Made by a program: the position numbers and the translations under genes. A stretch of DNA of 64,000 nucleotides from Trichocoleus desertorum NBK24 (GTDB lineage: Bacteria; Cyanobacteriota; Cyanobacteriia; FACHB-46): NCBI RefSeq assembly GCF_030409055.1, contig NZ_CP116619.1, forward strand, positions 5,014,924 through 5,078,923, written 5' to 3'. The notes under the pieces are model-generated. The model ran no database searches. It was not told where the DNA came from and saw only the letters and a program-made list of their open reading frames with translations. Shown in pieces: positions 1 through 64,000 of the stretch (the first letter of the stretch is position 1; the number at the start of each line of letters is the position of its first letter).

Positions 1-717
1 TACGCCCAAAATTTGTTGGCGTTGCTGCAACTGTATCAGCAAATTTATCCCCACCCGCATCCCAAAGTTACATCCTTTCAAGAAGCGATCGAACTGGATT
101 TTTTAATCAGCGATCTGCCGCAAATTTTGGCTTCTATGCAGGTTGGAGCCGAGCGGATTCGAGAGATTGTCTTATCTTTGCGAACGTTTGCCCATTTAGA
201 TGAAGCCGAGAGAAAAGCGGTAGACATTCACGCAGGCATCGACAGCACTCTGCTGATCCTAGAAAGTCGTCTGAGATCGTCGGAAAGCTATCCAGAAATT
301 ACTGTGGTTAAAGAATATGGAGACCTACCCAAAGTAGAGTGCTACGCCAGCCAACTCAACCAAGTCTTGATGAATCTCCTCAGTAATGCGATTGATGCTT
401 TGGAAGAGCAACCCGAACCGCGAGCCATCACTATTAAAACCGCACTGGCGAAGTCAACGACTAAACCTGGTGAGAGTCAGGCAGAGGGCGATCGCGTGGT
501 GATTCGGATTCATGACAACGGCCCAGGCATCCCAGAAATAGACCAAGCAAAGATATTTGAGCCTTTCTTTACCACCAAAATGATGCAAAAAAGAACTGGC
601 TTAGGTCTAGCCATCAGTTACCAAATTATTGTGGATAAACATCAGGGGATGCTCCGATGTGTCTCAGCACCGGAGCTAGGAACAGAGTTCTGGATTGAAA
701 TTCCTCTGCAAGCTTAA
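1..717 (+). CDS. Sensor histidine kinase, C-terminal part (cut by window start)
   Basis: The reading frame is open from the first base, so the gene begins upstream of the window. What remains is the dimerisation-helix tail and the HATPase_c catalytic domain of a two-component sensor kinase. The N box (NQVLMNLLSNAIDAL), the G1 box (DNGPGIP) and the G2 box (GLGLAIS) are all present. The stretch before them (YAQNLLALLQLYQQ, then GAERIREIVLSLRTF) is typical of cyanobacterial PAS/GAF kinases. The phosphoacceptor histidine and all sensor domains lie outside the window, so the signal is unknown. It is convergent with ilvN, 11 bases away. A 7-bp inverted repeat (CAAGCTT...AAGCTTG, about 709-738) spans the junction but has no T-run, so I do not call it a terminator. 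Confidence 0.9.
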   Translation, partial: YAQNLLALLQLYQQIYPHPHPKVTSFQEAIELDFLISDLPQILASMQVGAERIREIVLSLRTFAHLDEAERKAVDIHAGIDSTLLILESRLRSSESYPEITVVKEYGDLPKVECYASQLNQVLMNLLSNAIDALEEQPEPRAITIKTALAKSTTKPGESQAEGDRVVIRIHDNGPGIPEIDQAKIFEPFFTTKMMQKRTGLGLAISYQIIVDKHQGMLRCVSAPELGTEFWIEIPLQA

Positions 718-728
718 GGGGCAGGTTT

Positions 729-1247
729 CTAAAGCTTGGCTTCGAGGGATTTCAGGTATTCAGTGTTAACCCCAGACTCGCGAGTTAGGGCAATTTTCCC
801 AGTGCGAGCGATTTCGCGAATCCCAAATTTATTCAACACTTGCACGATCGCGACCATTTTGCCTGGATCGCCCACGACTTCTAGGGTGATGGCATCTTCT
901 GCCACATCTACCACCCGTGCCCGAAAGATTTGCGCCAATTCTACAATCTCAGAACGATTGGAGCTAACAGCGTTCACCTTCAGCAGCATCAGTTCCCGCT
1001 CCACACAGGGTACTTCGGTAATATCCTGCACCTTGATGACATTGATCAGCTTGTAGAGCTGCTTGGTAAGCTGCTCAATGCTGTTGTCATCGCCCGGAAC
1101 CACCATCGTAATTCGAGAGACTCCCATCTGCTCGGCTGGGCCTACGGCTAAGCTTTCGATATTAAAACCTCGACGGGCAAACAGACCAGCAATGCGGGTC
1201 AGAACTCCCGCTTCATCTTCAACCAGAACAGAAAGGGTGTGTTTCAT
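729..1247 (-). CDS. ilvN: Acetolactate synthase small (regulatory) subunit
   Basis: 172 residues, full length for the family. It is the regulatory subunit of acetohydroxyacid synthase, the first common step of branched-chain amino-acid synthesis, and normally confers valine feedback inhibition on the catalytic subunit IlvB. An N-terminal ACT domain occupies roughly residues 3-75 ([19 protein letters not shown], and [11 protein letters not shown]), followed by the ALS small-subunit C-terminal domain (about 84-157, with MLLKVNA and [11 protein letters not shown]). The start is ATG. No ilvB is nearby, which is usual in cyanobacteria, where the two genes are often unlinked. The gene is divergent from the BON-like gene to its right. 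Confidence 0.95.
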
Positions 1248-1547
1248 CGCAGTAATTGTCTAACCAAAATGCTGGTAGCAACAGCACAATAGACCGTCAT
1301 TTTATCGCGCTCTCTCTCGATTGGAAAACTATTAATTCATCAAATAACGGATCAAATTAGATTTGCAAGCTTATGTAATCCCGGTGAAACTCACCCAACC
1401 AGCTAAGATTTCTAAGCAGATTAATCGACTAAGTCTCTGTCGATAGGGTTAGCACTCCTCCTTACTGACCTCTTTTCCTGGGCAGATGCTTGACTGGGTT
1501 GAAATGTCTTTAATCAAGTTAAGTAAAGATTGATTCGGAGCAAGATC
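1248..1547. other. Divergent intergenic region ilvN / BON-like gene
   Basis: 300 bases between two divergent genes, so it should hold both promoters. I see no RNA gene, no convincing operator and no coding frame. A GGAG at 1537-1540, in front of the ATG at 1548, is a plausible ribosome-binding site for the BON-like gene. Confidence 0.5.
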
Positions 1548-1949
1548 ATGGGTTGGTTACAAAGACTATTTGGCGTTAAGAAGCCTCAAAATCCTCAGCA
1601 GGCAATTAATGCAACTCCTGCACCCCAAGCAGCACCTCAAGCAGCGCCCCAAAGCGCACCCGCAGGACAATCCTACGCTGCCCCCTCTGCAACTCAAACA
1701 ACTCCTCCAGAGCGAGTGGGCCTAAATGGTGAGTATGACCAGAGTGGTCTGGCAAAGCGCGTCGCTCTAGCATTTGATGAAGATGCTCAACTAGATGACA
1801 TTGAGACCCTGTATGTAGCTCAGACTGGCGGCACTGTCGTGCTGAAGGGCAAAGTACCCAGCCAAGATATTCTCAACAGAATGGTTTCGGTTGCCAGAGG
1901 TGTGAATGGTGCGACTGGCGTAGAAACTGACCAAGTCACAATTGGCTAA
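1548..1949 (+). CDS. Small BON-domain-like protein (paralogue 1)
   Basis: About 133 residues. The ATG at 1548 (MGWLQRLFG...) is preferred over an in-frame TTG 18 bases upstream because a GGAG precedes it. After an amphipathic N-terminus comes a Pro/Ala/Gln-rich linker (about residues 18-60), then a conserved C-terminal region (PPERVGLNGEYDQSGLAKRV, then VVLKGKV and GVNGATGVE). This region has the alternation of a BON domain, found in proteins that bind membranes or periplasmic ligands. A second gene at 21636 shares PPERxGLNGEYDxxGLAKRV and VVLKGxV, so the two are paralogues. The protein has no signal peptide. Its function is unknown. The transcript probably ends at the terminator at 2018-2047. 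Confidence 0.75.
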   Translation: MGWLQRLFGVKKPQNPQQAINATPAPQAAPQAAPQSAPAGQSYAAPSATQTTPPERVGLNGEYDQSGLAKRVALAFDEDAQLDDIETLYVAQTGGTVVLKGKVPSQDILNRMVSVARGVNGATGVETDQVTIG

Positions 1950-2017
1950 GTCATCGTAGCGTGACAAATCAAAAATTTATCCTGTCCTGCCGTTGGACTT
2001 TATCTCTCCTAATTTTG

Positions 2018-2047
2018 ATCTCTACTAAATTTAGTAGAGATTTTTTT
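2018..2047 (+). terminator. Intrinsic terminator after the BON-like gene
   Basis: A perfect 24-base palindrome (ATCTCTACTAAA / TTTAGTAGAGAT, 2018-2041) runs directly into seven Ts (2041-2047). It lies 68 bases past the BON-like stop codon and just before the end of the convergent hydrolase gene. Confidence 0.85.
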
Positions 2048-2059
2048 ATGAGCCATCCT

Positions 2060-3007
2060 TTATCTCGGCAACACTTCTATCCCAACCTCAGTGGTTTGGG
2101 TCACACGCCAAGAATCAATCCAATCCAGAATTGCCTGATTCACTTGCTCTGGGCATTCATCATGGAGACAATGACCTGCGTTATCTACTTCAACGAACTT
2201 TAGGTTGGGGTTGTAGCTGGTGAACTGACGCGCCAAGCTATAAGGAATCATCCGATCCTGTTTTCCCCACATCAACAGCATGGGAATTTGCAGCGTTGGC
2301 AATATGGATTTGACGCTAGGCCCAAATTTAGTGCTGGTCATCGCTTTGAGGATGGCACAAAAGGCTTGAGCCGAGCCGCGATCTTGAGCAGGCCCAGTCA
2401 GAATATCTACCAGTTCATCAGTGACGGCTTCTGCGTTGGCATAGGCAATTTTGGCCCAGGGCCGCACGACTTGAGGCCGACGCACAATCTTAAATATAGT
2501 TTTGAGCAGAAGTGGTGAAGCGAATAGACCTTCGAGAGTGGCGATCGCAGGTCGGAGAAACTGAGGAATCGCCTCTTCCCGCGCGGATGGGTCAGGTAAG
2601 CTCAGCATGGCAATCCCAGCGACCATATCAGGGTGAGCTGCTGCTGCCGCCATACAAATCAGTGAGCCAATGGAGTTACCCACTAACACTACGGGCTGGC
2701 GAATAAAGGTTCTCCAAAAGTCGTAAACTTGCTCTACCCAAAAAGCCGCATTGTAGTTGGCAGTTGCTTTCTCAGAAGCCCCAAACCCCACCATATCCAG
2801 CGCATAAACGGTATGAGATTGGCTCAGCACTTCTAAGTTGTGTCGCCAGTGCCCAATCGACGCGCCAAACCCATGCAGCAAAATCAAAGGGGTGTTGCTA
2901 GTGGCTCCTTGTGCAGCCCGCATGTAGGTGTAGCGAGTTTGCCACCCCCGCCAAACCCAATCTCGCTGATTACCAACCCGCTGATGCCAAGGTAAAGAAG
3001 TAACCAC
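2060..3007 (-). CDS. Alpha/beta-fold hydrolase
   Basis: 315 residues starting at a GTG. It has the layout of a serine alpha/beta hydrolase: an oxyanion-hole motif HGFG (residues 45-48), nucleophile elbow GNSIG (Ser112), acid in WGKQDRMIP (Asp251) and the histidine in DNAGHCLHDE (His279). The likely reaction is hydrolysis of an ester or related bond in a small substrate; the substrate cannot be told from sequence. The cap region (about 140-215) is of the type seen in cyanobacterial and plastid hydrolases. It stands alone, convergent with the BON-like gene. Confidence 0.88.
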   Translation of the reverse strand: MVTSLPWHQRVGNQRDWVWRGWQTRYTYMRAAQGATSNTPLILLHGFGASIGHWRHNLEVLSQSHTVYALDMVGFGASEKATANYNAAFWVEQVYDFWRTFIRQPVVLVGNSIGSLICMAAAAAHPDMVAGIAMLSLPDPSAREEAIPQFLRPAIATLEGLFASPLLLKTIFKIVRRPQVVRPWAKIAYANAEAVTDELVDILTGPAQDRGSAQAFCAILKAMTSTKFGPSVKSILPTLQIPMLLMWGKQDRMIPYSLARQFTSYNPNLKFVEVDNAGHCLHDECPEQVNQAILDWIDSWRVTQTTEVGIEVLPR

Positions 3008-3313
3008 GCTGACCTCAAAAGTTGCTCCTAAAGCCTATGCTAAGCCAAAAGTTTGGTTGCTTGGGTCTAGATAAAGATTGGCAGGGGAGTAGGAGGGGGC
3101 GATCGTGTCACTTAGTTCTTCACCAGACTTCAGTTAAAAACTTCGGCAATGTTGACCCACTTACTATATGGGCAAACAAGGTGGCCAAGATGCTCTATGT
3201 AGCATGAACTAGGTTTAGGATATTAGGGGCATTCCGTACCTAGCTCTTAATCATTGATGATTCTTTGATAGAGTTGTGATGCGATTAGAGACCTTTTAAT
3301 TAAGCTGATTGTC
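3008..3313. other. Intergenic region before the AIPR gene
   Basis: Base composition shifts to AT-rich over this stretch. I find no RNA gene, terminator or clear promoter. Short open frames here have no recognisable protein character. The only HIP1-like site is a decayed GCGATCGT near 3101-3108. Confidence 0.4.
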
Positions 3314-5038
3314 ATGGCAAATAAGCTTCCTCTACCAAGTTATCTTGAAACTTTTGATTTGCTACAACAACATATACGGGGTCAACTGGAAGGGTTAAGC
3401 ACTACGGAAAAAGGAAAGCGTTTTGCGCGATTTGTTCAGCGCTTAATTCCGCAGGCAGATGCTGGTGCGGGCTTTGAGATGCCAGAGCTAAATAGTAAGC
3501 TTTCAAACGATGGTGGTGTTGACCTAATAGGAAAGGATAGAAAAACTGATAGAACTTTGTACATTCAATCCAAGCTTTATGTGGATCGTGCAGATTCTAT
3601 TGATTCAGTTATAAGTAAGTTTCAAGCATTCAAGGCAAGTGATAAAAGCCAATTAAGTTTGTTTGATACTGATGATACATCCACCCATTTTCTATTAGCT
3701 ACTCTCTCACCTTTGACAGGGATCTTAGATAAGTATAAAAAGCAGCAGTATGCATCAAAAAACTTTTACGAAAGGTGTGTCAATGAAAACAGAATACACT
3801 TTATTGATGGCTATGAAATACTTAATTTACTTAAGAACGCTCATGGGAAGCTGAGTCAAGTTCCTACAAATCTTACAATAAACTTTGAAACTCCTTATAT
3901 TCACAAAGATGACGTGTATATAGGGGTGATTTCCAGCTTTGAACTTAAAGAATTACATAGAAAATTCGGTGATGCTTTATTTTTTGAAAACGTCCGTGAT
4001 TTTTTAGGTGTCCAAACTGGTGTAGAAAAGATGGGTAGAACTACACCAAATCTTGAAATTATAAAAACTATTAAGAATGAGCCTGAAAAGATGCTCTCAA
4101 GGAATAATGGTTTGGTTCTTGGGGCAGAAAAAGTTGAGCAAGGCTTAGAGGAAAATCAGCTCATTTTGAAGAATGGTAGTGTGGTAAATGGTTGCCAAAC
4201 TACTATGTGTTTAGTTGAGTATTCTGAAAAATCAAGCTTTGTGTTGGTCAAGATTGTTCAAACACCTGATGCTTGGGATATTACAAAATCAGCGAACTAT
4301 CAAACCGCAGTACCTGATATTGATTTGGAGCTTGCAAGGTATCTACGCCCCCAGCTAGTAAAGCGAGCAGCAGAGAATTTTGGAGTACAGCTTAAGGATA
4401 TAGAGAGATCAGCATTTCAGCTAATTGATGAGATTTATGATAGAAAGGTTGCTTACTCTGAAACGCGATTACTATATATTGGTCTCTTAAGCCGTACTCC
4501 GAATAATGTTTTTGCATCCAACTATACAGAGTTATTTCAGGACTTAATTATTGGTTTATACAAGAATGGAGTGCAAGAAGAAGAAATATTTGAACTTCTC
4601 TTTCTGCTGCAAGGCATCTCGCAAGAAAGCCTTAATGAATCCAAGGCTATTTTCTCAAATCCATCATATTCTAATTTTTTCGAAAGGCTTTACAAAGAAG
4701 ATTCTCTGTCTTACAGATCATTTCTTAGTATTTTAGCTTTGTGTGGAACTACTAATACTAATATTGTTGAAAGAGAAACAGACATTGCGAAAGAAATAGC
4801 ACGGGTAAAAGGATTTATTGAACGTGCTGGTACGACTCTCAAGAATGATAAAGATAGGTTTAAGCAATTTCATAAGTTGTCAATCAAACTGTGGATGCAA
4901 GATTTATTAGATGATGAGGATGAAGCAAAAGTGCGACGGGATATGTATTTAAGCTCCAAGAAAATGAATTTCAACAATATGTTTAGGAAGCTCTGTATTG
5001 AGGCAGATTTAGGCCAGTCGTTGCAAAGCAGTACTTGA
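3314..5038 (+). CDS. AIPR-family protein with Mrr-like nuclease N-terminus (putative phage resistance)
   Basis: 574 residues. The N-terminal third looks like a PD-(D/E)xK nuclease of the Mrr type: a helix with KGKRFARFVQRL (33-44), then GGVD (Asp70) and YIQSK (Gln85-x-Lys87), the spacing expected for D...QxK catalytic residues. The middle carries the AIPR signature: RNNGLVLGA (about 263-271) and VVNGCQTT (about 289-296). AIPR proteins were named for abortive infection of phage, and family members sit in defence islands, so a DNA-targeting anti-phage role is inferred. The gene is clearly more AT-rich than its neighbours and I saw no GCGATCGC site from about 2550 to 5188, which suggests acquisition. 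No methylase or partner gene accompanies it. The start ATG has only a weak ribosome-binding site. Confidence 0.8.
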   Translation: MANKLPLPSYLETFDLLQQHIRGQLEGLSTTEKGKRFARFVQRLIPQADAGAGFEMPELNSKLSNDGGVDLIGKDRKTDRTLYIQSKLYVDRADSIDSVISKFQAFKASDKSQLSLFDTDDTSTHFLLATLSPLTGILDKYKKQQYASKNFYERCVNENRIHFIDGYEILNLLKNAHGKLSQVPTNLTINFETPYIHKDDVYIGVISSFELKELHRKFGDALFFENVRDFLGVQTGVEKMGRTTPNLEIIKTIKNEPEKMLSRNNGLVLGAEKVEQGLEENQLILKNGSVVNGCQTTMCLVEYSEKSSFVLVKIVQTPDAWDITKSANYQTAVPDIDLELARYLRPQLVKRAAENFGVQLKDIERSAFQLIDEIYDRKVAYSETRLLYIGLLSRTPNNVFASNYTELFQDLIIGLYKNGVQEEEIFELLFLLQGISQESLNESKAIFSNPSYSNFFERLYKEDSLSYRSFLSILALCGTTNTNIVERETDIAKEIARVKGFIERAGTTLKNDKDRFKQFHKLSIKLWMQDLLDDEDEAKVRRDMYLSSKKMNFNNMFRKLCIEADLGQSLQSST

Positions 5039-5153
5039 AAACTAACCGAAGCTGACAACTTCCTTAAGGGCGAGCACTGATAGATTATCTACGTCTCCTG
5101 AGCTTAGCTATTCGCTGTATCTAAGCAGGATTCATCTGAACAAGAATGGTAAG

Positions 5154-5195
5154 GATTGCTCATATCAGTAGCAAGGCCAAGGACATGGCGATCGC
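5154..5195 (-). repeat. Decayed copy of the peroxiredoxin-like gene 3' end (copy 1)
   Basis: These 42 bases match 9018-9059, inside the peroxiredoxin-like gene, at 30 of 42 positions. Read on the minus strand they encode DRHVLGLATDMSNP, against DRGILGFAENMSNP in the intact gene. Stop codons lie close on both sides, so it is a relic or a mobile short repeat rather than a gene. Confidence 0.55.
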
Positions 5196-5279
5196 TTCTA
5201 AATCAGACTCACTTTGCCACACAGGCTTCCTACTTAAAATAGAAACTAGATCCGGTCGGCAAGCTGGGAGACAATCTCA

Positions 5280-5873
5280 ATGGTACGAGCATTATCCAAG
5301 CCTCTGACACTAGACGAGTTTCTGCAATTGCCAGAGACTAAACCTGCTAGTGAGTACATTGAGGGTCAGATTATTCAAAAGCCCATGCCTCAGGGAAAAC
5401 ACAGTTCCATTCAAGGCGAACTTGTACCAGCGATTAATGCCGTTATCAAGCCTCAGCGTATTGGTCGAGCTTTCCCGGAACTACGCTGTTCGTACCCTTT
5501 GGGAAGCCCTGCTTCGCATGTCTATGGCGATCGCTCCATTGTGCCCGACGTTTCTGTGTTTGAGTGGGTGAGAATCCCCCGTGATCCAGATGGCACAGTT
5601 GCTAATACCTTTGCGATCGCACCCGATTGGACAATCGAAATCCTGTCTCCTGACCAAAGCCAAACCAGAGTCACCAAGAACATCCTGCATTGTCTTAAGC
5701 ATGGCACTCAGATGGGTTGGTTGATTGACCCTGACGAGCAGACAGTATTTGTCTACCTCCCCGAACAGCAAATTCAGGTCTTTGACGAGACAGAGATCCT
5801 TCTTCCCATGCCTAGTTTTGCAGCAGGGCTAAATTTGACTGTAAAAGATTTGTTCGCTTGGTTATTAGATTAA
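5280..5873 (+). CDS. Uma2-family (DUF820) putative endonuclease
   Basis: 197 residues. It belongs to the Uma2/DUF820 family, a PD-(D/E)xK-fold family greatly expanded in cyanobacteria. Seen here: LTLDEFLQLPE (start of fold), SEYIEGQIIQKPMP (the family E-x-I/V-x-G-x-I element), VPDVSVF (catalytic Asp region), WTIEILSPDQS and GWLIDPDEQTVFVY. The biological role of the family is unsettled; some members may be nucleases of mobile elements. It is flanked on both sides by relics of the peroxiredoxin-like 3' end and lies 150 bases from an insertion sequence. Start is the ATG at 5280. Confidence 0.88.
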   Translation: MVRALSKPLTLDEFLQLPETKPASEYIEGQIIQKPMPQGKHSSIQGELVPAINAVIKPQRIGRAFPELRCSYPLGSPASHVYGDRSIVPDVSVFEWVRIPRDPDGTVANTFAIAPDWTIEILSPDQSQTRVTKNILHCLKHGTQMGWLIDPDEQTVFVYLPEQQIQVFDETEILLPMPSFAAGLNLTVKDLFAWLLD

Positions 5874-5906
5874 AAATCTATTTTCTGTCCTCTAAAAATG
5901 ACAGCA

Positions 5907-5948
5907 GATTGCTCATATTGGCTGCAAAGCTGAGGATGCCGCGATCGC
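5907..5948 (-). repeat. Decayed copy of the peroxiredoxin-like gene 3' end (copy 2)
   Basis: It matches 9018-9059 at 36 of 42 positions. On the minus strand it reads DRGILSFAANMSNLLSFL and then a stop near 5875, the same position relative to the motif as a natural C-terminus. Upstream sequence (5950-6025) no longer resembles the intact protein. Copies 1 and 2 bracket the Uma2 gene. Confidence 0.65.
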
Positions 5949-6024
5949 CCAAAGCATTTATGTCTGTTCAGCGTTTAAGGCTGCTTGAGGCAGTTTATAG
6001 GCAACATTTGCTTGCTAAGGAAGC

Positions 6025-7353
6025 GTGTAAAAATAAGTTGAGCAATTAAGCAGCTTTTCTGGGGCTGATTTGATAGTTCCAATCTCCATGAAACCGTTTG
6101 CGCCGAATCGCAATCGCGTTAAACTCTTCATCCGTTACTTTAATGCCCGTTTTGTATCGCTTTTCATCGAGTTGAGCATGAACTTCTAAGCCTTGCTCTG
6201 TCGTAGTGCTTCCAATCAGGTTGATGATGACTTGCAAACTCGTTAAAGGTCTACCTCGCCAGTTTTGCGTGATATGGCAGAACAGTCGATGCTCAATCTT
6301 GTTCCATTTGCTCGTACCTGGTGGGAAATGGCACAGGTGAACCGTTAAACCCATCTCATCAGCGAACTCTTGGAGTTTCAACTTCCACAAGCGATTGCGG
6401 TAGCCATTGCTGCCCCCACAGTCTGCCGTGATTAATAAATGCTTACTACGCGGATAAAGCAGTTGCCCCATGTCTAACCACCAGTGACGAATGGACTCAA
6501 CGGCAAATTCAGCCGTGTCATGGTCAATGCCGACGCTCACCCAACCCTGGTTCAAAGCCAAGTCATAGATGCCATAGGGAATTGCTTTGCCCAATGTCTT
6601 GTCAGCAAAGTCATGGACATTGACCTCCACAGGCTCTCCCTTTGGTTCCCACTCTCGCCCAGGATGATGGAAATTGCCCACCAGTTCCTTGTTCTTGGTA
6701 TCGATTGAAATCACAGGGCGATGCAACTGTTGAAACTGCTCAACCGTGGTTGCGATGTGCTCAAACTGGGCATCACGGTCGGGATGATCTTTGCCTTCGC
6801 GAGTTTTGCGATTGCTTTGCAAGCTGTAGTCCATTGACTTGAGCAGGGTATAAACGGTCTTAGCGCTGACTTGATGTCCCTGTCTTTGAAGTTCCTGTGC
6901 TAATTTGTTCACACTTTTACAGGTCCATCGCAGTGCCGAAGTCGGGTCTCCTCGAGTCGTCGGTTCAACCAGGTCATCGAGACGCTTGATTAATGTCTCA
7001 TCGCGCTCTTCGACTCGCTTACGTCCTCCTCCTGGTTTACGAATCGAACCTGTGACAATCGTTTCCTCAGTCGCTTCTAGAGTTCTTTGTCCCGATGTAA
7101 TCGTATTGCGGCTCAGTCCTGTTGCCTTTGATAGTGCACTCACACCACCATGCCCCAAACTTCGTGCTTCAATTGCTGCCCAGATGCGTCGTGTTTGCTC
7201 ATTCAAATAAGGAGCAAATGCCTCGTACTTGAAGCGAATTTGTTCAACAACATCCGCTGCGATCATGCTGCTCATAATAACCCTACAGTTCAAGCTTAGT
7301 TGCTCTGTTGAGGTAGGTCATGAAGTCAGGAAAAAGCTCAACTTATTTTTACA
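6025..7353 (-). mobile_element. ISAzo13-family insertion sequence
   Basis: About 1.33 kb bounded by perfect 18-bp inverted repeats: TGTAAAAATAAGTTGAGC at 6026-6043 and its complement at 7336-7353. The trinucleotide AGC flanks both sides (6022-6024 and 7354-7356) and may be the target duplication, with the element then beginning at the G of 6025. One intact transposase gene fills it. It lies between the Uma2 gene and ocp. Confidence 0.85.
6046..7275 (-). CDS. ISAzo13-family transposase
   Basis: About 409 residues, full length. A helix-turn-helix N-terminus (GGVSALSKATGLSRNTI) is followed by a basic linker with GGGRKRVEERD, the conserved helical segment (GDPTSALRWTCKSV, then QGHQVSAKTVYTLL) and a DDE nuclease core: Asp in SIDTKNKELVGNF, Asp in ITADCGGSNGYRN and Glu in WNKIEHRLFCHI. 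I chose the ATG at 7275 (MSSMIAADVV) over an upstream TTG at 7293; the ATG at 7266 is also possible. No frameshift is visible, so the element may be active. The gene ends a few bases inside the left inverted repeat. Confidence 0.9.
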   Translation of the reverse strand: MSSMIAADVVEQIRFKYEAFAPYLNEQTRRIWAAIEARSLGHGGVSALSKATGLSRNTITSGQRTLEATEETIVTGSIRKPGGGRKRVEERDETLIKRLDDLVEPTTRGDPTSALRWTCKSVNKLAQELQRQGHQVSAKTVYTLLKSMDYSLQSNRKTREGKDHPDRDAQFEHIATTVEQFQQLHRPVISIDTKNKELVGNFHHPGREWEPKGEPVEVNVHDFADKTLGKAIPYGIYDLALNQGWVSVGIDHDTAEFAVESIRHWWLDMGQLLYPRSKHLLITADCGGSNGYRNRLWKLKLQEFADEMGLTVHLCHFPPGTSKWNKIEHRLFCHITQNWRGRPLTSLQVIINLIGSTTTEQGLEVHAQLDEKRYKTGIKVTDEEFNAIAIRRKRFHGDWNYQISPRKAA

Positions 7354-7581
7354 AGCTGCCTAAGTTGTGGTTCGAGTGGTGCTGAGTAGGCGAGCCGCAA
7401 ACCTGAGTAAATCCATCAGATGTCGCTTTCGAAAGGTAAGCCACGACTTTGCGTAAAGGTTTATTAAGTTTTGTAAAAATTTGTGTTACTGTTGTAACAG
7501 ATTGCTGAAGCCTTAGCGTGAAAACGCTCTGGAGTGCATCTCTTTGTCAGTTGTAAATCTCATTAAGGTTAGGCCAGTACT
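7354..7581 (+). promoter_or_regulatory. Upstream region of ocp
   Basis: 228 bases between the IS right end and ocp. It contains an inverted repeat GTTAC-TGTT-GTAAC at about 7484-7497, in an AT-rich stretch that could be a promoter or operator. OCP genes are generally light-stress induced, but no specific regulator site can be named. The IS now supplies the sequence immediately upstream. Confidence 0.35.
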
Positions 7582-8541
7582 ATGCCAATTACGATTGACT
7601 CAGCTCGTGGAATTTTTCCTCAAACTCTGTTTGCTGATGCAGTACCAGCTACGATCGCCAGATTCAAACAACTCAGTGCTGAAGACCAACTAGCCTGGAC
7701 TTGGTTCGCTTATCTTGAGATGGGCCAGACCATTACCGTTGCTGCTCCTGGAGCTGCCAGCATGCAGTTTGCAGAAGCAACTCTAGAGCAAATTCGGAAA
7801 ATGACTTTTGCTGAGCAAACGCAAGTCATGTGCGACCTGGCAAACCATGCCGACACCGAAATTTGTCGCACCTATGCTGCTTGGTCTGCAAACATCAAGC
7901 TAGGATTCTGGTACAAGCTTGGGCAATGGATGGATGAGGGAATTGTGGCTCCCATTCCAGCAGGCTATCAACTTTCCGCCAACGCCTCAGCAGTACTGCA
8001 AGCGGTTAGAGAACTAGATCAAGGTCAACAGATTACAGTCTTACGCAATTCTGTAGTTGATATGGGGTTTGACCCAGGTAAGTTGGGCGACTACACCAAA
8101 GTTAGTGAACCTGCTGTTACCCCCAAAGAGATCTCACAGCGAACTCAAGTCACCATTGAAGGGGTTGATAACCCGACTGTGCTGAGCTACATGAACAACT
8201 TGAATGCCAATGACTTTGGCGCTTTGATTGAGTTGTTCGCACCCGACGGTGCCCTTCAGCCTCCTTTTCAGAGACCGATTGTGGGTAGAGATGGCATCCT
8301 GCAATTCTTTAACGAAGAATGCCAAAATCTGAATCTAATCCCAGAGCGAGGCGTTTCTGAACCCGCAGAAGACGGTTACACCCAAGTAAAAGTCACTGGC
8401 AAAGTCCAAACTCCTTGGTTTGGTGCGGCTGTCGGTATGAACATGGCTTGGCGATTCTTGATCAATCCTAAAGGCAAGATTTTCTTTGTCGCAATTGATT
8501 TGTTGGCTTCTCCTAAAGAACTGCTGAACTTGATTCGCTAG
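7582..8541 (+). CDS. ocp: Orange carotenoid protein (OCP)
   Basis: 319 residues, full length. OCP is the soluble ketocarotenoid-binding photoreceptor that, when activated by blue-green light, binds phycobilisomes and dissipates energy as heat. The N-terminal helical domain (about 1-165) has the carotenoid contacts Trp41, Tyr44 and Trp110 and the interdomain-bridge residues Asn104 and Arg155, at the same numbers as in Synechocystis OCP. A linker (about 166-189) is two residues longer. The C-terminal NTF2-like domain carries Tyr203 and Trp290, equivalent to Tyr201 and Trp288 that hydrogen-bond the carotenoid keto group. All key residues are intact and the close match fits the OCP1 type. The fluorescence recovery protein gene follows directly, as is common for OCP1. 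Confidence 0.98.
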   Translation: MPITIDSARGIFPQTLFADAVPATIARFKQLSAEDQLAWTWFAYLEMGQTITVAAPGAASMQFAEATLEQIRKMTFAEQTQVMCDLANHADTEICRTYAAWSANIKLGFWYKLGQWMDEGIVAPIPAGYQLSANASAVLQAVRELDQGQQITVLRNSVVDMGFDPGKLGDYTKVSEPAVTPKEISQRTQVTIEGVDNPTVLSYMNNLNANDFGALIELFAPDGALQPPFQRPIVGRDGILQFFNEECQNLNLIPERGVSEPAEDGYTQVKVTGKVQTPWFGAAVGMNMAWRFLINPKGKIFFVAIDLLASPKELLNLIR

Positions 8542-8575
8542 AGAAGTGGCTCCGTAGATAAACTCTGAACGATTG

Positions 8576-8606
8576 TGAGCGCTCTCATCAAGGGCGCTCA
8601 GTTTTT
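8576..8606 (+). terminator. Hairpin with T-run between ocp and frp
   Basis: A 7-bp stem TGAGCGC / GCGCTCA (8576-8582 with 8594-8600) is followed by G and five Ts (8602-8606). It lies 34 bases after the ocp stop and before the likely frp start. It could terminate or attenuate ocp transcription and so lower frp output. Confidence 0.6.
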
Positions 8607-8637
8607 GTCTTGCCTAGATAGTACAGAAATAGTGCAA

Positions 8638-8958
8638 ATGAGTGACGTTGAATGGTCTCCCGTAGAGAAACAAATAGCTCAGGAAGCTTTTGAGAGAGCC
8701 TACGAACGAGAAATTAATACTTTGATCAAAGAGGTTCGTGAAAGAGCCAGCACGATCACAAAATTGGATGATACGTGGCTATTACATGATTTTTTAAGTG
8801 CAAGAAGACACCAACTGGATGGTAAATATGACTATAAATACTCAGTGCTGATCTTTGTGTTTGCTCAGTTGGTTAAGGAGGGTTGGCTACATCTCAAGGA
8901 GCTGGAGGGGCTGGAAGCAGATAAGCTGACCAAAATAGCAGCTCTTACCCGCATGTGA
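8638..8958 (+). CDS. frp: Fluorescence recovery protein (FRP)
   Basis: 106 residues from the ATG at 8638. FRP speeds conversion of active OCP back to the orange form and its release from the phycobilisome, ending photoprotection. The sequence has the all-helical FRP pattern with WLLHDFLSARRHQLDGKYD; Trp47, His50, Asp51 and Arg57 correspond to Trp50, His53, Asp54 and Arg60 of the Synechocystis protein, and VLIFVFAQLVKEGWL forms the head domain. A GTG at 8575 would add 21 residues, but that extension overlaps the hairpin with T-run at 8576-8606 and looks non-coding. The same long/short start question exists for Synechocystis FRP. Confidence 0.93.
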   Translation: MSDVEWSPVEKQIAQEAFERAYEREINTLIKEVRERASTITKLDDTWLLHDFLSARRHQLDGKYDYKYSVLIFVFAQLVKEGWLHLKELEGLEADKLTKIAALTRM

Positions 8959-8970
8959 GGATTGCCTTCC

Positions 8971-9759
8971 CTAAGAACCTGGATTGCGACAAGATCCATC
9001 CGACAGAAACGACAGCGGGTTACTCATATTTTCTGCAAAGCCGAGGATACCGCGATCGCGATGTTCGTAGAGCAATTCTCCTTGAGCATCAAAGAGAAAG
9101 GTGCCTCCCCGTTGCGTGATGTAAGTGGCATCTGGTACATAGGTTTTCCAGTGACTGAGCACTTCCGTCATATTCCGCAGTCGTAAGGTGGCAAGTTCAA
9201 AGGGGCGCTGAAACCCTTGTCCACCTGCCAGCTTGAAGAAAGAGCCTTTGAAGGGAGGGAGGGGTTTAGCTTGCACTACTTCCTCCTCGGCAATGAGTTG
9301 TGGGGCTTGGCGATCGCCTCGATAACCCCGAAACACTTCAGCTAGCGTCCCAGGGCTACCAATCCCAGCGCACATCAGCATCAAGTTGATCCAGGCGTTT
9401 TGGGCTGTGGAGATGGGTAGCTTGAATGATAAACCAGAGTAAAGATTGAGTTGGCGGTGCAGTTCTGCGGTGGGGTCAACGAACAAGCAGTCGGTAGGAA
9501 AACCTGTGTAGTCGCAAAATTTCTGACCCGAAGCGCGATCGCCAATTCCCACGGCTCGAATCGCGATGCCCTGAGCTTGGAGCTGTTCTCTTTCTCGTTG
9601 CAGCCACCAGGCATATTCCAAGCTGTCAAAGTCTCCTAGTTGGGGCCAGACTAAGACCAACTGCTTGGCACCAGGTTCACGATCGCTGAGGATTGGGACG
9701 ATCGCCCCATCACTTACCCGCTGCCGTTGTGTCTGACTAAAGATTGCGTAAGCATCCAT
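8971..9759 (-). CDS. Peroxiredoxin-like (AhpC/TSA-type) protein
   Basis: 262 residues from an ATG. It has a thioredoxin-fold, peroxiredoxin-like layout: VSDGAIVPILSDREPGAKQLVLVWPQ, then GIAIRAVGIGDRASGQKFCDYTGFP and VDPTAELHRQLNL, a pattern typical of the AhpC/TSA-like 'Prx-like 2' group rather than classic 2-Cys peroxiredoxins. The usual resolving cysteine motif is not obvious; Cys residues occur in KFCDYTGF and DCLFVD. The role is probably redox-related and is inferred. It converges on frp with 12 bases between stops. Parts of its 3' end recur at 5154 and 5907. Confidence 0.75.
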   Translation of the reverse strand: MDAYAIFSQTQRQRVSDGAIVPILSDREPGAKQLVLVWPQLGDFDSLEYAWWLQREREQLQAQGIAIRAVGIGDRASGQKFCDYTGFPTDCLFVDPTAELHRQLNLYSGLSFKLPISTAQNAWINLMLMCAGIGSPGTLAEVFRGYRGDRQAPQLIAEEEVVQAKPLPPFKGSFFKLAGGQGFQRPFELATLRLRNMTEVLSHWKTYVPDATYITQRGGTFLFDAQGELLYEHRDRGILGFAENMSNPLSFLSDGSCRNPGS

Positions 9760-10082
9760 AGAAATGGTCTGGTGAAGGAAAAACTAGAAAAGTATAAAAT
9801 GATTCGGCGGGATAATTCAGGCTTGCGGGAAGTAATAGGTGAGCTTGATGGCGATCGCGGCTGCTTAAATTGCTTTTAAATAGTCTGGTTCATCAAGAAA
9901 GCTAATTGGGATCATCACATGGACTGAGCGGTCTTACTTAGAGTTGGGGCCGATCTTCCCCTACAATAACAATCAGCGAAGAGTGCGATCGCGAGTAGAT
10001 CAGGGGTGAAGATCAACGCGATCGCTAGCTTGGTAGGCTATTAAAAAAATCCAGTTAATTAGGTCAGATAAGGCGTCGGCTT
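9760..10082. other. Divergent intergenic region with several HIP1 sites
   Basis: 323 bases between the divergent peroxiredoxin-like gene and the repeat-protein gene. It holds GCGATCGC palindromes at about 9851, 9986 and 10018. No RNA gene or clear operator was seen; promoters for both genes are expected here. Confidence 0.4.
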
Positions 10083-10532
10083 ATGAGCACAACAGAGACT
10101 TCCAGCACTAGCAAGACCAAAGCTAAGAGCGAGCAACCCGCTACTTTGGAACTTGCAGACAAGAAAAAAACAGACAGCGCCAATAAGCCCGAAAGCTTAG
10201 GATTAGCGCTGCAAACCTATCACCCCAGCCCTTTACCCAATAACCGACCCATTGGGCCGAGCCACTTGGCAATTGCCCATGTGGGTTCTTTACCAGGTGG
10301 TCGTCCAGTTTTTGAGAGCGACCTGCAAGTGGTGGAGTTCGGTGGTTTCTACAAAAATCGCCCTATTTTTGCTAGCACCCTAGAGGTCGCAGATACAGAC
10401 TCTTTACCTGGACACCGCCCGATTGCAGTCAGCAGATTGGAAATTTCGACCTTAGATTCTCTTCCTAACCATCGCCCCATTATGGTGAGTCAATACGAAG
10501 GAAAGGAAGACTCAATGGGTTTTATCGACTAA
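10083..10532 (+). CDS. LP..RPI tandem-repeat protein, unknown function
   Basis: 149 residues, not recognised as a named family. The first 40 residues are Ser/Thr/Lys-rich and probably disordered. From about residue 50 there are five imperfect repeats of 19-21 residues built on S-L-P-x-x-R-P-I-x-x-S-x-L-x-(I/V): PLPNNRPIGPSHLAIA, SLPGGRPVFESDLQVV, FYKNRPIFASTLEVA, SLPGHRPIAVSRLEIS and SLPNHRPIMVSQYE. There is no signal peptide or membrane segment. Regular spacing of RPI suggests a small beta-rich solenoid or a multivalent binding scaffold, which is inference. A good terminator follows. Confidence 0.7.
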   Translation: MSTTETSSTSKTKAKSEQPATLELADKKKTDSANKPESLGLALQTYHPSPLPNNRPIGPSHLAIAHVGSLPGGRPVFESDLQVVEFGGFYKNRPIFASTLEVADTDSLPGHRPIAVSRLEISTLDSLPNHRPIMVSQYEGKEDSMGFID

Positions 10533-10563
10533 ACTCGTAACAGCAAGTTTGTGTTCCAGATAG

Positions 10564-10604
10564 TTCCGTAGGGGTTGTTGGTTGAGCCTCCTGCGGAATT
10601 TTTT
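10564..10604 (+). terminator. Intrinsic terminator after the repeat-protein gene
   Basis: Stem TTCCGTAGG (10564-10572) pairs with CCTGCGGAA (10590-10598), with one G-T wobble, followed by six Ts (10599-10604). Confidence 0.8.
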
Positions 10605-10610
10605 ATCGGT

Positions 10611-11879
10611 TTAGCAGCCAGTTGGACACCAGTAAAAGTAGTCGTCAGTGATTTCGCCTTCTGACACGCGCATCCCCAAGCCTCCAGCAGCAAGGCGATC
10701 GCGGCCATCGTTGTAAAGCCAAGCACCCCAAACTGCCGTCATCACTTCGTCAGCAAGGGTGAGTTGGAGAAATTCCAAGAGTTCTTGGTAAACGTAGGGT
10801 TGCTCGGTGTACCAGGGGTCGTTGTTGTGGCTACGGTTGGCGATCGCCCCTGCTTCGACGGCAAATCCACCTTCGCCTTGACGACCCAAAATTGGTTTAG
10901 CAAAGTAATTACTGCCGATCGCCTCAGTGGTTAGAGAAGTTTTGGGGAAATAGTCAATCCCAGTAGCGGCATCGCGATCGTCAAAAAACTCTGATCCTAA
11001 ATCGTTCACTAGCGCGAAAACGCTTTTGGGTTGCAGCAGAAAGGCTGACGCAAAGTTCACAATCACGACTTTGCGCTCTAGGATTAACTGTTCTAAGGCA
11101 GGCCACAGACGCTCTCCCGCGTCGTCGGTATCGTGAATTGCCCACTCCACCGGATACCACATGAAAAGAATATCAATGCGCTCTCCAGTGCGTTCGTAGA
11201 AGAGGCGATCGCCGTCTTGAATCCGCAGAAACTCCAACGGAAACACTGTGCTCTTACCGGAGTAATGTTGGCTTACCCATTGCATCGTGCCGACATCTTC
11301 GGGGTTGTTGAGGGCGGTGAAGGCAACGTGACAGTCAGATAGGGGCTTGTTTAAGTGAGCTGCGGCCCGCTTGAGGTGTTGATTTAAGCTGGCGCGGAGC
11401 AAGTTTTGGGCACCCGGAACAGGGTCTTTGAGGCCAAAGTGTTTGGCGACATGACCGTTGCCTTCAGTACATTCAAACCAAAAGCTAGGCGTTTGCGGGT
11501 TGATTTCGACAACTTTTTTTAGACCTACAGCACGGTTCCAGCACCAGTCCAGCCGCATACAGAGGGGAGGCAATGGGTCGTATTTGACCAAGCGGATCGT
11601 CTCGACAGGAAAGCCGTAATCTAGCAGCGTGTCGCCATCTAAGTGCCGAATCACCGACCACATTTTCATGAACACTCGACCCACGGCTTCCGAAGCTTGC
11701 TGCATCTCCTGCACAAAGTCAGGTGAAACTGGGTGGCAGTGGTAGAGCGCGTAAGGTACTTGTTCACTGGCGATCGGCAAACCTGTTTCGCCATCAATCG
11801 GGCACAGGTTGTACCAGTTGAGCCGCATGGATTTAAATAGGTGATCTCGTTCTGGACTGTCGAAAATCTTGCTATTCAT
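10611..11879 (-). CDS. Glutathionylspermidine synthase-like (pre-ATP-grasp) protein, YgiC-like
   Basis: 422 residues. It fits the GSP_synth family, a C-terminal ATP-grasp ligase fold of the kind that joins an amine to a peptide carboxylate. Visible family elements are MRLDWCWN (early substrate-site region), FMWYPVEWAIHD, VVIVNFASAFLLQPKSVFAL and YFPKTSLT, then a glycine-rich ATP-binding stretch FAKPILGRQGEGGF and a final PWYTEQPYVYQELLEF. Stand-alone members such as E. coli YgiC lack a proven glutathionylspermidine activity, so the substrate is open. It starts 6 bases after the stop of the lipoprotein gene 11886-12233, with which it probably forms an operon. Confidence 0.85.
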   Translation of the reverse strand: MNSKIFDSPERDHLFKSMRLNWYNLCPIDGETGLPIASEQVPYALYHCHPVSPDFVQEMQQASEAVGRVFMKMWSVIRHLDGDTLLDYGFPVETIRLVKYDPLPPLCMRLDWCWNRAVGLKKVVEINPQTPSFWFECTEGNGHVAKHFGLKDPVPGAQNLLRASLNQHLKRAAAHLNKPLSDCHVAFTALNNPEDVGTMQWVSQHYSGKSTVFPLEFLRIQDGDRLFYERTGERIDILFMWYPVEWAIHDTDDAGERLWPALEQLILERKVVIVNFASAFLLQPKSVFALVNDLGSEFFDDRDAATGIDYFPKTSLTTEAIGSNYFAKPILGRQGEGGFAVEAGAIANRSHNNDPWYTEQPYVYQELLEFLQLTLADEVMTAVWGAWLYNDGRDRLAAGGLGMRVSEGEITDDYFYWCPTGC

Positions 11880-11885
11880 CGCGAG

Positions 11886-12233
11886 TCAGCCTAATCCGCC
11901 GCCACGACCAAAACTACCGAATCCCCCTCGCCCTGTGGTTGAAGATCGACCACTGGTGCCAACGCTTTGTCCCTTACTCCCACTCGTAGCGGGAGCTTGC
12001 CGCACAGAACTGCCAGAGCTAGATGTATATCCCGCCGATCCGCCACCTACATAAACTCGGTTCCTGCTGCCTGATGAGTTGTTGCAGTTGGGATTAGCTT
12101 GTTTGACGGCAGGGTCGTTGCAGTCGAGGTTTGTAGTGCTGGGACTGGTGGTGCAAGCTGCTAAGAACGATGCCATCAAGGATGACATCATTAAAAGAGT
12201 AATCAGTTGTAATAAGCTAGGCTTCAGTTTCAT
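11886..12233 (-). CDS. Small Gly/Ser-rich lipoprotein, YgiB-like in context
   Basis: 115 residues. The hydrophobic N-terminus ends in a lipobox (ASFLAAC, Cys27), so the mature protein is lipid-anchored. The remainder has few acidic residues and is Ser/Gly/Arg-rich, ending in TGRGGFGSFGRGGGLG; two more cysteines sit in DCNDP and PNCNN. It is the first gene of a pair with the ATP-grasp protein. In E. coli, ygiB, a low-complexity lipoprotein with an RGGFG-like tail, sits next to ygiC. The parallel is from memory and context and is not proof of homology. Confidence 0.75.
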   Translation of the reverse strand: MKLKPSLLQLITLLMMSSLMASFLAACTTSPSTTNLDCNDPAVKQANPNCNNSSGSRNRVYVGGGSAGYTSSSGSSVRQAPATSGSKGQSVGTSGRSSTTGRGGFGSFGRGGGLG

Positions 12234-12376
12234 GCCAGTGTCCGGTAGGACTCATTGGGGAATAGATACAAGGTCTGTTTGCAAATTTACGGGAATAGGG
12301 AATTCGTAGGATTGCAGGTGTTTCTCTTGGCTAGGGCAGGCGATCGCGTTTCTAAAATTCCCATTACTAAAAAGAA

Positions 12377-13264
12377 ATGACTCCTGAGTTAACCGCAGCG
12401 TTGCAATTTATCGAAAAAATTGAGCGAGCCAATGTAGCCCAGTCTGTCTACGAGATTGCCAACAAACTACGCGGCTACACCAAACCCAGCTACACCACGC
12501 CGATGTGGAGTACAGCTACAGGCTACAAACAGCCCTATGTGGAAGGAGAGTTTAAGGGCAAGCTCAATCAAGAATTGCTGCTCAGTGGTGAGAAAACTGA
12601 CTTTGGGCATTTCATCGCGGCGCTCTCCGATCATGTGAATCAGCCGGGAGTCCGTTGGTCAGATTTGACGAGTTGGACGGCAGATCACACCTCTTGGGCG
12701 GGTGACATTGGTTCCGCGATCGCCACGTTTCATGCACAGGGTAGCCAGCAGAAAATTCCTACAGTACTAGAATCGCTAAACCGCTACGCCTCTGACTCTG
12801 ACTACGCGGCGAATATTGCAGCTTATGTGGTTGGCGTAATGCTGAATTCTGGTAAACAAACTTTAGTTTCTCAAGCGATCGCTCAGTATGATGCTCAGCC
12901 TTATGCCGAGAACGTGAGATGGTTTCTGAGAGAACGGTTTGAGGGAGCGATCGCCAACAATCAACTCAAAAATCCAGCTGAGGTAGAAGCAGAAATTCGA
13001 CGGGCCATCTCGACTTATATTCGCTTGTCACCGGATTCAGGTCTCTTTAAGTCGGTCAAGAATTTGTTGAAGTTAGACCCACAAATACAACGCGAAGATT
13101 TTCAGCATCCGAATGCGGGTGAGTTGTTGCAAGGGTCACTGCACTTTATGACTTATTTAGTCGAGAAATCTGGACTAGAACCCCTGGAGTTCAAACCTTA
13201 TCAATTGCCCAAGGTGCCTTGGTTAGGAGCGGTCAGTTATGAAGTGAAAGTACCGTTTGTTTGA
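12377..13264 (+). CDS. Conserved hypothetical protein
   Basis: 295 residues, soluble, no signal peptide. The most striking part is FGHFIAALSDHVNQPGVRWS, then a Trp-rich SWTADHTSWAGDIGSAIATF (about 75-125), a pattern of D/H/W residues that may form a pocket. The C-terminal half is helical (AVVEAEIRRAIS-like region and LFKSVKNLLKL). I do not recognise the family and assign no function. Start is the ATG at 12377, divergent from the lipoprotein operon. Confidence 0.7.
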   Translation: MTPELTAALQFIEKIERANVAQSVYEIANKLRGYTKPSYTTPMWSTATGYKQPYVEGEFKGKLNQELLLSGEKTDFGHFIAALSDHVNQPGVRWSDLTSWTADHTSWAGDIGSAIATFHAQGSQQKIPTVLESLNRYASDSDYAANIAAYVVGVMLNSGKQTLVSQAIAQYDAQPYAENVRWFLRERFEGAIANNQLKNPAEVEAEIRRAISTYIRLSPDSGLFKSVKNLLKLDPQIQREDFQHPNAGELLQGSLHFMTYLVEKSGLEPLEFKPYQLPKVPWLGAVSYEVKVPFV

Positions 13265-13392
13265 GCGATCGCCACTGAAAAAACCACTGATGCCTTCTTA
13301 CTCAGCTCATTACTTAGCGTCTTGGCGGTGCATCATGGCAGAATTTAGTAGTGTTAAGCATTAGTTCCGATTAATTTATTTAGTCTGCCTTC

Positions 13393-16116
13393 ATGACTGC
13401 AACTATCCCGACTCTCGCCAGCCAGTACGACCCCTCCACAACCGAATCTAAGTGGCAAACAGCTTGGGAGCAAAACCAAGTCTTTAAGGCTGACCCCAAT
13501 CATGGTGGAGAGCCTTACTGCGTGGTGATTCCGCCACCCAACGTCACGGGTAGTTTGCACATGGGGCACGCCTTTGAAAGCTCCCTAATTGATACCTTGG
13601 TGCGCTATCACCGGATGCTGGGCCGCAACACGCTTTGGCTACCGGGGACTGACCACGCCAGTATTGCCGTGCAGACGATTCTAGACAAGCAGCTCAAGGC
13701 AGAAGGCAAAACTCGCTACGACCTGGGACGTGAGCAGTTTCTAGAGCGGGCTTGGGAGTGGAAAGCTGAATCTGGCGGCACGATCGTCAACCAGTTGCGG
13801 CGCTTGGGAGTTTCGGTCGATTGGTCACGGGAACGCTTCACGATGGATGAAGGGCTATCTCGCGCAGTGCTGACTGCGTTTGTGCAGCTTTACGAAGAAG
13901 GGCTGATTTATCGGGGTCAATATTTAGTCAACTGGTGCCCTGCCACTCAGTCAGCCGTATCTGACCTGGAGGTAGAACCCCAAGAAGTTAACGGTCATCT
14001 CTGGCACTTCCGCTATCCGCTCTCCGATGGCTCTGGTTATGTAGAAGTGGCCACCACTCGCCCCGAAACAATGCTGGGGGACACAGCCGTGGCCGTGAAC
14101 CCCAACGACGATCGCTACAAGCATTTGATTGGCAAGACCCTCACTCTGCCGATTATGAATCGAGAGATTCCGATCATTGGCGATGAGTATGTCGATGCCA
14201 CCTTTGGGACAGGTTGCGTTAAAGTTACGCCTGCCCACGACCCCAACGACTTTGAGATGGGCAAGCGCCACAACCTGCCTTTCATCAACATCATGAACAA
14301 AGATGGCTCGATGAATGAGAACGCAGGGCCATTCCAGGGGCAGGATCGCTTTGTGGCTCGCAAGAATGTGGTCGCGCGACTAGAGGCAGATAATGTCCTG
14401 GTGAAAGTGGAGGACTACAAGCACTCCGTACCCTACAGCGATCGCGGCAAAGTTCCAATTGAACCGTTGCTCTCAACTCAGTGGTTCGTCAAAATCAAAC
14501 CGATGTCCGAGCGGGCGCTGGAGTTTCTTGACCAAAAACAAGAGCCTGCCTTCGTACCCGATCGCTGGACGAAGGTTTACCGGGATTGGTTGGTAAGCTT
14601 GCGCGATTGGTGTATCTCGCGGCAACTCTGGTGGGGGCATCAAATCCCTGCTTGGTATGCGGTCAGCGAAACCAATGGCGAAATTATGGACAATACGCCC
14701 TTTGTGGTTGCCCATAGCGAAACAGAAGCGAGAGAAAAGGCGATCGCGAAATTTGGCGCAAATGTGCAACTGGCACAAGATCCAGATGTGTTGGATACCT
14801 GGTTCTCATCTGGTTTGTGGCCATTCTCGACCTTGGGTTGGCCAGAACAGACAGCAGATTTGCAACGCTACTATCCCACTACCACGCTAGTGACCGGGTT
14901 CGACATTATCTTCTTCTGGGTCGCCCGAATGACGATGATGGCAGGGCACTTCACCGGACAAATGCCGTTTGAGACCGTCTACATCCACGGTTTGGTGCGG
15001 GATGAGAACAACAAGAAGATGTCGAAATCAGCCAACAACGGCATCGACCCTCTGTTGCTGATTAACAAATACGGCACCGATGCTCTCCGCTACACCTTAA
15101 TCCGGGAAGTTGTGGGTGCAGGTCAAGACATCCGCTTGGAGTACAACCGCAAAACCGATGAATCTGCCTCGGTAGAAGCGTCTCGCAACTTCACCAATAA
15201 ATTGTGGAATGCCTCCCGGTTTGTGATGATGAACCTGGAAGGGCAAACGCCACAACAGTTAGGAGTTCCTAGTGAGAATTTAGAGTTGAGCGATCGCTGG
15301 ATTCTCTCTCGCTTCTATCAAGTAGTACAGCAAACCCGCAACGACATTGATAACTTCGGGTTAGGTGAAGCGGCTAAGGGTCTGTATGAATTCACTTGGG
15401 GCGACTTCTGCGACTGGTACATCGAATTAGTGAAGCCTCGCTTGCAAGGAGAAAATGCGACCTCCCGCAAAGCGGCTCAGCAAACCCTAGCTTATGTGCT
15501 CGAAGGGATCCTCAAGCTGTTCCATCCCTTTATGCCGCACATCACCGAGGAGATCTGGCACACCCTAACTCAAGCAGGCGAAGATCAGTACTTGGCGGTG
15601 CAAGCCTATCCAGAAGTCAATGCCGCACAAATTGATGCTGAACTAGAGCACCAGTTTGATCTGTTGATCGGCACCATTCGCACCATCCGTAATTTGCGGG
15701 CGGAAGCAGATGTGAAGCCAGGAGCAAAGGTACAAACCATTCTGCAAAGTGAGAGCGATCGCGAACGCCAAATTCTTGACCAGGGTCAAGCCTACATCCA
15801 AAACCTCGCCAAAGTTGAAACTCTCAGCATTGTGGAGAAGCTAGAATCTGCTCCAGAAGCGATCGCAGGTGTGGTTGGAACCGTGCAAGTTCTTGTGCTG
15901 CTCGCAGGTGTGGTGGATGTCGCTGCACTGAAGGCCAAATTGGAGAAAGACCTCAAAAAAGTAGAAGCTGAGATTGCCGCGCTCTCCGGTCGTCTCAGCA
16001 ACTCCAAGTTCGTCGATAAAGCTCCTGCTGATGTTGTCCAAGGAGCAAGAGATGCCCTAGCTGAAGCCGAAAAACAAGCCGAGATCCTCAAAGCTCGTCT
16101 CGCTCAATTAGGTTAA
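13393..16116 (+). CDS. valS: Valyl-tRNA synthetase
   Basis: 907 residues, the usual length. This class I synthetase charges tRNA-Val. The HIGH motif appears as LHMGHAF (His56-His59) and the KMSKS loop is exact at residues 542-546. The editing domain lies between them ([21 protein letters not shown]-like [12 protein letters not shown]). After the anticodon-binding domain, the C-terminus has the ValRS coiled coil ([20 protein letters not shown], then [15 protein letters not shown]). All expected elements are intact. It stands alone as a transcription unit; the MITE-like palindrome follows. Confidence 0.98.
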
Positions 16117-16146
16117 CTTCTCCCGAAACCCTTCTCCTTTGTTGAG

Positions 16147-16312
16147 AGCAGGGTGGTTTCATACAAGAAAAGAATTGCGAACTAGGCCCCCTAGCCCCCC
16201 AAATTTGGGGGGAACCTGCTCAAAGTCCCCCAGCATTGGGGGATTTAGGGGGCAGTGCAAGGAGCTGAACTGTGTTCACGCTTTTTCTTTCGCTATATGA
16301 AACCACCCTGCT
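16147..16312. mobile_element. MITE-like palindromic element
   Basis: 166 bases bounded by perfect 17-bp inverted repeats AGCAGGGTGGTTTCATA (16147-16163) and its complement (16296-16312). Nested inside are complementary C-rich and G-rich blocks (around 16186-16213 and 16226-16253) built on CCCCCTAGCCCCCC and GGGGGATTTAGGGGG. There is no coding capacity. The whole can fold into one long hairpin. The core CCCCCAGCATTGGGGG recurs at 60549. Confidence 0.7.
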
Positions 16313-16352
16313 TTCCTTTGCGGAGAGAGGTTGGGACTATCTATGATGTAGC

Positions 16353-16862
16353 TTAATCGCCAAATTCAGGGCGAAAATTCTTAGTGAAATTCATCCACGT
16401 TGCTACTTTTCCGCCTGTAATATTAAGAATGGGGACATTCACAGTTGCTCTAGCACGGTAATAGGTGACGGGCGTGGCTTCTGGTTTCCCAAGCCCATAG
16501 GCATTCCGCATCCCCGCTGCCATACTACAGCTAATCTCAAAGTTACCCATATCGATATCACCACCGCCTGCTTTGTAGTGCCACATAACCCGTGACCATT
16601 TGCGATCGCGGTTTTGGCATTCGTAGTGGGTCAGTTCAAACATCTTGGCAATATGGACATCGTATCGCCGTAGCCTGCCCCCGTAGGCTGAGCGGGTGGT
16701 ATCGCGATCGGGCACAATGAGCTGAGCAATGCGTACACCGTCATACATTCCAATAAATGTGATGTTGGTGATTGGAACTTCTGTTTGAGCGATCGCAGGC
16801 AAACTAGCTGTAACACCAGCCACTAACAAGGTAGAAATAAGTACCGAAGCTGGAGACGGCAT
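16353..16862 (-). CDS. Exported hypothetical protein
   Basis: 169 residues from the ATG at 16862. That start opens with a signal peptide (MPSPASVLISTLLVAGVTAS, cleavage near AIAQT), whereas a longer reading from 17012 would overlap the upstream gene and lose it. The mature protein has two cysteines (HYECQNR, FEISCSM) that could form a disulphide. No family was recognised. It is 73 bases after the end of the upstream gene in the same direction. Confidence 0.65.
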   Translation of the reverse strand: MPSPASVLISTLLVAGVTASLPAIAQTEVPITNITFIGMYDGVRIAQLIVPDRDTTRSAYGGRLRRYDVHIAKMFELTHYECQNRDRKWSRVMWHYKAGGGDIDMGNFEISCSMAAGMRNAYGLGKPEATPVTYYRARATVNVPILNITGGKVATWMNFTKNFRPEFGD

Positions 16863-16935
16863 AATTTTTCTGAAGACAATATTTCTATAGTTCCCGATCT
16901 TTTGCCTTCCAAACCCAGCTAAATTTCGTGTGATT

Positions 16936-18351
16936 CTATTGTTGCCAGTTAGCTCGATAAATGGCCTGAGATCCATCATTGAACTCCACCAAAAACACGA
17001 GCGCTTTGCCACTGATCCCTTGAGGATTTAATCTGAGACGGTTCACGATTTTCTGATCCAACAGATCCCCTGTTGCGATGACTCGGCTTAAAGATTGGCT
17101 GAGGCGATCGAGATCTTCATCACTCAAGCGATCGCCAACTTTCACCATTGAGCTTAAAGGCTTAGTGGAACGTGTATAAATTCCTGACTGGTAGTAAATA
17201 TTTGCCGGGGAAGGGTCACCCCAAAACTGACCAACCAAAGCTAGAGTATCCTGATCCATTGCTACTTCTGCGAAGCCTTGAAAAATATGACCCAATCCTT
17301 TAGGAACAGGAATTCTGGGAACTGCGACAATTTCGCTCTTCCCTGGTTCTGCTAGTGAACTGAGTTGTACCTGAGGTTCGGAATGAAAGCTATGCAGAAC
17401 GCGATCGCCCATTGCAGCTGTACCTGGTCCCCAGGCATAGTCCTTGGGGTGAATGTGGGGGATTTCAGTCGGCGAGTCGGTAAAGCGAAAAAACTTCTTG
17501 GCGCGATTCTTGCCATCCCAAGTCCAAACACTGAAATAAACCGCTTGTCCGTCTGCAATAGGAAATTCATCAAAGCTGCGGAAAGTTGAGGTTGTCGAAT
17601 CTGCAATGACCTCTAGGGTGCCGTCATGCCAGCGATAAATTCCTTCAATGTAAGGTTTGGGTAGCTGCTGTAAGTAGTGAACAAAATCCGCTGATTGCAG
17701 ATAGCCCTCTGTTGGTGCTGATTTCGCCCAGAAGACAACATCGGTACCAACCAGAAAAGGAGTTCTAAAAAAACCAAATTTCAGATTGCTATTAGGCATC
17801 AACATCGTGCTATCTGCAACGATCTGGAGTTCGCCCTGATGGTAGAGGTAGATCCCCCAGTCTTTTAGTTGGGGTCCCCACTCCTTTAAGGGATTTTTGC
17901 TCATGCCATAATCCAGTTCGTAAGGCCCAGGTTGGCGGTCTGGTCGAGAAGGATAAACTTCCTGACTGACTCCGACAAACGCGATCGCCTCTGAACTGAC
18001 CGCTAGACAATGAAAACCGCCAAAGGTTGCGTCTTGCTGAGGAACTGGAGTGAGAACATTAGCAACGACGCTGAGAATACCGTTCTGATAAGAATAGATC
18101 CCGTCTTGATAGCACTTGGTGTTCCGATTAAATGCTTGGGTGGGGCTACCCGAAAATATAATCTGCTTTCCGGCGATCGCTGGAGGTGAGAAATTGCCAA
18201 AAGTAGGCCGAGGAGTTGAAATCTGCTCTTGCCTTTTGAGAATGCCTTTGAACGAACGCAGGAGATTGCTAAAAGGATTTTGAGTATCTGGAATTGAAGC
18301 TGGAGTGGGAATTGAAGTTTGATAATCAGCGATTTTAGTAAAAGTAAACAT
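16936..18351 (-). CDS. Beta-propeller-like protein (DUF7453-type repeats)
   Basis: 471 residues from the ATG at 18351, which has AGGAG at a good distance. The sequence is made of recurring units with GIYxYxxGxLxxVAD (GIYSYQNGILSVVAN, GIYLYHQGELQIVAD, GIYRWHDGTLEVIAD, GIYTRSTKPLSSMV), each followed by a P-x-x-x-F-x-x-F segment and G-x-x-V-x-F. This is the pattern of a beta-propeller in which each blade reports 'quantity on/off' type strands; function is unknown. No signal peptide is evident. Confidence 0.7.
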   Translation of the reverse strand: MFTFTKIADYQTSIPTPASIPDTQNPFSNLLRSFKGILKRQEQISTPRPTFGNFSPPAIAGKQIIFSGSPTQAFNRNTKCYQDGIYSYQNGILSVVANVLTPVPQQDATFGGFHCLAVSSEAIAFVGVSQEVYPSRPDRQPGPYELDYGMSKNPLKEWGPQLKDWGIYLYHQGELQIVADSTMLMPNSNLKFGFFRTPFLVGTDVVFWAKSAPTEGYLQSADFVHYLQQLPKPYIEGIYRWHDGTLEVIADSTTSTFRSFDEFPIADGQAVYFSVWTWDGKNRAKKFFRFTDSPTEIPHIHPKDYAWGPGTAAMGDRVLHSFHSEPQVQLSSLAEPGKSEIVAVPRIPVPKGLGHIFQGFAEVAMDQDTLALVGQFWGDPSPANIYYQSGIYTRSTKPLSSMVKVGDRLSDEDLDRLSQSLSRVIATGDLLDQKIVNRLRLNPQGISGKALVFLVEFNDGSQAIYRANWQQ

Positions 18352-18500
18352 CAAACTCTCCTAAAAGACTCATAGCAACAAGCATGGCAAATTGTTGGCA
18401 GAGCTACAAAAGTTCTATCTTGTGGCGGAGAGCGTAGCAGTTAAGCGGGCTGAATCGTGAGTTAGGTTGGAGCAAAGCGCACGCCTAAAGGAGCAAGACT

Positions 18501-19607
18501 ATGCCAGCAGGTTTTCTACTCAGCCGAATTGTGTTGCAGTTCAATAAAGAGTTGCGAGCAGTGTCAGAAGACCTTTCGGGTGTAGTTTATACCCCTGATG
18601 GCTCTCTTTGGGTTGCTTCCGACGAAACGGCAACAGTAGAGCGACTGTCTCTGGTAGACCCTTACATCTATGGCAACCACCGTCAATTTACACTGGCAGA
18701 ATTAATCACGCTCCCCAATCAAGAAGAGATCGAAATTGACATAGAGGGGATGACTTACGCCGATGATTACCTCTGGTTAACTGGATCTCACAGCACCAAA
18801 CGTAAGAAAGTTAAAGACAGTAAAAACAATCAGGAGAATCTGGCTCGGCTCACCGAAGTCACCTTTGATCCCAATCGTTATGTTTTGGCGCGTATCCCAG
18901 TCATGAATGGTGACTTGGTCAAATCTTGTGCTCAGTCTCATGATCCTAACCAAAAGCTGACTGCCGCCACCTTAAACCGAACTAACAACGGCAATATCTT
19001 GATTGATGCCTTGAAGTCTGACTTGCACCTTGGCCCTTTCTTGGCTACAGACCCGCAAAGTCAAGACAAACCCTTGGTATTACCTGGGAAAGATAACGGG
19101 TTTGATCTGGAAGGTCTCGCTGTCTGTGGCGATCGCCTCTTCCTCGGCTTGCGGGGGCCAGTGCTGAGAGGCTGGGCAATCATTCTCGAAATTGAAGTAG
19201 AAGCTGCCACACCTGAAACCCTTAGCCTCAAACCAATTGGTGAGTCTGGCGAACACTACAAAAAACATTTTGTTGATTTAGGCGGCTTGGGCATTCGTGA
19301 CCTATGCTTTCAAGGCGAAGATCTGCTCATTTTAGCTGGGCCTACGATGGTGCTCGACGGCTCAATTCGACTCTTCCGTTTATCGGGGGCATTAGGCCTA
19401 AGTCAAGACAGCCTCTGTGCACAGGAAGCGGGCAAATTAGACGCATTATTTGATATTCCCTACGGCATTGGGTGCGATCGCGCTGAAGGGATGTGTTTGT
19501 TTGCTTGTATTGGCGACACACCTTCCCTATTAACCGTGTATGATTCTCCTTCTGAATTACGGCTGCATGGCTTGAAAGGGGTTTTAGCCGATGTTTTTAA
19601 GCTGTAA
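18501..19607 (+). CDS. DUF3616-family protein
   Basis: 368 residues. It matches the DUF3616 pattern: GVVYTPDGSLWVASDE at the start, DIEGMTYADDYLWLTGSHS (about 80-100), NGFDLEGLAVCGDRLFLGLR (about 200-220) and LGIRDLCFQGEDLLILAGPT (about 255-275). The repeated G-x-x-L-W/F-L-G-x strands suggest a beta-propeller or related barrel. The biochemical role is not known. It has a GGAG upstream of the ATG and is divergent from the propeller-like gene to its left. Confidence 0.85.
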   Translation: MPAGFLLSRIVLQFNKELRAVSEDLSGVVYTPDGSLWVASDETATVERLSLVDPYIYGNHRQFTLAELITLPNQEEIEIDIEGMTYADDYLWLTGSHSTKRKKVKDSKNNQENLARLTEVTFDPNRYVLARIPVMNGDLVKSCAQSHDPNQKLTAATLNRTNNGNILIDALKSDLHLGPFLATDPQSQDKPLVLPGKDNGFDLEGLAVCGDRLFLGLRGPVLRGWAIILEIEVEAATPETLSLKPIGESGEHYKKHFVDLGGLGIRDLCFQGEDLLILAGPTMVLDGSIRLFRLSGALGLSQDSLCAQEAGKLDALFDIPYGIGCDRAEGMCLFACIGDTPSLLTVYDSPSELRLHGLKGVLADVFKL

Positions 19608-19620
19608 CCTTCTTCTTAAG

Positions 19621-19644
19621 AACCTGAGAACCTGAGAACCTGAG
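19621..19644. repeat. 8-bp x 3 direct tandem repeat
   Basis: AACCTGAG is repeated three times without change between two convergent genes. It is short and probably a replication-slippage product. Confidence 0.8.
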
Positions 19645-19647
19645 AAA

Positions 19648-21288
19648 CTATTCTTGTGAGTACTCTTGAGGGCCAGAGATGTCACTGAGTAAGTTGTCTG
19701 GGCTTTCGTTCTTGGTCTTCCGGGTTTGCCACGCTGCATAGAAAAACAGAATCGCTAGCAAACAATAGCCCACGGCCCAATCACCTCCAGCACCCCATCC
19801 CAAATGGATCACCGTATCCGCGATCGCCCAGTTATAGCTGTGCATTAACCCTACCCAAGAGAGTCCCGCTGCGGCTAAGGACCACAGGGCAGCCTGTTTA
19901 AACTTGCGCTCAATAATATAAACCGTGATCCCTGCGAGGAGCATGGCAGAAAAGATAAAGCCTTGCTCCAAGGCAAATGCCCCATCAATAAACATGCCGC
20001 TGTTTTGAAAAGATGGAATCAACCCAGGATTAAAAGGTTGGGCGGGAGTCCCCAACCCCGCAGCCCGCAAAGCATTCTTTGCAACTAGCACTCCCCAAGC
20101 CGCGATCGCAGGTAATAGCCCCACAACCACGGCTGGAGCATGGCGCAACGGCGTAGCTGTAAAGCTCTGGGCCACAATTACAATTGCAATCCAAAGCACG
20201 ATCGCCATCCCCGCTTCAATCGGGACAAAGTAAGCGAGCAAGCCGACCGTTCCGCTCAAGCACAACAAGGCCATCACAATGCCATTGAGCGTCGAGTAAC
20301 CAACCCTCGCCCCCAGCGCTTTCCAACCAGGATGACCGATGTAAATGGTTGTGGGAAAACAAGATCCATACAGAGCAGCCACAATTGTGCCAATCCCATT
20401 AACTGCTAAACAAGGGGCCGTTGGGTAAGAGTCTCCGGCGGCTTCGGCACTCTCCAAATTTTGAATACTGCCAATCAAGTTGAACAGGCCCATTGGCAAA
20501 ATCACACTTAAGTAATCGATCAGAACCGATCGCCCTTGCCATAGCTCCCCTAACCAGAACCTTGGTAAGTAAAAGCCTACGGGTTCTAGGGCCGTTGCGA
20601 AGCGAGTGGCATCCCAACTTACGAGTCCGGTTCCCCAAGCCAGCCCAATGCCCAGTAGCACCGCTAATAGACCCCCTGGAATCGCAAAGCGCACTTGACC
20701 AAAGTAGGTCAAAAGGATCACGCCCAACGGCACCAAACCCACAATAGGACTTGCGAAAGTGCGGAACAAAAAATCCATTGCAATGAAGGTTACTGCAATG
20801 CCACCTAAGGTCGAGAGTAAAGCTGCCCTCGGCGCGAGTCGGCGCACACCCTCGCCAATCCAAGCGCCTGCTAGTTCGATCAGACCGGAGCCTAAACAAG
20901 CGACCAAACCTGCTTGCCAAGCTAGTTCTGCGGCTTGCTCTGGGGATACTCCTTGAGCGATCGCCGCTAGTTTGACGGGCAACATAACCAAAAATACGTA
21001 AGCAAAGAGACTCACCGTATTGATGCCGTAGGGTAAGGCGGTAATATCATGCCGCTGCTCTTGTTTGCCTTGTCGGTAAGCTAGCCAAGCGTAATAGAAG
21101 TTACCTACAATTAGACTTAGGGCAACACCAGGTAGAACACGGCCATACAGAATTGTGCCTGGGAAATTAAGTACGCCTTGGCACAGACTGACAATCACCA
21201 AGATTTGAATGAAATTGTCGAGCGCAAGGCCAAAAAAGCCATCAATATCCCTGCGGACAAACCAGTGCGGAGAGTTAATTGGTTGCAT
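19648..21288 (-). CDS. NCS2-family nucleobase/purine permease-like membrane protein
   Basis: 546 residues with about 12 or more membrane segments. The layout fits the NCS2 (AzgA-like) transporters: an N-terminal RRDIDGFFGLALDNFIQIL, then ALPYGINTVSLFAYVFL, and the paired substrate-site regions GSIQNLESAEAAGDSYP and FPTTIYIGHPGWKALGARVG, where AzgA proteins have the E and T residues that contact purines. The likely substrate is a purine or related compound carried with protons; this is inferred. The C-terminal 25 residues are hydrophilic. It is convergent with the DUF3616 gene. Confidence 0.8.
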   Translation of the reverse strand: MQPINSPHWFVRRDIDGFFGLALDNFIQILVIVSLCQGVLNFPGTILYGRVLPGVALSLIVGNFYYAWLAYRQGKQEQRHDITALPYGINTVSLFAYVFLVMLPVKLAAIAQGVSPEQAAELAWQAGLVACLGSGLIELAGAWIGEGVRRLAPRAALLSTLGGIAVTFIAMDFLFRTFASPIVGLVPLGVILLTYFGQVRFAIPGGLLAVLLGIGLAWGTGLVSWDATRFATALEPVGFYLPRFWLGELWQGRSVLIDYLSVILPMGLFNLIGSIQNLESAEAAGDSYPTAPCLAVNGIGTIVAALYGSCFPTTIYIGHPGWKALGARVGYSTLNGIVMALLCLSGTVGLLAYFVPIEAGMAIVLWIAIVIVAQSFTATPLRHAPAVVVGLLPAIAAWGVLVAKNALRAAGLGTPAQPFNPGLIPSFQNSGMFIDGAFALEQGFIFSAMLLAGITVYIIERKFKQAALWSLAAAGLSWVGLMHSYNWAIADTVIHLGWGAGGDWAVGYCLLAILFFYAAWQTRKTKNESPDNLLSDISGPQEYSQE

Positions 21289-21635
21289 GTTTATGCTCCA
21301 GCTTCTGTAGCCAAGAGTTTATCGTTAAAAAAGCTACAAATCGCTAGTATCTCAGACTAAAGCACCCATGCTCATAAGTGCGAGTTAGACTTGACTTGCG
21401 TTGACAAGGATATTTCAAACTACTGGAACGGTTAGGTAAAATTTGTTGCTGTTACTACTAATTGTTGTTGTTAGTATCGTACTTAACAAACTCATCAACT
21501 GCACTCCAACTTATGTATTCAAAGTAACAAGGATTCTTAACTAACAACTGCCAGAAGGTAGATGGTTAAACTTGTTAAATAATTATTTAATCGATTAATA
21601 TTTAGACAGATTTCGTTTATAAAGAAGCGCGACTT
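21289..21635. other. AT-rich divergent intergenic region
   Basis: 347 bases between the permease and the second BON-like gene, with runs of TTGTTGTTG and TTAACAA. Promoters for both are expected. I see no RNA gene or clear inverted repeat. Confidence 0.4.
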
Positions 21636-21995
21636 ATGGGTTCATCACCAACTACCTTGAAGTTCAAGTCGGCACAAGCTGCTAACTTAAGTCCCAGTCA
21701 AGCTTTCGTTAGCTCGATTACTCGGTCCGCTCTATTCCAGACAATACCCCCAGAGCGAATTGGGCTAAATGGTGAATATGATCATCGTGGTTTGGCTAAG
21801 CGGGTACAACTGGCCTTCCAACAAACCTTTTCCTCGGAGCAAATCCAATCCCTTGTAGTATCTCAGCGTGGCAGAGTAGTAGTGCTCAAGGGTCAAGTCG
21901 CTAAAAGCCTCCTGAAAAGGTTAGTCGAGATTGCTGCCAAGATTCATGGAGCCACTGATGTTGAGGTTTATGCAGTGAATGCAGTTGAAAAATGA
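21636..21995 (+). CDS. Small BON-domain-like protein (paralogue 2)
   Basis: 119 residues. Its C-terminal 80 residues align with the protein at 1548: PPERIGLNGEYDHRGLAKRV, QRGRVVVLKGQV and IHGATDVEVYAV. The N-terminal part is different and Ser/Ala-rich. The region has the beta-alpha-beta look of a BON domain. Function is unknown; having two copies with conserved PPERxGLNGEYD suggests a shared, specific role. No signal peptide is visible. Confidence 0.75.
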   Translation: MGSSPTTLKFKSAQAANLSPSQAFVSSITRSALFQTIPPERIGLNGEYDHRGLAKRVQLAFQQTFSSEQIQSLVVSQRGRVVVLKGQVAKSLLKRLVEIAAKIHGATDVEVYAVNAVEK

Positions 21996-22158
21996 GGCTA
22001 GACCTTCTTGATGCAAGCGATCGCCTTGATTTCTGCCTTGATTTCCGTAGTTCTGAAATGACTCCCTGCGATCGCCCTTGCTACTTGGCTTGAGGACATC
22101 TCTGTAAAACGAGATATACTGTCTCTCAAGAATATGCTTACGTTTAGCTTGAATTGCA

Positions 22159-22620
22159 ATGCTGCATTTAGCCCAAGTGCAAAAAAAAGGATTTTTAGGA
22201 AAAGCGGAGCTGCGATTGCTCGCTCGGCAAAAATCCGAAACTACCTGGGCCTTAGCTGCTGACGAAGATGCCATTTTGTCTGCGGAAGCCAATGCTTTCG
22301 GAGAAGGGACTTTAGTTTTGCTCGAACTGGCAGAAGACCGTCAAGTGACCAACCTCCAAGATGCTACTGGGTGGGTACTTGAGTTAGTGCAGAAGTATTT
22401 GATTGCGGGCCTAACGCCAGCGCTCTTGCAGCAAGAAGCAGAGCGGGCTGAGCAATGGCGGCAGTCTTTGACCCTACAGAGCCAAGAATTAGGACGACGC
22501 ACTCTAGAAGTAGAAGCTCGACGCGAGCAGATTCAGGAACTCGAAGAAAACCTGAAGCGTGAGAAAAAAGAGCTGGAAGCCTTAGCTCAGCAGTTAAAAG
22601 TTTTGCTACAAGATGACTAA
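22159..22620 (+). CDS. Conserved hypothetical protein with C-terminal coiled coil
   Basis: 153 residues. The first 85 form a compact globular part (KKGFLGKAELRLLARQKSE, then GTLVLLELAEDRQV and DATGWVLELVQKYLIAGLTP). The remainder is a strongly charged heptad-rich coiled coil (LQSQELGRRTLEVEARREQI and beyond). The type is frequent in cyanobacteria, without known function. The start is the ATG at 22159. Confidence 0.75.
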   Translation: MLHLAQVQKKGFLGKAELRLLARQKSETTWALAADEDAILSAEANAFGEGTLVLLELAEDRQVTNLQDATGWVLELVQKYLIAGLTPALLQQEAERAEQWRQSLTLQSQELGRRTLEVEARREQIQELEENLKREKKELEALAQQLKVLLQDD

Positions 22621-22803
22621 CTGCCAGCCTTTTGAAGATCGCTTGCGAATCTACTGGGAATAGCGGGATAAATTGTAGCCAATTGTACAAAGACAAAAGT
22701 ACTTCCTAAGGCAGAATTAACGCTGCCTTGGTTTACGTTAAGTTGAAATTAAGAAGTTTTTAATAATTAGGACTCGGTGTCACTAAATTACTAAAGGGTG
22801 GCT

Positions 22804-23067
22804 ATGGAAAATTCTGACACTACAGCGAAAGACAACTTTTTATACCCTAGAAGCCGCTATTACGGTAAATTTACCCCCGAAACGCTAGCTTTTAATGCCA
22901 ATCTGCAAGAGTTTTCTCAGAAAGTCTCCTATATTACTGCTCTAGAAACAGGGGGTAAGCTTTCTTCTGAGCAAGCTTATAAGCGAGTAAAAACTTTGTG
23001 GAAGCAGCTAAAGCGGAGTCATAAAGCGTTGGGAGTCGATACAAATTCCTTTCCTGACCATCTGTAA
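22804..23067 (+). CDS. Small conserved cyanobacterial protein (DUF7219-like)
   Basis: About 87 residues. The ATG at 22804 (MENSDTTAKDN) is preferred over a GTG two codons upstream. The conserved core reads FLYPRSRYYGKFTPETLAFN then LQEFSQKVSYITALETGGK and KTLWKQLKRSHKALGV. It is helical and soluble and has no catalytic motif. I recall similar small proteins in most cyanobacteria, with no function known. The hairpin at 23185-23233 lies downstream. Confidence 0.7.
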   Translation: MENSDTTAKDNFLYPRSRYYGKFTPETLAFNANLQEFSQKVSYITALETGGKLSSEQAYKRVKTLWKQLKRSHKALGVDTNSFPDHL

Positions 23068-23184
23068 TGGGGTGGGTTGGAAAAATCTAAATTCCACTAG
23101 TCTCCTTAACCAGTGCTAAATCTACACATCAGCCAGGTGAGTGTATAGGAGCATAAAGATAACCTTAAAATGGCCTCTCAGTAC

Positions 23185-23240
23185 AAAGCGATCGCTCTAC
23201 TCCAGGTATTAGAAGAAGGAGGGCGATCGCTTTAGTTTTA
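23185..23240. terminator. Hairpin built from two HIP1 sites
   Basis: AAAGCGATCGC (23185-23195) pairs with GCGATCGCTTT (23223-23233), with CTCC/GGAG extending the stem, and TTAGTTTTAG after it. It sits between convergent genes and could terminate both. Each arm contains a GCGATCGC palindrome, so slipped pairings are also possible. Confidence 0.55.
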
Positions 23241-23258
23241 GTTTACGTTTAGTTAGCT

Positions 23259-25379
23259 TTATCGAGCGACAGCAGCAGGTAGAGCCAGCGGAGGTGATGA
23301 GTTTACCCCACTATTTCGGCTGGAAGAACCATTCGTTGCAGAATTAGGAGTTCTAGAAGCGGCATCTTCTTTGAGCAACACTTCCCGAATGAAGCGAGCT
23401 GCCACTCGTTGGGCTAAACCACTGGCGATTTGCTGCCCCATATGCTGAGTTTCTGGCTTAGCCAACAACCGAGGAATTAAGGGTAGCAGTTGACCTGCAT
23501 CAAAGCCTTGAGTTTCCCGAAGAATGCCCCAAATCCGTTTAATGTGTTCTAGACTTTGTTGTTCATCGGCTGGAGCAGCCGCTTGTTGGTTGACGGCTAA
23601 CCCTACCCGCTCCCGCACGAGGTAGGTGAGGTTATAGACGGCATTGCGCCCCAATGCATCCACCCCTTTAATAATTTCATCTACTAATCTGTTGCGAATG
23701 AACGCGCCTCGTTCTGAGAAGAGAAAATCTACTGCCTGGTTCATGACTTGATTTAAATCATAGTCTTGGCTGTTGCGGGCGTTTTTGAGCAAATTCTCTA
23801 AACGGTTCCACCGGAAGCTGCCATCTTTGAACAGTAGGTCACGGAGGGAGTTGCGCAGCTCCGGAGCAGGGTCGGTTAACAGGCGCTTGGAGACATAAGG
23901 ATAGGCTTTGCTGAGCACCTTAAAATCAGGATCTACGTTGATCGCAATGCCTTCTAAGGTGACGAGCGATCGGATGATCAGCGCGTAATAAGCGGGCACC
24001 CGGAAAGGATACTCGTACATCAGCGCCGAGAACTCGTCGGTGATGCTCTTGAAGTTCAGCTCCGCCACACTTGCTCCGAGGGCGTTACTGAAGACGTTCG
24101 CTAAAGCGGGAATAATTGGGGTGAGGTCAGTTTCTGGAGTCAGAAATTCCAGCTTGACATAATCGTGAGCCAACCCCTCAAAGTCCCGGTTCACCATATG
24201 AACCACGGCCTCGATCAAACCGTAGCGTTGGTAGGGCTTCACTTCGCTCATCATGCCGAAGTCTAGATAAGCTAGCTTGCCGTCTGGTGTGGCTAGCAAG
24301 TTGCCTGGGTGTGGGTCAGCATGGAAAAAGCCATGTTCTAGGAGTTGGCGTAGGGAGCACTGCACTCCCACCTCGATCAGATAGCTCGCATCAATGCCTT
24401 GCGCTTTAAGTTGTTCTGGCTGAGTCAGCTTGGTGCCGTTGATCCATTCCATCGTCAGCACGCGCCGACGGGTATATTCCCAATAAATTTTAGGAACGTA
24501 AATATCTTGTAAGTGGCCGTAAAGCCGAGCAAATCGCTCCGCATTGTGCCCTTCGTGGATGTAATCCATCTCTTCGAAGACACGGCTGCCGAATTCATCC
24601 AAGATGGCAACAAGGTCACTCCGGACTTGTTTAATGTTTCGCTGAGCCCAACCTGCGAGACCTCTAAGCAAATATAAATCTAGGGTAATATTTTGGGCTA
24701 AATCAGGCCGCTGTACCTTAACTGCGACCACTTCTCCGGTTTTAAGTCTGCCTTTGTAAACCTGGCCTAAAGATGCCGCCGCGATGGGTTGGGGTGTCAG
24801 TTCGGCGTAAATCTCTTCTGGGCGATCGCCTAGTTCTTCTTCAATAAACTGGTAAGCCAGCTCATTGGGAAAGGGCGGTAGCTGATCTTGAAGTTGAGTC
24901 AGTTCTTCTAAAAACAGCGGGGGAACCAGATCGGGCCGCGTAGAGAGGGCTTGCCCCACTTTAATGTAGGCTGGCCCCAATACGGTCAAAACTTCCCGCA
25001 AGCGAACGGCGCGACGGCGTTGATTTTTAGCTCCTTGTCCTGTCCGCTTGTCCCACCATAGGCTCAGCCCAAAGGTTAAAAATGGCCAAATAATGGTGAG
25101 TAAGCGCCCCCATACTTGCAACGGTCTGGAGCGGTAGTAGTCTGCGATCGCCGCTGGGTCATAGCGTAGGCCAGCAATTTCTGGATCAAATTCGGCTTCA
25201 ACCAAGGGTTCCGGCGTTAGCATTTCTGGCGGCAGAGCGATCGGCTCACTTTTTACCGTGATAGTTGAAGGGGACGTTGAGTTTGTCACTGCTATTCCTG
25301 CTGGAATGGCAGACTCTGGCTGAACTGAGCGTAAGTCAGTCCGCATGTTAGTAGAAGATACAGGCTCAACATTCTTCAT
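23259..25379 (-). CDS. ABC1/AarF/UbiB-family atypical kinase
   Basis: 706 residues. UbiB-family proteins are kinase-like ATPases linked to quinone biosynthesis or lipid homeostasis; cyanobacterial and plastid members are linked to prenyl-lipids. The hallmark elements are present: the KxGQ motif (KVGQ, about 140-143), the Ala-rich loop replacing the Gly-rich loop (AAASLGQVYKG, about 200-210), the lysine in VAVKVQRPD, the catalytic HADPHPGNL and the metal-binding LDFGMM. The first 90 residues are a low-complexity extension rich in Pro/Ser/Thr. Two hydrophobic C-terminal stretches common in the family are not evident. It is divergent from recN. Confidence 0.9.
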   Translation of the reverse strand: MKNVEPVSSTNMRTDLRSVQPESAIPAGIAVTNSTSPSTITVKSEPIALPPEMLTPEPLVEAEFDPEIAGLRYDPAAIADYYRSRPLQVWGRLLTIIWPFLTFGLSLWWDKRTGQGAKNQRRRAVRLREVLTVLGPAYIKVGQALSTRPDLVPPLFLEELTQLQDQLPPFPNELAYQFIEEELGDRPEEIYAELTPQPIAAASLGQVYKGRLKTGEVVAVKVQRPDLAQNITLDLYLLRGLAGWAQRNIKQVRSDLVAILDEFGSRVFEEMDYIHEGHNAERFARLYGHLQDIYVPKIYWEYTRRRVLTMEWINGTKLTQPEQLKAQGIDASYLIEVGVQCSLRQLLEHGFFHADPHPGNLLATPDGKLAYLDFGMMSEVKPYQRYGLIEAVVHMVNRDFEGLAHDYVKLEFLTPETDLTPIIPALANVFSNALGASVAELNFKSITDEFSALMYEYPFRVPAYYALIIRSLVTLEGIAINVDPDFKVLSKAYPYVSKRLLTDPAPELRNSLRDLLFKDGSFRWNRLENLLKNARNSQDYDLNQVMNQAVDFLFSERGAFIRNRLVDEIIKGVDALGRNAVYNLTYLVRERVGLAVNQQAAAPADEQQSLEHIKRIWGILRETQGFDAGQLLPLIPRLLAKPETQHMGQQIASGLAQRVAARFIREVLLKEDAASRTPNSATNGSSSRNSGVNSSPPLALPAAVAR

Positions 25380-25680
25380 GGGTTCAAGACGGATTGAGGA
25401 GCAGCGATGTTAAGTATTGTAACAACTCACCTCATCATAGCTCTGAGTTCAGGTTTACTCTAGCTTTTGGTTGAGTTGGTCAATTCTCATTTCATGGGCG
25501 AGCGGGCAGCAGTAAGGCAACTCACACTAAACTAAATGGGTAGCCCCTTCTGATTTGATGTGGTTTCTAACAGTTTCCACCAACAAGAGACCTGATTTTA
25601 CCTGCTGCTTAGGACGCAGTATCTTCAGTGTCTAGGGAGTTCGAAGTTTTTTCCTCTTCCTTCAAGGTCAATTCTGTCTC
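25380..25680. other. Divergent intergenic region ABC1 / recN
   Basis: 301 bases with no coding frame of quality and no RNA gene visible. It must carry the promoters of both divergent genes. I could not find a LexA-type box here. Confidence 0.4.
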
Positions 25681-27651
25681 ATGTTGCTTTCTCTTCGGAT
25701 TGAAAACTTTGCTCTAATCGATCGCCTGGAGCTAGAGTTCAGCACTGGCCTGAATGTTTTGACGGGTGAAACAGGGGCTGGCAAGTCGATTATTTTAGAT
25801 GCAATTGATGCAGCCTTGGGTGGTAAGGTGACCAGTCGCGCTATCCGCACAGGAGCGCAGCGTGGCTTAGTAGAGGCTACGTTTAGTCTAGATTCCTCGT
25901 TGGCTACCTGGCTGACTGAGCAAGAAATTGACCTCCTAGATGACTCCTCTCTGGTTTGTAGTCGTGAGATGGTAGCAGGGCAAAGCACGCTCCGCAGCCG
26001 ATCGCGCCTGAATGGGGTGCTGGTGAACAAGCAGCAAATGGAGACCCTCCGCGATCGCCTGGTAGAAATCACGGCTCAAGGTCAAACCATGCAGTTGGGG
26101 CAGGCCTCAAACCAGCGCGAGTGGCTAGATGGCTTTGGGGGGGTACCTCTCCTAGAACAACGAGCAGCGGTAAGTAGTGCTTTTAATGCCTACCAACAGG
26201 CTTTGCAGGCTTTGGAAAAGCGGCGGCACTCCGAGAGCCAGCGCTTGCAACAACTAGACCTATATCAATATCAACTGCGGGAGTTGAGTACTGCTAGCTT
26301 GAGCGATGCCGATGAGCTAGAGCAACTAGAGCAAGAACGACAGCGGCTGAGTCATAGTGTAGAGCTTCAACAGCAAAGCTATCAAGCCTATCAAGCTCTC
26401 TATCAAAACGATACGGGTGAGCCTGCCTGTGCTGATTTGCTCGGTAATGCCGAAGTGATTCTGAACGATATGCTGCGCTATGACCCAGGATTACAGCCAG
26501 TTTTAGACCTAGTGACAGACGCTCTAGCCCAAGTCCAGGAAGCGGGACGGCAAATCAACGCCTACGGTGAGTCTGTTGAGACTGATCCTCAACGGTTGCA
26601 GGATGTGGAAGACCGTATTGCTGAACTTAAACAGATTTGCCGCAAATATGGCCCCACTTTGACAGATGCGATCGCCTTTCAACAGCGGGTGCAGGCAGAG
26701 CTAGAAGCCCTCACTGGAGGTGGGCTGTCTCTAGAAGAATTGGAGCAAACTTACCAAGAGCGCCGAACTGCTTTGGTGACAGTTTGCGCTCGGCTGACTG
26801 AGTTACGGCAAGTTGCAGCTCGTGAGCTAGAAGACCGCCTGATCCGCGAGCTGAAGCCGCTAGCGATGGAGAAAGTGCAGTTCCAAGTGCAAATTGCGCC
26901 GATCGCCCCTACTACCAACGGAGCCGACCAAATTACCTTCTTGTTTAGCCCCAACCCTGGGGAACCCTTGCAGCCATTAAATGAAACGGCTTCTGGTGGA
27001 GAAATGAGCCGCTTTCTCTTGGCACTGAAGGCTTGTTTCTCACAAGTCGATCTGATTGGCACGCTGGTCTTTGACGAAATTGATGTTGGGGTTTCCGGTC
27101 GGGTGACACAGGCGATCGCAGAGAAACTCTATCAATTGAGTCAGCAGCATCAAGTTCTTTGTGTGACTCACCAACCGATTGTGGCGGCGATGGCAGACTA
27201 TCACTTCCACGTCGATAAGCAAGCGATCGCGGAGCCTGTCGCTGTAGGAGCCAATGCTGTAGGAGCTAAGAATGGCAAACGCAGTCAATCTAAGAGCAAG
27301 ACAACCGCAGATACAGATACCGATCCAAACACAGAAACTGCAACAGTTGAACTGATCACCTCTGAAGCAGATCTAGAAGCGGTTCGGACGGTGGTACGTG
27401 TTACAACCCTAGACCCTAATCAGCGCCGAGAAGAACTCGCTCAACTTGCGGGAGGGCGTTCAGCTCAAGAGGCGATCGCCTTTGCCGATTCTCTCCTAGC
27501 CCAAGCAGCCGAATTGCGCCAGACTCCTGCCAGCACTGCAATTTTGCCTGTTGAGACTGCTACACCAACGGAAGTGCCCCCTAAATCTAGGGCTCGCTCA
27601 ACATCTACTCGTGCTAAAGCGGCGCGATCGCAAGCTCCAAAAAAAGCTTAG
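25681..27651 (+). CDS. recN: DNA repair protein RecN
   Basis: 656 residues. RecN is an SMC-like ATPase that holds broken ends in recombinational repair. The Walker A motif GETGAGKS is at residues 29-36. Two coiled-coil stretches follow (about 160-250 and 300-380). The signature motif is TASGGEMSRFLLALK and the Walker B is TLVFDEIDVGVSG. After the HQPIVAAMADYHFHV segment there is a cyanobacterial low-complexity insert (about 535-560, TADTDTDP-rich), and the protein ends in a long basic tail (SRARSTSTRAKAARSQAPKK). The start is the ATG at 25681. Confidence 0.95.
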   Translation: MLLSLRIENFALIDRLELEFSTGLNVLTGETGAGKSIILDAIDAALGGKVTSRAIRTGAQRGLVEATFSLDSSLATWLTEQEIDLLDDSSLVCSREMVAGQSTLRSRSRLNGVLVNKQQMETLRDRLVEITAQGQTMQLGQASNQREWLDGFGGVPLLEQRAAVSSAFNAYQQALQALEKRRHSESQRLQQLDLYQYQLRELSTASLSDADELEQLEQERQRLSHSVELQQQSYQAYQALYQNDTGEPACADLLGNAEVILNDMLRYDPGLQPVLDLVTDALAQVQEAGRQINAYGESVETDPQRLQDVEDRIAELKQICRKYGPTLTDAIAFQQRVQAELEALTGGGLSLEELEQTYQERRTALVTVCARLTELRQVAARELEDRLIRELKPLAMEKVQFQVQIAPIAPTTNGADQITFLFSPNPGEPLQPLNETASGGEMSRFLLALKACFSQVDLIGTLVFDEIDVGVSGRVTQAIAEKLYQLSQQHQVLCVTHQPIVAAMADYHFHVDKQAIAEPVAVGANAVGAKNGKRSQSKSKTTADTDTDPNTETATVELITSEADLEAVRTVVRVTTLDPNQRREELAQLAGGRSAQEAIAFADSLLAQAAELRQTPASTAILPVETATPTEVPPKSRARSTSTRAKAARSQAPKKA

Positions 27652-28296
27652 ATCGTGGTTTTAGTATCGTTAAAAATGTTACGTCCCACTTACGTAAGTT
27701 GGCTCAATTTTTAGTTGAGCTTATCTGCTCTAAAAGCTTCTTAAGTTTTGTTCAAGACTGAATGGTAACGTAACTTTTTTGACTGAGCCAATCTGTAAAA
27801 CCCATTTTAGCTATCCGTGTTTAGTGATTAAAACTCAGCCATTCTGCTGAAAAAAGATACAAACTGGGTGAAAAATAACGAAACTGAAAGTTATTTAATT
27901 GATCTGGGCAACTTGAGTGAGTGATATTGATCGATTCACTTGGAAAGCAATTAAATAAGGATCTGTCTCGTTGTGGAATTTGTTTAAATCTGGTCAAATT
28001 CACGATATGGCGGAGAATTTTACGCCATATATCGCATGTAAAGCTTGTGGTTTTTGCCTTATAACTATCTTTGTAACTATCCTTAAAAGCTATTGGTTGG
28101 TTTTAGATAGAGCCTTATTCTTCACAATAATTGAAAGTCTGTAAATATGGTTCTTATATTTATGAACTTCTGCTTGCAAAAGTCCTTAGATAGAAAATAC
28201 AACTAAACTTTAGGAATTAATAATTCATCTACCTGTCAAACATCAATCATAGGGTTCCTATAACCTCTATTAACCCTAGAATCAGGGCGCGCAAAT
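27652..28296. other. Long AT-rich leader of the GTPase cassette
   Basis: 645 bases with no gene that I can support. A weak hairpin GCTCAA/TTGAGC (27702-27720) could end recN. The rest is AT-rich, with many TTAA and TATA runs. The length suggests a long 5' leader or regulatory region for the DUF4388 operon. No RNA gene was identified. Confidence 0.4.
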
Positions 28297-29172
28297 ATGA
28301 CTTTAGCTAGTTCTCTTGCAGACTTTTCCTTAGCAGAGCTGTTCCGAATGATTGACCAAGGACGCAAGTCAGGTCGTCTGACCCTTCTCATTACAGGCGA
28401 TGCTCCAACCTCCCAAGCGCCCACTTGTCGCTACATTTGGTTTCGGCAGGGACGAGTTATTGCTGCGGCTGACCGTCTAGATGGTCAAGGTTTAATTTCT
28501 CAAATTACCACAAGAGGGTGGTTGAGCCAGCGAGTAATCGAAAGATTGGGTAATCTTGCTGGAGGAGAAACCCCTTTAGGAATGACCCTAAAAACCCAAG
28601 GAGCGCTACAAGCTGAGCAATTAAATTTGCTTTTTTCGGCTCAGATGCAGCAAATTTGGAGCTTATTTGGGATTCAAACAGGACGGTTTGACCTAGATGG
28701 CAAAGCCTCTTTGCCCAGCACCGAAATGACAGGCTTAAGCCTACCCGCGATGGAAGTAGCCCTGGCAGGTTTGAGAGCCCTTAAGGACTGGGCCACACTC
28801 GCTGAAGCGTTGCCCGATGGTAACTCAGCGATGCAAAGCACAATACCAGGAAAGCCACAATTCCGCCTTAGCTCCTTAGAGTCTCAGCTTTGGGACTTTG
28901 CCAACGGTTCAGTTTCTCTCAGTGCGATCGCCAAGCAGCTCAATCAACCCATTGCCAAAGTGCAACAAGCCGCTTTTCGGCTCATGCTAGCAGGCTTAGT
29001 AGAGGAGATTCCTCTGATCATGTCCAGTTCTAGCGTCAAAGAACCTCCCATACTCCCGGAGCCGATCGAGGAGTTTCCAGAGGAGTCTAAAAAGGTAGAA
29101 ACTCCTGAGAAATCTAAAGTTAGCAACTCTTTTCTGCAAAATTTGGTTGGCTTTTTACGGAGCAAGAGCTAA
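28297..29172 (+). CDS. DUF4388 (PatA N-terminus-like) domain protein
   Basis: 291 residues. The N-terminal domain (about 1-175) is DUF4388: SSLADFSLAELFRMIDQGRK, SGRLTL, YIWFRQGRVIAA and LSQRVIERL. This domain also forms the N-terminus of cyanobacterial PatA-type regulators. The middle is a winged-helix-like region (LESQLWDFANGSVSLSAIAK, with AAFRLMLAGLVEEI, about 190-245) and the tail is acidic. Its stop codon overlaps the GTPase start by one base (TAATG), so the two are translationally coupled. Likely a scaffold or effector of the GTPase; this is inference. Confidence 0.85.
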   Translation: MTLASSLADFSLAELFRMIDQGRKSGRLTLLITGDAPTSQAPTCRYIWFRQGRVIAAADRLDGQGLISQITTRGWLSQRVIERLGNLAGGETPLGMTLKTQGALQAEQLNLLFSAQMQQIWSLFGIQTGRFDLDGKASLPSTEMTGLSLPAMEVALAGLRALKDWATLAEALPDGNSAMQSTIPGKPQFRLSSLESQLWDFANGSVSLSAIAKQLNQPIAKVQQAAFRLMLAGLVEEIPLIMSSSSVKEPPILPEPIEEFPEESKKVETPEKSKVSNSFLQNLVGFLRSKS

Positions 29173-29714
29173 TGGAAATTTTACGAATCGTAATTACAGG
29201 TACAGTTGGAGCTGGAAAAACCACCTTCATTCGAACCATTAGCGAAATTGATGTAGTCGATACAGACCGTCGAGCGACAGACGAAGTAGCTGAGCAAAAA
29301 CGCAACACCACAGTTGCCTTTGACTTTGGCCGTTTGACTTTTGCCCCTGGTCAAGCCATGCATTTGTATGGCACACCTGGGCAATCTCGGTTTGACTTTA
29401 TGTGGGACATGCTCATTGAAAAGGCCCATGCCTACATTCTGTTACTGGATGCCAATCGACCCCAAGACTTTCGCTATGGTCGGCGAATTTTGGCATTTAT
29501 GAATCAGCGAGTAAAAATCCCCATGATTATTGGGCTGACTCACATGGATTGCCCTGGGGCATGGGACCCAGAAAATGTTGCCTTGGCTTTGGGATTACTA
29601 GACCCAGCTTCTCGACCCCCCATTGTCACTGTCAATGCGACTGAAGAAGAGTCTGTGTTTGAAACTCTAATTGCCTTAATTGAGCAATTAATGGGAGCTA
29701 CCACAGCGAAGTAA
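29172..29714 (+). CDS. MglA-like small GTPase
   Basis: 180 residues. The P-loop GTVGAGKT is at 10-17 and TDRRATDEVAEQKRNTTVAFDFG is the switch I region. The G3 motif is GTPGQ (67-71) instead of DxxG, and G4 is THMD (123-126) instead of NKxD. Lack of the DxxG aspartate is typical of bacterial MglA/CvnD-type GTPases, which use a Roadblock partner as regulator. A Roadblock gene follows at 30112. The likely role is a polarity, motility or other spatial switch, by analogy with Myxococcus MglA/MglB. It is coupled to the DUF4388 gene. Confidence 0.9.
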   Translation: MEILRIVITGTVGAGKTTFIRTISEIDVVDTDRRATDEVAEQKRNTTVAFDFGRLTFAPGQAMHLYGTPGQSRFDFMWDMLIEKAHAYILLLDANRPQDFRYGRRILAFMNQRVKIPMIIGLTHMDCPGAWDPENVALALGLLDPASRPPIVTVNATEEESVFETLIALIEQLMGATTAK

Positions 29715-30111
29715 AAAAATAGAGTAGAAATTTGGTTCTGACGATATTTTTGATGATGACAAAAACTAAATTTATTCTCTGCTGATTTTTTGGTTTTTGC
29801 CTGTTATAAAATTTGCTTTCTTGTGAATAATAAGCAAAGAAGAAAACACAGGAATCTAACTAAAATTTATTCTTGTTTTGCTTGTTATAAAGCTGACTTT
29901 TTGTGAATACTAAGCAAAGAAGTAAGCGTAAAGAGTTTAATTGAGAGGCGAATTTAAGAGCTGAATACACACCTTCATTCAGTAGCTACTCTCAGTAAAG
30001 AAGATGGATTGAATAGAAACTAGCTAGATTTATTGCCTAGTTTCTAAGCTAACAACTCTTGATTTCTCCATCTCACTAAATATTCACAACATCCCTATCA
30101 AGGAACAAGCC
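29715..30111. other. Leader of the Roadblock gene with imperfect direct repeats
   Basis: 397 bases separate the GTPase stop from the Roadblock start, unusually long inside a functional cassette. It holds two related segments (29768-29847 and 29863-29927) sharing AAATTTATTCT, TTGTTATAAA or CTGTTATAAA, TTGTGAATA and TAAGCAAAGAAG. It ends with an AAGGA ribosome-binding site at about 30101. A second promoter or a processed leader is likely. Confidence 0.6.
29768..29927 (+). repeat. Imperfect direct repeat pair (two units)
   Basis: The units lie at about 29768-29847 and 29863-29927 and have the same order of blocks: AAATTTATTCT, TGTTATAAA, TTGTGAATA(A/C)TAAGCAAAGAAG. The last block is conserved at 20 of 21 positions. 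They may be duplicated regulator-binding sites or a duplicated leader. Confidence 0.7.
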
Positions 30112-30480
30112 ATGATTGTTGTTTCAGCCCTACAAGATGTTCTCCAAAATTTCGTCAGCGGCACCCCCGATATTCAGGGCGCGGCTTTGGTTAGCCCTGA
30201 TGGTCTAGCTTTAGCTTCTGCCCTGCCCGCAGGTTTTGACGAAGAAAGAACTTCTGCCATGTCGGCAGCCATGCTTTCTCTCGGTGAGCGGATTGGTCAG
30301 GAGTTAGCGCGGGGCACGATTGAGCGGATTTTTGTAGAAGGAGAAAAAGGCTACGGAGTCCTAGTTGGCTGTGGTGCCGACGCCGTACTCCTAGTCTTGG
30401 CTAGTTCTAGCGCCAAGCAAGGCTTGTTGAACTTAGAGATTAAGCGAGCGGTTGCCTCAATCACTCCTATGGTCAGCTAG
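30112..30480 (+). CDS. Roadblock/LC7 domain protein (MglB-like)
   Basis: 122 residues, one Roadblock/LC7 domain and nothing else. Visible signatures are IQGAALVSPDGLALASALP (about 20-40), SAAMLSLGERIGQELARG and GYGVLVGCGADAVLLVLA. In MglB, such domains form homodimers that act as GTPase-activating proteins for MglA. It has AAGGA at a good distance from the ATG. Together with the GTPase two genes upstream it forms a predicted on/off switch. Confidence 0.92.
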   Translation: MIVVSALQDVLQNFVSGTPDIQGAALVSPDGLALASALPAGFDEERTSAMSAAMLSLGERIGQELARGTIERIFVEGEKGYGVLVGCGADAVLLVLASSSAKQGLLNLEIKRAVASITPMVS

Positions 30481-30550
30481 AACCGCTGCTTGAATCAATT
30501 GCACCCAAGTATTTGTCAATTTTCATCCTCAGAGAAAAAAGGAATTACTA

Positions 30551-31018
30551 ATGACTACGTTGCGCGAAGAACTCGGAGATTTCAGCAGTATCGTTTGCTT
30601 GAAATCTATCATTGTTGGCATGGAAGATGCTTTAGGTGAGAAAGCAACTGCTATCTCTTTGATTGCAGCGGGTCGAGCCCGTGGCAAAAAGCTGGCAGCA
30701 GAATTAGGCTTAGTTAACTCAGCCGCGTCTTTAGAAGATGCTGCCTCAAAAATGGCGTACGCCTTGGGAAAAAATGGCACTCGCTTGTTGGTGCTCGACA
30801 AGGTTGAGAGGACTGATAATGTCATCAAGGTTTATACAAAGGAAACTGTTTGCTCTGCGGGTGAACCCCAAGGTTCAGAGCGAAAGTGCACCTTCACCTT
30901 AGGTGCGGTTTGGGGCGCGCTAGAGGCAGTTTTGAGTAAGCGCCTACAAGGCAAGCACACTGGTTCTGTTCTGCGCGGTGACAGCCATGACATTTTTGAA
31001 TTTACTGAATTAGGATAA
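30551..31018 (+). CDS. V4R-like small conserved protein
   Basis: 155 residues. The pattern resembles the V4R (4-vinyl reductase / hydrocarbon-binding) domain: a helical N-terminal half (VGMEDALGEKATAISLIAAG, RARGKKLAAELGL), then YTKETVCSAGEPQGSERKC (three-residue-spaced Cys/Gly-rich), CTFTLGAVWGALEAVL and a final RGDSHDIFEF. V4R domains bind small molecules or metals in signalling proteins. The assignment is moderate. AAGGA precedes the ATG, and the gene closes the cassette before the terminator at 31050. Confidence 0.75.
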   Translation: MTTLREELGDFSSIVCLKSIIVGMEDALGEKATAISLIAAGRARGKKLAAELGLVNSAASLEDAASKMAYALGKNGTRLLVLDKVERTDNVIKVYTKETVCSAGEPQGSERKCTFTLGAVWGALEAVLSKRLQGKHTGSVLRGDSHDIFEFTELG

Positions 31019-31049
31019 GCCTCAAAGCAGAGAGGACTCTTGAATTAAG

Positions 31050-31102
31050 AATGAGCAGTGCCATGAATTAAGGTTCAATTGCTACGGCACTGCTCATTTT
31101 TT
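31050..31102 (+). terminator. Strong intrinsic terminator closing the GTPase cassette
   Basis: AATGAGCAGTGCC (31050-31062) pairs perfectly with GGCACTGCTCATT (31086-31098), followed by a T-run to 31102. The loop is 23 bases. Confidence 0.9.
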
Positions 31103-31140
31103 ACATGCTACGTGTGTTTTAAACCTTCAGGGATGATCAG

Positions 31141-32166
31141 ATGATGAGTAGGAGTGGGCAGGAAAGTATTCAAACTGCGGCTGAATTGTTGGAGCAATAT
31201 AGCTCAGGTAGAAGGGACTTTTACAAAGCAGAGCTAAGCCAAGCAAGTTTGATTGAAGCTGTGCTCTGTGAAGCCGACCTTTCGGAATCTAATTTGACTG
31301 AATCAAACTTAATTTTAGCTAATCTCTCTCACGCTAATTTAACGGGTACAATTTTAGTCCGAGCCAACTTGAATGGGGCAGAACTAATTAATGCTAACCT
31401 CAGTCAATCTAATCAAGTTCGAGTTGGTTTGATTGGAGCAAACTTAAGTGGAGCAAACTTAAGTGGAGCAAACTTAAGTGGAGCAAACTTAAGTGGAGCA
31501 AACTTAAGTGGAGCAAACTTAAGTGGAGCAAACTTAAGTGGAGCAAACTTAAGTGGAGCAAACTTAAGTGGAGCAAACTTGAATGGGGCGGCTTTCCAGA
31601 AGGCGCTTTATAGCCTTGTGACGTCTTTTCCAGAAGATTTTAGCCTAGAGCATGCAGGAGCCTATCTTCTCAAGCCTGACATCTTCCTACAAGATGTAGA
31701 TTTAAGCCAAGCTAACTTGGACTGGGTAGATATGAACTCAGCTTGTTTGGAGAAAGCTACTTTGGCGGAAGCTACGTTTCGGCAAGCAAATTTGAGCCAA
31801 GCTAATTTAAATGGGGCTAATCTGAATCGGGCTAATTTAACGGCAGCAAATCTCGGTCAGGCTAATTTAGCTGAAGCAGATTTAACCGCAGCCACTTTAA
31901 ATGATGTTAATTTAGGACAGGCAAATCTGGCTCATGCGCTTCTCAACCAAGCTATTTTAGTGAATGCAAATTTAAGCGAAGCGAACCTAGAATCGGCTAA
32001 TTTGATGGGCGCAAATTTAAGTGGAGCAGATTTGGGTAACGCTGAACTCTCTAACGTAAATCTGCAAGGTGCTATTTACGATCAAGGCAGTGATTTTGTT
32101 GCGGGAACTTGCTTTCCTAAAGGCTTCGATCCTGAGCAGGCGGGCGCTTTTCTACGAAGTTTCTAG
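31141..32166 (+). CDS. Pentapeptide-repeat protein with perfect tandem core
   Basis: 341 residues. It is largely A(N/D)LxX pentapeptides that fold as a right-handed quadrilateral beta-helix. The N-terminal array (about 35-150) includes nine identical ANLSG units; then a non-repeat insert (about 150-185, FPEDFSLEHAGAYLLKPD), and a second, more diverse array (about 185-320). A matching sequence FPKGFDPEQAGAFL closes the protein. Targets of most such proteins in cyanobacteria are unknown. The start is ATG at 31141 or the next codon at 31144. The gene lies after the terminator, so it has its own promoter. Confidence 0.93.
   Translation: MMSRSGQESIQTAAELLEQYSSGRRDFYKAELSQASLIEAVLCEADLSESNLTESNLILANLSHANLTGTILVRANLNGAELINANLSQSNQVRVGLIGANLSGANLSGANLSGANLSGANLSGANLSGANLSGANLSGANLSGANLNGAAFQKALYSLVTSFPEDFSLEHAGAYLLKPDIFLQDVDLSQANLDWVDMNSACLEKATLAEATFRQANLSQANLNGANLNRANLTAANLGQANLAEADLTAATLNDVNLGQANLAHALLNQAILVNANLSEANLESANLMGANLSGADLGNAELSNVNLQGAIYDQGSDFVAGTCFPKGFDPEQAGAFLRSF
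31441..31575 (+). repeat. 15-bp minisatellite, nine identical units
   Basis: The unit AACTTAAGTGGAGCA is repeated nine times with no mismatch, encoding NLSGA pentapeptides. Neighbouring pentapeptides encoded by other codons (for example AATTTAAATGGGGCT) show that the identity reflects recent expansion at DNA level and is not required by protein constraint. Confidence 0.97.
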
Positions 32167-32193
32167 TAAAAATCTTTATTGTTTAATATAAAC

Positions 32194-33144
32194 CTAGGGT
32201 TGCGTATTTCTGATGTTGGCGCGGGCATTACGTCGTAACATCTCAGGCTTGATTCGTCGCAGAGCAGAGGCTGGAAAGCGACGATCGCAGTCTTCATCAG
32301 AAATTTCTGCCAGTTCGCTTAGTTTAGGTGCGACGTTCCAAGGATAAGGTTGGAATTCAGTAGCATCTGTAGCTTGAGCAAAGCGTTGATTCCAAGGGCA
32401 GACATCTTGGCAAATATCACAACCTGCGACCCACCCCTGCATTTTAGTCGCGATCGCTTCTGGGAGGGTTTCTGCTCGGTTCTCAATTGTATGGTAGGCG
32501 ATGCAACGGTTGGCATCCACCACAAACGGTTGGGCGATCGCTCCGGTAGGGCAAGCTTCGATGCAACGGGTGCAGGTGCCGCAATGCTCGGTGTGTGGGC
32601 GATCGGGTTCTAAAGCTAAGTTGGTTAAGACTTCTCCCAGAAAAACCCAGGAACCGTACTCCCGCGTAATCACGTTGCTATTTTTAGCAATCCAACCTAA
32701 GCCTGCTTTTTGTGCCCATACTTTGTCTTGGACTGGGCCAGTGTCAGCGTAGTAACGAGCTTGAATACCTTCTTCCTGAGCTTGCAACCAGTTAGCAAAG
32801 GCTTTGAGCTTTTTGTGTAATACGCGATGGTAATCCCGTCCCCAACCATAACGAGAGATTTTGGCATATTCTTTGCCTTCCGGTCGCTGGTCAGCAGTGT
32901 AATAGTTGAGCGCCACACAGATGACTGATTGCACTTCTGGCATAATCAGCCGCACATTTTGGCGCTTGGAATTGTCCATCCAAGCCATGTCTGCTTGATA
33001 ACCTGAGTGCAGCCAGGTCTGTAGTTTCTGCACTTCAGAACTGTCGGCATCGAGATCGGCTGCGGCAATTCCAACTTTCTGAAAGCCTAATTCCAAAGCT
33101 TTTTGCTTGATGCGATCGCGATCGATATTTGGGATTGCAGTCAT
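32194..33144 (-). CDS. queG: Epoxyqueuosine reductase
   Basis: 316 residues. QueG performs the last step in queuosine tRNA modification, reducing epoxyqueuosine to queuosine with a cobalamin cofactor and two 4Fe-4S clusters. The N-terminal DUF1730-like part has ISRYGWGRDYHRVLHKKL and ADTGPVQDKVWAQKAGLGWI (with the catalytic Asp in ADTGP). The clusters are bound by CGTCTRCIEACP and CDICQDVCP. The C-terminal region ends at a short helical tail (RRNARANIRNTQP); the HEAT-like repeats of longer homologues are not present. The start is the ATG at 33144. Confidence 0.95.
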   Translation of the reverse strand: MTAIPNIDRDRIKQKALELGFQKVGIAAADLDADSSEVQKLQTWLHSGYQADMAWMDNSKRQNVRLIMPEVQSVICVALNYYTADQRPEGKEYAKISRYGWGRDYHRVLHKKLKAFANWLQAQEEGIQARYYADTGPVQDKVWAQKAGLGWIAKNSNVITREYGSWVFLGEVLTNLALEPDRPHTEHCGTCTRCIEACPTGAIAQPFVVDANRCIAYHTIENRAETLPEAIATKMQGWVAGCDICQDVCPWNQRFAQATDATEFQPYPWNVAPKLSELAEISDEDCDRRFPASALRRIKPEMLRRNARANIRNTQP

Positions 33145-33365
33145 TCGGATTAGTCAATGGAGACTACTGAGAGTGGAAGTTCTTGCTTTGAAGGGGCGTG
33201 AAATCCATCTGGGGGGGCAAGCCTTGGCTAGCTGCTTTTATTTAGTGTAGTTGCATCCTTTGGCGCTGAATTGTGTTTTTGTGATTCAGCTTGGGCAGGG
33301 ATGTTTGCCTACCTCGCCTTGCTTTAAATCATTTTTTGAAAACTACTAAATCTAAGTGTTTGACT

Positions 33366-33803
33366 ATGCCAGATGCCATTGTTTCGGATATTTCTACTTC
33401 TGATGTTCCTGCTCAAGTAGCGATTGCAATCGAAGGGATTACGGAGCCGACAATTCTACGATACTTTGAACTGCTCAATGCAGGTGATTTTGAGGCGACC
33501 AGCCAGTTGTTTGCTCCTGAAGGTGTAATGAACGCACCCTTTGAGTCACCGATCGCGGGACCAGAGGCGATCGCCGCTTACCTGAATCAAGAAGCTATAG
33601 GCATGACCCTGTTACCTAGACAAGGCGTCACAGAGGTGATCGACAATGATTGTACTCACGTGCAAGTGGCTGGTAAGGTCCAAACTCCCTGGTTCAGCGT
33701 CAATGTTTCGTGGCTGTTTAACTTAGATGCTCAACAAAAAATTCTTGCTGCCACGGTCAAACTCTTGGCTTCTCCTCAAGAACTCCTAAATCTTCGACGT
33801 TAA
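33366..33803 (+). CDS. OCP C-terminal-domain homologue (CTDH), carotenoid-binding candidate
   Basis: 145 residues from the ATG at 33366. It corresponds to the OCP C-terminal NTF2-like domain alone: AIEGITEPTILRYFELLNAG aligns with the start of the OCP domain, and GKVQTPWF and KLLASPQELLNL match it almost exactly. Tyr33 and Trp116 occupy the positions of OCP Tyr203 and Trp290, the carotenoid hydrogen-bonding pair. CTDH proteins bind canthaxanthin-type carotenoids as homodimers, transfer them to helical carotenoid proteins and quench singlet oxygen. Cys96 is near the position of the cysteine reported to form a redox-sensitive dimer link in Anabaena CTDH. No helical carotenoid protein is nearby. 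Confidence 0.9.
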   Translation: MPDAIVSDISTSDVPAQVAIAIEGITEPTILRYFELLNAGDFEATSQLFAPEGVMNAPFESPIAGPEAIAAYLNQEAIGMTLLPRQGVTEVIDNDCTHVQVAGKVQTPWFSVNVSWLFNLDAQQKILAATVKLLASPQELLNLRR

Positions 33804-33858
33804 GGTTCAAAGTTTTTGAGTTGAATGAGCTAAGTGAGTTGCCCAATCTAATGGGAGT

Positions 33859-34299
33859 TTAATGGGGGTTGAGTTTATTGGCTTCGTCGGGCAAACTTGC
33901 TTCTAGCTTGAGGCAGTTGCGACCGTTCACCTGAAGTCGGTATTCCACTCGATCCATTAGTCGGTTTAGAATAAGCCAGCCATAGCCACTTTCCTGCTTA
34001 TCCTCAGGGGTAGGCGGCAAATAAGTTGACAGATCAAAACCTTTACCGTGATCCCAAATTTCTAGAGCAATATCGCGATCTTTGAGTTCTAGGCGAATTA
34101 GGACAGGTAGGTTGGGTTGATTGCGGTGGGCATGGCGCACGACGTTGGAGTACGCTTCGACCAGCACTAAACGCAAGCGATTTGACTGTCGAGGCCAATC
34201 TACATGGTTCCCTAGTTCAACTTCCAAAGAGCCTAGCAGCCAGTTTTCAACAATGGTTAAAAATTTTAAGTCGCTGGGTACGTGAAGCTCAGTTCTCAT
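33859..34299 (-). CDS. Anti-sigma-type serine/threonine kinase (RsbW-like)
   Basis: 146 residues with a HATPase_c_2 fold: N box VLVEAYSNVVRHAHRN (Asn motif SN), G1-like IWDHGKGFDL and YGWLILNRLMDRVEY. Such kinases phosphorylate anti-sigma antagonists or bind sigma factors in partner-switching systems. It is only 3 bases downstream of the SpoIIE phosphatase gene, so the two are an operon and probably form an RsbU/RsbW-like pair. No STAS-domain antagonist gene is present in the window; the partner must be elsewhere or of another kind. Confidence 0.88.
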   Translation of the reverse strand: MRTELHVPSDLKFLTIVENWLLGSLEVELGNHVDWPRQSNRLRLVLVEAYSNVVRHAHRNQPNLPVLIRLELKDRDIALEIWDHGKGFDLSTYLPPTPEDKQESGYGWLILNRLMDRVEYRLQVNGRNCLKLEASLPDEANKLNPH

Positions 34300-34302
34300 G
34301 GA

Positions 34303-36003
34303 CTACAGAACCTCCAGAGAGAGAATGGTTTGGTCATCTTCCTGAATGGGGTTATGCGCTTGAATGCGCTCCAGGAGTTTATTGAGGTTTAGGGGGGTTC
34401 GCTCTTGGGTGAGAAGCCGCCAGAGACCTGTTTGATTCAGCATTGAATTTGTCCGAGGGTGGGCGCTATCACCAATATCCTCTTCGCTAATCGTGGCTTC
34501 AGTAATACCGTCGCTGGTCAGCAAAAATACCTCCCCTGGACTTATAACCAGACTTCCTGCGGCTGCCTTCCAAACAGGTAGGATGCCCAACGGAACGCCC
34601 CGAGTTTTCAAATAGGTTGGCTCTGGTGGTAGTGTTTCGGGAGAATTGGCTGCCATGACAGCTTGGTGAGACCATACTAGCGGATAAATGTGCCCTGCAT
34701 TGGCGTAGACTAACTGACCTGTTGTGGGAGTATAACGGGCCAAAACCATTGTAATGAAGCAGTTGTTGCTAACTAGGTCTTGCGATAGACCAGTGTTTAA
34801 GTTTTGCATCACAATGTTGGGTTCAGGCGGAGCTTCTTGAGCTAGTTCCCGCCTCAGTACTGAGATGGCACTAGCCATAAATAGAGCGGCAGGCACTCCT
34901 TTACCGGATACATCTCCGACGGTGAGCCAGATGTCACCTTGAGGGTGGACATAAACCTCAAAGAAGTCACCCCCTACTTGGCGGGCTGGGTAACAGCAGG
35001 CTTGAATCTTAGCTCCTTCAATGTCGGGCCAGCTTTGTCGCAGTAAGTTGGTTTGAATTTGGCGAGCCACTTCTAACTCAGCCCGCATCTGTTGAGTTTG
35101 TTCTTGAATGAGCTGGTAGAGTTTGGCTTGAGAGATGGCAAGAGCGGCTTGTTCGGCGACTCCTTCAATGAGCTGAATGTCTTCGGGAGGCCAAAGGGTG
35201 GCGTTACTGTCTTGGTAAAGTGCGAGGACCGCTAATAGTTCTTGTTGATAAGTGAGGGGAATGACTAGCTGGGCTTGTTCGGGAGTTGCACCACTTCGGG
35301 CTGTGAGCTGGGTTTGACGAGTGGTTAAAGCTTGGTGGATTAATGGGTCGGGCTGGGATTGACTATGGAGCAGACCACCACTCAAAAGTTCTGCCTGGGC
35401 TGGAGCTTGGTAGGAAAAAAATTCTGAGGTCAGGCGATCGCTCTCTACAGGACGGAGGATACAGTCAGTTGCCTCAAAATTGCTGCCGATGGTTTCAACG
35501 ATGGTTTGCAGCATGTTGCGATAGTCGAGAGATTCTCGAATCGCGGTAGTCATGGCGTTGAACAAGGATTCGCGTCTAAGGGCTCGCTGCAACTCATTGG
35601 TTCTTTGCTTCAACACCTGATAGGTTTCGGCAGCTTGCTGAACTACTGTTTTTAGTTCATCTGGCATCCAGGGCTTGGTGATGTACTTAAATACCTTGCC
35701 TGTGTTGATTGCCTCTACTAAATCCTCGACGTCGGTATAACCCGTCAAGACAATCCGAATGGTATCTGGGAAGCGTTCGACAGTTTTGCTAAGGAACTCA
35801 GTTCCGTTCATCCCTGGCATACGCTGATCAGAGATGATGATTGCCATCTCTCCCTCTTGCTCTAGGGATTGAAGCGCATTGAGACCACTGCTCGCTTTAA
35901 ACACTTCAAAATCACGACGAAACGTTCGATACAACAAATCCAAGTTGTCGGGCTCGTCGTCCACAACCATCAATTTGAGCTTGCCCCCATTGCCCTGGCT
36001 CAT
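34303..36003 (-). CDS. Response-regulator/GAF/SpoIIE PP2C phosphatase
   Basis: 566 residues from the ATG at 36003 (GTG at 36015 is an alternative). An N-terminal receiver domain has DDEPDN and a phospho-acceptor at Asp59 (IISDQRMPGMNG). A GAF-like region follows (about 150-300), then a coiled-coil linker and the PP2C/SpoIIE domain (about 320-566) with GGDFFEVYVHPQGDIW, VGDVSGKGVPAALFMA, NAGHIYP and LLTSDGITEA. The acidic residues that bind metal are intact. It probably dephosphorylates an anti-sigma antagonist when the receiver is phosphorylated. It is the first gene of the pair with the RsbW-like kinase. Confidence 0.93.
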   Translation of the reverse strand: MSQGNGGKLKLMVVDDEPDNLDLLYRTFRRDFEVFKASSGLNALQSLEQEGEMAIIISDQRMPGMNGTEFLSKTVERFPDTIRIVLTGYTDVEDLVEAINTGKVFKYITKPWMPDELKTVVQQAAETYQVLKQRTNELQRALRRESLFNAMTTAIRESLDYRNMLQTIVETIGSNFEATDCILRPVESDRLTSEFFSYQAPAQAELLSGGLLHSQSQPDPLIHQALTTRQTQLTARSGATPEQAQLVIPLTYQQELLAVLALYQDSNATLWPPEDIQLIEGVAEQAALAISQAKLYQLIQEQTQQMRAELEVARQIQTNLLRQSWPDIEGAKIQACCYPARQVGGDFFEVYVHPQGDIWLTVGDVSGKGVPAALFMASAISVLRRELAQEAPPEPNIVMQNLNTGLSQDLVSNNCFITMVLARYTPTTGQLVYANAGHIYPLVWSHQAVMAANSPETLPPEPTYLKTRGVPLGILPVWKAAAGSLVISPGEVFLLTSDGITEATISEEDIGDSAHPRTNSMLNQTGLWRLLTQERTPLNLNKLLERIQAHNPIQEDDQTILSLEVL

Positions 36004-36619
36004 CTGGTACTCCACTTGACAGCTTAAATTTGATGCTTGTGGCTTGGTAGTCTGAGCAATGCTATTGGACTAAAAAACGACGAAGCAGACAGAACACAGA
36101 AGCGTTGAACCAGAGAGGTCATTGCGAAGTCACTTTATCGCTAAGCAGCCATTCGCTCGCTACAGGTAGTTTTAGCAAACTATGCGGCTCGATCGAGCCG
36201 CAAGTTTTGAGCAGTTCTAGCAACTTGGCCACACATCACATCCCATTCAAACGTACCCCGAATTAGCCAAACCCTAACAGGGAATGACGGGAATGACGAA
36301 ATTTGAATGAGTGCAGCTGCGCTAAAACCATGCCAAAACAGAGTTGGCTTGGGTGAAAGACCATTAAAAACCCCACTTGTGTCCGTCTAGTGCAGCTTCA
36401 ATCCAGAAATAGACTTCTTGCAAGTTGATTTTCTACCTTTAAGAAAGGACGAAACCTGTACCTAAACTGATATGCAAGGGGGTGTATCGGGGATTGGCAG
36501 AGCAGCGGACGGACGCCAGAGTGGGTAGAAACAGTGGGTAGAACTGTAGCTCTAGAAATAGGCAATCTTAGCTTCAAGCTACGAACCAGCCAATTCTACG
36601 GCTTTAGCCTACTAAAGCT
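36004..36619. other. 616-bp intergenic region
   Basis: No coding or RNA gene that I can support. It holds short direct repeats (GGGAATGACGGGAATGACG around 36281; GTGGGTAGAA twice around 36520-36540), and an A/T-balanced composition. The promoter of the SpoIIE gene must be near 36010-36100. At 36597-36630 there is CTTTAGCC repeated in the NarL 3' flank. Confidence 0.4.
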
Positions 36620-37354
36620 TTAGCCCACTAAGCCAGAGCGGAGGGCCCGAACCGCAGCTTGAGTTCGGTCATCGGCGCACAGCTTATTCAGGATGTTGCG
36701 GACGTGGGTCTTGACGGTGCCAACTGTGATGTAGAGTTTTTCAGCGATCGCTGCATTGCTGCAACCTGCCACGATCAGCTCTAGAACCTCCAACTCACGC
36801 TCGGTTAGGGGATACGCCTCGATCATTTGGCTATACTCATCATCTGCAGCATTGATGGCAACGGTATGAATCTCACTGGGGACGCTGCTCGCCGTTTGAG
36901 AGGCGGGTTGGCGAGTTTGGTGTAGCACCACACGGGCGATCGCTGGGTCAATCCAGCTATTACCTTCGTTGGTGACTTTCAGCGCTTCTAGCAACCGATC
37001 CACATTTACATCTTTCATGCAGTAGGAATCGGCACCCGCTGCAAAAGCCGCTAAAACAGCGTCTTCATTGTCATTCATGGTCAAAATCATGACCTTAGTG
37101 ACGTGAGAATCCGTTGGTTCAGCTTCAGCTACCATTTGCTTGAACCGTCGGGTTAGCTCAATGCCGTCCATGTCCGGCAAGCCAATATCTATAATTGCAA
37201 CATCGGGCTTAGTAGTTTCTAGTAACTTTAATCCTTCAGTTCCGGTGGCAGCTTCACCAATAACTTTTACTGCGCCCCGTTGCTGTAGAGCGGTCCGAAG
37301 GCCCACCCGCGTTAAATCATGGTCTTCAATCAGGGCAACTTGAATTTCGTTCAT
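36620..37354 (-). CDS. NarL/LuxR-family response regulator
   Basis: 244 residues. The receiver domain has the acid pair EDHD (10-13), phospho-acceptor Asp56 (AIIDIGLPDMDG) and Lys in SYCMKDVN. The DNA-binding domain has YPLTERELEVLELIVAGCSN and TVGTVKTHVRNILNKL, a canonical GerE helix-turn-helix. A linker of about 40 residues (125-175) connects them. It sits alone between long intergenic regions, with the multi-sensor kinase divergent on its right; this suggests but does not prove a pair. Confidence 0.93.
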   Translation of the reverse strand: MNEIQVALIEDHDLTRVGLRTALQQRGAVKVIGEAATGTEGLKLLETTKPDVAIIDIGLPDMDGIELTRRFKQMVAEAEPTDSHVTKVMILTMNDNEDAVLAAFAAGADSYCMKDVNVDRLLEALKVTNEGNSWIDPAIARVVLHQTRQPASQTASSVPSEIHTVAINAADDEYSQMIEAYPLTERELEVLELIVAGCSNAAIAEKLYITVGTVKTHVRNILNKLCADDRTQAAVRALRSGLVG

Positions 37355-37979
37355 AATCAGCTTTGCAATTCTTATAAATAAGAGGGTGAAAGTAAATTCT
37401 CACTCAAAAGTAACTAGCTCAAGCTTATCCGCCAAGAGTTGTAATAATCTATCTACCGATAGTAGGAACGAGCTGAACTATTCCGATAATAGATCTTGCC
37501 GCTTCAAATGTGTGGTTAAGCTTCATTGTGATCGCTGCCACAGACTGGAATTAGCATTACCCGATACGCCTCTGTTTTATCTAGTCCTAGTTTAGGATCT
37601 TGCTGGTTCAATTACTGCTTCAGCAGATTGATGGAGCATGAGTTGAGCTAATTACCTTCAGGAAATTGAGAGCAGATGAGGCTCAAACACATTTCAGCCA
37701 TTGCCTTCCAGCCACTGCCTTGACCTCTCCACCGAGGATGCTGATTAGGCGAAAGCCTACAATTTGAACGTAGCGGGTTGTATTCTCAAGCAAGTGAATG
37801 CGTCCATTTTGTCGAAGCGATGGCCATCTTGAACAAACATTGAACCTCCAGTGAAATACCTTGGGAAACAGGCAGTTTGTTTAGCCTAAGCAATTTGTCT
37901 ACAGTATTAGTAAAGGGCAAAGCATAGTAGAGACTGAACCAAAGCCAGCTAAAAGCGGACCACTGCTAGACAATTGTTT
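37355..37979. other. Divergent intergenic region NarL regulator / multi-sensor kinase
   Basis: 625 bases. An open frame of about 69 codons (37386-37595) shows no conserved protein features and I do not call it. No RNA gene or clear terminator is seen. Promoters of both divergent genes are expected. Confidence 0.4.
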
Positions 37980-40900
37980 ATGGAAGAGATTCTCAAAATC
38001 TTAGTGGTTGACGATGACGAGATAGACCGGATGGCAGTGCGTCAGGCACTCAAAGCCGCAGGTTTATCGCTGGAACTATTGGAGGTTGGCAGCTACAACT
38101 CAGCGCTCGCCCTCTTGCAGCAACAACCTTTTGACTGTGTCTTGCTCGATTATCAATTGCCTGATGGAGATGGCCTGACCCTGGTCAAAACTATACGAGA
38201 AGCAGGAATTCAGACGGCCTTAATTGTGCTGACCAGTCAGGGCGATGAGCAAATTGCGGTTGAACTGATGAAGGCAGGTGCTTCAGACTACCTCTCTAAA
38301 GGGAAACTGGCCCCAGAGAGCTTGTCTCGCAGCCTTCGTAATGCAATTCGCCTGTGTCGAGCAGAAATCCAGGCAGCAGCGGCCAACCAAAAATTGCGAG
38401 AAAGTGAAGCCCGCTTTCGGTCTCTGGTGCAAAACTCCTCTGACATTATTACCATTTTGGAAGCCGATGGCACGATCCGTTACGTCAGCCCCTCAATTGA
38501 GCGAATTCTAGGCTACCAACCCGAAACTTTAATGGGTCAATCAGGCTTTAAATACGTTCATCCTGCGGCGTCCGCCGAACTGCAAACAGCTTTTGGCAAG
38601 ATTTTGCCCCAGCCTGGAATTGCCCCTCCCTTAGAATTTCGAGTCCAACACGCGGCAGGACATTGGGTTGATTTGGAAGTAGTGGTGAATAACCTGCTGC
38701 AAGATCCGGGGGTGGGGGCAGTGATTCTTAACTCTCGCGATATCACCGAGCGTAAGCAGCTAGAGCAAGCGTTACGAGCCAGCGAAGGGCGATTTAGACG
38801 CTTAGCTGAAGCCAATATGATTGGCGTGATCACGGCTACGCTCACGGGCCAGATCACCGATGCCAATGAAGCCTTTCTGGAGATGGTAGGCTACACGCGC
38901 GAAGACTTGCTAGCAGGTCGCTTAGGTTGGGCGCAAATAACCCCACCGGAATATGTCGCAATTGATGAGTGGGCGATCGCGCAGTTGCAGACTGTAGGGG
39001 TTTGCTCGCCTTGGGAAAAAAAGTACATCCGTCAAGATGGCAGTTGTGTCTCTGTAATAGTAGGGGCAGCTTTACTAGAGTCAGGGCAGGAGGCTATCTG
39101 CTTTGTCTTGGATATCACTCAGGCTAAGCAGGCTGAAATTGAGCGAGAACAACTGCTGCAACAATTGGAAACCGAGCGAGGCCGTTTGGAAGCTGTGCTC
39201 AGACAGATGCCCGCAGGTGTGATCATTGCTGAGGCTCCATCGGGCAAGTTAGTGCTGGGCAACGAGCAAGTCGAGCAAATTTGGCATCATGCGTTTTTGC
39301 CTTCTACCGAAATTGAGCAGTATCGAGAGTATTGTGGCTTTCATGCCGATGGGCGACCCTATCAACCGCAGGACTGGCCGTTAGCTCGCTCGATTAATCG
39401 TGGGGAAGTTGTTGCTGACGAAGAAGTTCGGATTTGGCGGGGGGACCAAACTTGGGGAGTCATGCGGGTCAGCTCTAGCCCGATTCGCGATCGCGATGGC
39501 AACATTGTGGCTGGTGTTGTCATCTTCTACGATGTCACCGAGCGTCAGCAAGCAGAAGCCAGATTGCGCCAGCAGTTTGAGCAATTACAGGCGATTTATC
39601 AGATTACAGATGCAGTGAGCCGAGCGGGGGTGATCGAAGAAATTTACGAAGCGGCTCTGAATGGATTTCAACAAGCCCTCGCAGCCGATCGCGCCTCTGT
39701 CCTAGTCGCTGACCCGGATGGCGTGATGCGCTTCAAGGCTTGGCGACAGTTATCGAACACCTATCGACAGGCGACCGAAGACCGTTCTCTTTGGTCTCTG
39801 AATGTTTGGTCCCTAGATGCCGAAAATCCTCAGCCAATCTGGATTTCTGATGTGGAGACGGAGCTGAACGAAGAACCCTTACGGTCGGTGATTTTGCAGG
39901 AAGGAATCCGCGCTTTAGGATTGATTCCGCTGATCGCTCAGGGACAGTTGTTGGGCAAATTCATGCTCTACTACGACACGCCCCATATCTTCACTGAAGA
40001 TGAGATGCAACTCGCCCAAACCATCACCAACCACGTTGCTTTCGTCAAAGAACGCAAACGCAGAGAAGCTAAAATCATGCAGCTCAACCGTGACTTGCAG
40101 CGTCGGGTGGATGAATTGCAAACCTTGTTTGATGTGATTCCCATCGGCATCGGGATTGCAGACGAGCCTAGCTGTGAGCAGATTCGGGTGAATCCTTACT
40201 TTGCCAAGTTGCTCGCCATGCCGCTGGATGGTAAGGCTTCTTTAAAGGGAGCAATAGAAGCCAGATCAACTCACTTTAGAATCTTGCAGGATGGCAAAGA
40301 AGCCCCCACTCCTGAGTTGCCCTTACGTCATGCTGCTGCCACAGGTGCAGAAGTTTTAGAGACAGAAATTGACGTGATTCATCATAATGGTCACGTGATT
40401 AAGTTGTTGGAATATGCTGCCCCGCTGTTTGATGAGCAAGGGAAGGTTAGAGGTTGTGTGGGAGCCTTTCTCAACATTACGGAACGCAAGCAAGCCGAAG
40501 AGTCGCAACGGTTTTTAGCTGAGGCAGGTACCCTCCTAGCCGCTTCCTTGGACTATCAAACTACCTTAGAAAACTTAGCTCAATTGATGGTGCCCTCGCT
40601 GGCTGACTGGTGTGTGGTGGATGTAGTCGAAGAAGACCAAACCTTAAGGCGCGTAGCGATCGCTCATACTAACCCAGAGAAGTTGCTGTGGGCTGAGGAG
40701 TTAAATCGGCGCTATCCTCCTGATCCCAATGCCCCTAGAGGGACATCTAACGTAGTTCGTACTGGGCAGTCGGAGTTTTATCCAGAAATTGATGAAGCGT
40801 TGTTGAGGGCAATAGCCCAAGACTCAGAGCACTTAGAAATGCTGCGACAGGTTGGCTTTAGCTCGGCGATGTTGGTGCCCTTGGTTGCGCGGGGTCGTAC

Positions 40901-42386
40901 CTTGGGAGTTATTTCCATCATCAGTGCTGAATCTGGTCGCCACTACACCCGATCCGATTTAGCGTTTGTGGAGGATCTGGCTCATCGGGCGGCGCTAGCG
41001 GCAGACAATGCTCGTTTGTATCGAGAAGCCCAAGAGGTGGGAGAAAATCTGCGGCAGGCAATTTTGATTTTGGGTGAGCAGCAACAGCAGTTGCGTACCT
41101 TGCAACGGTTAACAAATTTATTGAACCAACGATTAGCCGACTTGCCAGGACTGTTGCAGACGATGGTGCGCTCGGTGTGCGGAGCCATTCCAGGGGCAGA
41201 ATTTGGTCTCATCGCTTTACGAAATACCCAACGAAATCTACTAGAACTGACGGCCAAAGTTGGCGTTGGTATGGAAAAACTGCACTTGGATGGCTCCTAC
41301 ATTCGGAACGGGTTTTTGGGGCAAGTGTTTTTGACGGGAGAATCCCTGCTGTTGCAAGGCGAGTCATTGCAAGAGTATGGCTCTGAGGAGATGCCTGCTT
41401 CGATCTATGCAGTGGCGATCGAATCAGCTCAGGCAGGGCGCTTGGGAGTGCTCGCGATCGGTAATTGGCAAGATTCTCAAGCCTTTGATGACGAGGATCA
41501 ACGGCTGCTAGTGGCGTTTGGAGAGCAAGCGGCGATCGCAATCAATAATGCCCGCTTGATCAACGTGCTGGAGGAGCGAGAAGAGCGCTTAGCGGTGCAA
41601 AATGACATTTTGGCGCGCCAAAATACAGAACTGGAACGGCAACGTCAACAGATCCAACTGCAAAACCTCCAACTTCTAGAAGCGGCCCAGCTCAAGTCTC
41701 AGTTTCTAGCCACCATGTCCCATGAGTTGCGAACACCGATGAATGCGATTATTGGCTTCTCACAATTGTTACTACGCCAGCCTCAGAGCCGACTCAATCC
41801 GCAGCAGCGAGATATGGTGGAGCGAGTTTTGAACAACGGTAAGAACTTGTTGGCGCTGATTAACGATATTCTTGATCTCTCTAAAATTGAAGTGGGTCGC
41901 TTAGAGTTGAGACCAGAAGAAATTAACTTAGCGCATTTGGTCAAAGCGACCACTGAGGAGTTGCGATCGCTGGCTGAGCAAAAGAATTTGGATTTGTCCG
42001 TCAGCACTAACCTGGTAAACCCTGCTATCGTCAATGACACGATGCGGTTGCGCCAAGTTTTGGTTAACTTGTTGTCTAATGCAATTAAATTTACCGATTC
42101 AGGCCGTGTCAGGGTTGAGGCTTGGGAAGTTTCACCTAGCTGTGTCGCGATCGCGGTGCAAGACACCGGAATTGGTATTGCCCAATCAGATTTGCAACAC
42201 ATTTTTGAAGAGTTTCGCCAGGTAGATCAAACTACAACTCGTAAACATGGTGGTACAGGTTTAGGGCTGGCTATTACAGATTGGTTGGTGCAAATGATGG
42301 ATGGCTCTATTACCGTTGAGAGTGCATTGGGCCAAGGCTCAACTTTTCGAGTGGAATTACCCCGTCACCTAGACTTACCCCGCTAA
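37980..42386 (+). CDS. Receiver-containing multi-sensor (PAS/GAF) histidine kinase
   Basis: About 1468 residues from the ATG at 37980. Domains in order: receiver (about 4-125, Asp57 in LLDYQLPDGDG), PAS (about 140-260, with NSRDITERKQ), PAS (about 265-390), PAS (about 400-530), GAF (about 545-695), PAS (about 715-845), GAF (about 855-1010), GAF (about 1050-1200), then a coiled coil and HisKA with ATMSHELRTPMNAIIGFSQ (His about 1248) and HATPase_c ([24 protein letters not shown]). There is no membrane segment, so it is a cytoplasmic integrator. The N-terminal receiver lets another kinase feed into it. Likely ligands are unknown. Confidence 0.94.
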   Translation: MEEILKILVVDDDEIDRMAVRQALKAAGLSLELLEVGSYNSALALLQQQPFDCVLLDYQLPDGDGLTLVKTIREAGIQTALIVLTSQGDEQIAVELMKAGASDYLSKGKLAPESLSRSLRNAIRLCRAEIQAAAANQKLRESEARFRSLVQNSSDIITILEADGTIRYVSPSIERILGYQPETLMGQSGFKYVHPAASAELQTAFGKILPQPGIAPPLEFRVQHAAGHWVDLEVVVNNLLQDPGVGAVILNSRDITERKQLEQALRASEGRFRRLAEANMIGVITATLTGQITDANEAFLEMVGYTREDLLAGRLGWAQITPPEYVAIDEWAIAQLQTVGVCSPWEKKYIRQDGSCVSVIVGAALLESGQEAICFVLDITQAKQAEIEREQLLQQLETERGRLEAVLRQMPAGVIIAEAPSGKLVLGNEQVEQIWHHAFLPSTEIEQYREYCGFHADGRPYQPQDWPLARSINRGEVVADEEVRIWRGDQTWGVMRVSSSPIRDRDGNIVAGVVIFYDVTERQQAEARLRQQFEQLQAIYQITDAVSRAGVIEEIYEAALNGFQQALAADRASVLVADPDGVMRFKAWRQLSNTYRQATEDRSLWSLNVWSLDAENPQPIWISDVETELNEEPLRSVILQEGIRALGLIPLIAQGQLLGKFMLYYDTPHIFTEDEMQLAQTITNHVAFVKERKRREAKIMQLNRDLQRRVDELQTLFDVIPIGIGIADEPSCEQIRVNPYFAKLLAMPLDGKASLKGAIEARSTHFRILQDGKEAPTPELPLRHAAATGAEVLETEIDVIHHNGHVIKLLEYAAPLFDEQGKVRGCVGAFLNITERKQAEESQRFLAEAGTLLAASLDYQTTLENLAQLMVPSLADWCVVDVVEEDQTLRRVAIAHTNPEKLLWAEELNRRYPPDPNAPRGTSNVVRTGQSEFYPEIDEALLRAIAQDSEHLEMLRQVGFSSAMLVPLVARGRTLGVISIISAESGRHYTRSDLAFVEDLAHRAALAADNARLYREAQEVGENLRQAILILGEQQQQLRTLQRLTNLLNQRLADLPGLLQTMVRSVCGAIPGAEFGLIALRNTQRNLLELTAKVGVGMEKLHLDGSYIRNGFLGQVFLTGESLLLQGESLQEYGSEEMPASIYAVAIESAQAGRLGVLAIGNWQDSQAFDDEDQRLLVAFGEQAAIAINNARLINVLEEREERLAVQNDILARQNTELERQRQQIQLQNLQLLEAAQLKSQFLATMSHELRTPMNAIIGFSQLLLRQPQSRLNPQQRDMVERVLNNGKNLLALINDILDLSKIEVGRLELRPEEINLAHLVKATTEELRSLAEQKNLDLSVSTNLVNPAIVNDTMRLRQVLVNLLSNAIKFTDSGRVRVEAWEVSPSCVAIAVQDTGIGIAQSDLQHIFEEFRQVDQTTTRKHGGTGLGLAITDWLVQMMDGSITVESALGQGSTFRVELPRHLDLPR

Positions 42387-42391
42387 ATCTC

Positions 42392-43510
42392 CTAACTTTT
42401 ACGAGATACTACATGGCTATTTAAGTGTAATTGCACCGTGACTATCGTTCCTCGGTCAGTATCACTCTCTACAGAAATTTGCCCACCATGTAAGTCTAAG
42501 CATCTTTTAACCATAGTGAGTCCTAACCCTGTGCCAGGAATATTACCCACATTATCAGCCCGCTGAAACGGCTCAAAAAGATAATTTTTTGCTTCTGCCG
42601 GAATGCCAATTCCTGTATCTTTAACTTGAAAAATGACTGTGTTATCAGAACAAATCAGATCAAAATTAATATCATTACCTTCAGGCGAGTATTTAATTGC
42701 ATTTGAAAGAAGATTAGTTAAGACATGCCTTAATAGTTTTTTGTCTAAACAAGCTTGATCACAACTACCCTGCTGGTTGAAAATAATTCGATGCTTTAGA
42801 CCTGCATTAAACTGCATTTCTTCTACAACAATGCTGCAAAACTCCTCCAGGTCTAAGGGGGCTGGATCAAATCTGAGATTGCCTCCCTCGACTCGGCCAA
42901 TGGCTAAAACATCGCTGAGTAATTGATCCATCGCTCGAATTGAGTTTTGAATCATATATAAGTACTCACGCCTTCGCTCTTCAGGAAGGTCATGTTTCTC
43001 TTGTTCAAGGAGCTGTGCCGCAGACAAGATAGAGGTCATGGGATTGCGAAATTCGTGCGCTGCCATCGACCAAAAACGAGACTTTAGTTCACTCAGTTCT
43101 CTCTCTTTTTCCAATGCCACCCGAATCGCTTCCTCGGACAAACGTCTCCGTAAAGCAACTTCAATCGCAACGTGTAAGTCTCTAGCATCAAACGGTTTCA
43201 GAATATAACCAAATGGCTCTGTGGCTTTGGCTCGCTGCAAAGTTGCCTCGTCTGCATAAGCAGTGAGATAAATTACAGGAATATCAAAATCAGCCCGAAT
43301 TTGTTCTGCGGTTTCGATGCCATCTATCTCACCTTTGAGTTGAATATCCATCAACACCAAATCGGGTCGGATCTCTGCCGTTTTTTTAATAGCTTCTTCG
43401 CCAGAAGCAACCGTCACGGGCACCACATAACCTAACTTTTTCAGCCTTTTCTCAATATCTCTGGCAACAATTCTTTCATCTTCAACTACTAAAATTTTTT
43501 CATTGGCCAT
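42392..43510 (-). CDS. Response regulator-histidine kinase hybrid
   Basis: 372 residues from the ATG at 43510, which has a strong GGAAGG upstream; a TTG at 43528 is an alternative. The receiver (1-120) has [11 protein letters not shown], phospho-acceptor Asp55 ([11 protein letters not shown]) and [10 protein letters not shown]. HisKA follows with [20 protein letters not shown], then HATPase_c with [18 protein letters not shown] and GTGLGLTMV. It overlaps the end of the CBS-GAF kinase gene by 11 bases, so they are co-translated. The receiver may be the target of that kinase. Confidence 0.93.
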
Positions 43511-45740
43511 TTTTTTCGATCCTTCCAATATTGCCTATTTCTGAAAATGTAATAATAAAAGCGGTGCCATTGCTTTGGTTAAGCTCAATCGTGCCATCTA
43601 GCTGTTCTGTGAAAATGCAAACCAACTCTAAACCCAATGATTCGGTATTGCGAAAGTCAATATTTTCTGGAAAGCCAATGCCGTTATCTCGAACCGTTAA
43701 AGTAAATTGATTCTCCTCAGTTGAGGTAATACTAATCCGAATTTCATTTTCTTGATTTGAGCCTGGGAAAGCATGTTTTAGGGAGTTTGAAACTAATTCA
43801 TTAATAATTAAGCCGCAAGGAATTGCCGTATCGATGTTTAACCAAACTCCTACAGCATTTGTGGTTAAGGTGACACTTGAGGCAAAAGCAACATAGGAAC
43901 GAATTAAATTATCTGTTAGATCATGAATGTATTCATCGAAATTTATTTTTAATAAGTTGCTGGACTGGTAGAGCTTTTCGTGGATGAGCGCCATCGAGCG
44001 AATGCGGTTTTGGCTATCGTTAAACAAAGCCAGGATTTTGTCATCTTTTACATAGTCAGATTGCAGTCTCAAGACGCTAGAGATAACTTGCAAGTTATTT
44101 TTGACTCGATGGTGAATTTCCTTCAGTAGCACCTCTTTTTCTTTTAAGGATAGTTTTAGCTGCTCCTCTGCTCGCTTGCGCTCAGCCAGTTCATTCTGGA
44201 CTTGGTGATAAAGCTCAGATTGTTGAATGGCGATCGCCATATGGGTTGCTAGTTGCTTAAGTAACTCAACTTCAAACTGTCGCCAGCGCCGGGGGCCAAC
44301 GCAATGATAGGCACACAACAACCCCCACAGATGCTCGCCTTGCAGGATCGGTACTACGAGGCTAGCGCGAATGTCATACAGAACTAAAATATCGATATGG
44401 CATTGAGTTAAACCCGCTGTGTAGATGTCTTCTGTGACTTGAATTCGGCCTCTTTTGTAGGCTTGGGCGTAATTTTGACCAAAGCAGGTATCTTGAATGC
44501 TGCTGTTGACGGCAGGTCTCCAACCTTCTGCCACCGATTCGACGACGACTGTGCCGCTGTAGTCTGGATTGAAGCGGTACATAATCACTCGATCCGTCTG
44601 CAAAAAGCGTCGGACTTCATTAACGGCAGTCTGAAGAATTTCATTTAAGTTAAGAGACTCCCGAATATGCAGCGCCATTGCCGTCAGGATTTGGCTGCAC
44701 TGTAACTGTTCTAGTAACTCTGCTGGATTTTCTAAAAGCTGTGTTTCTAGGTCAGTATGACAATTTTGGGTTCGTTGGTTTTTTTCGACTTCAAAGTGCT
44801 CAATCGACTGCTGGAGTTGTTCTACAGCGCTGTGTATTTCGTCGAGATCTAAGCTGTATAAGAAGCTGGTGGGAGAAACGACGCTTAACAATCCCCCAGT
44901 GTTACCGGATACACCCAGTCGTTGCACTCGCTGTTGTTGCATTTCCCAATAAGCTACCAATACAGACTCTGAGACAGGAAAGCAGGGTAGGGATGTGCTC
45001 ATGACCGCCTGGGCTGGTATCTGTAATAAATCTAGTTCTAGCGCCCAAAGCTGGATAATATGCCGTTCTAGAATGATGCCTACGGGTGCCTCTATGCCAG
45101 AAGTAGAGTCAGAATTAGGGCCAGGATGAGGAGTTGCTGCTGTCAACACTACATAATCAACTCGCTGCTCACCCATGAGCTGGGCTAAATCTAGCAATGT
45201 CGTGGTCACGGGGGCTTGAACGACCGGAGGTGCTGCCAACTCTCCTAGCGGCTTGGATTTCAGCAATTCATCTAGCTGTAATACATTGCGGATACTGGCA
45301 GGTGTCACGATTCCTACCAGTTCGCCTTGTGGGTCTACGACGGGCAGATGCTGAATTTGATGTTGTCTTAGGAGTGCTAGGGCAGTAAAAACATCTTGAT
45401 GCTCAGTCTGAGTCAGGGCGATCGCAGGCTGCTGCATCACCTCAGAAACTTTGACCTCTGCTAAGTTGCGATTGGAGGCGATCGCCTGGATAGCCTCTCG
45501 CTCAGCAAACACGCCGAGTAACTGTGAACCCTCGATCACCAGAATGGCACTGGCGCGGGCTTCGCCCATTAAAACGGTGTTGCGCGATAGTTCCAATGCT
45601 GGCAGTACGCAGCTACTCTGGGCTTTACTCATCATGGCGATCGCCTCTACCACTGAGGTTTCAGGAGGCACGGTTAAAGGACGCCGATCGATCGCAGCCT
45701 CTAGAGTGAGCGGAAAGGTTGACGGATCTTGTGCTTGCAT
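43500..45740 (-). CDS. CBS-GAF histidine kinase, candidate DXCF cyanobacteriochrome
   Basis: 746 residues. The N-terminal 300 residues carry CBS-type modules ([74 protein letters not shown]), which usually sense adenine nucleotides. A GAF domain (about 350-510) has DTCF (417-420) and QCHIDIL with Cys447-His448, the two cysteines of a DXCF-type cyanobacteriochrome, plus [17 protein letters not shown] HisKA_2 domain has [16 protein letters not shown] (His543/544), and the HATPase (about 640-740) has [12 protein letters not shown] and [10 protein letters not shown]. The combination suggests a sensor of energy state and light. Confidence 0.93.
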
Positions 45741-45908
45741 AGTTAAGCAGTAGGTGATTGCAGGCTAGCTATCGAGGGCTGTCGTCACGACCCGTTATTT
45801 TTGTGGTGAGGGGGTAGAGGTTTTCCTTACAGTACCTTGTCTGAAAAACTCGCTCAATGACCTTTTTAGAGAGAAAATCGCTCAGGCTGGATCGTCCTAA
45901 TTGATGAG

Positions 45909-46808
45909 TTAGTCTGCTTGCCGCTCGGCCAATCGCAACTTGGCTGAGCGCGATCGCGGATTAGCCTCAAGTTCGTCTGGTTGGGGTAATATCGGCTTTT
46001 TGGTGAGTATTTTGAGCAACGGTGAATCTCTTAGCCTGTGTTTCACCAGTCGATCTTCTAAGCTATGAAAACTGATCACTCCAATTCTGCCACCTAGTTT
46101 TAACCAACTCGGTGCAGTGTCAAGGAACGTTTCTAAAACCTTCAGTTCTTGGTTCACCACGATCCGCAAGGCTTGAAACACTCTGGTTGCGGGGTGAATG
46201 CGGCCATAACGGTATGAACGAGGGACACAACGCGCGATCGCTTCTGCCAACTCTGTCGTGGTTTGGAAAGGGCGTTTCTCCACAATATTGCGGGCAATCC
46301 GGCGCGATAGCCGTTCTTCGCCATAGTTATAGAAGATATTTGCCAGTTCCACTTCATCCCAGAAGTTAATCACCTCTGCGGCGGTGAGGTCTTGGCGTTG
46401 ATCCATCCGCATATCGAGGCTGGCTTCGTGACGAAAGCTGAACCCCCGGTCGGGAATATCAAACTGGGCTGAACTCACGCCTAAATCGGCAATGATGCCA
46501 TCGAATCTTAGGTTCCCGGGGGCGTAAGTGGCGAAGTTGCGGTGGCCGAACTGGACGCGATCGCCAAACTCAGCCAAATTTGCTTGGGCGGCGGCGATCG
46601 CTTGTTCATCTTGATCCAAGGCTGTGACTCGGACATCCGGTGCGGCTTCTAAAATTAAACGGCTGTGCCCACCGCCACCCACCGTTACATCTAAATACTG
46701 GCCGCCCGCTCGGACTTCCAAGCCTGCAATCAGTTCTCGGCTCAGCACTGAGACATGCACAAAGGCTGGAGTGTCCGAGTTGAGCCGTTCTTGGGAGTCC
46801 GTCGTCAT
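45909..46808 (-). CDS. rsmH: 16S rRNA (cytosine(1402)-N(4))-methyltransferase
   Basis: 299 residues. RsmH (MraW) methylates C1402 of 16S rRNA. The SAM-binding loop is [14 protein letters not shown], and the motifs [53 protein letters not shown] and [11 protein letters not shown] are all present. The start is an ATG whose frame opens with [13 protein letters not shown]. It begins 9 bases after the stop of the M48 protease gene, so they are probably co-transcribed. The C-terminus lies near 45909. Confidence 0.97.
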
Positions 46809-46817
46809 GCCGATTCC

Positions 46818-48719
46818 TTACCGTCGATAGATCGCTGTGGGTGCTACTTGGCGTAGTTTCTTTTCTCTGTTTTTGGTGTGTTTGCTTAACAGCAGGATGT
46901 AAGTCTGCTCAGGAAATTCCATGTCATTGGCAATCTGATCAATGAGTTTTTGATCAGCCTGATCGCTGTTGGTCTCCCAAAAGCCCTGCTGGCGCTTCAC
47001 CGCTAATACATAAAAAGCTTGTTCGGGAAAGTAATGCATCACTTTCCGCACCAAGTATGCCTCTTTCAATTGATCATACCGAGCTAACTGCGTTACCAGA
47101 GATTGAATTGTCTCCGCTGAGAAATCATGGGCTTGGAATTCGTCGCTGGCTTGTACGGAAGAACGCTCTTGGCGGGCCAGCATTAGGGTCTCGTAGTGCT
47201 GTTCCGCCCGTTTCTGATAAATCTGAATCTGCTCTGTTTGCCCTTGTCGGGACAAAAAATTCAGAATCAGTTCGTATCCTGCTGAAGCCCAGTCGAACCG
47301 AACCGCGATCGCCTTTTCGATATGCTCAATGCCCGCTGTTTCTTGCTGTTCCAGTAACACTTGTCCCAGAGTGTAATGAGCTGCGGCATGCTCAGCGTCC
47401 ATTGTCAGCACTGCTTGTAACAGAGGAATTGCGGCGGCTGAGTCCCGGACTTCTAAAGTTAATCTGGCTCGCTCCCAAGCCTCTTCTAGGGTTAAGGGCT
47501 GACTTTGGACTTGGGTTTCTAGCCCTTGCAATTGTTTTTGTGCTTCTTGAAGATGGGCATATCGTTGCCGCCATGGAGTCGCCATTTGTTCTTGCCATTG
47601 GCGATCGAAGTGAGCTGTGAGTTGAGTTAAAGCTGACCCCAATAATGCTCTGGCAGCACTGACCGATACAGGTTGGGGTAGCACCGGGGGTTGATTCGGT
47701 GAAAGCGAGACCCCTAAGGCCGAAAGGCGATCGCTGAGACAAGGATGGGTGTCGGCATAATCGGTTTTGCGGGCTAAGGCATGGTTGAGCCATTGCGTAG
47801 CAGTTTCAGGTTCCGCAGGTTGGCGCAAGGCTGTGGCTAAGTTGGTGAATGCGGTAGTGGGTGGCTCAATTTGGTGCTCTACCTGTTGATAAAGCTTAGG
47901 CCAGTAAGCATTTTCTAAAAATCGAGCTTGAAGATTGACGTTAATTAAGGCAGCTACCGTATGATTGGCTCCTGCTAACTCTGCTGCACAGCGATCGGCT
48001 TCGTATTCATCATTCCGAGCCAGCACAAACGAGTAGGCGCTAAAGAACGGCGCATACCAATTGAAAAACCGCTCAAATAGGAACCAAGACCCTTGTTGTT
48101 CGTTGTGCTGTAGTCGTTCAAAGAGTTGATCGTAAGTTTTGCGAACGCGGTAGATCCAGCCCGCAAATCGACTGTGATTTCCAGACAGGTGGCCTAGTTC
48201 GTGAGCCAACACGGCCCGAAATTGCTCCAGGGATAGAGCTTGAAGCAGGGGCAGACCTAACAGTAAGTAATTTTGTTGCCAACCCAACATGCCGAGGCGG
48301 GGAACTTGCACGACAGCAGCGTTAAATTCTTCCGTCACCAACACATGATGAAAGCGGGGGGCTTGTAGTTTTGTGGTGAGTTCGTCTAGCAGCTTAAACA
48401 GCTGGGGAGCTTGCTCTCGCGACAAGGGTAGACCTGTGGGAGGTGGGAACGTCACCCAGAGCGATCGCAGCGCAATTACAGCGGGAATTAAAACCAAAAG
48501 TGCCAGCTTGATCATGCCAGTGTTGATGCGGCGGCTGAAAATCATCAACCCCGCGATCGCGGCAAAAACAGCCAACAGCCCAGCAATCACGGCAAAGATA
48601 TAGATATATCCCAGAACTGCCAGTAAACCGACCCGTACTTTATATGAGGCAGGCTGCTGCCGCGCAAATTTTTCTAAACGCTGAACTAATGTCTCAAACC
48701 GTTCCTGTGTCCAAGCCAT
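46818..48719 (-). CDS. M48-family membrane metalloprotease with TPR-like C-terminus
   Basis: 633 residues. Two or three hydrophobic segments at about 25-105 anchor it to a membrane. The zinc-binding HELGH motif (in AVLAHELGHLSGNH) is followed downstream by NDEYEADRCAAEL with the third ligand, as in HtpX/Oma1-like proteases. The C-terminal half (about 330-560) is helical, with TPR-like units (LTLEVRDSAAAIPLLQAVLT, AAAHYTLGQVLLEQQETAGI) that may bind substrate proteins. It is likely a membrane-quality-control protease. It is the first gene of a two-gene unit with rsmH. Confidence 0.9.
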   Translation of the reverse strand: MAWTQERFETLVQRLEKFARQQPASYKVRVGLLAVLGYIYIFAVIAGLLAVFAAIAGLMIFSRRINTGMIKLALLVLIPAVIALRSLWVTFPPPTGLPLSREQAPQLFKLLDELTTKLQAPRFHHVLVTEEFNAAVVQVPRLGMLGWQQNYLLLGLPLLQALSLEQFRAVLAHELGHLSGNHSRFAGWIYRVRKTYDQLFERLQHNEQQGSWFLFERFFNWYAPFFSAYSFVLARNDEYEADRCAAELAGANHTVAALINVNLQARFLENAYWPKLYQQVEHQIEPPTTAFTNLATALRQPAEPETATQWLNHALARKTDYADTHPCLSDRLSALGVSLSPNQPPVLPQPVSVSAARALLGSALTQLTAHFDRQWQEQMATPWRQRYAHLQEAQKQLQGLETQVQSQPLTLEEAWERARLTLEVRDSAAAIPLLQAVLTMDAEHAAAHYTLGQVLLEQQETAGIEHIEKAIAVRFDWASAGYELILNFLSRQGQTEQIQIYQKRAEQHYETLMLARQERSSVQASDEFQAHDFSAETIQSLVTQLARYDQLKEAYLVRKVMHYFPEQAFYVLAVKRQQGFWETNSDQADQKLIDQIANDMEFPEQTYILLLSKHTKNREKKLRQVAPTAIYRR

Positions 48720-49120
48720 AGCACCTACCCTGCATCAGCAACTCAAGACTGTAATTGGAAGTTTTCATCAGGTTTCCCAGCCAACTCTTCAATTTAAGTA
48801 GGCGGATTTACTGAATTTCTGGTGCGTTGATACTGCTGGATGGGGCTGCGATCGCCTGGACTATCAATTTTTGTCAATGGCTGCGGTTCGCAAAATCAAT
48901 CTAGTGCTGGCTCAGGTACAGCCACCTTTGGGAGCCGCGACTCCCTATAATTAATTAAGAAAATGCAATAAATTTAGTGCATACCAGACCGTGCCCATCC
49001 GCCGCCCTTAGTGATGAGTTCTGGCTACGATTCCGAGCTGAATCGTTTCAACTTGCCACTAACCACTGACCACTGATAGGTGCGGTTGCCGAAACGACGT
49101 AAAGGGGAGATTGCTCACCG
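48720..49120. other. Intergenic region upstream of ndhH
   Basis: 401 bases. A hairpin GGGAGCCGCGACTCCC at about 48931-48946 is followed by TATAATT, a possible -10 element. A short heptamer repeat lies at 49056-49076. AAAGGGGAG at about 49101 is the ndhH ribosome-binding site. Confidence 0.5.
49056..49076. repeat. 7-bp tandem repeat x 3
   Basis: CCACTAA, CCACTGA, CCACTGA lie in a row 45 bases before the ndhH start. Such heptamer tandem repeats (STRR-like) are known in filamentous cyanobacteria. Confidence 0.75.
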
Positions 49121-50305
49121 ATGGCAAAAATTGAAACCCGCACAGAACCCATGGTTTTGAACATGGGGCCTCACCATCCATCCATGCATGGTGTGTTGAG
49201 GTTGGTTGTGACCCTGGACGGGGAAGACGTGGTGGACTGCGAGCCAGTAATTGGCTACTTGCACCGTGGCATGGAAAAAATTGCTGAGAATCGCACCAAC
49301 ATCATGTATGTTCCTTACGTGAGCCGTTGGGATTATGCAGCGGGGATGTTTAACGAAGCAGTGACGGTGAATGCACCCGAAAAGCTGGCAGATATTCCTG
49401 TGCCCAAGCGAGCCAGCTACATCCGCGTGATCATGCTGGAGCTAAACCGCATTGCCAATCACTTGCTGTGGCTTGGCCCATTCCTGGCTGATGTGGGTGC
49501 ACAAACTCCCTTCTTCTACATCTTCCGCGAACGGGAACTAATCTATGACTTGTGGGAAGCTGCAACTGGCTACCGCATGGTCAATAACAACTACTTCCGC
49601 ATTGGCGGAGTGGCCGCTGACTTGCCCTACGGTTGGGTAGATAAGTGCGAAGACTTCTGCGATTACTTCCTGCCCAAAGTGGATGAGTACGAGCGTCTAA
49701 TCACTGACAACCCCATTTTCCGCCGTCGGGTGGAAGGGCTAGGCACCATTAGCCGCCAGGAAGCGATTAACTGGGGTCTTTCTGGCCCAATGCTCCGCGC
49801 TTCTGGTGTGAAGTGGGATTTGCGTAAAGTAGACCATTACGAGTGCTACGACGACTTTGACTGGGACGTGCAGTGGGAAACCGCAGGTGATTGCTTTGCG
49901 CGTTACATCGTGCGGATTCGGGAGATGCGCGAATCGGTCAAGATTATCCGTCAAGCGATCGCAGGATTACCAGGTGGCCCTTACGAGAACCTAGAAGCCA
50001 AGCGGATGTCTGCGGGTCCCAAATCTGAGTGGAATGAGTTTGACTACCAATTTATCGGTAAGAAAATTGCTCCCACCTTTAAGATCCCCTCTGGCGAACA
50101 CTACGTCCGAGTAGAAAGCGGTAAAGGAGAACTTGGCATCTACATCGTCGGGGATGATACTGTCTTCCCTTGGCGCTGGAAGATCCGGGCCGCTGACTTC
50201 AACAACCTGCAAATCTTGCCCCACATCGTCCGTGGTGTAAAGGTTGCGGATATTGTGGCAATTCTCGGTAGCATCGACATCATTATGGGTTCAGTCGATC
50301 GCTAA
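49121..50305 (+). CDS. ndhH: NAD(P)H-quinone oxidoreductase subunit H
   Basis: 394 residues. NdhH is the 49-kDa-type subunit of the peripheral arm of the NDH-1 complex in thylakoids, which takes electrons from ferredoxin for respiration, cyclic electron flow and CO2 uptake. Family signatures are [53 protein letters not shown] and [16 protein letters not shown], ending IIMGSVDR as expected. Full length. A GGGGAG ribosome-binding site precedes the ATG. An imperfect terminator follows at 50351. Confidence 0.98.
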
Positions 50306-50350
50306 CTCTCCAGCTATTCATTAGTTTCTACGCTGTAATCCAGCGATCGC

Positions 50351-50383
50351 ATGGGGTGGGTGAAAAACCTGCTCCATTTTTTT
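50351..50383 (+). terminator. Wobble-rich intrinsic terminator after ndhH
   Basis: ATGGGGTGGGT (50351-50361) pairs with ACCTGCTCCAT (50367-50377) through eight Watson-Crick and three G-T pairs around a GAAAA loop, followed by seven Ts. Confidence 0.65.
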
Positions 50384-50588
50384 GTGCTTTTCTTGCGGCT
50401 AGTTCAAGTCAGAGTCCAGTAATATTCCATAGGTTTACCTAGCTGGATGAGGCGATCGCTAATTCATCAGGCTCATTGGATCAAAAAATGTTGGTGTTCC
50501 TATGATGGCTTTCAGAGGGAGTTTTTTAGCTTAGCCCCAGAAACTCCCCCAATCCCAGGAAAACGACATTTTCATAGCAGAGGCAGTA

Positions 50589-50885
50589 ATGAATTCGATT
50601 GGACATCGTTTAGAGCAGTACACAATCAAGCGCCCTCAAGAAGTTTTGATCGTACAGGCTGAGATTGAGGGAGAACCAGACGAAATCACGATTTTTAAGG
50701 GCTTCTCCAGCTCTCTCGTGCGCCCTACCGCGTTTGATCCCGAAGTGCCGATGTTGCCCCAGGGAGCCAAAGTGATTGCGATCGATCGCCTGAAAAGCCC
50801 CTACACTCCGCAATCTCCGGTTTACTTGGAGCAAGGGCTGACTTGGGATCAGATGCAGATTTTGCTAGACCAGGTAGGCGTTTGA
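50589..50885 (+). CDS. Conserved cyanobacterial protein of unknown function
   Basis: 98 residues, start ATG at 50589. The compact beta-rich sequence (RPQEVLIVQAEIEG, DEITIFKGFSSSLVRPTAFD, GAKVIAIDRLKSPY and YLEQGLTWDQMQILL) is of a type found across cyanobacteria and plastid-bearing plants (I recall it as DUF7734). Function is unknown. It is probably a separate transcription unit after the ndhH terminator. Confidence 0.75.
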   Translation: MNSIGHRLEQYTIKRPQEVLIVQAEIEGEPDEITIFKGFSSSLVRPTAFDPEVPMLPQGAKVIAIDRLKSPYTPQSPVYLEQGLTWDQMQILLDQVGV

Positions 50886-51091
50886 ACTGCTGTTTTCCGT
50901 TTGACTAAAAAGTATTTTTCTCCGGAAACGCACTGGGCAGCGCGTTACTTAAACTTATAAACCGGATACTTTAAAAATCCTGCAAATTCATAGCTGGACT
51001 GTGCACTTTATGCTCTTAGGCAGTAGAGCAGCCTATAAGGGAAAGTGCTATTCTCCACTGTGAGTGTGTTGTGAGTGGAGTGCTTAAATTT

Positions 51092-52579
51092 ATGGTCACA
51101 TCCCCTGCCCGGACGCAACGTCCTAGCTTAGCTTCGATTTCGATTTCAACTGTACAGTCTGCCCCTTCTAAGCCGCCAATTTCAGAACAATCGCTGCACC
51201 TGAACTTACCAGCCACTCCTCTGTTTGGTACTGATGGGATTCGTGGCCATGCAGGTGATTTGTTGAGTGCCCCTCTAGCGCTACAAGTGGGGTTTTGGGC
51301 GGGTCGTGTATTGCAATCTCAGACGACTACATCAGGCCCAATCATCTTGGGTCAAGATTCCAGAAATTCCAGTGATATGTTAGCTATGGCGCTCTCTGCT
51401 GGCTTAACCGCTGCTGGTTTAGAAGTTTGGAATTTAGGGCTATGCCCCACTCCCAGCGTTGCCTATCTTGCCCAAACGACAGGGGCTCTGGGTGGTGTCA
51501 TGATCTCAGCCAGCCATAATCCCCCGGAAGATAACGGCATCAAGTTTTTTGGTGCCAATGGAGCCAAGCTGTCCCTAGCCGTCCAAGCTCAAATTGAAGC
51601 AGCGATCCGGGGCAATGTGGCAGATGTGAAGCCGCAAATTCAGGGTGGCGATCGCTGGGGTCATCATTACCATCGGCCTGAATTGTTGAGCGAGTATGTG
51701 GAGTCGCTGCACAAGCCGCTGCTTCCGACAATGAATTTGCAAGGCATGCGGATTGTCTTAGATCTCGCCTGGGGGGCAGCAGCTAACTTAGCTCCCACCG
51801 TGTTTACGGCAATGGGTGCCGAAGTGATTTGCCTGCATGATCAACCCGACGGCGATCGCATTAATGTCAACTGTGGCTCTACGCATCTCGACCCTCTACG
51901 ACTTGCCGTGAAGCAACATAATGCTGATATCGGCTTTGCCTTCGACGGAGATGCCGACCGAGTGCTGGCAGTAGATGCTCAAGGCCGCATCGTAGATGGT
52001 GACTATATTTTGTATTTCTGGGGCCAAACCTTACGTCAAGCGCAAGCATTACCCGGCGATACGATCGTTTCAACGGTGATGGCAAACCTGGGCTTTGAGA
52101 GAGCCTGGGAAAAACAAGGGGGTAAACTGCTACGCACTGCGGTGGGTGATCAATATGTCCACGCCGAAATGCTGCGCCAAGGTGCCATGTTAGGCGGTGA
52201 GCAATCAGGCCACATTCTCTGTCGGCACTATAGTGTCAGCGGTGATGGGTTACTGACTGCCTTGCACCTCGCAGCTTTAGTCCGGCGAGCAGGCACTTCC
52301 TTGACCGACCTAGTGGATCAAAGCTTCCAAACTTATCCTCAGTTGTTAAAGAATGTGAGAGTTGAAGACCGCGATCGCCGTTTGAACTGGCAAAACTGCG
52401 ATGGTTTACAAAGCGCGATCGCTCAAGCTGAGACCCAGATGGGAAACCAAGGCCGAATTTTAGTTCGAGCTTCTGGAACTGAACCTGTGATTCGAGTCAT
52501 GGTAGAAGCGGCTAGTGCTGAATTGGCAACCTACTGGGCAGACAATTTGGTTTTAGCGGTACAAGAACATTTGCAGTAG
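51092..52579 (+). CDS. glmM: Phosphoglucosamine mutase
   Basis: 495 residues from the ATG at 51092; a GTG at 51071 is an alternative start. GlmM converts glucosamine-6-phosphate to glucosamine-1-phosphate on the way to UDP-GlcNAc. The family pattern is [12 protein letters not shown] at the beginning of the fold, the active-site phosphoserine in [18 protein letters not shown], metal-binding [12 protein letters not shown], sugar-binding GGEQSGHI and phosphate-binding [14 protein letters not shown]. The first 40 or so residues form a variable Ser/Pro-rich extension. Confidence 0.95.
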
Positions 52580-53080
52580 AAAGGCTCAGTGCATAGCTTT
52601 CCGGAAGCACTGGTCGCTAACTACTTGATGGTTTATCTAAAATGAGGGTTGTTGGAGGCAGCGAAGGCTACTACAGCAGCCCTCTATTCTTTAAGCAGTC
52701 CTCTATTCTTTGAGCGACTAACTCTAGACTTGATAAAATATTCTTTACATGTAGATATTACATCGATGTTAAGTTCTTCTGAGGTTAGTCAGCCAGGTTC
52801 TTTAAAGCCTTCTTAAAGCCAAGCAAAACAGTCGCCGAATCGGAATCCCAGATGCCACAATTATTAGGCTCCTATCTCTGCTACTGATCCTGATAACCTA
52901 GCTGTTTCTCAACTCTATTTGGTGTTCACTTAGAAAAAATCCACGAAATTAGTACAACACTCCAAATTGTTCCTGAAACTGCCGCTAGTTTCTCCTGATG
53001 GAAGGTGCCCTATTGGTTGACCATAATTGGTTATGGCTCCAAGTCGAGATTAAGGACAGGATCAGCCTCATAGTTTTGCT
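52580..53080. other. 501-bp intergenic region upstream of the polysaccharide cluster
   Basis: It holds a small hairpin CAGTGC/GCACTG (52587-52612), a 19-bp imperfect tandem repeat (52677-52714), and an AT-rich stretch (52730-52770) with ATGTAGATATTACATCGATG. Promoters for the hpsL-like gene are expected. No RNA gene was recognised. Confidence 0.45.
52677..52714. repeat. 19-bp x 2 imperfect tandem repeat
   Basis: CAGCCCTCTATTCTTTAAG and CAGTCCTCTATTCTTTGAG, 17 of 19 identical, side by side. Confidence 0.8.
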
Positions 53081-54724
53081 ATGCCCAAATCAAAACTGAA
53101 GTCAAAGCAAAAAGCTCTCAATGACGAAGCCCCACCGCTAACGATGAAGGAGCGGTTGGCTCAGAAGCGAAAAGCAGCTCAAGCTCGCAAAGAACTGGTT
53201 AATTACACTATTTTCGCTTTGTTAATCTGTGCAGTTGCGGGCCTGTGCGTCGGCATTATTAATGGAGATCCAAAGCCCGGTATTGGCGTGACCGCCGGGA
53301 TGCTCTGTCTCAGCCTTTCACTCAAATATCCCCGTGAGGCAATGTGGGGGCTCCTCATCTACCTACCTTTCGGTGGGACTGTTACATACGCAATTGGTAA
53401 TAGCCCACTGCTCCAACTAGCCAAGGATGCTTTCTTTATTCCGGCACTGATTGGCACAATTCAGTACTGTCGGCGCGAACGGCTCCCTTTCCTGATTCCC
53501 AAACAGCTCATGCCACCTTTAGGCATCTTGTTTGCCTATTGCCTATTAGTCCTGATTTTTGTCAACGGTTCTCAACAAATGGCGGCTGCTGGAGCCGAGA
53601 AGCCGTTCGCAATGGGAATCTTGGGCCTTAAAGTCTTGATTGGCTATGTTCCTTTAATTGTCTGTGCCTACTACTTAATTCGCGACAAAAAAGACCTCCA
53701 TTTCCTTATCCGTCTGCATGTTGTGCTGATTTTGGCATGCTGTGGTCTGGCTTTCATGCAATACACTTTCCTAAAAACAGGTCGCTGTGCAGGAACTGTA
53801 GCGACAGGGGAGGACCTGTTTAAAGCTTCGCTTGCTTCTCGATGTTTAGTAGGCGGCTCTCTTCTTTACAGTCCAGAACATGGACAAATTCGCTTGCCAG
53901 GAACCTTTGTCGCTCCCTGGCAGTGGGGTTGGTTTCTGATTTCTAGTGGTTTTATCAGTTTTGCTGCTGCTTTTAGCGATCCCTCATTTTTGTGGCGCAA
54001 CGCTGGTTTGTCTGCAATGGCTGCTACCTTTATTTTGTCTACTCTTTCAGGGCAAAGAATTGCCTTGGCACTCGTGCCAGTTACTACGGTGATCCTGCTG
54101 GTTTTAACGGGACAAGTGGCGAACCTCAAACGTTTTATTCCTGTAGGAATTGGGTTGGGCTTGCTTCTGAGTATTGCCATGGCTGCCAATCCAGAAGTGG
54201 TGCAAGAGCGGATCGAAAGTTTTCAAAGCCGCTGGGATGCTTCACCACCTCAGGCATTCATCATGAATCAGTTTGAGTTCGTGGCGAGTCGAGCAGGCTT
54301 CTTAGGCAAGGGACTAGGGAGGGCGACTAATGCGGCTCGTGCTCTAGGCGATGCGGAGCTAATTGAGACGTACTACCCAAAGGTGATGTATGAAATCGGG
54401 CCATTAGGAGTGCTGGCTTTCTTGGTGCTGGTGACAACTTTGACCGTAGTTACCTTTAAGGCTTATCGCTCCGTACGCGATCGCAGCTTACGAAGTTATG
54501 GCGCGAGTTTTTGGGTGTTTGTCTTATTTATTAGCTATAACACCTACTATTACCCTCTAGATGTTGATCCAGTGGCTGTTTACTACTGGTTTTTTGCAGG
54601 TGTGATTTTGAAGTTGCCAGAGTTAGATCGCCAAGAAAAGTTACTCAAAGAAGCCTCTGAGGAACTAGCTGGAAAGCAAAAGGGTAAGCGATGGAAAAAG
54701 ACCAAAGTATCAACCACGTCGTAA
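53081..54724 (+). CDS. hpsL: Polysaccharide biosynthesis membrane protein, HpsL-like
   Basis: 547 residues. A basic N-terminus (MPKSKLKSKQKALNDEAPPL, then MKERLAQKRKAAQARKELVN) leads into about 10-12 membrane segments, with LSLKYPREAMWGLLIYLPFG and the O-antigen-ligase/polymerase-like loop (LPGTFVAPWQWGWFL, FQSRW, KGLGRATNAAR). It resembles HpsL of the hormogonium polysaccharide system in Nostoc, needed for secretion of a polysaccharide used in gliding. Three glycosyltransferases follow in the same direction, which fits. The C-terminus is basic (GKQKGKRWKKTK). The name is from recall. Confidence 0.75.
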   Translation: MPKSKLKSKQKALNDEAPPLTMKERLAQKRKAAQARKELVNYTIFALLICAVAGLCVGIINGDPKPGIGVTAGMLCLSLSLKYPREAMWGLLIYLPFGGTVTYAIGNSPLLQLAKDAFFIPALIGTIQYCRRERLPFLIPKQLMPPLGILFAYCLLVLIFVNGSQQMAAAGAEKPFAMGILGLKVLIGYVPLIVCAYYLIRDKKDLHFLIRLHVVLILACCGLAFMQYTFLKTGRCAGTVATGEDLFKASLASRCLVGGSLLYSPEHGQIRLPGTFVAPWQWGWFLISSGFISFAAAFSDPSFLWRNAGLSAMAATFILSTLSGQRIALALVPVTTVILLVLTGQVANLKRFIPVGIGLGLLLSIAMAANPEVVQERIESFQSRWDASPPQAFIMNQFEFVASRAGFLGKGLGRATNAARALGDAELIETYYPKVMYEIGPLGVLAFLVLVTTLTVVTFKAYRSVRDRSLRSYGASFWVFVLFISYNTYYYPLDVDPVAVYYWFFAGVILKLPELDRQEKLLKEASEELAGKQKGKRWKKTKVSTTS

Positions 54725-54830
54725 GCGCAGAAGAGAGAACAACGTTTTGTGTACTCTCACGTTTGTGGCCCTCTGACAGAGATAGAGCCTTCAGGAATAA
54801 CCTAAAAACCTACCGAGTACTAAAGCCTAG

Positions 54831-55922
54831 ATGACCTATTCAACTGAAACCGCGATAAAAAATTCAGATGTGATGGCTTGGCCTGCGATTTCGGTGATTA
54901 TTCCCACCTACTGTCGTGAGGAGGCTTTGCGAGACACACTAGTTGATGTGATGGCACAAGACTACCCTAACTTTGAAGTGTTGGTAGTAGACCAAACTCG
55001 CACTCATGAGCCTGCGACTGAAGCCTACTTGGAGCAATTGGCAACAGCAGGCAAGATTCAGTGGTTCCGGGTGGATTGGGCGAGTCTGCCAGGGGCACGA
55101 AACTACGCTGTGCGGCGCTCCACAGGTGACATTATTTTGTTCATTGATGATGATGTGCAGCTTACGCCTGGTTTTCTAGCAACGCATGCCCGAAATTACG
55201 TGGAGCAACCAGATGTGGGGGCTGTAGCTGGTCGCGTCTTCGATCGCATGAAGCTGACTGAATCGAAGAAAAGCCGCGTCATTGAGTACTTGGCCCCTGA
55301 AGCGATGGACCCAGGGGTTGCTTGGTACCACATTGATTTGGTCCACACGATTAAGCCTCAGCAAGTTCTAACGGCTAGGGGCTGTAATATGTCCTTTCGT
55401 CGGGAGTTGTTTGAGCGGCATGGCCTGCACTTTGATGAGCGCTTTCGGGGCAGTGCGGTCCGGGAAGAGTCTGACTTTTGTTTGCATATTCGACAGACGG
55501 GTTACCGCATTTGGTACGACCCAGAAGCTCACCTGGTGCATTTAGGGGAAGAAACCGGAGGTTGTCATGATATCAGCACGCGATCGCTGCAATATCAGCT
55601 CACCTTCTACCACAACCACTTTTTGCTAGGGCTAAAAAACCTCACACCTATGCAATCGTTGCGCTTATTTGCCCGCCTATTCGATTGCCACGTTCTAGGT
55701 CGGCCACCTTGTCACAAGAGTGGTTCTCCCTTAAAGATTTTGAGTCGCGCTGGATTCTATTTCTTAGGTTTTCTCAGTGCTGTTTGGACTTTGATTCAAG
55801 CTATTTGGAATGATGGTCAAACCTATACACGCTTGGATCAGGACGCTAGAGTGACACAGGCTCCCATTGCTACCCAATCGTTAGATGAACCAGCGACAGC
55901 CGTTAGCTCTCTGGAGTCTTAG
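54831..55922 (+). CDS. hpsN: GT2-family glycosyltransferase, HpsN-like
   Basis: 363 residues. A GT-A fold glycosyltransferase: SVIIPTYCREEALRDTL at the start, VLVVDQTRTHEP, the metal/nucleotide-sugar motif FIDDDVQL (DxD), and LTARGCNMSFRRELFERHG, then ESDFCLHIRQTG with the acceptor-side acids. A hydrophobic segment near the C-terminus (FYFLGFLSAVWTLIQAIW) may anchor it at the membrane. It lies between the HpsL-like and HpsO-like genes, so it probably adds a sugar to the same polysaccharide. Confidence 0.8.
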   Translation: MTYSTETAIKNSDVMAWPAISVIIPTYCREEALRDTLVDVMAQDYPNFEVLVVDQTRTHEPATEAYLEQLATAGKIQWFRVDWASLPGARNYAVRRSTGDIILFIDDDVQLTPGFLATHARNYVEQPDVGAVAGRVFDRMKLTESKKSRVIEYLAPEAMDPGVAWYHIDLVHTIKPQQVLTARGCNMSFRRELFERHGLHFDERFRGSAVREESDFCLHIRQTGYRIWYDPEAHLVHLGEETGGCHDISTRSLQYQLTFYHNHFLLGLKNLTPMQSLRLFARLFDCHVLGRPPCHKSGSPLKILSRAGFYFLGFLSAVWTLIQAIWNDGQTYTRLDQDARVTQAPIATQSLDEPATAVSSLES

Positions 55923-55982
55923 CAGTTTTGGTTTCAGACTAAAAGGTAAAGGTAGGGTTCAACGAGTAAATTCTAAACAGCC

Positions 55983-57155
55983 ATGAGAATTTTAGTAGCT
56001 AGCCATACCTATATCGTTGATCTCAATTGTGAGAAGTTGCGATCGCTGGCCCGCTTGGAGCCAGATATTGAAGTGACGATTGTAGTGCCTCAACGTTGGC
56101 GACCTGGAGGCGTGCAAAATACCATTATCGAAACTCAGCCTCGCCAGGAGGGTTCGTTTCGGATTGTCCCAGTTTCTAATTTGAGCCAGAACAATCAAGG
56201 GTTGCTGTGCTTTGGGCAAGATCTGATTACGTTGCTCCGCCAGTTTCGACCTCAGATCATTCAAGTAGAGCAGGGATCAAAGGCGATCGGTTATAGCCAA
56301 CTGATTACGCTCAATCGTTTGCTAGGCTTAAAAGCTAAAAATTTGTTTTTTACTTGGTGGAATCTACCTTACACCTTGAAGTTTCCTATTTCCGCCATTG
56401 AAGCTTATAACTTGCGCCATACCGATGGGTTGGTGGCTGGAAATCAGGATGGTGTGGAAATTTTGCAGCAGCATGGATATCAAGGGCCTGCTCGTGTGAT
56501 GCCGCAATTGGGAGTGGATGAAACTTTATTTCGACCGCAACCTCAGCCAGAATTGGCGGCTCAGCTTGGTATTCAGCCGTCTGAGTTTGTGGTGGGTTTT
56601 GTGGGTCGCTTTGTGGAAGAAAAAGGCTTGTTAACTCTGGGGAAAGCCTTGGCAGGATTGCGCGATCGCCCCTGGAAATGGCTACTTTTGGGTCGAGGGC
56701 CACTAAAAGATGCTCTCTTTAACTGGGCGCAGCAAGAAGGCTTAGCAGATCGGTTGATTTGGGTGGAGAGCGTCCCGCACGATCAGGTGCAGCGGTACAT
56801 CAATTTAATGAATACTCTGGTACTACCCTCGGAAACTACCTATCAGTTCAAAACCCTAACCTCAGTGGGCTGGAAAGAGCAATTTGGCCATGTGCTGATT
56901 GAAGCGATGGCTTGCCAGGTTCCGGTGATTGGTTCGGATTCGGGGGAAATTCCTTATGTGATTGGAGATACAGGCTTAGTCTTTCCAGAAGGAAATGCTG
57001 AAGCGTTGCAAGATTGCTTACGGCAATTAATCGAGCAACCGGAGTTGGCAACCAACTTGGCGAAGCGAGGGTATGAACGAGTCCTTAATCAGTACACCAA
57101 CCAAGCTTTGGCTAGCCAGTTATTAAGCTTTTACAAGGAGTTGCTTGCCGCGTGA
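55983..57155 (+). CDS. hpsO: GT4-type glycosyltransferase, HpsO-like
   Basis: 390 residues, GT-B fold. It starts MRILVASHTYIVDLNCEKLR with the Rossmann-like N-terminus, then RPQIIQVEQGSKAIGYSQL, VMPQLGVDETLF, VVGFVGRFVEEKGLLTL and the nucleotide-binding end GHVLIEAMACQVPVIGSDSG with the Glu-x7-Glu motif. The pattern is close to HpsO in Nostoc. Its stop overlaps the next gene's GTG start by four bases (GTGA), giving tight translational coupling. AAGGAG precedes that junction. Confidence 0.8.
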   Translation: MRILVASHTYIVDLNCEKLRSLARLEPDIEVTIVVPQRWRPGGVQNTIIETQPRQEGSFRIVPVSNLSQNNQGLLCFGQDLITLLRQFRPQIIQVEQGSKAIGYSQLITLNRLLGLKAKNLFFTWWNLPYTLKFPISAIEAYNLRHTDGLVAGNQDGVEILQQHGYQGPARVMPQLGVDETLFRPQPQPELAAQLGIQPSEFVVGFVGRFVEEKGLLTLGKALAGLRDRPWKWLLLGRGPLKDALFNWAQQEGLADRLIWVESVPHDQVQRYINLMNTLVLPSETTYQFKTLTSVGWKEQFGHVLIEAMACQVPVIGSDSGEIPYVIGDTGLVFPEGNAEALQDCLRQLIEQPELATNLAKRGYERVLNQYTNQALASQLLSFYKELLAA

Positions 57156-58348
57156 ACCAGCCTCTGCGGGTTTTGCAAATTGTGCCCTCCATTTCGCTAG
57201 TGTACGGAGGGCCAAGCCAGATGGTGTTGGGGTTATCCGGTGCCCTAGCAGCTCAGGGTGTAGAGGTGACGATCCTCACTACAGATTCTAACGGGGATGC
57301 AGGCCAAGCTCCGTTAGAGGTGCCCCTCGATCGCCCTGTAGAACAAGATGGCTATCAAATCCACTACTTTCGCTGCTCACCTTTCCGCCGCTACAAATTC
57401 TCTTTGGCCTTGCTGCAATGGCTGGCTAAACAGGCTCACTCCTTCGACTTGGCCCATATTCATGCCTTGTTTTCTCCGGTGAGTACAGCAGCAGCTACGA
57501 TCGCGCGATCGCAAAAGTTGCCCTATCTGTTGCGTCCGTTGGGAACTCTTGATCCCGCCGATCTACGCAAGAAAAAACAGCTAAAACAAATTTATGCAGC
57601 GTTGCTAGAGCGGCCGAATCTGGCTGGGGCCGCAGCAATTCACTTCACCAGTGACCAAGAAGCCAAAATTTCCGAGCGTTTTGGGCTGACCACTAAAGAT
57701 TTAGTCATGCCATTGGGTGTGAGCTTGCCGGAGTTGTCTGCTCATCCCGAAGCAATTCGCGCTCAGTTAGGCATTCCCAGCGATCGCCCCCTGGTTCTGT
57801 TTATGTCCCGAATTGACCCTAAGAAGGGATTAGATTTGCTGTTACCTGCTCTAGAAGCTTTGCTAGCAGAAAAAATCGAATTTCATTTTGTCTTGGCAGG
57901 CGGAAATCCCCAAGATCCAGATTATGAAGCGGCGATTCGGAGCCAAATTCAAGCTTCCCCCCTAGCTGTTCACACGACGGTGACTGGGTTTGCTTCTGGA
58001 GAAACGAAAGCTGCCTTGCTGCAAAGTGCTGATTTGTTTGTGCTGCCGTCCTACTACGAAAACTTTGGCATTGCGGTGGCGGAAGCGATGGCAATGGGCA
58101 CGCCTGTGGTGATCTCAGATCAAGTGCATATCTGTGAGGAGGTGCGGCAGGCAGAAGCAGGTTGGGTCGGGCCTTGTGAAATGACGGCTTTGACGCATTT
58201 GCTCAAGGATGCCTTGAAGGATCGGGCAGAACGTCAGCGTCGAGGTCGACGAGCCAAGGTATATGCACTGCAACACTATAGCTGGCCTGCGATCGCTCAA
58301 CAAATGATTCTGTCTTACCAAAAAATTTTGGCGACAACCGCACGCTAG
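57152..58348 (+). CDS. hpsP: GT4-type glycosyltransferase, HpsP-like
   Basis: 398 residues, start GTG overlapping the previous stop. GT-B fold with VLQIVPSISLVYGGPSQMV near the N-terminus, LPYLLRPLGTLDPADL, a phosphate-binding VLFMSRIDPKKGLDLLL and the C-terminal SYYENFGIAVAEAMAMGTPV with both glutamates of the E-x7-E motif. The sequence is close to what I recall as HpsP. It ends the polysaccharide cluster; the gene on its right runs the opposite way. Confidence 0.8.
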   Translation: MNQPLRVLQIVPSISLVYGGPSQMVLGLSGALAAQGVEVTILTTDSNGDAGQAPLEVPLDRPVEQDGYQIHYFRCSPFRRYKFSLALLQWLAKQAHSFDLAHIHALFSPVSTAAATIARSQKLPYLLRPLGTLDPADLRKKKQLKQIYAALLERPNLAGAAAIHFTSDQEAKISERFGLTTKDLVMPLGVSLPELSAHPEAIRAQLGIPSDRPLVLFMSRIDPKKGLDLLLPALEALLAEKIEFHFVLAGGNPQDPDYEAAIRSQIQASPLAVHTTVTGFASGETKAALLQSADLFVLPSYYENFGIAVAEAMAMGTPVVISDQVHICEEVRQAEAGWVGPCEMTALTHLLKDALKDRAERQRRGRRAKVYALQHYSWPAIAQQMILSYQKILATTAR

Positions 58349-58385
58349 TTTTTGCTGAAATAGCTGGTTGACGGATTGCGTAGGC

Positions 58386-58703
58386 TTAAAAGTAGCGCAT
58401 CAAATCCGAAAAGCTATAACAACTGATAATCAGTAGTAGGACGGCAGTGACCTGGGTAATGCGAGGTTGTGAGGAAGGAGTGAGGGCTTCCCGCACTAAA
58501 GTGGAGACCGCTGCTCCGATCGCGTAACTTAAACTCAATACTAGGTAGGGCCAGCCTTTGCTAAAGCCCCAAACCACATCGCTGGCTCCCCATACGAGTA
58601 GGAGGGCGATCGCTAACAGGAGCATCAATAATTCCACAAATTGCGGTGGGTTACTGCTACTTGCCAGTGCTAAGGTGTCCCACCAAGATTGCCAGCGTCT
58701 CAT
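58386..58703 (-). CDS. Small membrane protein, unknown
   Basis: 105 residues with three predicted membrane segments: FVELLMLLLAIALLLVWGAS, WPYLVLSLSYAIGAAVSTLV and ITQVTAVLLLIISCYSF. An N-terminal Arg/Trp-rich start (MRRWQSWWDTL) suggests an inside-positive topology. The family was not recognised. It is convergent with the HpsP-like gene, 37 bases apart. Confidence 0.65.
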   Translation of the reverse strand: MRRWQSWWDTLALASSSNPPQFVELLMLLLAIALLLVWGASDVVWGFSKGWPYLVLSLSYAIGAAVSTLVREALTPSSQPRITQVTAVLLLIISCYSFSDLMRYF

Positions 58704-58904
58704 CTCCTGACCACCACTTTGAATGACTACGGTTGGTTATGGCTCAAACCTGTCTTGGGTTAAGCGTTCCAGAACTGACCGTACAATAGTCTAACTGTTC
58801 TAATTTGGCTACCTGCCTTGGGGTGGGAGTTTCTGTGTTGCTTTCCATAGGCTCCCTGGTAGAACTAAGAGCTTGGGGGCACTCGCCCCAAACCCCCGCT
58901 GAAG

Positions 58905-60429
58905 GACGGCTGCGGGCGCATCTAATGGTTGGGGGAGTCCGAGAATAAGGTTAATGACTCCTGGGAGAACAAGGCATCAAAGCGCTGATTGACCCAAGCT
59001 AAACGCAGATGCAGCAAATGGTTGAAGCCATCCTCACTCCATCGCATCCCAACGCCTTTGAAGCGCTGAGCAATCAGCCACTTACAAGCACTCTCAACCA
59101 TCCCGGAGCCAATCGGCCAACCCTGCTTTTTGAACTTCCGATAGCACAGATGCTCCTGATGAGTACTGAGATAATCATGCACTTGTTGCAAGGTTGCTTT
59201 GGCCGAGACAGGGGTAGAGCGATAACGCAATAAGCAGTTGAGTTCTTTAATAATGCGATGCCCATAACCGTGACGCAGTTGATGTCGTAGCCGCTCAAAC
59301 CACGCTTGTGGGGTACGGTGAGGCACCGTGTTGCCGTACGCTTGAGCGGCTCGCCAGAGATGTGCCGAGGCATGGTAGAAATCCAAGATGCCCACCGCAA
59401 CAGGTGCGAAGCTCTGCTCGTACAACCGCCAGAATCCTTGTGCCCCATCACTGAGCCACACGACCTGGGAAGTGCTCTCTATGCTTTGTCTCGCTGCTTC
59501 CAGTTGCAGACGCACTTGCAGGGCATCTATAGTACCGAGTACGGCAACGAGGCGATGTTGCCTCAACTCTGTCCTGGTTTTTCCCGCTCGGTTGGTTGTC
59601 GTGCCCAAACGAGTCAGCAAACCCACTTTCACTTCTCGCCACACAATGCTGCCTTTGGCGCTCCCAGGAGTGGGCCGCAGTGGCACCGTCACGCCATCAG
59701 CGGCAATGACCAAAGGCAAGGCAGCCAAAGTTGCATCGAGCGGCTCAGCTTGGGGTGGATGTCCCGGCGCTAACGATTGGAGTTCTGATTCTAGATGCTG
59801 AGTGGCTCGCTTGCCAAAGGTTTGCACCCACTGCCAAAGCGTGGCATCACTGAGATGAACGCCACTCAGTTGAGCTAATAGTTCTGCGGCCAACTCGAAG
59901 GGTAGAAGGACCGCTAAGAGACACCCCAAACGCATCAATTCCATCGAGGTTTGCTGATAAGGCTCGATGCCCAACTCTTGGTCAAAGGGAACTTGCTGAC
60001 TCCCAGGACAATGATGGGGACATCGTCCAACTCGCCGTTTCCATTCCACCCATCCAACGAGGGTGAGCATCCGACGTCCCACCCAACCCTTGCTTTGCAG
60101 GGGATGACCACACTGAGTACAAGCACCCCAGGTCTCTGCTTGCTGAGCTCTTTGATGCAACTGTTGTTCAACTAGCACCTGAGCGACGTATCGTCCGATC
60201 TGCCAAGCTGTTATGACGAGACTGGCAAGAGTAGTACTAGTTTGAAGTTTCTCGTCCCAGCGTTGCCACGCCAGTTCTTGAGAAGGGTGGGATGGGTTGA
60301 GCGTTAACATGGAAGTAGTTTTTGTAGTTAGAGGGCAAGCCCAGCCAGGTTTGTCCTTTTTTGTGGTCTCTTCCATTCTCGCGAATCCATCCAGTACTCC
60401 CCCAACCACTAGATGCGCCCGACGGCTGC
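58905..60429 (-). mobile_element. ISKra4-family insertion sequence with 9-bp target duplication
   Basis: The element spans 58914-60420 (1507 bp), bounded by 25-bp inverted repeats with 24 matches (58914-58938 and 60396-60420, GGGCGCATCTA(A/G)TGGTTGGGGGAGT). GACGGCTGC stands on both sides (58905-58913 and 60421-60429) as a 9-bp direct repeat, as expected for target duplication. The transposase gene fills the inside. The element inserted in a C/G-rich repeat-like sequence. Confidence 0.9.
58922..60376 (-). CDS. ISKra4-family transposase
   Basis: About 484 residues from the ATG at 60376 (MEETTKKDKPG); an alternative is the ATG at 60310 (MLTLNPSHPSQ). It has a zinc-ribbon-like N-terminal half with CTQCGHPLQSKGWVGRRMLT and CPHHCPG, the family segment LGIEPYQQTSMELMRLGCLL and GVHLSDATLWQWVQTFG, a catalytic Asp in VIADGVTVPLR, an Asp in WLSDGAQGFWRL with GILDFYHASAHLWRA, and the final GSGMVESACKWLIAQRFKGV, which carries the Glu of the DDE set. 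The stop codon lies in the left inverted repeat. It appears intact. Confidence 0.9.
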   Translation of the reverse strand: MEETTKKDKPGWACPLTTKTTSMLTLNPSHPSQELAWQRWDEKLQTSTTLASLVITAWQIGRYVAQVLVEQQLHQRAQQAETWGACTQCGHPLQSKGWVGRRMLTLVGWVEWKRRVGRCPHHCPGSQQVPFDQELGIEPYQQTSMELMRLGCLLAVLLPFELAAELLAQLSGVHLSDATLWQWVQTFGKRATQHLESELQSLAPGHPPQAEPLDATLAALPLVIAADGVTVPLRPTPGSAKGSIVWREVKVGLLTRLGTTTNRAGKTRTELRQHRLVAVLGTIDALQVRLQLEAARQSIESTSQVVWLSDGAQGFWRLYEQSFAPVAVGILDFYHASAHLWRAAQAYGNTVPHRTPQAWFERLRHQLRHGYGHRIIKELNCLLRYRSTPVSAKATLQQVHDYLSTHQEHLCYRKFKKQGWPIGSGMVESACKWLIAQRFKGVGMRWSEDGFNHLLHLRLAWVNQRFDALFSQESLTLFSDSPNH

Positions 60430-60497
60430 GTCCTCCAGACCTCCTCCAGAATGGCTTTTAGCTGCTTGATGTCATGCTATGTCGCTGTATTAATACT

Positions 60498-61289
60498 TTA
60501 TTGCTCCCTTTCATCATCCAATGCTGAGGAAAATTCTCTCTCGGTTCCCCCCAGCATTGGGGGGCTAGGGGGGCAAGTATTCATTTGTGCTGGAAGTCTT
60601 GCATGGGACTGGTCTTGTAAGCAAGCTATGGCTTCGTCTAGCTCTACTTGAGGGAAATTTTGGTAGAAACGGCTGACGCTGGAGAAGCTTGTGGGGGTGG
60701 CAAGAAGGATAAGGCGATCGCTCCATTGGTGGAGCCAGTCTACAAGTTCTAAGGGGGCAACTGGGGCACAGATCCAAATTTGGGCGGGTTTCTGTTGGCG
60801 CAGAGCTTGAGCCGCAACGGCGATGGTCATACCTGTGGCGATACCGTCGTCTACTAGAATGGCGATCGCTCCTTCGGGTTCGACTTGGGGACGAATAGAG
60901 GAAAATTGAGTGAGTTGCAGTTGAGCTTTCTCTAACGTTGCTTGCAAGGCGGCTTTGTAAATTTTGGTGCTGTGAAGATGCCAAGGTTGAGGCTGAGTCC
61001 ACAGAACCTCTCCTGTGGCGGCAACGGCTCCAATGGCTAGCTCTGGGTCTTCGGGGCGAGTGATTTTCTTGGCAATAACGACATCAAGGGGGCAGCTTAA
61101 TTTCTCGGCGATCGCAGCGGCGAGTGGAATTCCACCACGAGGTAGTCCGTAAACGATGGGTTGAGCAGTGGCTATGTGCCAGTCTGAATGGGTTGCTGCT
61201 GTCCTTAATTGGGTAAATTCCTCGAAAACTGCCAGGGCTAGTTCTTGACCAGCTGCTTCGCGATCGCGAAATAGCGGAGAAGATAGCAT
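60498..61289 (-). CDS. Phosphoribosyltransferase-like protein with repeat-derived tail
   Basis: 263 residues. The type I phosphoribosyltransferase fold has VYGLPRGGIPLAAAIAEKL, LDVVIAKKI, and the PRPP-binding loop AILVDDGIATGMTI (about 140-155). The substrate is unknown; such proteins occur with dienelactone hydrolase-like partners in many bacteria. The last 25 or so residues (NTCPPSPPMLGGTERE...) come from a G/C-rich palindrome (60546-60575), so the natural end of the protein was probably near EAIACLQDQ. An ATG start at 61289. Confidence 0.85.
   Translation of the reverse strand: MLSSPLFRDREAAGQELALAVFEEFTQLRTAATHSDWHIATAQPIVYGLPRGGIPLAAAIAEKLSCPLDVVIAKKITRPEDPELAIGAVAATGEVLWTQPQPWHLHSTKIYKAALQATLEKAQLQLTQFSSIRPQVEPEGAIAILVDDGIATGMTIAVAAQALRQQKPAQIWICAPVAPLELVDWLHQWSDRLILLATPTSFSSVSRFYQNFPQVELDEAIACLQDQSHARLPAQMNTCPPSPPMLGGTEREFSSALDDEREQ
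60546..60575. repeat. C/G-rich palindromic repeat inside a coding end
   Basis: CCCCCCAGCATTGGGGGG with GGCTAGGGGGG after it. It shares CCCCCAGCATTGGGGG with the MITE-like element near 16226-16242, in a coding context here. Confidence 0.8.
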
Positions 61290-61518
61290 TTATCCCTCCA
61301 GCGCTCGGCAATAACGTTGCCCCTATCTTGACTGATTAAGCAGATGGCTACAAGTGATTTACATAACGCTAAAGCTCGACATTCCATCTAGCGATAGCGC
61401 TCAAGCGTGAGGAATTGGTTCTAGAATTTATAAATCTTAGCGAATTGAGTTTGCTGACCAACTTTTCCATCCTGATACTTTGGGTAGGAAAACTCTGATA
61501 CATCTGCCGTCAAAATTC

Positions 61519-62235
61519 ATGTCCAGCGAAGAACAAATTAGCCTTTTTGATGTTTCAGGTCTTCCCGCAGCCCCTGCACCTGCGGACTTTGACCCCGATC
61601 TGATCCCCACTAGTGCCAAAGTACCGATTCCTGCTGGTATTTACAGCTCGATGGAGCAAATGGCCGTCCACTGTAATCAATGCCAGCGCTGCGATTTAGG
61701 CGCTAGCCGTACCCATGCAGTCGTAGGACGAGGCAATCTACAAGCGCCCATCATGATTATTGGAGAAGGGCCTGGACAAAATGAAGATGAGACAGGGTTG
61801 CCTTTTGTCGGGCGGGCTGGACAACTGCTCGAAAAGATTTTGGCATCGGTCCGTTTGACCACGGATGAGGATGTTTACATTTGCAATATGGTCAAGTGCC
61901 GTCCCCCTGGCAACCGTACCCCAACTCCGGATGAGACGGAAGCTTGTAGGCCTTACCTGATGGAGCAGGTGCGGATGGTGGACCCCAAAATCATTTTGCT
62001 GACTGGAGCTACAGCGGTGCGCGGAGTGACTGGTGATAAACGAGGTATTACTAAGATTCGCGGTCAGTGGTTAGAGTGGGAAGGTCGTCTTTGCATGCCG
62101 ATTCTGCACCCTGCGTATTTGTTGCGAAATCCATCGCGAGAACCCGGAAGCCCCAAGTGGCAAATGTGGCAGGATGTTCAGGTGGTTCGGACTAAGCTTG
62201 ATGAGATTCGGGGGAACTCTGCCACTGATTCTTAG
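61519..62235 (+). CDS. Family 4 uracil-DNA glycosylase
   Basis: 238 residues from the ATG at 61519; a TTG at 61480 is an alternative. It removes uracil from DNA in base-excision repair. Family-4 features are the 4Fe-4S cysteines (CNQCQRCDLG), motif GEGPGQNEDETGLPFVGRAG (residues near 85), CNMVKCRPPGNRTP and HPAYLLRNPSREP with the active-site His, all in the expected order. The start lies about 190 bases from the divergent phosphoribosyltransferase gene. Confidence 0.93.
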   Translation: MSSEEQISLFDVSGLPAAPAPADFDPDLIPTSAKVPIPAGIYSSMEQMAVHCNQCQRCDLGASRTHAVVGRGNLQAPIMIIGEGPGQNEDETGLPFVGRAGQLLEKILASVRLTTDEDVYICNMVKCRPPGNRTPTPDETEACRPYLMEQVRMVDPKIILLTGATAVRGVTGDKRGITKIRGQWLEWEGRLCMPILHPAYLLRNPSREPGSPKWQMWQDVQVVRTKLDEIRGNSATDS

Positions 62236-62258
62236 TCCAGGCTGGCCCTAAAAGCTAC

Positions 62259-62879
62259 TTATAAGGGCCGAATATATCCAGCGCGGCAATCTCGTAGCCA
62301 GGTGCGAATTGCTTGGCCTGTAATGCCTTGGCTACTGTTTTCTGGGGGCGAGGGCGGGCGAGTAGCAGGATAGGGACCAAAGTGGGAAAACATCATGGCC
62401 AAGCGCCAACCGCTGACGGTTTGGGTCAAAAAAACCCAGTGATAGCCTTGTAGCTGGACGGCTTTTCCGGCTGTGTACTGACGCTCTAGGGTCGTGAAAA
62501 AAACTTGGTGGACTCCTTCGGCATCTGGTGGAGAGGTTGGTTGGTACGCTCCAGGCCCCAAGGTTAGGGGTTCAAAATCTGGAGGGCTGGTAAGGAGTAC
62601 ATAGGTGGGTGAGTTAGTCGAGCGATCGCGCCGCATGAGCCGATGGTGGAATCGGTTCATATAACCCGGTAAGTCCCGCAGGAGCAAGGCCACTAGGGGC
62701 TGGAACTCACTTGGGCAAGCCGCACGTCCGGGGAGCATGACAGGAGCTGAAGGGCGCTGTTCTACGGGGAAACTGGGAGGGGGGGAACTTGGAGGCTCAG
62801 TAGCCGCGATCGCTCCTAAGTGAACATTAAATCCATAGAGAATCGGGATCGCTAACTTAGTAATGCTCCATGACCGCAT
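62259..62879 (-). CDS. Exported conserved hypothetical protein
   Basis: 206 residues. An N-terminal signal-like segment (MRSWSITKLAIPILYGFNVH, cleavage near AIAATEP), a Pro-rich spacer (PPSSPPPSFPVEQ), and a globular part with PSEFQPLVALLLRDLPGYMN, RFHHRLMRRD, YVLLTSPPDFEPL and FFTTLERQY. Two cysteines (ACPSEF and RDCRAGY) may pair. Related proteins occur in cyanobacteria, with no known function. It is 12 bases after pyrF in the same direction and probably shares its transcript. Confidence 0.75.
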   Translation of the reverse strand: MRSWSITKLAIPILYGFNVHLGAIAATEPPSSPPPSFPVEQRPSAPVMLPGRAACPSEFQPLVALLLRDLPGYMNRFHHRLMRRDRSTNSPTYVLLTSPPDFEPLTLGPGAYQPTSPPDAEGVHQVFFTTLERQYTAGKAVQLQGYHWVFLTQTVSGWRLAMMFSHFGPYPATRPPSPPENSSQGITGQAIRTWLRDCRAGYIRPL

Positions 62880-62891
62880 CTACGTTTCTCC

Positions 62892-63611
62892 TCACGCTAC
62901 GCCAGCCAACTCATCACAAATTCGGGTAAAGGCGGCTTCTGGGTCAGGGGCAGCCGTAATCGGACGACCAATCACGAGGTAGCTAGCTCCTGCCTGTAAA
63001 GCCTCAGCTGGGGTCATGGCTCTTTTTTGATCCCCTGCTTCTGCCCAAGTCGGACGCACCCCAGGGCAGACTAGGAGGAAATCATCACCGCACGTTCGCC
63101 GTAGTTGCTCAGCTTCTTGAGGAGAACAAACTGCTCCTGCTAAGCCGCTCTCTTGGGCTAGTAGAGCCATCTGTAAGGCGAATTCTGGCAGCTCTAAAGG
63201 CACCTTTAGCTCAAAGGCCAGCATCCGTGATGACAGGCTGGTCAGAAGAGTGACTGCAATCAAGTTGGGTTCAGGGAGTTCCGCTGCGATCGCGCCTGCT
63301 TCAGCGGCTGCTTGAGATGCTTCTAGCGCGGTTTTTCCGGCTGTGGCATGAACGGTCAGCAAATCTACGCCATATTTAGCGGCAGCTCGACAAGCTCCAG
63401 CCATTGTATTGGGGATGTCGTGCAGCTTTAGATCTAAAAAAATGCGTTTTTCTCGCTCTTTCAGGGCAGTGAGGATGCCTGGGCCACTACTGACGAAAAG
63501 CTCCAAACCCACCTTCCAAAAACTGACCTGAGGCAAGCGATCCACTAGCGCGATCGCCGCTGCCTCGGTGGGCACATCTAGGGGCACAATAATTCGTTCT
63601 GAAACTGACAT
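62892..63611 (-). CDS. pyrF: Orotidine 5'-phosphate decarboxylase
   Basis: 239 residues. PyrF makes UMP in pyrimidine synthesis. The TIM-barrel catalytic array is [13 protein letters not shown] (DxKxxD), with [11 protein letters not shown] at the N-terminus, [23 protein letters not shown] and [16 protein letters not shown] for phosphate binding. The start is ATG. It is 6 bases after the end of tyrS, so tyrS, pyrF and the exported protein form an operon. Confidence 0.97.
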
Positions 63612-63617
63612 GCGTCC

Positions 63618-64000
63618 TCACAGTACAAGACGGACAAAGTTCTTTTTGCCGAGCTGTAGCACCCGTCCGTGCAACTCGTCGGCTGAGTCGAAGGTGAGGT
63701 CTGCTTGATCCAAGCGATCGCCCTCTAACCTCACAGCCCCTCCCTGAATTTGCCGCCGCGCTTCCGAGCTGGTTTTGCAGAGACCGCTAGCACTGACTAA
63801 ATAGAACAGCTTAGCGGGAAACTGGATGTCTGCTAAAGAAAACTCTCGAACCGCATTTCCTTGAGTGGTGCCTCCCCCAATCAAATCTAAAGCCGCTTTT
63901 TGCGCGGCAAGAGCAGCTTCCGACCCGTGGTACTGTCCCACGACATCTAGGGCCAAATGCTTCTGGCGATCGCGCGGATTTTCGGGCAGCTCGTCTAAGG
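63618..64000 (-). CDS. tyrS: Tyrosyl-tRNA synthetase, C-terminal part (cut by window end)
   Basis: The frame stays open to the last base, so the gene begins beyond the window. The visible 127 or so residues contain the end of the catalytic and anticodon region ([22 protein letters not shown]) and the S4 RNA-binding domain ([19 protein letters not shown] and [14 protein letters not shown]), typical of bacterial TyrRS C-termini. It is the first gene of the tyrS-pyrF unit. Confidence 0.9.

Follow-up and report, generated by a model that had tools for sequence, protein, structure and literature searches.

The window analysed here is a stretch of 64,000 nucleotides from Trichocoleus desertorum NBK24 (contig NZ_CP116619.1). 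At positions 3314..5038 of its forward strand lies an intact open reading frame encoding a single-gene protein of the AIPR family, 574 residues long, assigned from Pfam, PADLOC and PHROG matches and from conservation among homologues. The motifs reported there by a first-pass annotation (D70, Q85-x-K87, RNNG and VVNGCQTT) are all present. Three regions succeed each other on the same strand: a nuclease domain of Mrr-type PD-(D/E)xK character (residues 12-182, 3347..3859), an AIPR core with a predicted ParB/Srx fold (residues 185-345, 3866..4348) and a helical C-terminal region (residues 380-574, 4451..5035) delimited by the secondary structure of the full-length model. The nearest neighbours encode an alpha/beta hydrolase, a Uma2 protein and an ISAzo13 transposase, in agreement with the earlier remark that no modification partner adjoins the gene: neither the list of open reading frames nor Pfam reveals an adjacent methylase, and the gene lacks the nearby cognate methylase of a restriction-modification system. 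The surrounding genes do not form a defence island. Uma2 was considered as a partner and rejected, as one congeneric genome (G002) carries Uma2 without AIPR and no Uma2 gene adjoins AIPR in the relatives. The ISAzo13-family transposase (6046-7293, reverse strand, within 6020-7360) belongs to a clean IS insertion adjoining the AIPR slot; it is missing from G002, in which a 4-base overlap joins the two flanks, and its inverted ends contain aataagttgagc. Further on, an orange carotenoid protein gene directly followed by a fluorescence recovery protein gene (7582-8958) is conserved in both congeners examined.

When the flanks of the AIPR gene were compared by blastn with these two congeneric genomes, similarity stopped near 3105 and restarted near 5227, delimiting a segment (3106..5226, unstranded) that both congeners lack. 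Both retain the flanking genes, the alpha/beta hydrolase and, across the slot, the orange carotenoid protein. In G002 (locus L013) the slot contains a gene that Pfam identifies as Imm11-like (12224-12793) and a broken Uma2; in G001 (locus L014, 6416-7952) Pfam recognises genes for an S24 peptidase and a HEAT-repeat protein. Because the flanks are conserved while the content between them differs, the AIPR gene is a strain-specific insert among the three genomes compared, in a spot that takes different genes, and these replacements suggest an insertion hotspot adjoining the carotenoid protein gene. A search of the insertion borders for repeats, tRNA and RNA families returned no mark of a mobile element.

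The composition of the gene agrees with its acquisition, as the first-pass annotation had proposed. Its GC content is 0.364, compared to 0.494 +/- 0.036 for the 42 open reading frames of the window, its GC3 is 0.303 compared to 0.480 +/- 0.060, and none of the 42 exceeds it in codon distance (z 8.7), making it the most compositionally foreign of them. The same annotation had placed it in an AT-rich patch devoid of HIP1 sites. Both descriptions hold, and no HIP1 site was found by a window scan between 2549 and 5187 although the window has 100 of them (0.7 expected), but the gap itself is a weak sign of acquisition and we give it little weight, because longer gaps of 3,518 and 3,103 bp occur elsewhere in the window and 1.45 gaps of this length are expected for 100 sites placed at random. 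The longest HIP1-free part of the window (28932-32449) contains another open reading frame of low GC3 (31141-32163).

The protein matches Pfam AIPR (PF10592) at residues 223-353 with an E-value of 1.2e-23, and its whole-protein score of 84.7 bits lies well above the 25-bit gathering cut-off. It also matches PADLOC AbiU (9.9e-22), with a weak PADLOC match to MzaE, and the PHROG family 'Abi alpha-like abortive infection mechanism' (7.5e-20), so that the assignment to a defence-type family made in the first-pass annotation finds support in three collections. The AbiU match spans only the middle of the profile, positions 125-355 of 537 (43%), whereas a canonical cyanobacterial AIPR protein (L023) covers it nearly fully (9-530), and a protein of the same clade as ours (L002) has no AbiU match at 0.001. 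With the AIPR/AbiU proteins it nevertheless shares a single-gene AIPR core bearing NNG and NGxQT and the succession of nuclease, core and helical tail, while the five-member clade to which it belongs has a signature of its own, (S/A/E)RNNG, NGCQTTM and W(D/E)(I/V)..xANxQ. The AIPR core also yields a match to MzaE of the MZA anti-phage system, but at 30 bits (30.1) this is far from the 1050-bit NCBIfam equivalog cut-off; moreover, MzaE sits in a multi-gene operon whereas the window gene stands alone with no mza-type genes beside it, and the MzaE examined did not display the DxGxD...QxK motif. A literature search on MzaE returned unrelated matches only, and a PDB search by sequence with the window protein gave no match. 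Among named defence families AbiU comes nearest, and the gene, whose architecture is ordinary and whose family is known, is probably a defence gene.

We examined the N-terminal domain by near-threshold Pfam matches, AlphaFold2 and VIA-align. At residues 34-121, Mrr_cat_2 (3.2e-4, 21 bits) and Mrr_cat (0.0015, 19.1 bits) score just below their cut-offs of 22 and 21 bits, and we therefore call the domain Mrr-type by fold and motif and not as a member of the Pfam Mrr_cat families. The catalytic residues E32 (3407-3409), D70 (3521-3523), Q85 (3566-3568) and K87 (3572-3574), all on the forward strand, belong to a set of positions (E32, D66-x-G-x-D70, Q85-x-K87, R263-N-N-G266 and N292-G-C-Q-T-T-M298) that are invariant in four homologues sharing 34-50% identity with the query. 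A full-length AlphaFold2 model built on seven sequences reached a mean pLDDT of 73.7, was mostly good at residues 10-110 and 120-180, and displayed an alpha-beta-beta-alpha-beta layout in the nuclease domain. VIA-align placed residues 12-182 best on the catalytic domain of MspJI (Z 9.4, 135 aa, 3.2 A), followed by Avs4, N.BspD6I, SduA, FokI and Card1, which are restriction-type nucleases or nucleases of the same fold. Because a Foldseek comparison of the full-length model with the PDB gave no significant match, the assignment relies on the consistent class of the VIA-align matches and on the conserved catalytic residues; the nuclease fold suspected at the N-terminus was thus recovered.

The resemblance to MspJI and Mrr-type nucleases, with which the window protein, itself bearing a QxK motif, shares the PD-(D/E)xK fold, raises the main rival to a nuclease released by an infection cue, namely a type IV-like restriction enzyme that would cut only DNA bearing a phage-type base modification absent from the host and would not need a methylase. 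MspJI is a modification-dependent enzyme, the gene is alone with no methylase nearby, and GmrSD, in which a nuclease is combined with a ParB-like domain, targets modified DNA (PMC4619093). Against this, Pfam finds no known base-modification reader domain in the window protein, and the recognition domain of MspJI itself is not shared, the AIPR core being found instead. We regard type IV-like restriction as a rather unlikely explanation.

The core was delimited from its own model, from PDB matches and from invariant columns. It carries, within 3866..4348, the motifs N226-x-R228, R263NNG266, S289, NGCQT (residues 292-296) and N328-x-Q330, and the N-x-R, NNG, NGxQT and N-x-Q elements, those expected of PF10592, are invariant in 46 aligned cores. 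Folded alone from these 46 sequences, residues 183-363 gave a pLDDT of 84 and a pTM of 0.76. Foldseek on this model returned E-values of at least 0.09 throughout, with sulfiredoxin and ParB among the top six. With VIA-align, 18 of the 19 PDB entries listed were ParB, Noc, KorB, PadC or sulfiredoxin, and the ten listed entries with Z >= 5 were without exception ParB/Srx-fold proteins; the best match, PadC (99 aa, 3.5 A), has a Z of 6.3, a modest value obtained on a predicted model and within the range (Z < 8) that may reflect a common arrangement. We take the ParB/Srx match seriously despite this low Z because the list of matches is so pure. The order of N226-x-R228, NGxQT and N328-x-Q330 is also that of ParB boxes I, II and III, and, where the alignments with 7bm8 and 6sdk end, N328 and Q330 presumably fall near the EN-x-Q of box III, provided that these alignments are gap-free. 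The arginine of the box II GxxR is missing: NGxQT stands in its place, with a threonine throughout the 46 aligned cores. In ParB-fold proteins, loss of this arginine abolishes nucleotide binding (PMC12704722). Profile comparison of the core with ParB, DndB and GmrSD_N detected no similarity (hhalign probability <= 0.24%). With the box II arginine missing and no such profile similarity, a nucleotide switch in the AIPR core is unproven.

GmrSD and SspE carry an HNH-type nuclease. The window protein would share with them and with DndB a working principle, a ParB-type fold beside a nuclease, although no profile similarity links its core to DndB or GmrSD_N. We hold the chances to be about evenly balanced that this core, which recurs in a large group of abortive-infection proteins whose mechanism lacks an explanation, represents a ligand-binding switch of divergent ParB/Srx fold which has lost the box II arginine and is wired directly to an Mrr-type nuclease; AIPR/AbiU would then stand beside GmrSD and SspE as their PD-(D/E)xK counterpart. 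DndB has been classed with ParB (PMC10853773), one older paper puts its N-terminus into the AIPR family, and we found no statement on the ParB/Srx nature of the AIPR core in the literature searched. ParB-fold cores have many roles outside defence, DndB being described as a transcriptional repressor (PMC12704722), and the gene might thus encode a regulator that binds nucleotides or DNA and whose nuclease fold has been repurposed. We consider this highly improbable in view of the intact nuclease residues, the sporadic distribution, the carriage by phages and the distant relatives found in defence operons.

To compare their layout, we aligned cyanobacterial AIPR proteins with those of 72 viral contigs retrieved by means of the core. 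In most of the proteins collected, DxG(I/V)D...QxK precedes NGxQT by about 240 residues. The combination of nuclease and AIPR core, presented as special in the first-pass annotation, is the usual layout of the AIPR proteins aligned, and the notion of a particular fusion was abandoned. The PD-(D/E)xK N-terminus is at odds with a 2012 paper in which a HEPN RNase is assigned to the N-terminus of AIPR proteins (PMC3506569), at least as read from the sequences collected here. Among 68 proteins carried by phages whose N-terminus could be read, 38 have an intact nuclease motif, and eight others that we inspected have a worn version, for instance DKKxD...QxY (L090, L098, L104, L115, L118, L120 and L122), a group that may possibly be catalytically dead or have moved its lysine. 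Nor does a solitary position set the gene apart, contrary to the first-pass annotation: most of the cyanobacterial AIPR genes examined adjoin ordinary or metabolic genes, methylases having been sought by motif only. Of about 16 loci inspected in cyanobacteria, 5 have, as a raw count, a toxin-antitoxin type gene directly beside AIPR (HEPN/MNT, L057 12043-12779; MazF-like, L058 9682-10026; PIN, L062 9899-10626 and L064 7579-8288; DUF433/DUF5615, L065 6665-7352). Distant AIPR relatives occur in Mza and in methylase/helicase type operons. As for composition, the AIPR gene has a lower GC content than its flanks in 67 of 70 viral loci (L078-L147) and is the open reading frame of lowest GC in 28 of 40 non-redundant ones, with a mean difference of -0.116.

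The subfamily itself is very rare: among 386 genomes of the phylum, it was found in the query genome and in one more (39% identity). The alphaproteobacterium Siccirubricoccus sp. G192 has a frameshifted relative (L005, 35% identity) between hslV and hisB, and two viral contigs carry relatives of 50% and 36% identity, while a scan of viral sequences with A5 gave 600 pattern matches and no relative. In each close relative the GC content of the AIPR gene falls short of that of its flanks by 11 to 27 points. The homologues do not occupy fixed housekeeping positions, yet the clustering beside defence genes that the first-pass annotation would have predicted is not clear either. Two of the four close relatives thus reside in phage contigs, one (L004) lying alone between a gene that weakly matches a central tail fibre and a large one that matches tail assembly, the other (L006) flanked by a toxin/repressor pair on one side and by tail fibre genes on the opposite side. 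This location and the presence of AIPR-core relatives in 72 viral contigs would fit an accessory gene, carried mainly by phages, that shields the infected cell from rival phages and of which the cyanobacterial copy would be a stray. Other relatives are chromosomal with no phage genes nearby (L005, L002/L057), and a deposited phage collection contained no match to the window protein; we judge such a phage-on-phage weapon unlikely, though compatible with an anti-phage effector. The rarity of the subfamily could also denote an acquired gene that is degenerate or silent and on its way out, as could the promoter-like sites at the AIPR gene, no commoner than in shuffled sequence, and the frameshift of L005 in a run of A (at about 8260-8270, just past the QxK motif), which may be a pseudogene mutation, a sequencing error or slippage. 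The window gene has a full-length open frame in which every catalytic and core residue is kept, and we deem its degeneration very unlikely.

We lean towards the reading that the strain has gained a one-protein anti-phage effector of AIPR/AbiU type, in which an Mrr-type nuclease is gated by a ParB/Srx-fold core. The PD-(D/E)xK domain, whose fold and residues, like the family of the protein and the recent gain of the gene, are shown in silico, would cut nucleic acid, presumably of the phage or of the host. Since such a nuclease would be dangerous at rest and has no modification partner, a gate is needed and the core is its natural candidate: the predicted ParB/Srx-fold module would keep the nuclease off in a healthy cell, until an infection cue, probably a nucleotide or a modified-DNA ligand, releases it. 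The host would be safe because the cue is absent and not through marked DNA; that self-protection follows a principle other than modification, as the first-pass annotation had argued, is a reasonable view, and one routinely assumed for any Abi or type IV protein that stands alone. To judge from the family annotation, infection would end with the phage DNA lost or the cell dying abortively. AIPR proteins occur commonly in defence operons and in phages, and we found no published account of their action. If the proposed mechanism is true, cutting can be probed at D70 and K87, and sensing at N226/R228, N292-T296 and N328/Q330. What deserves further attention is that the AIPR core may be of ParB/Srx nature, which would tie it to a known nucleotide-binding fold.
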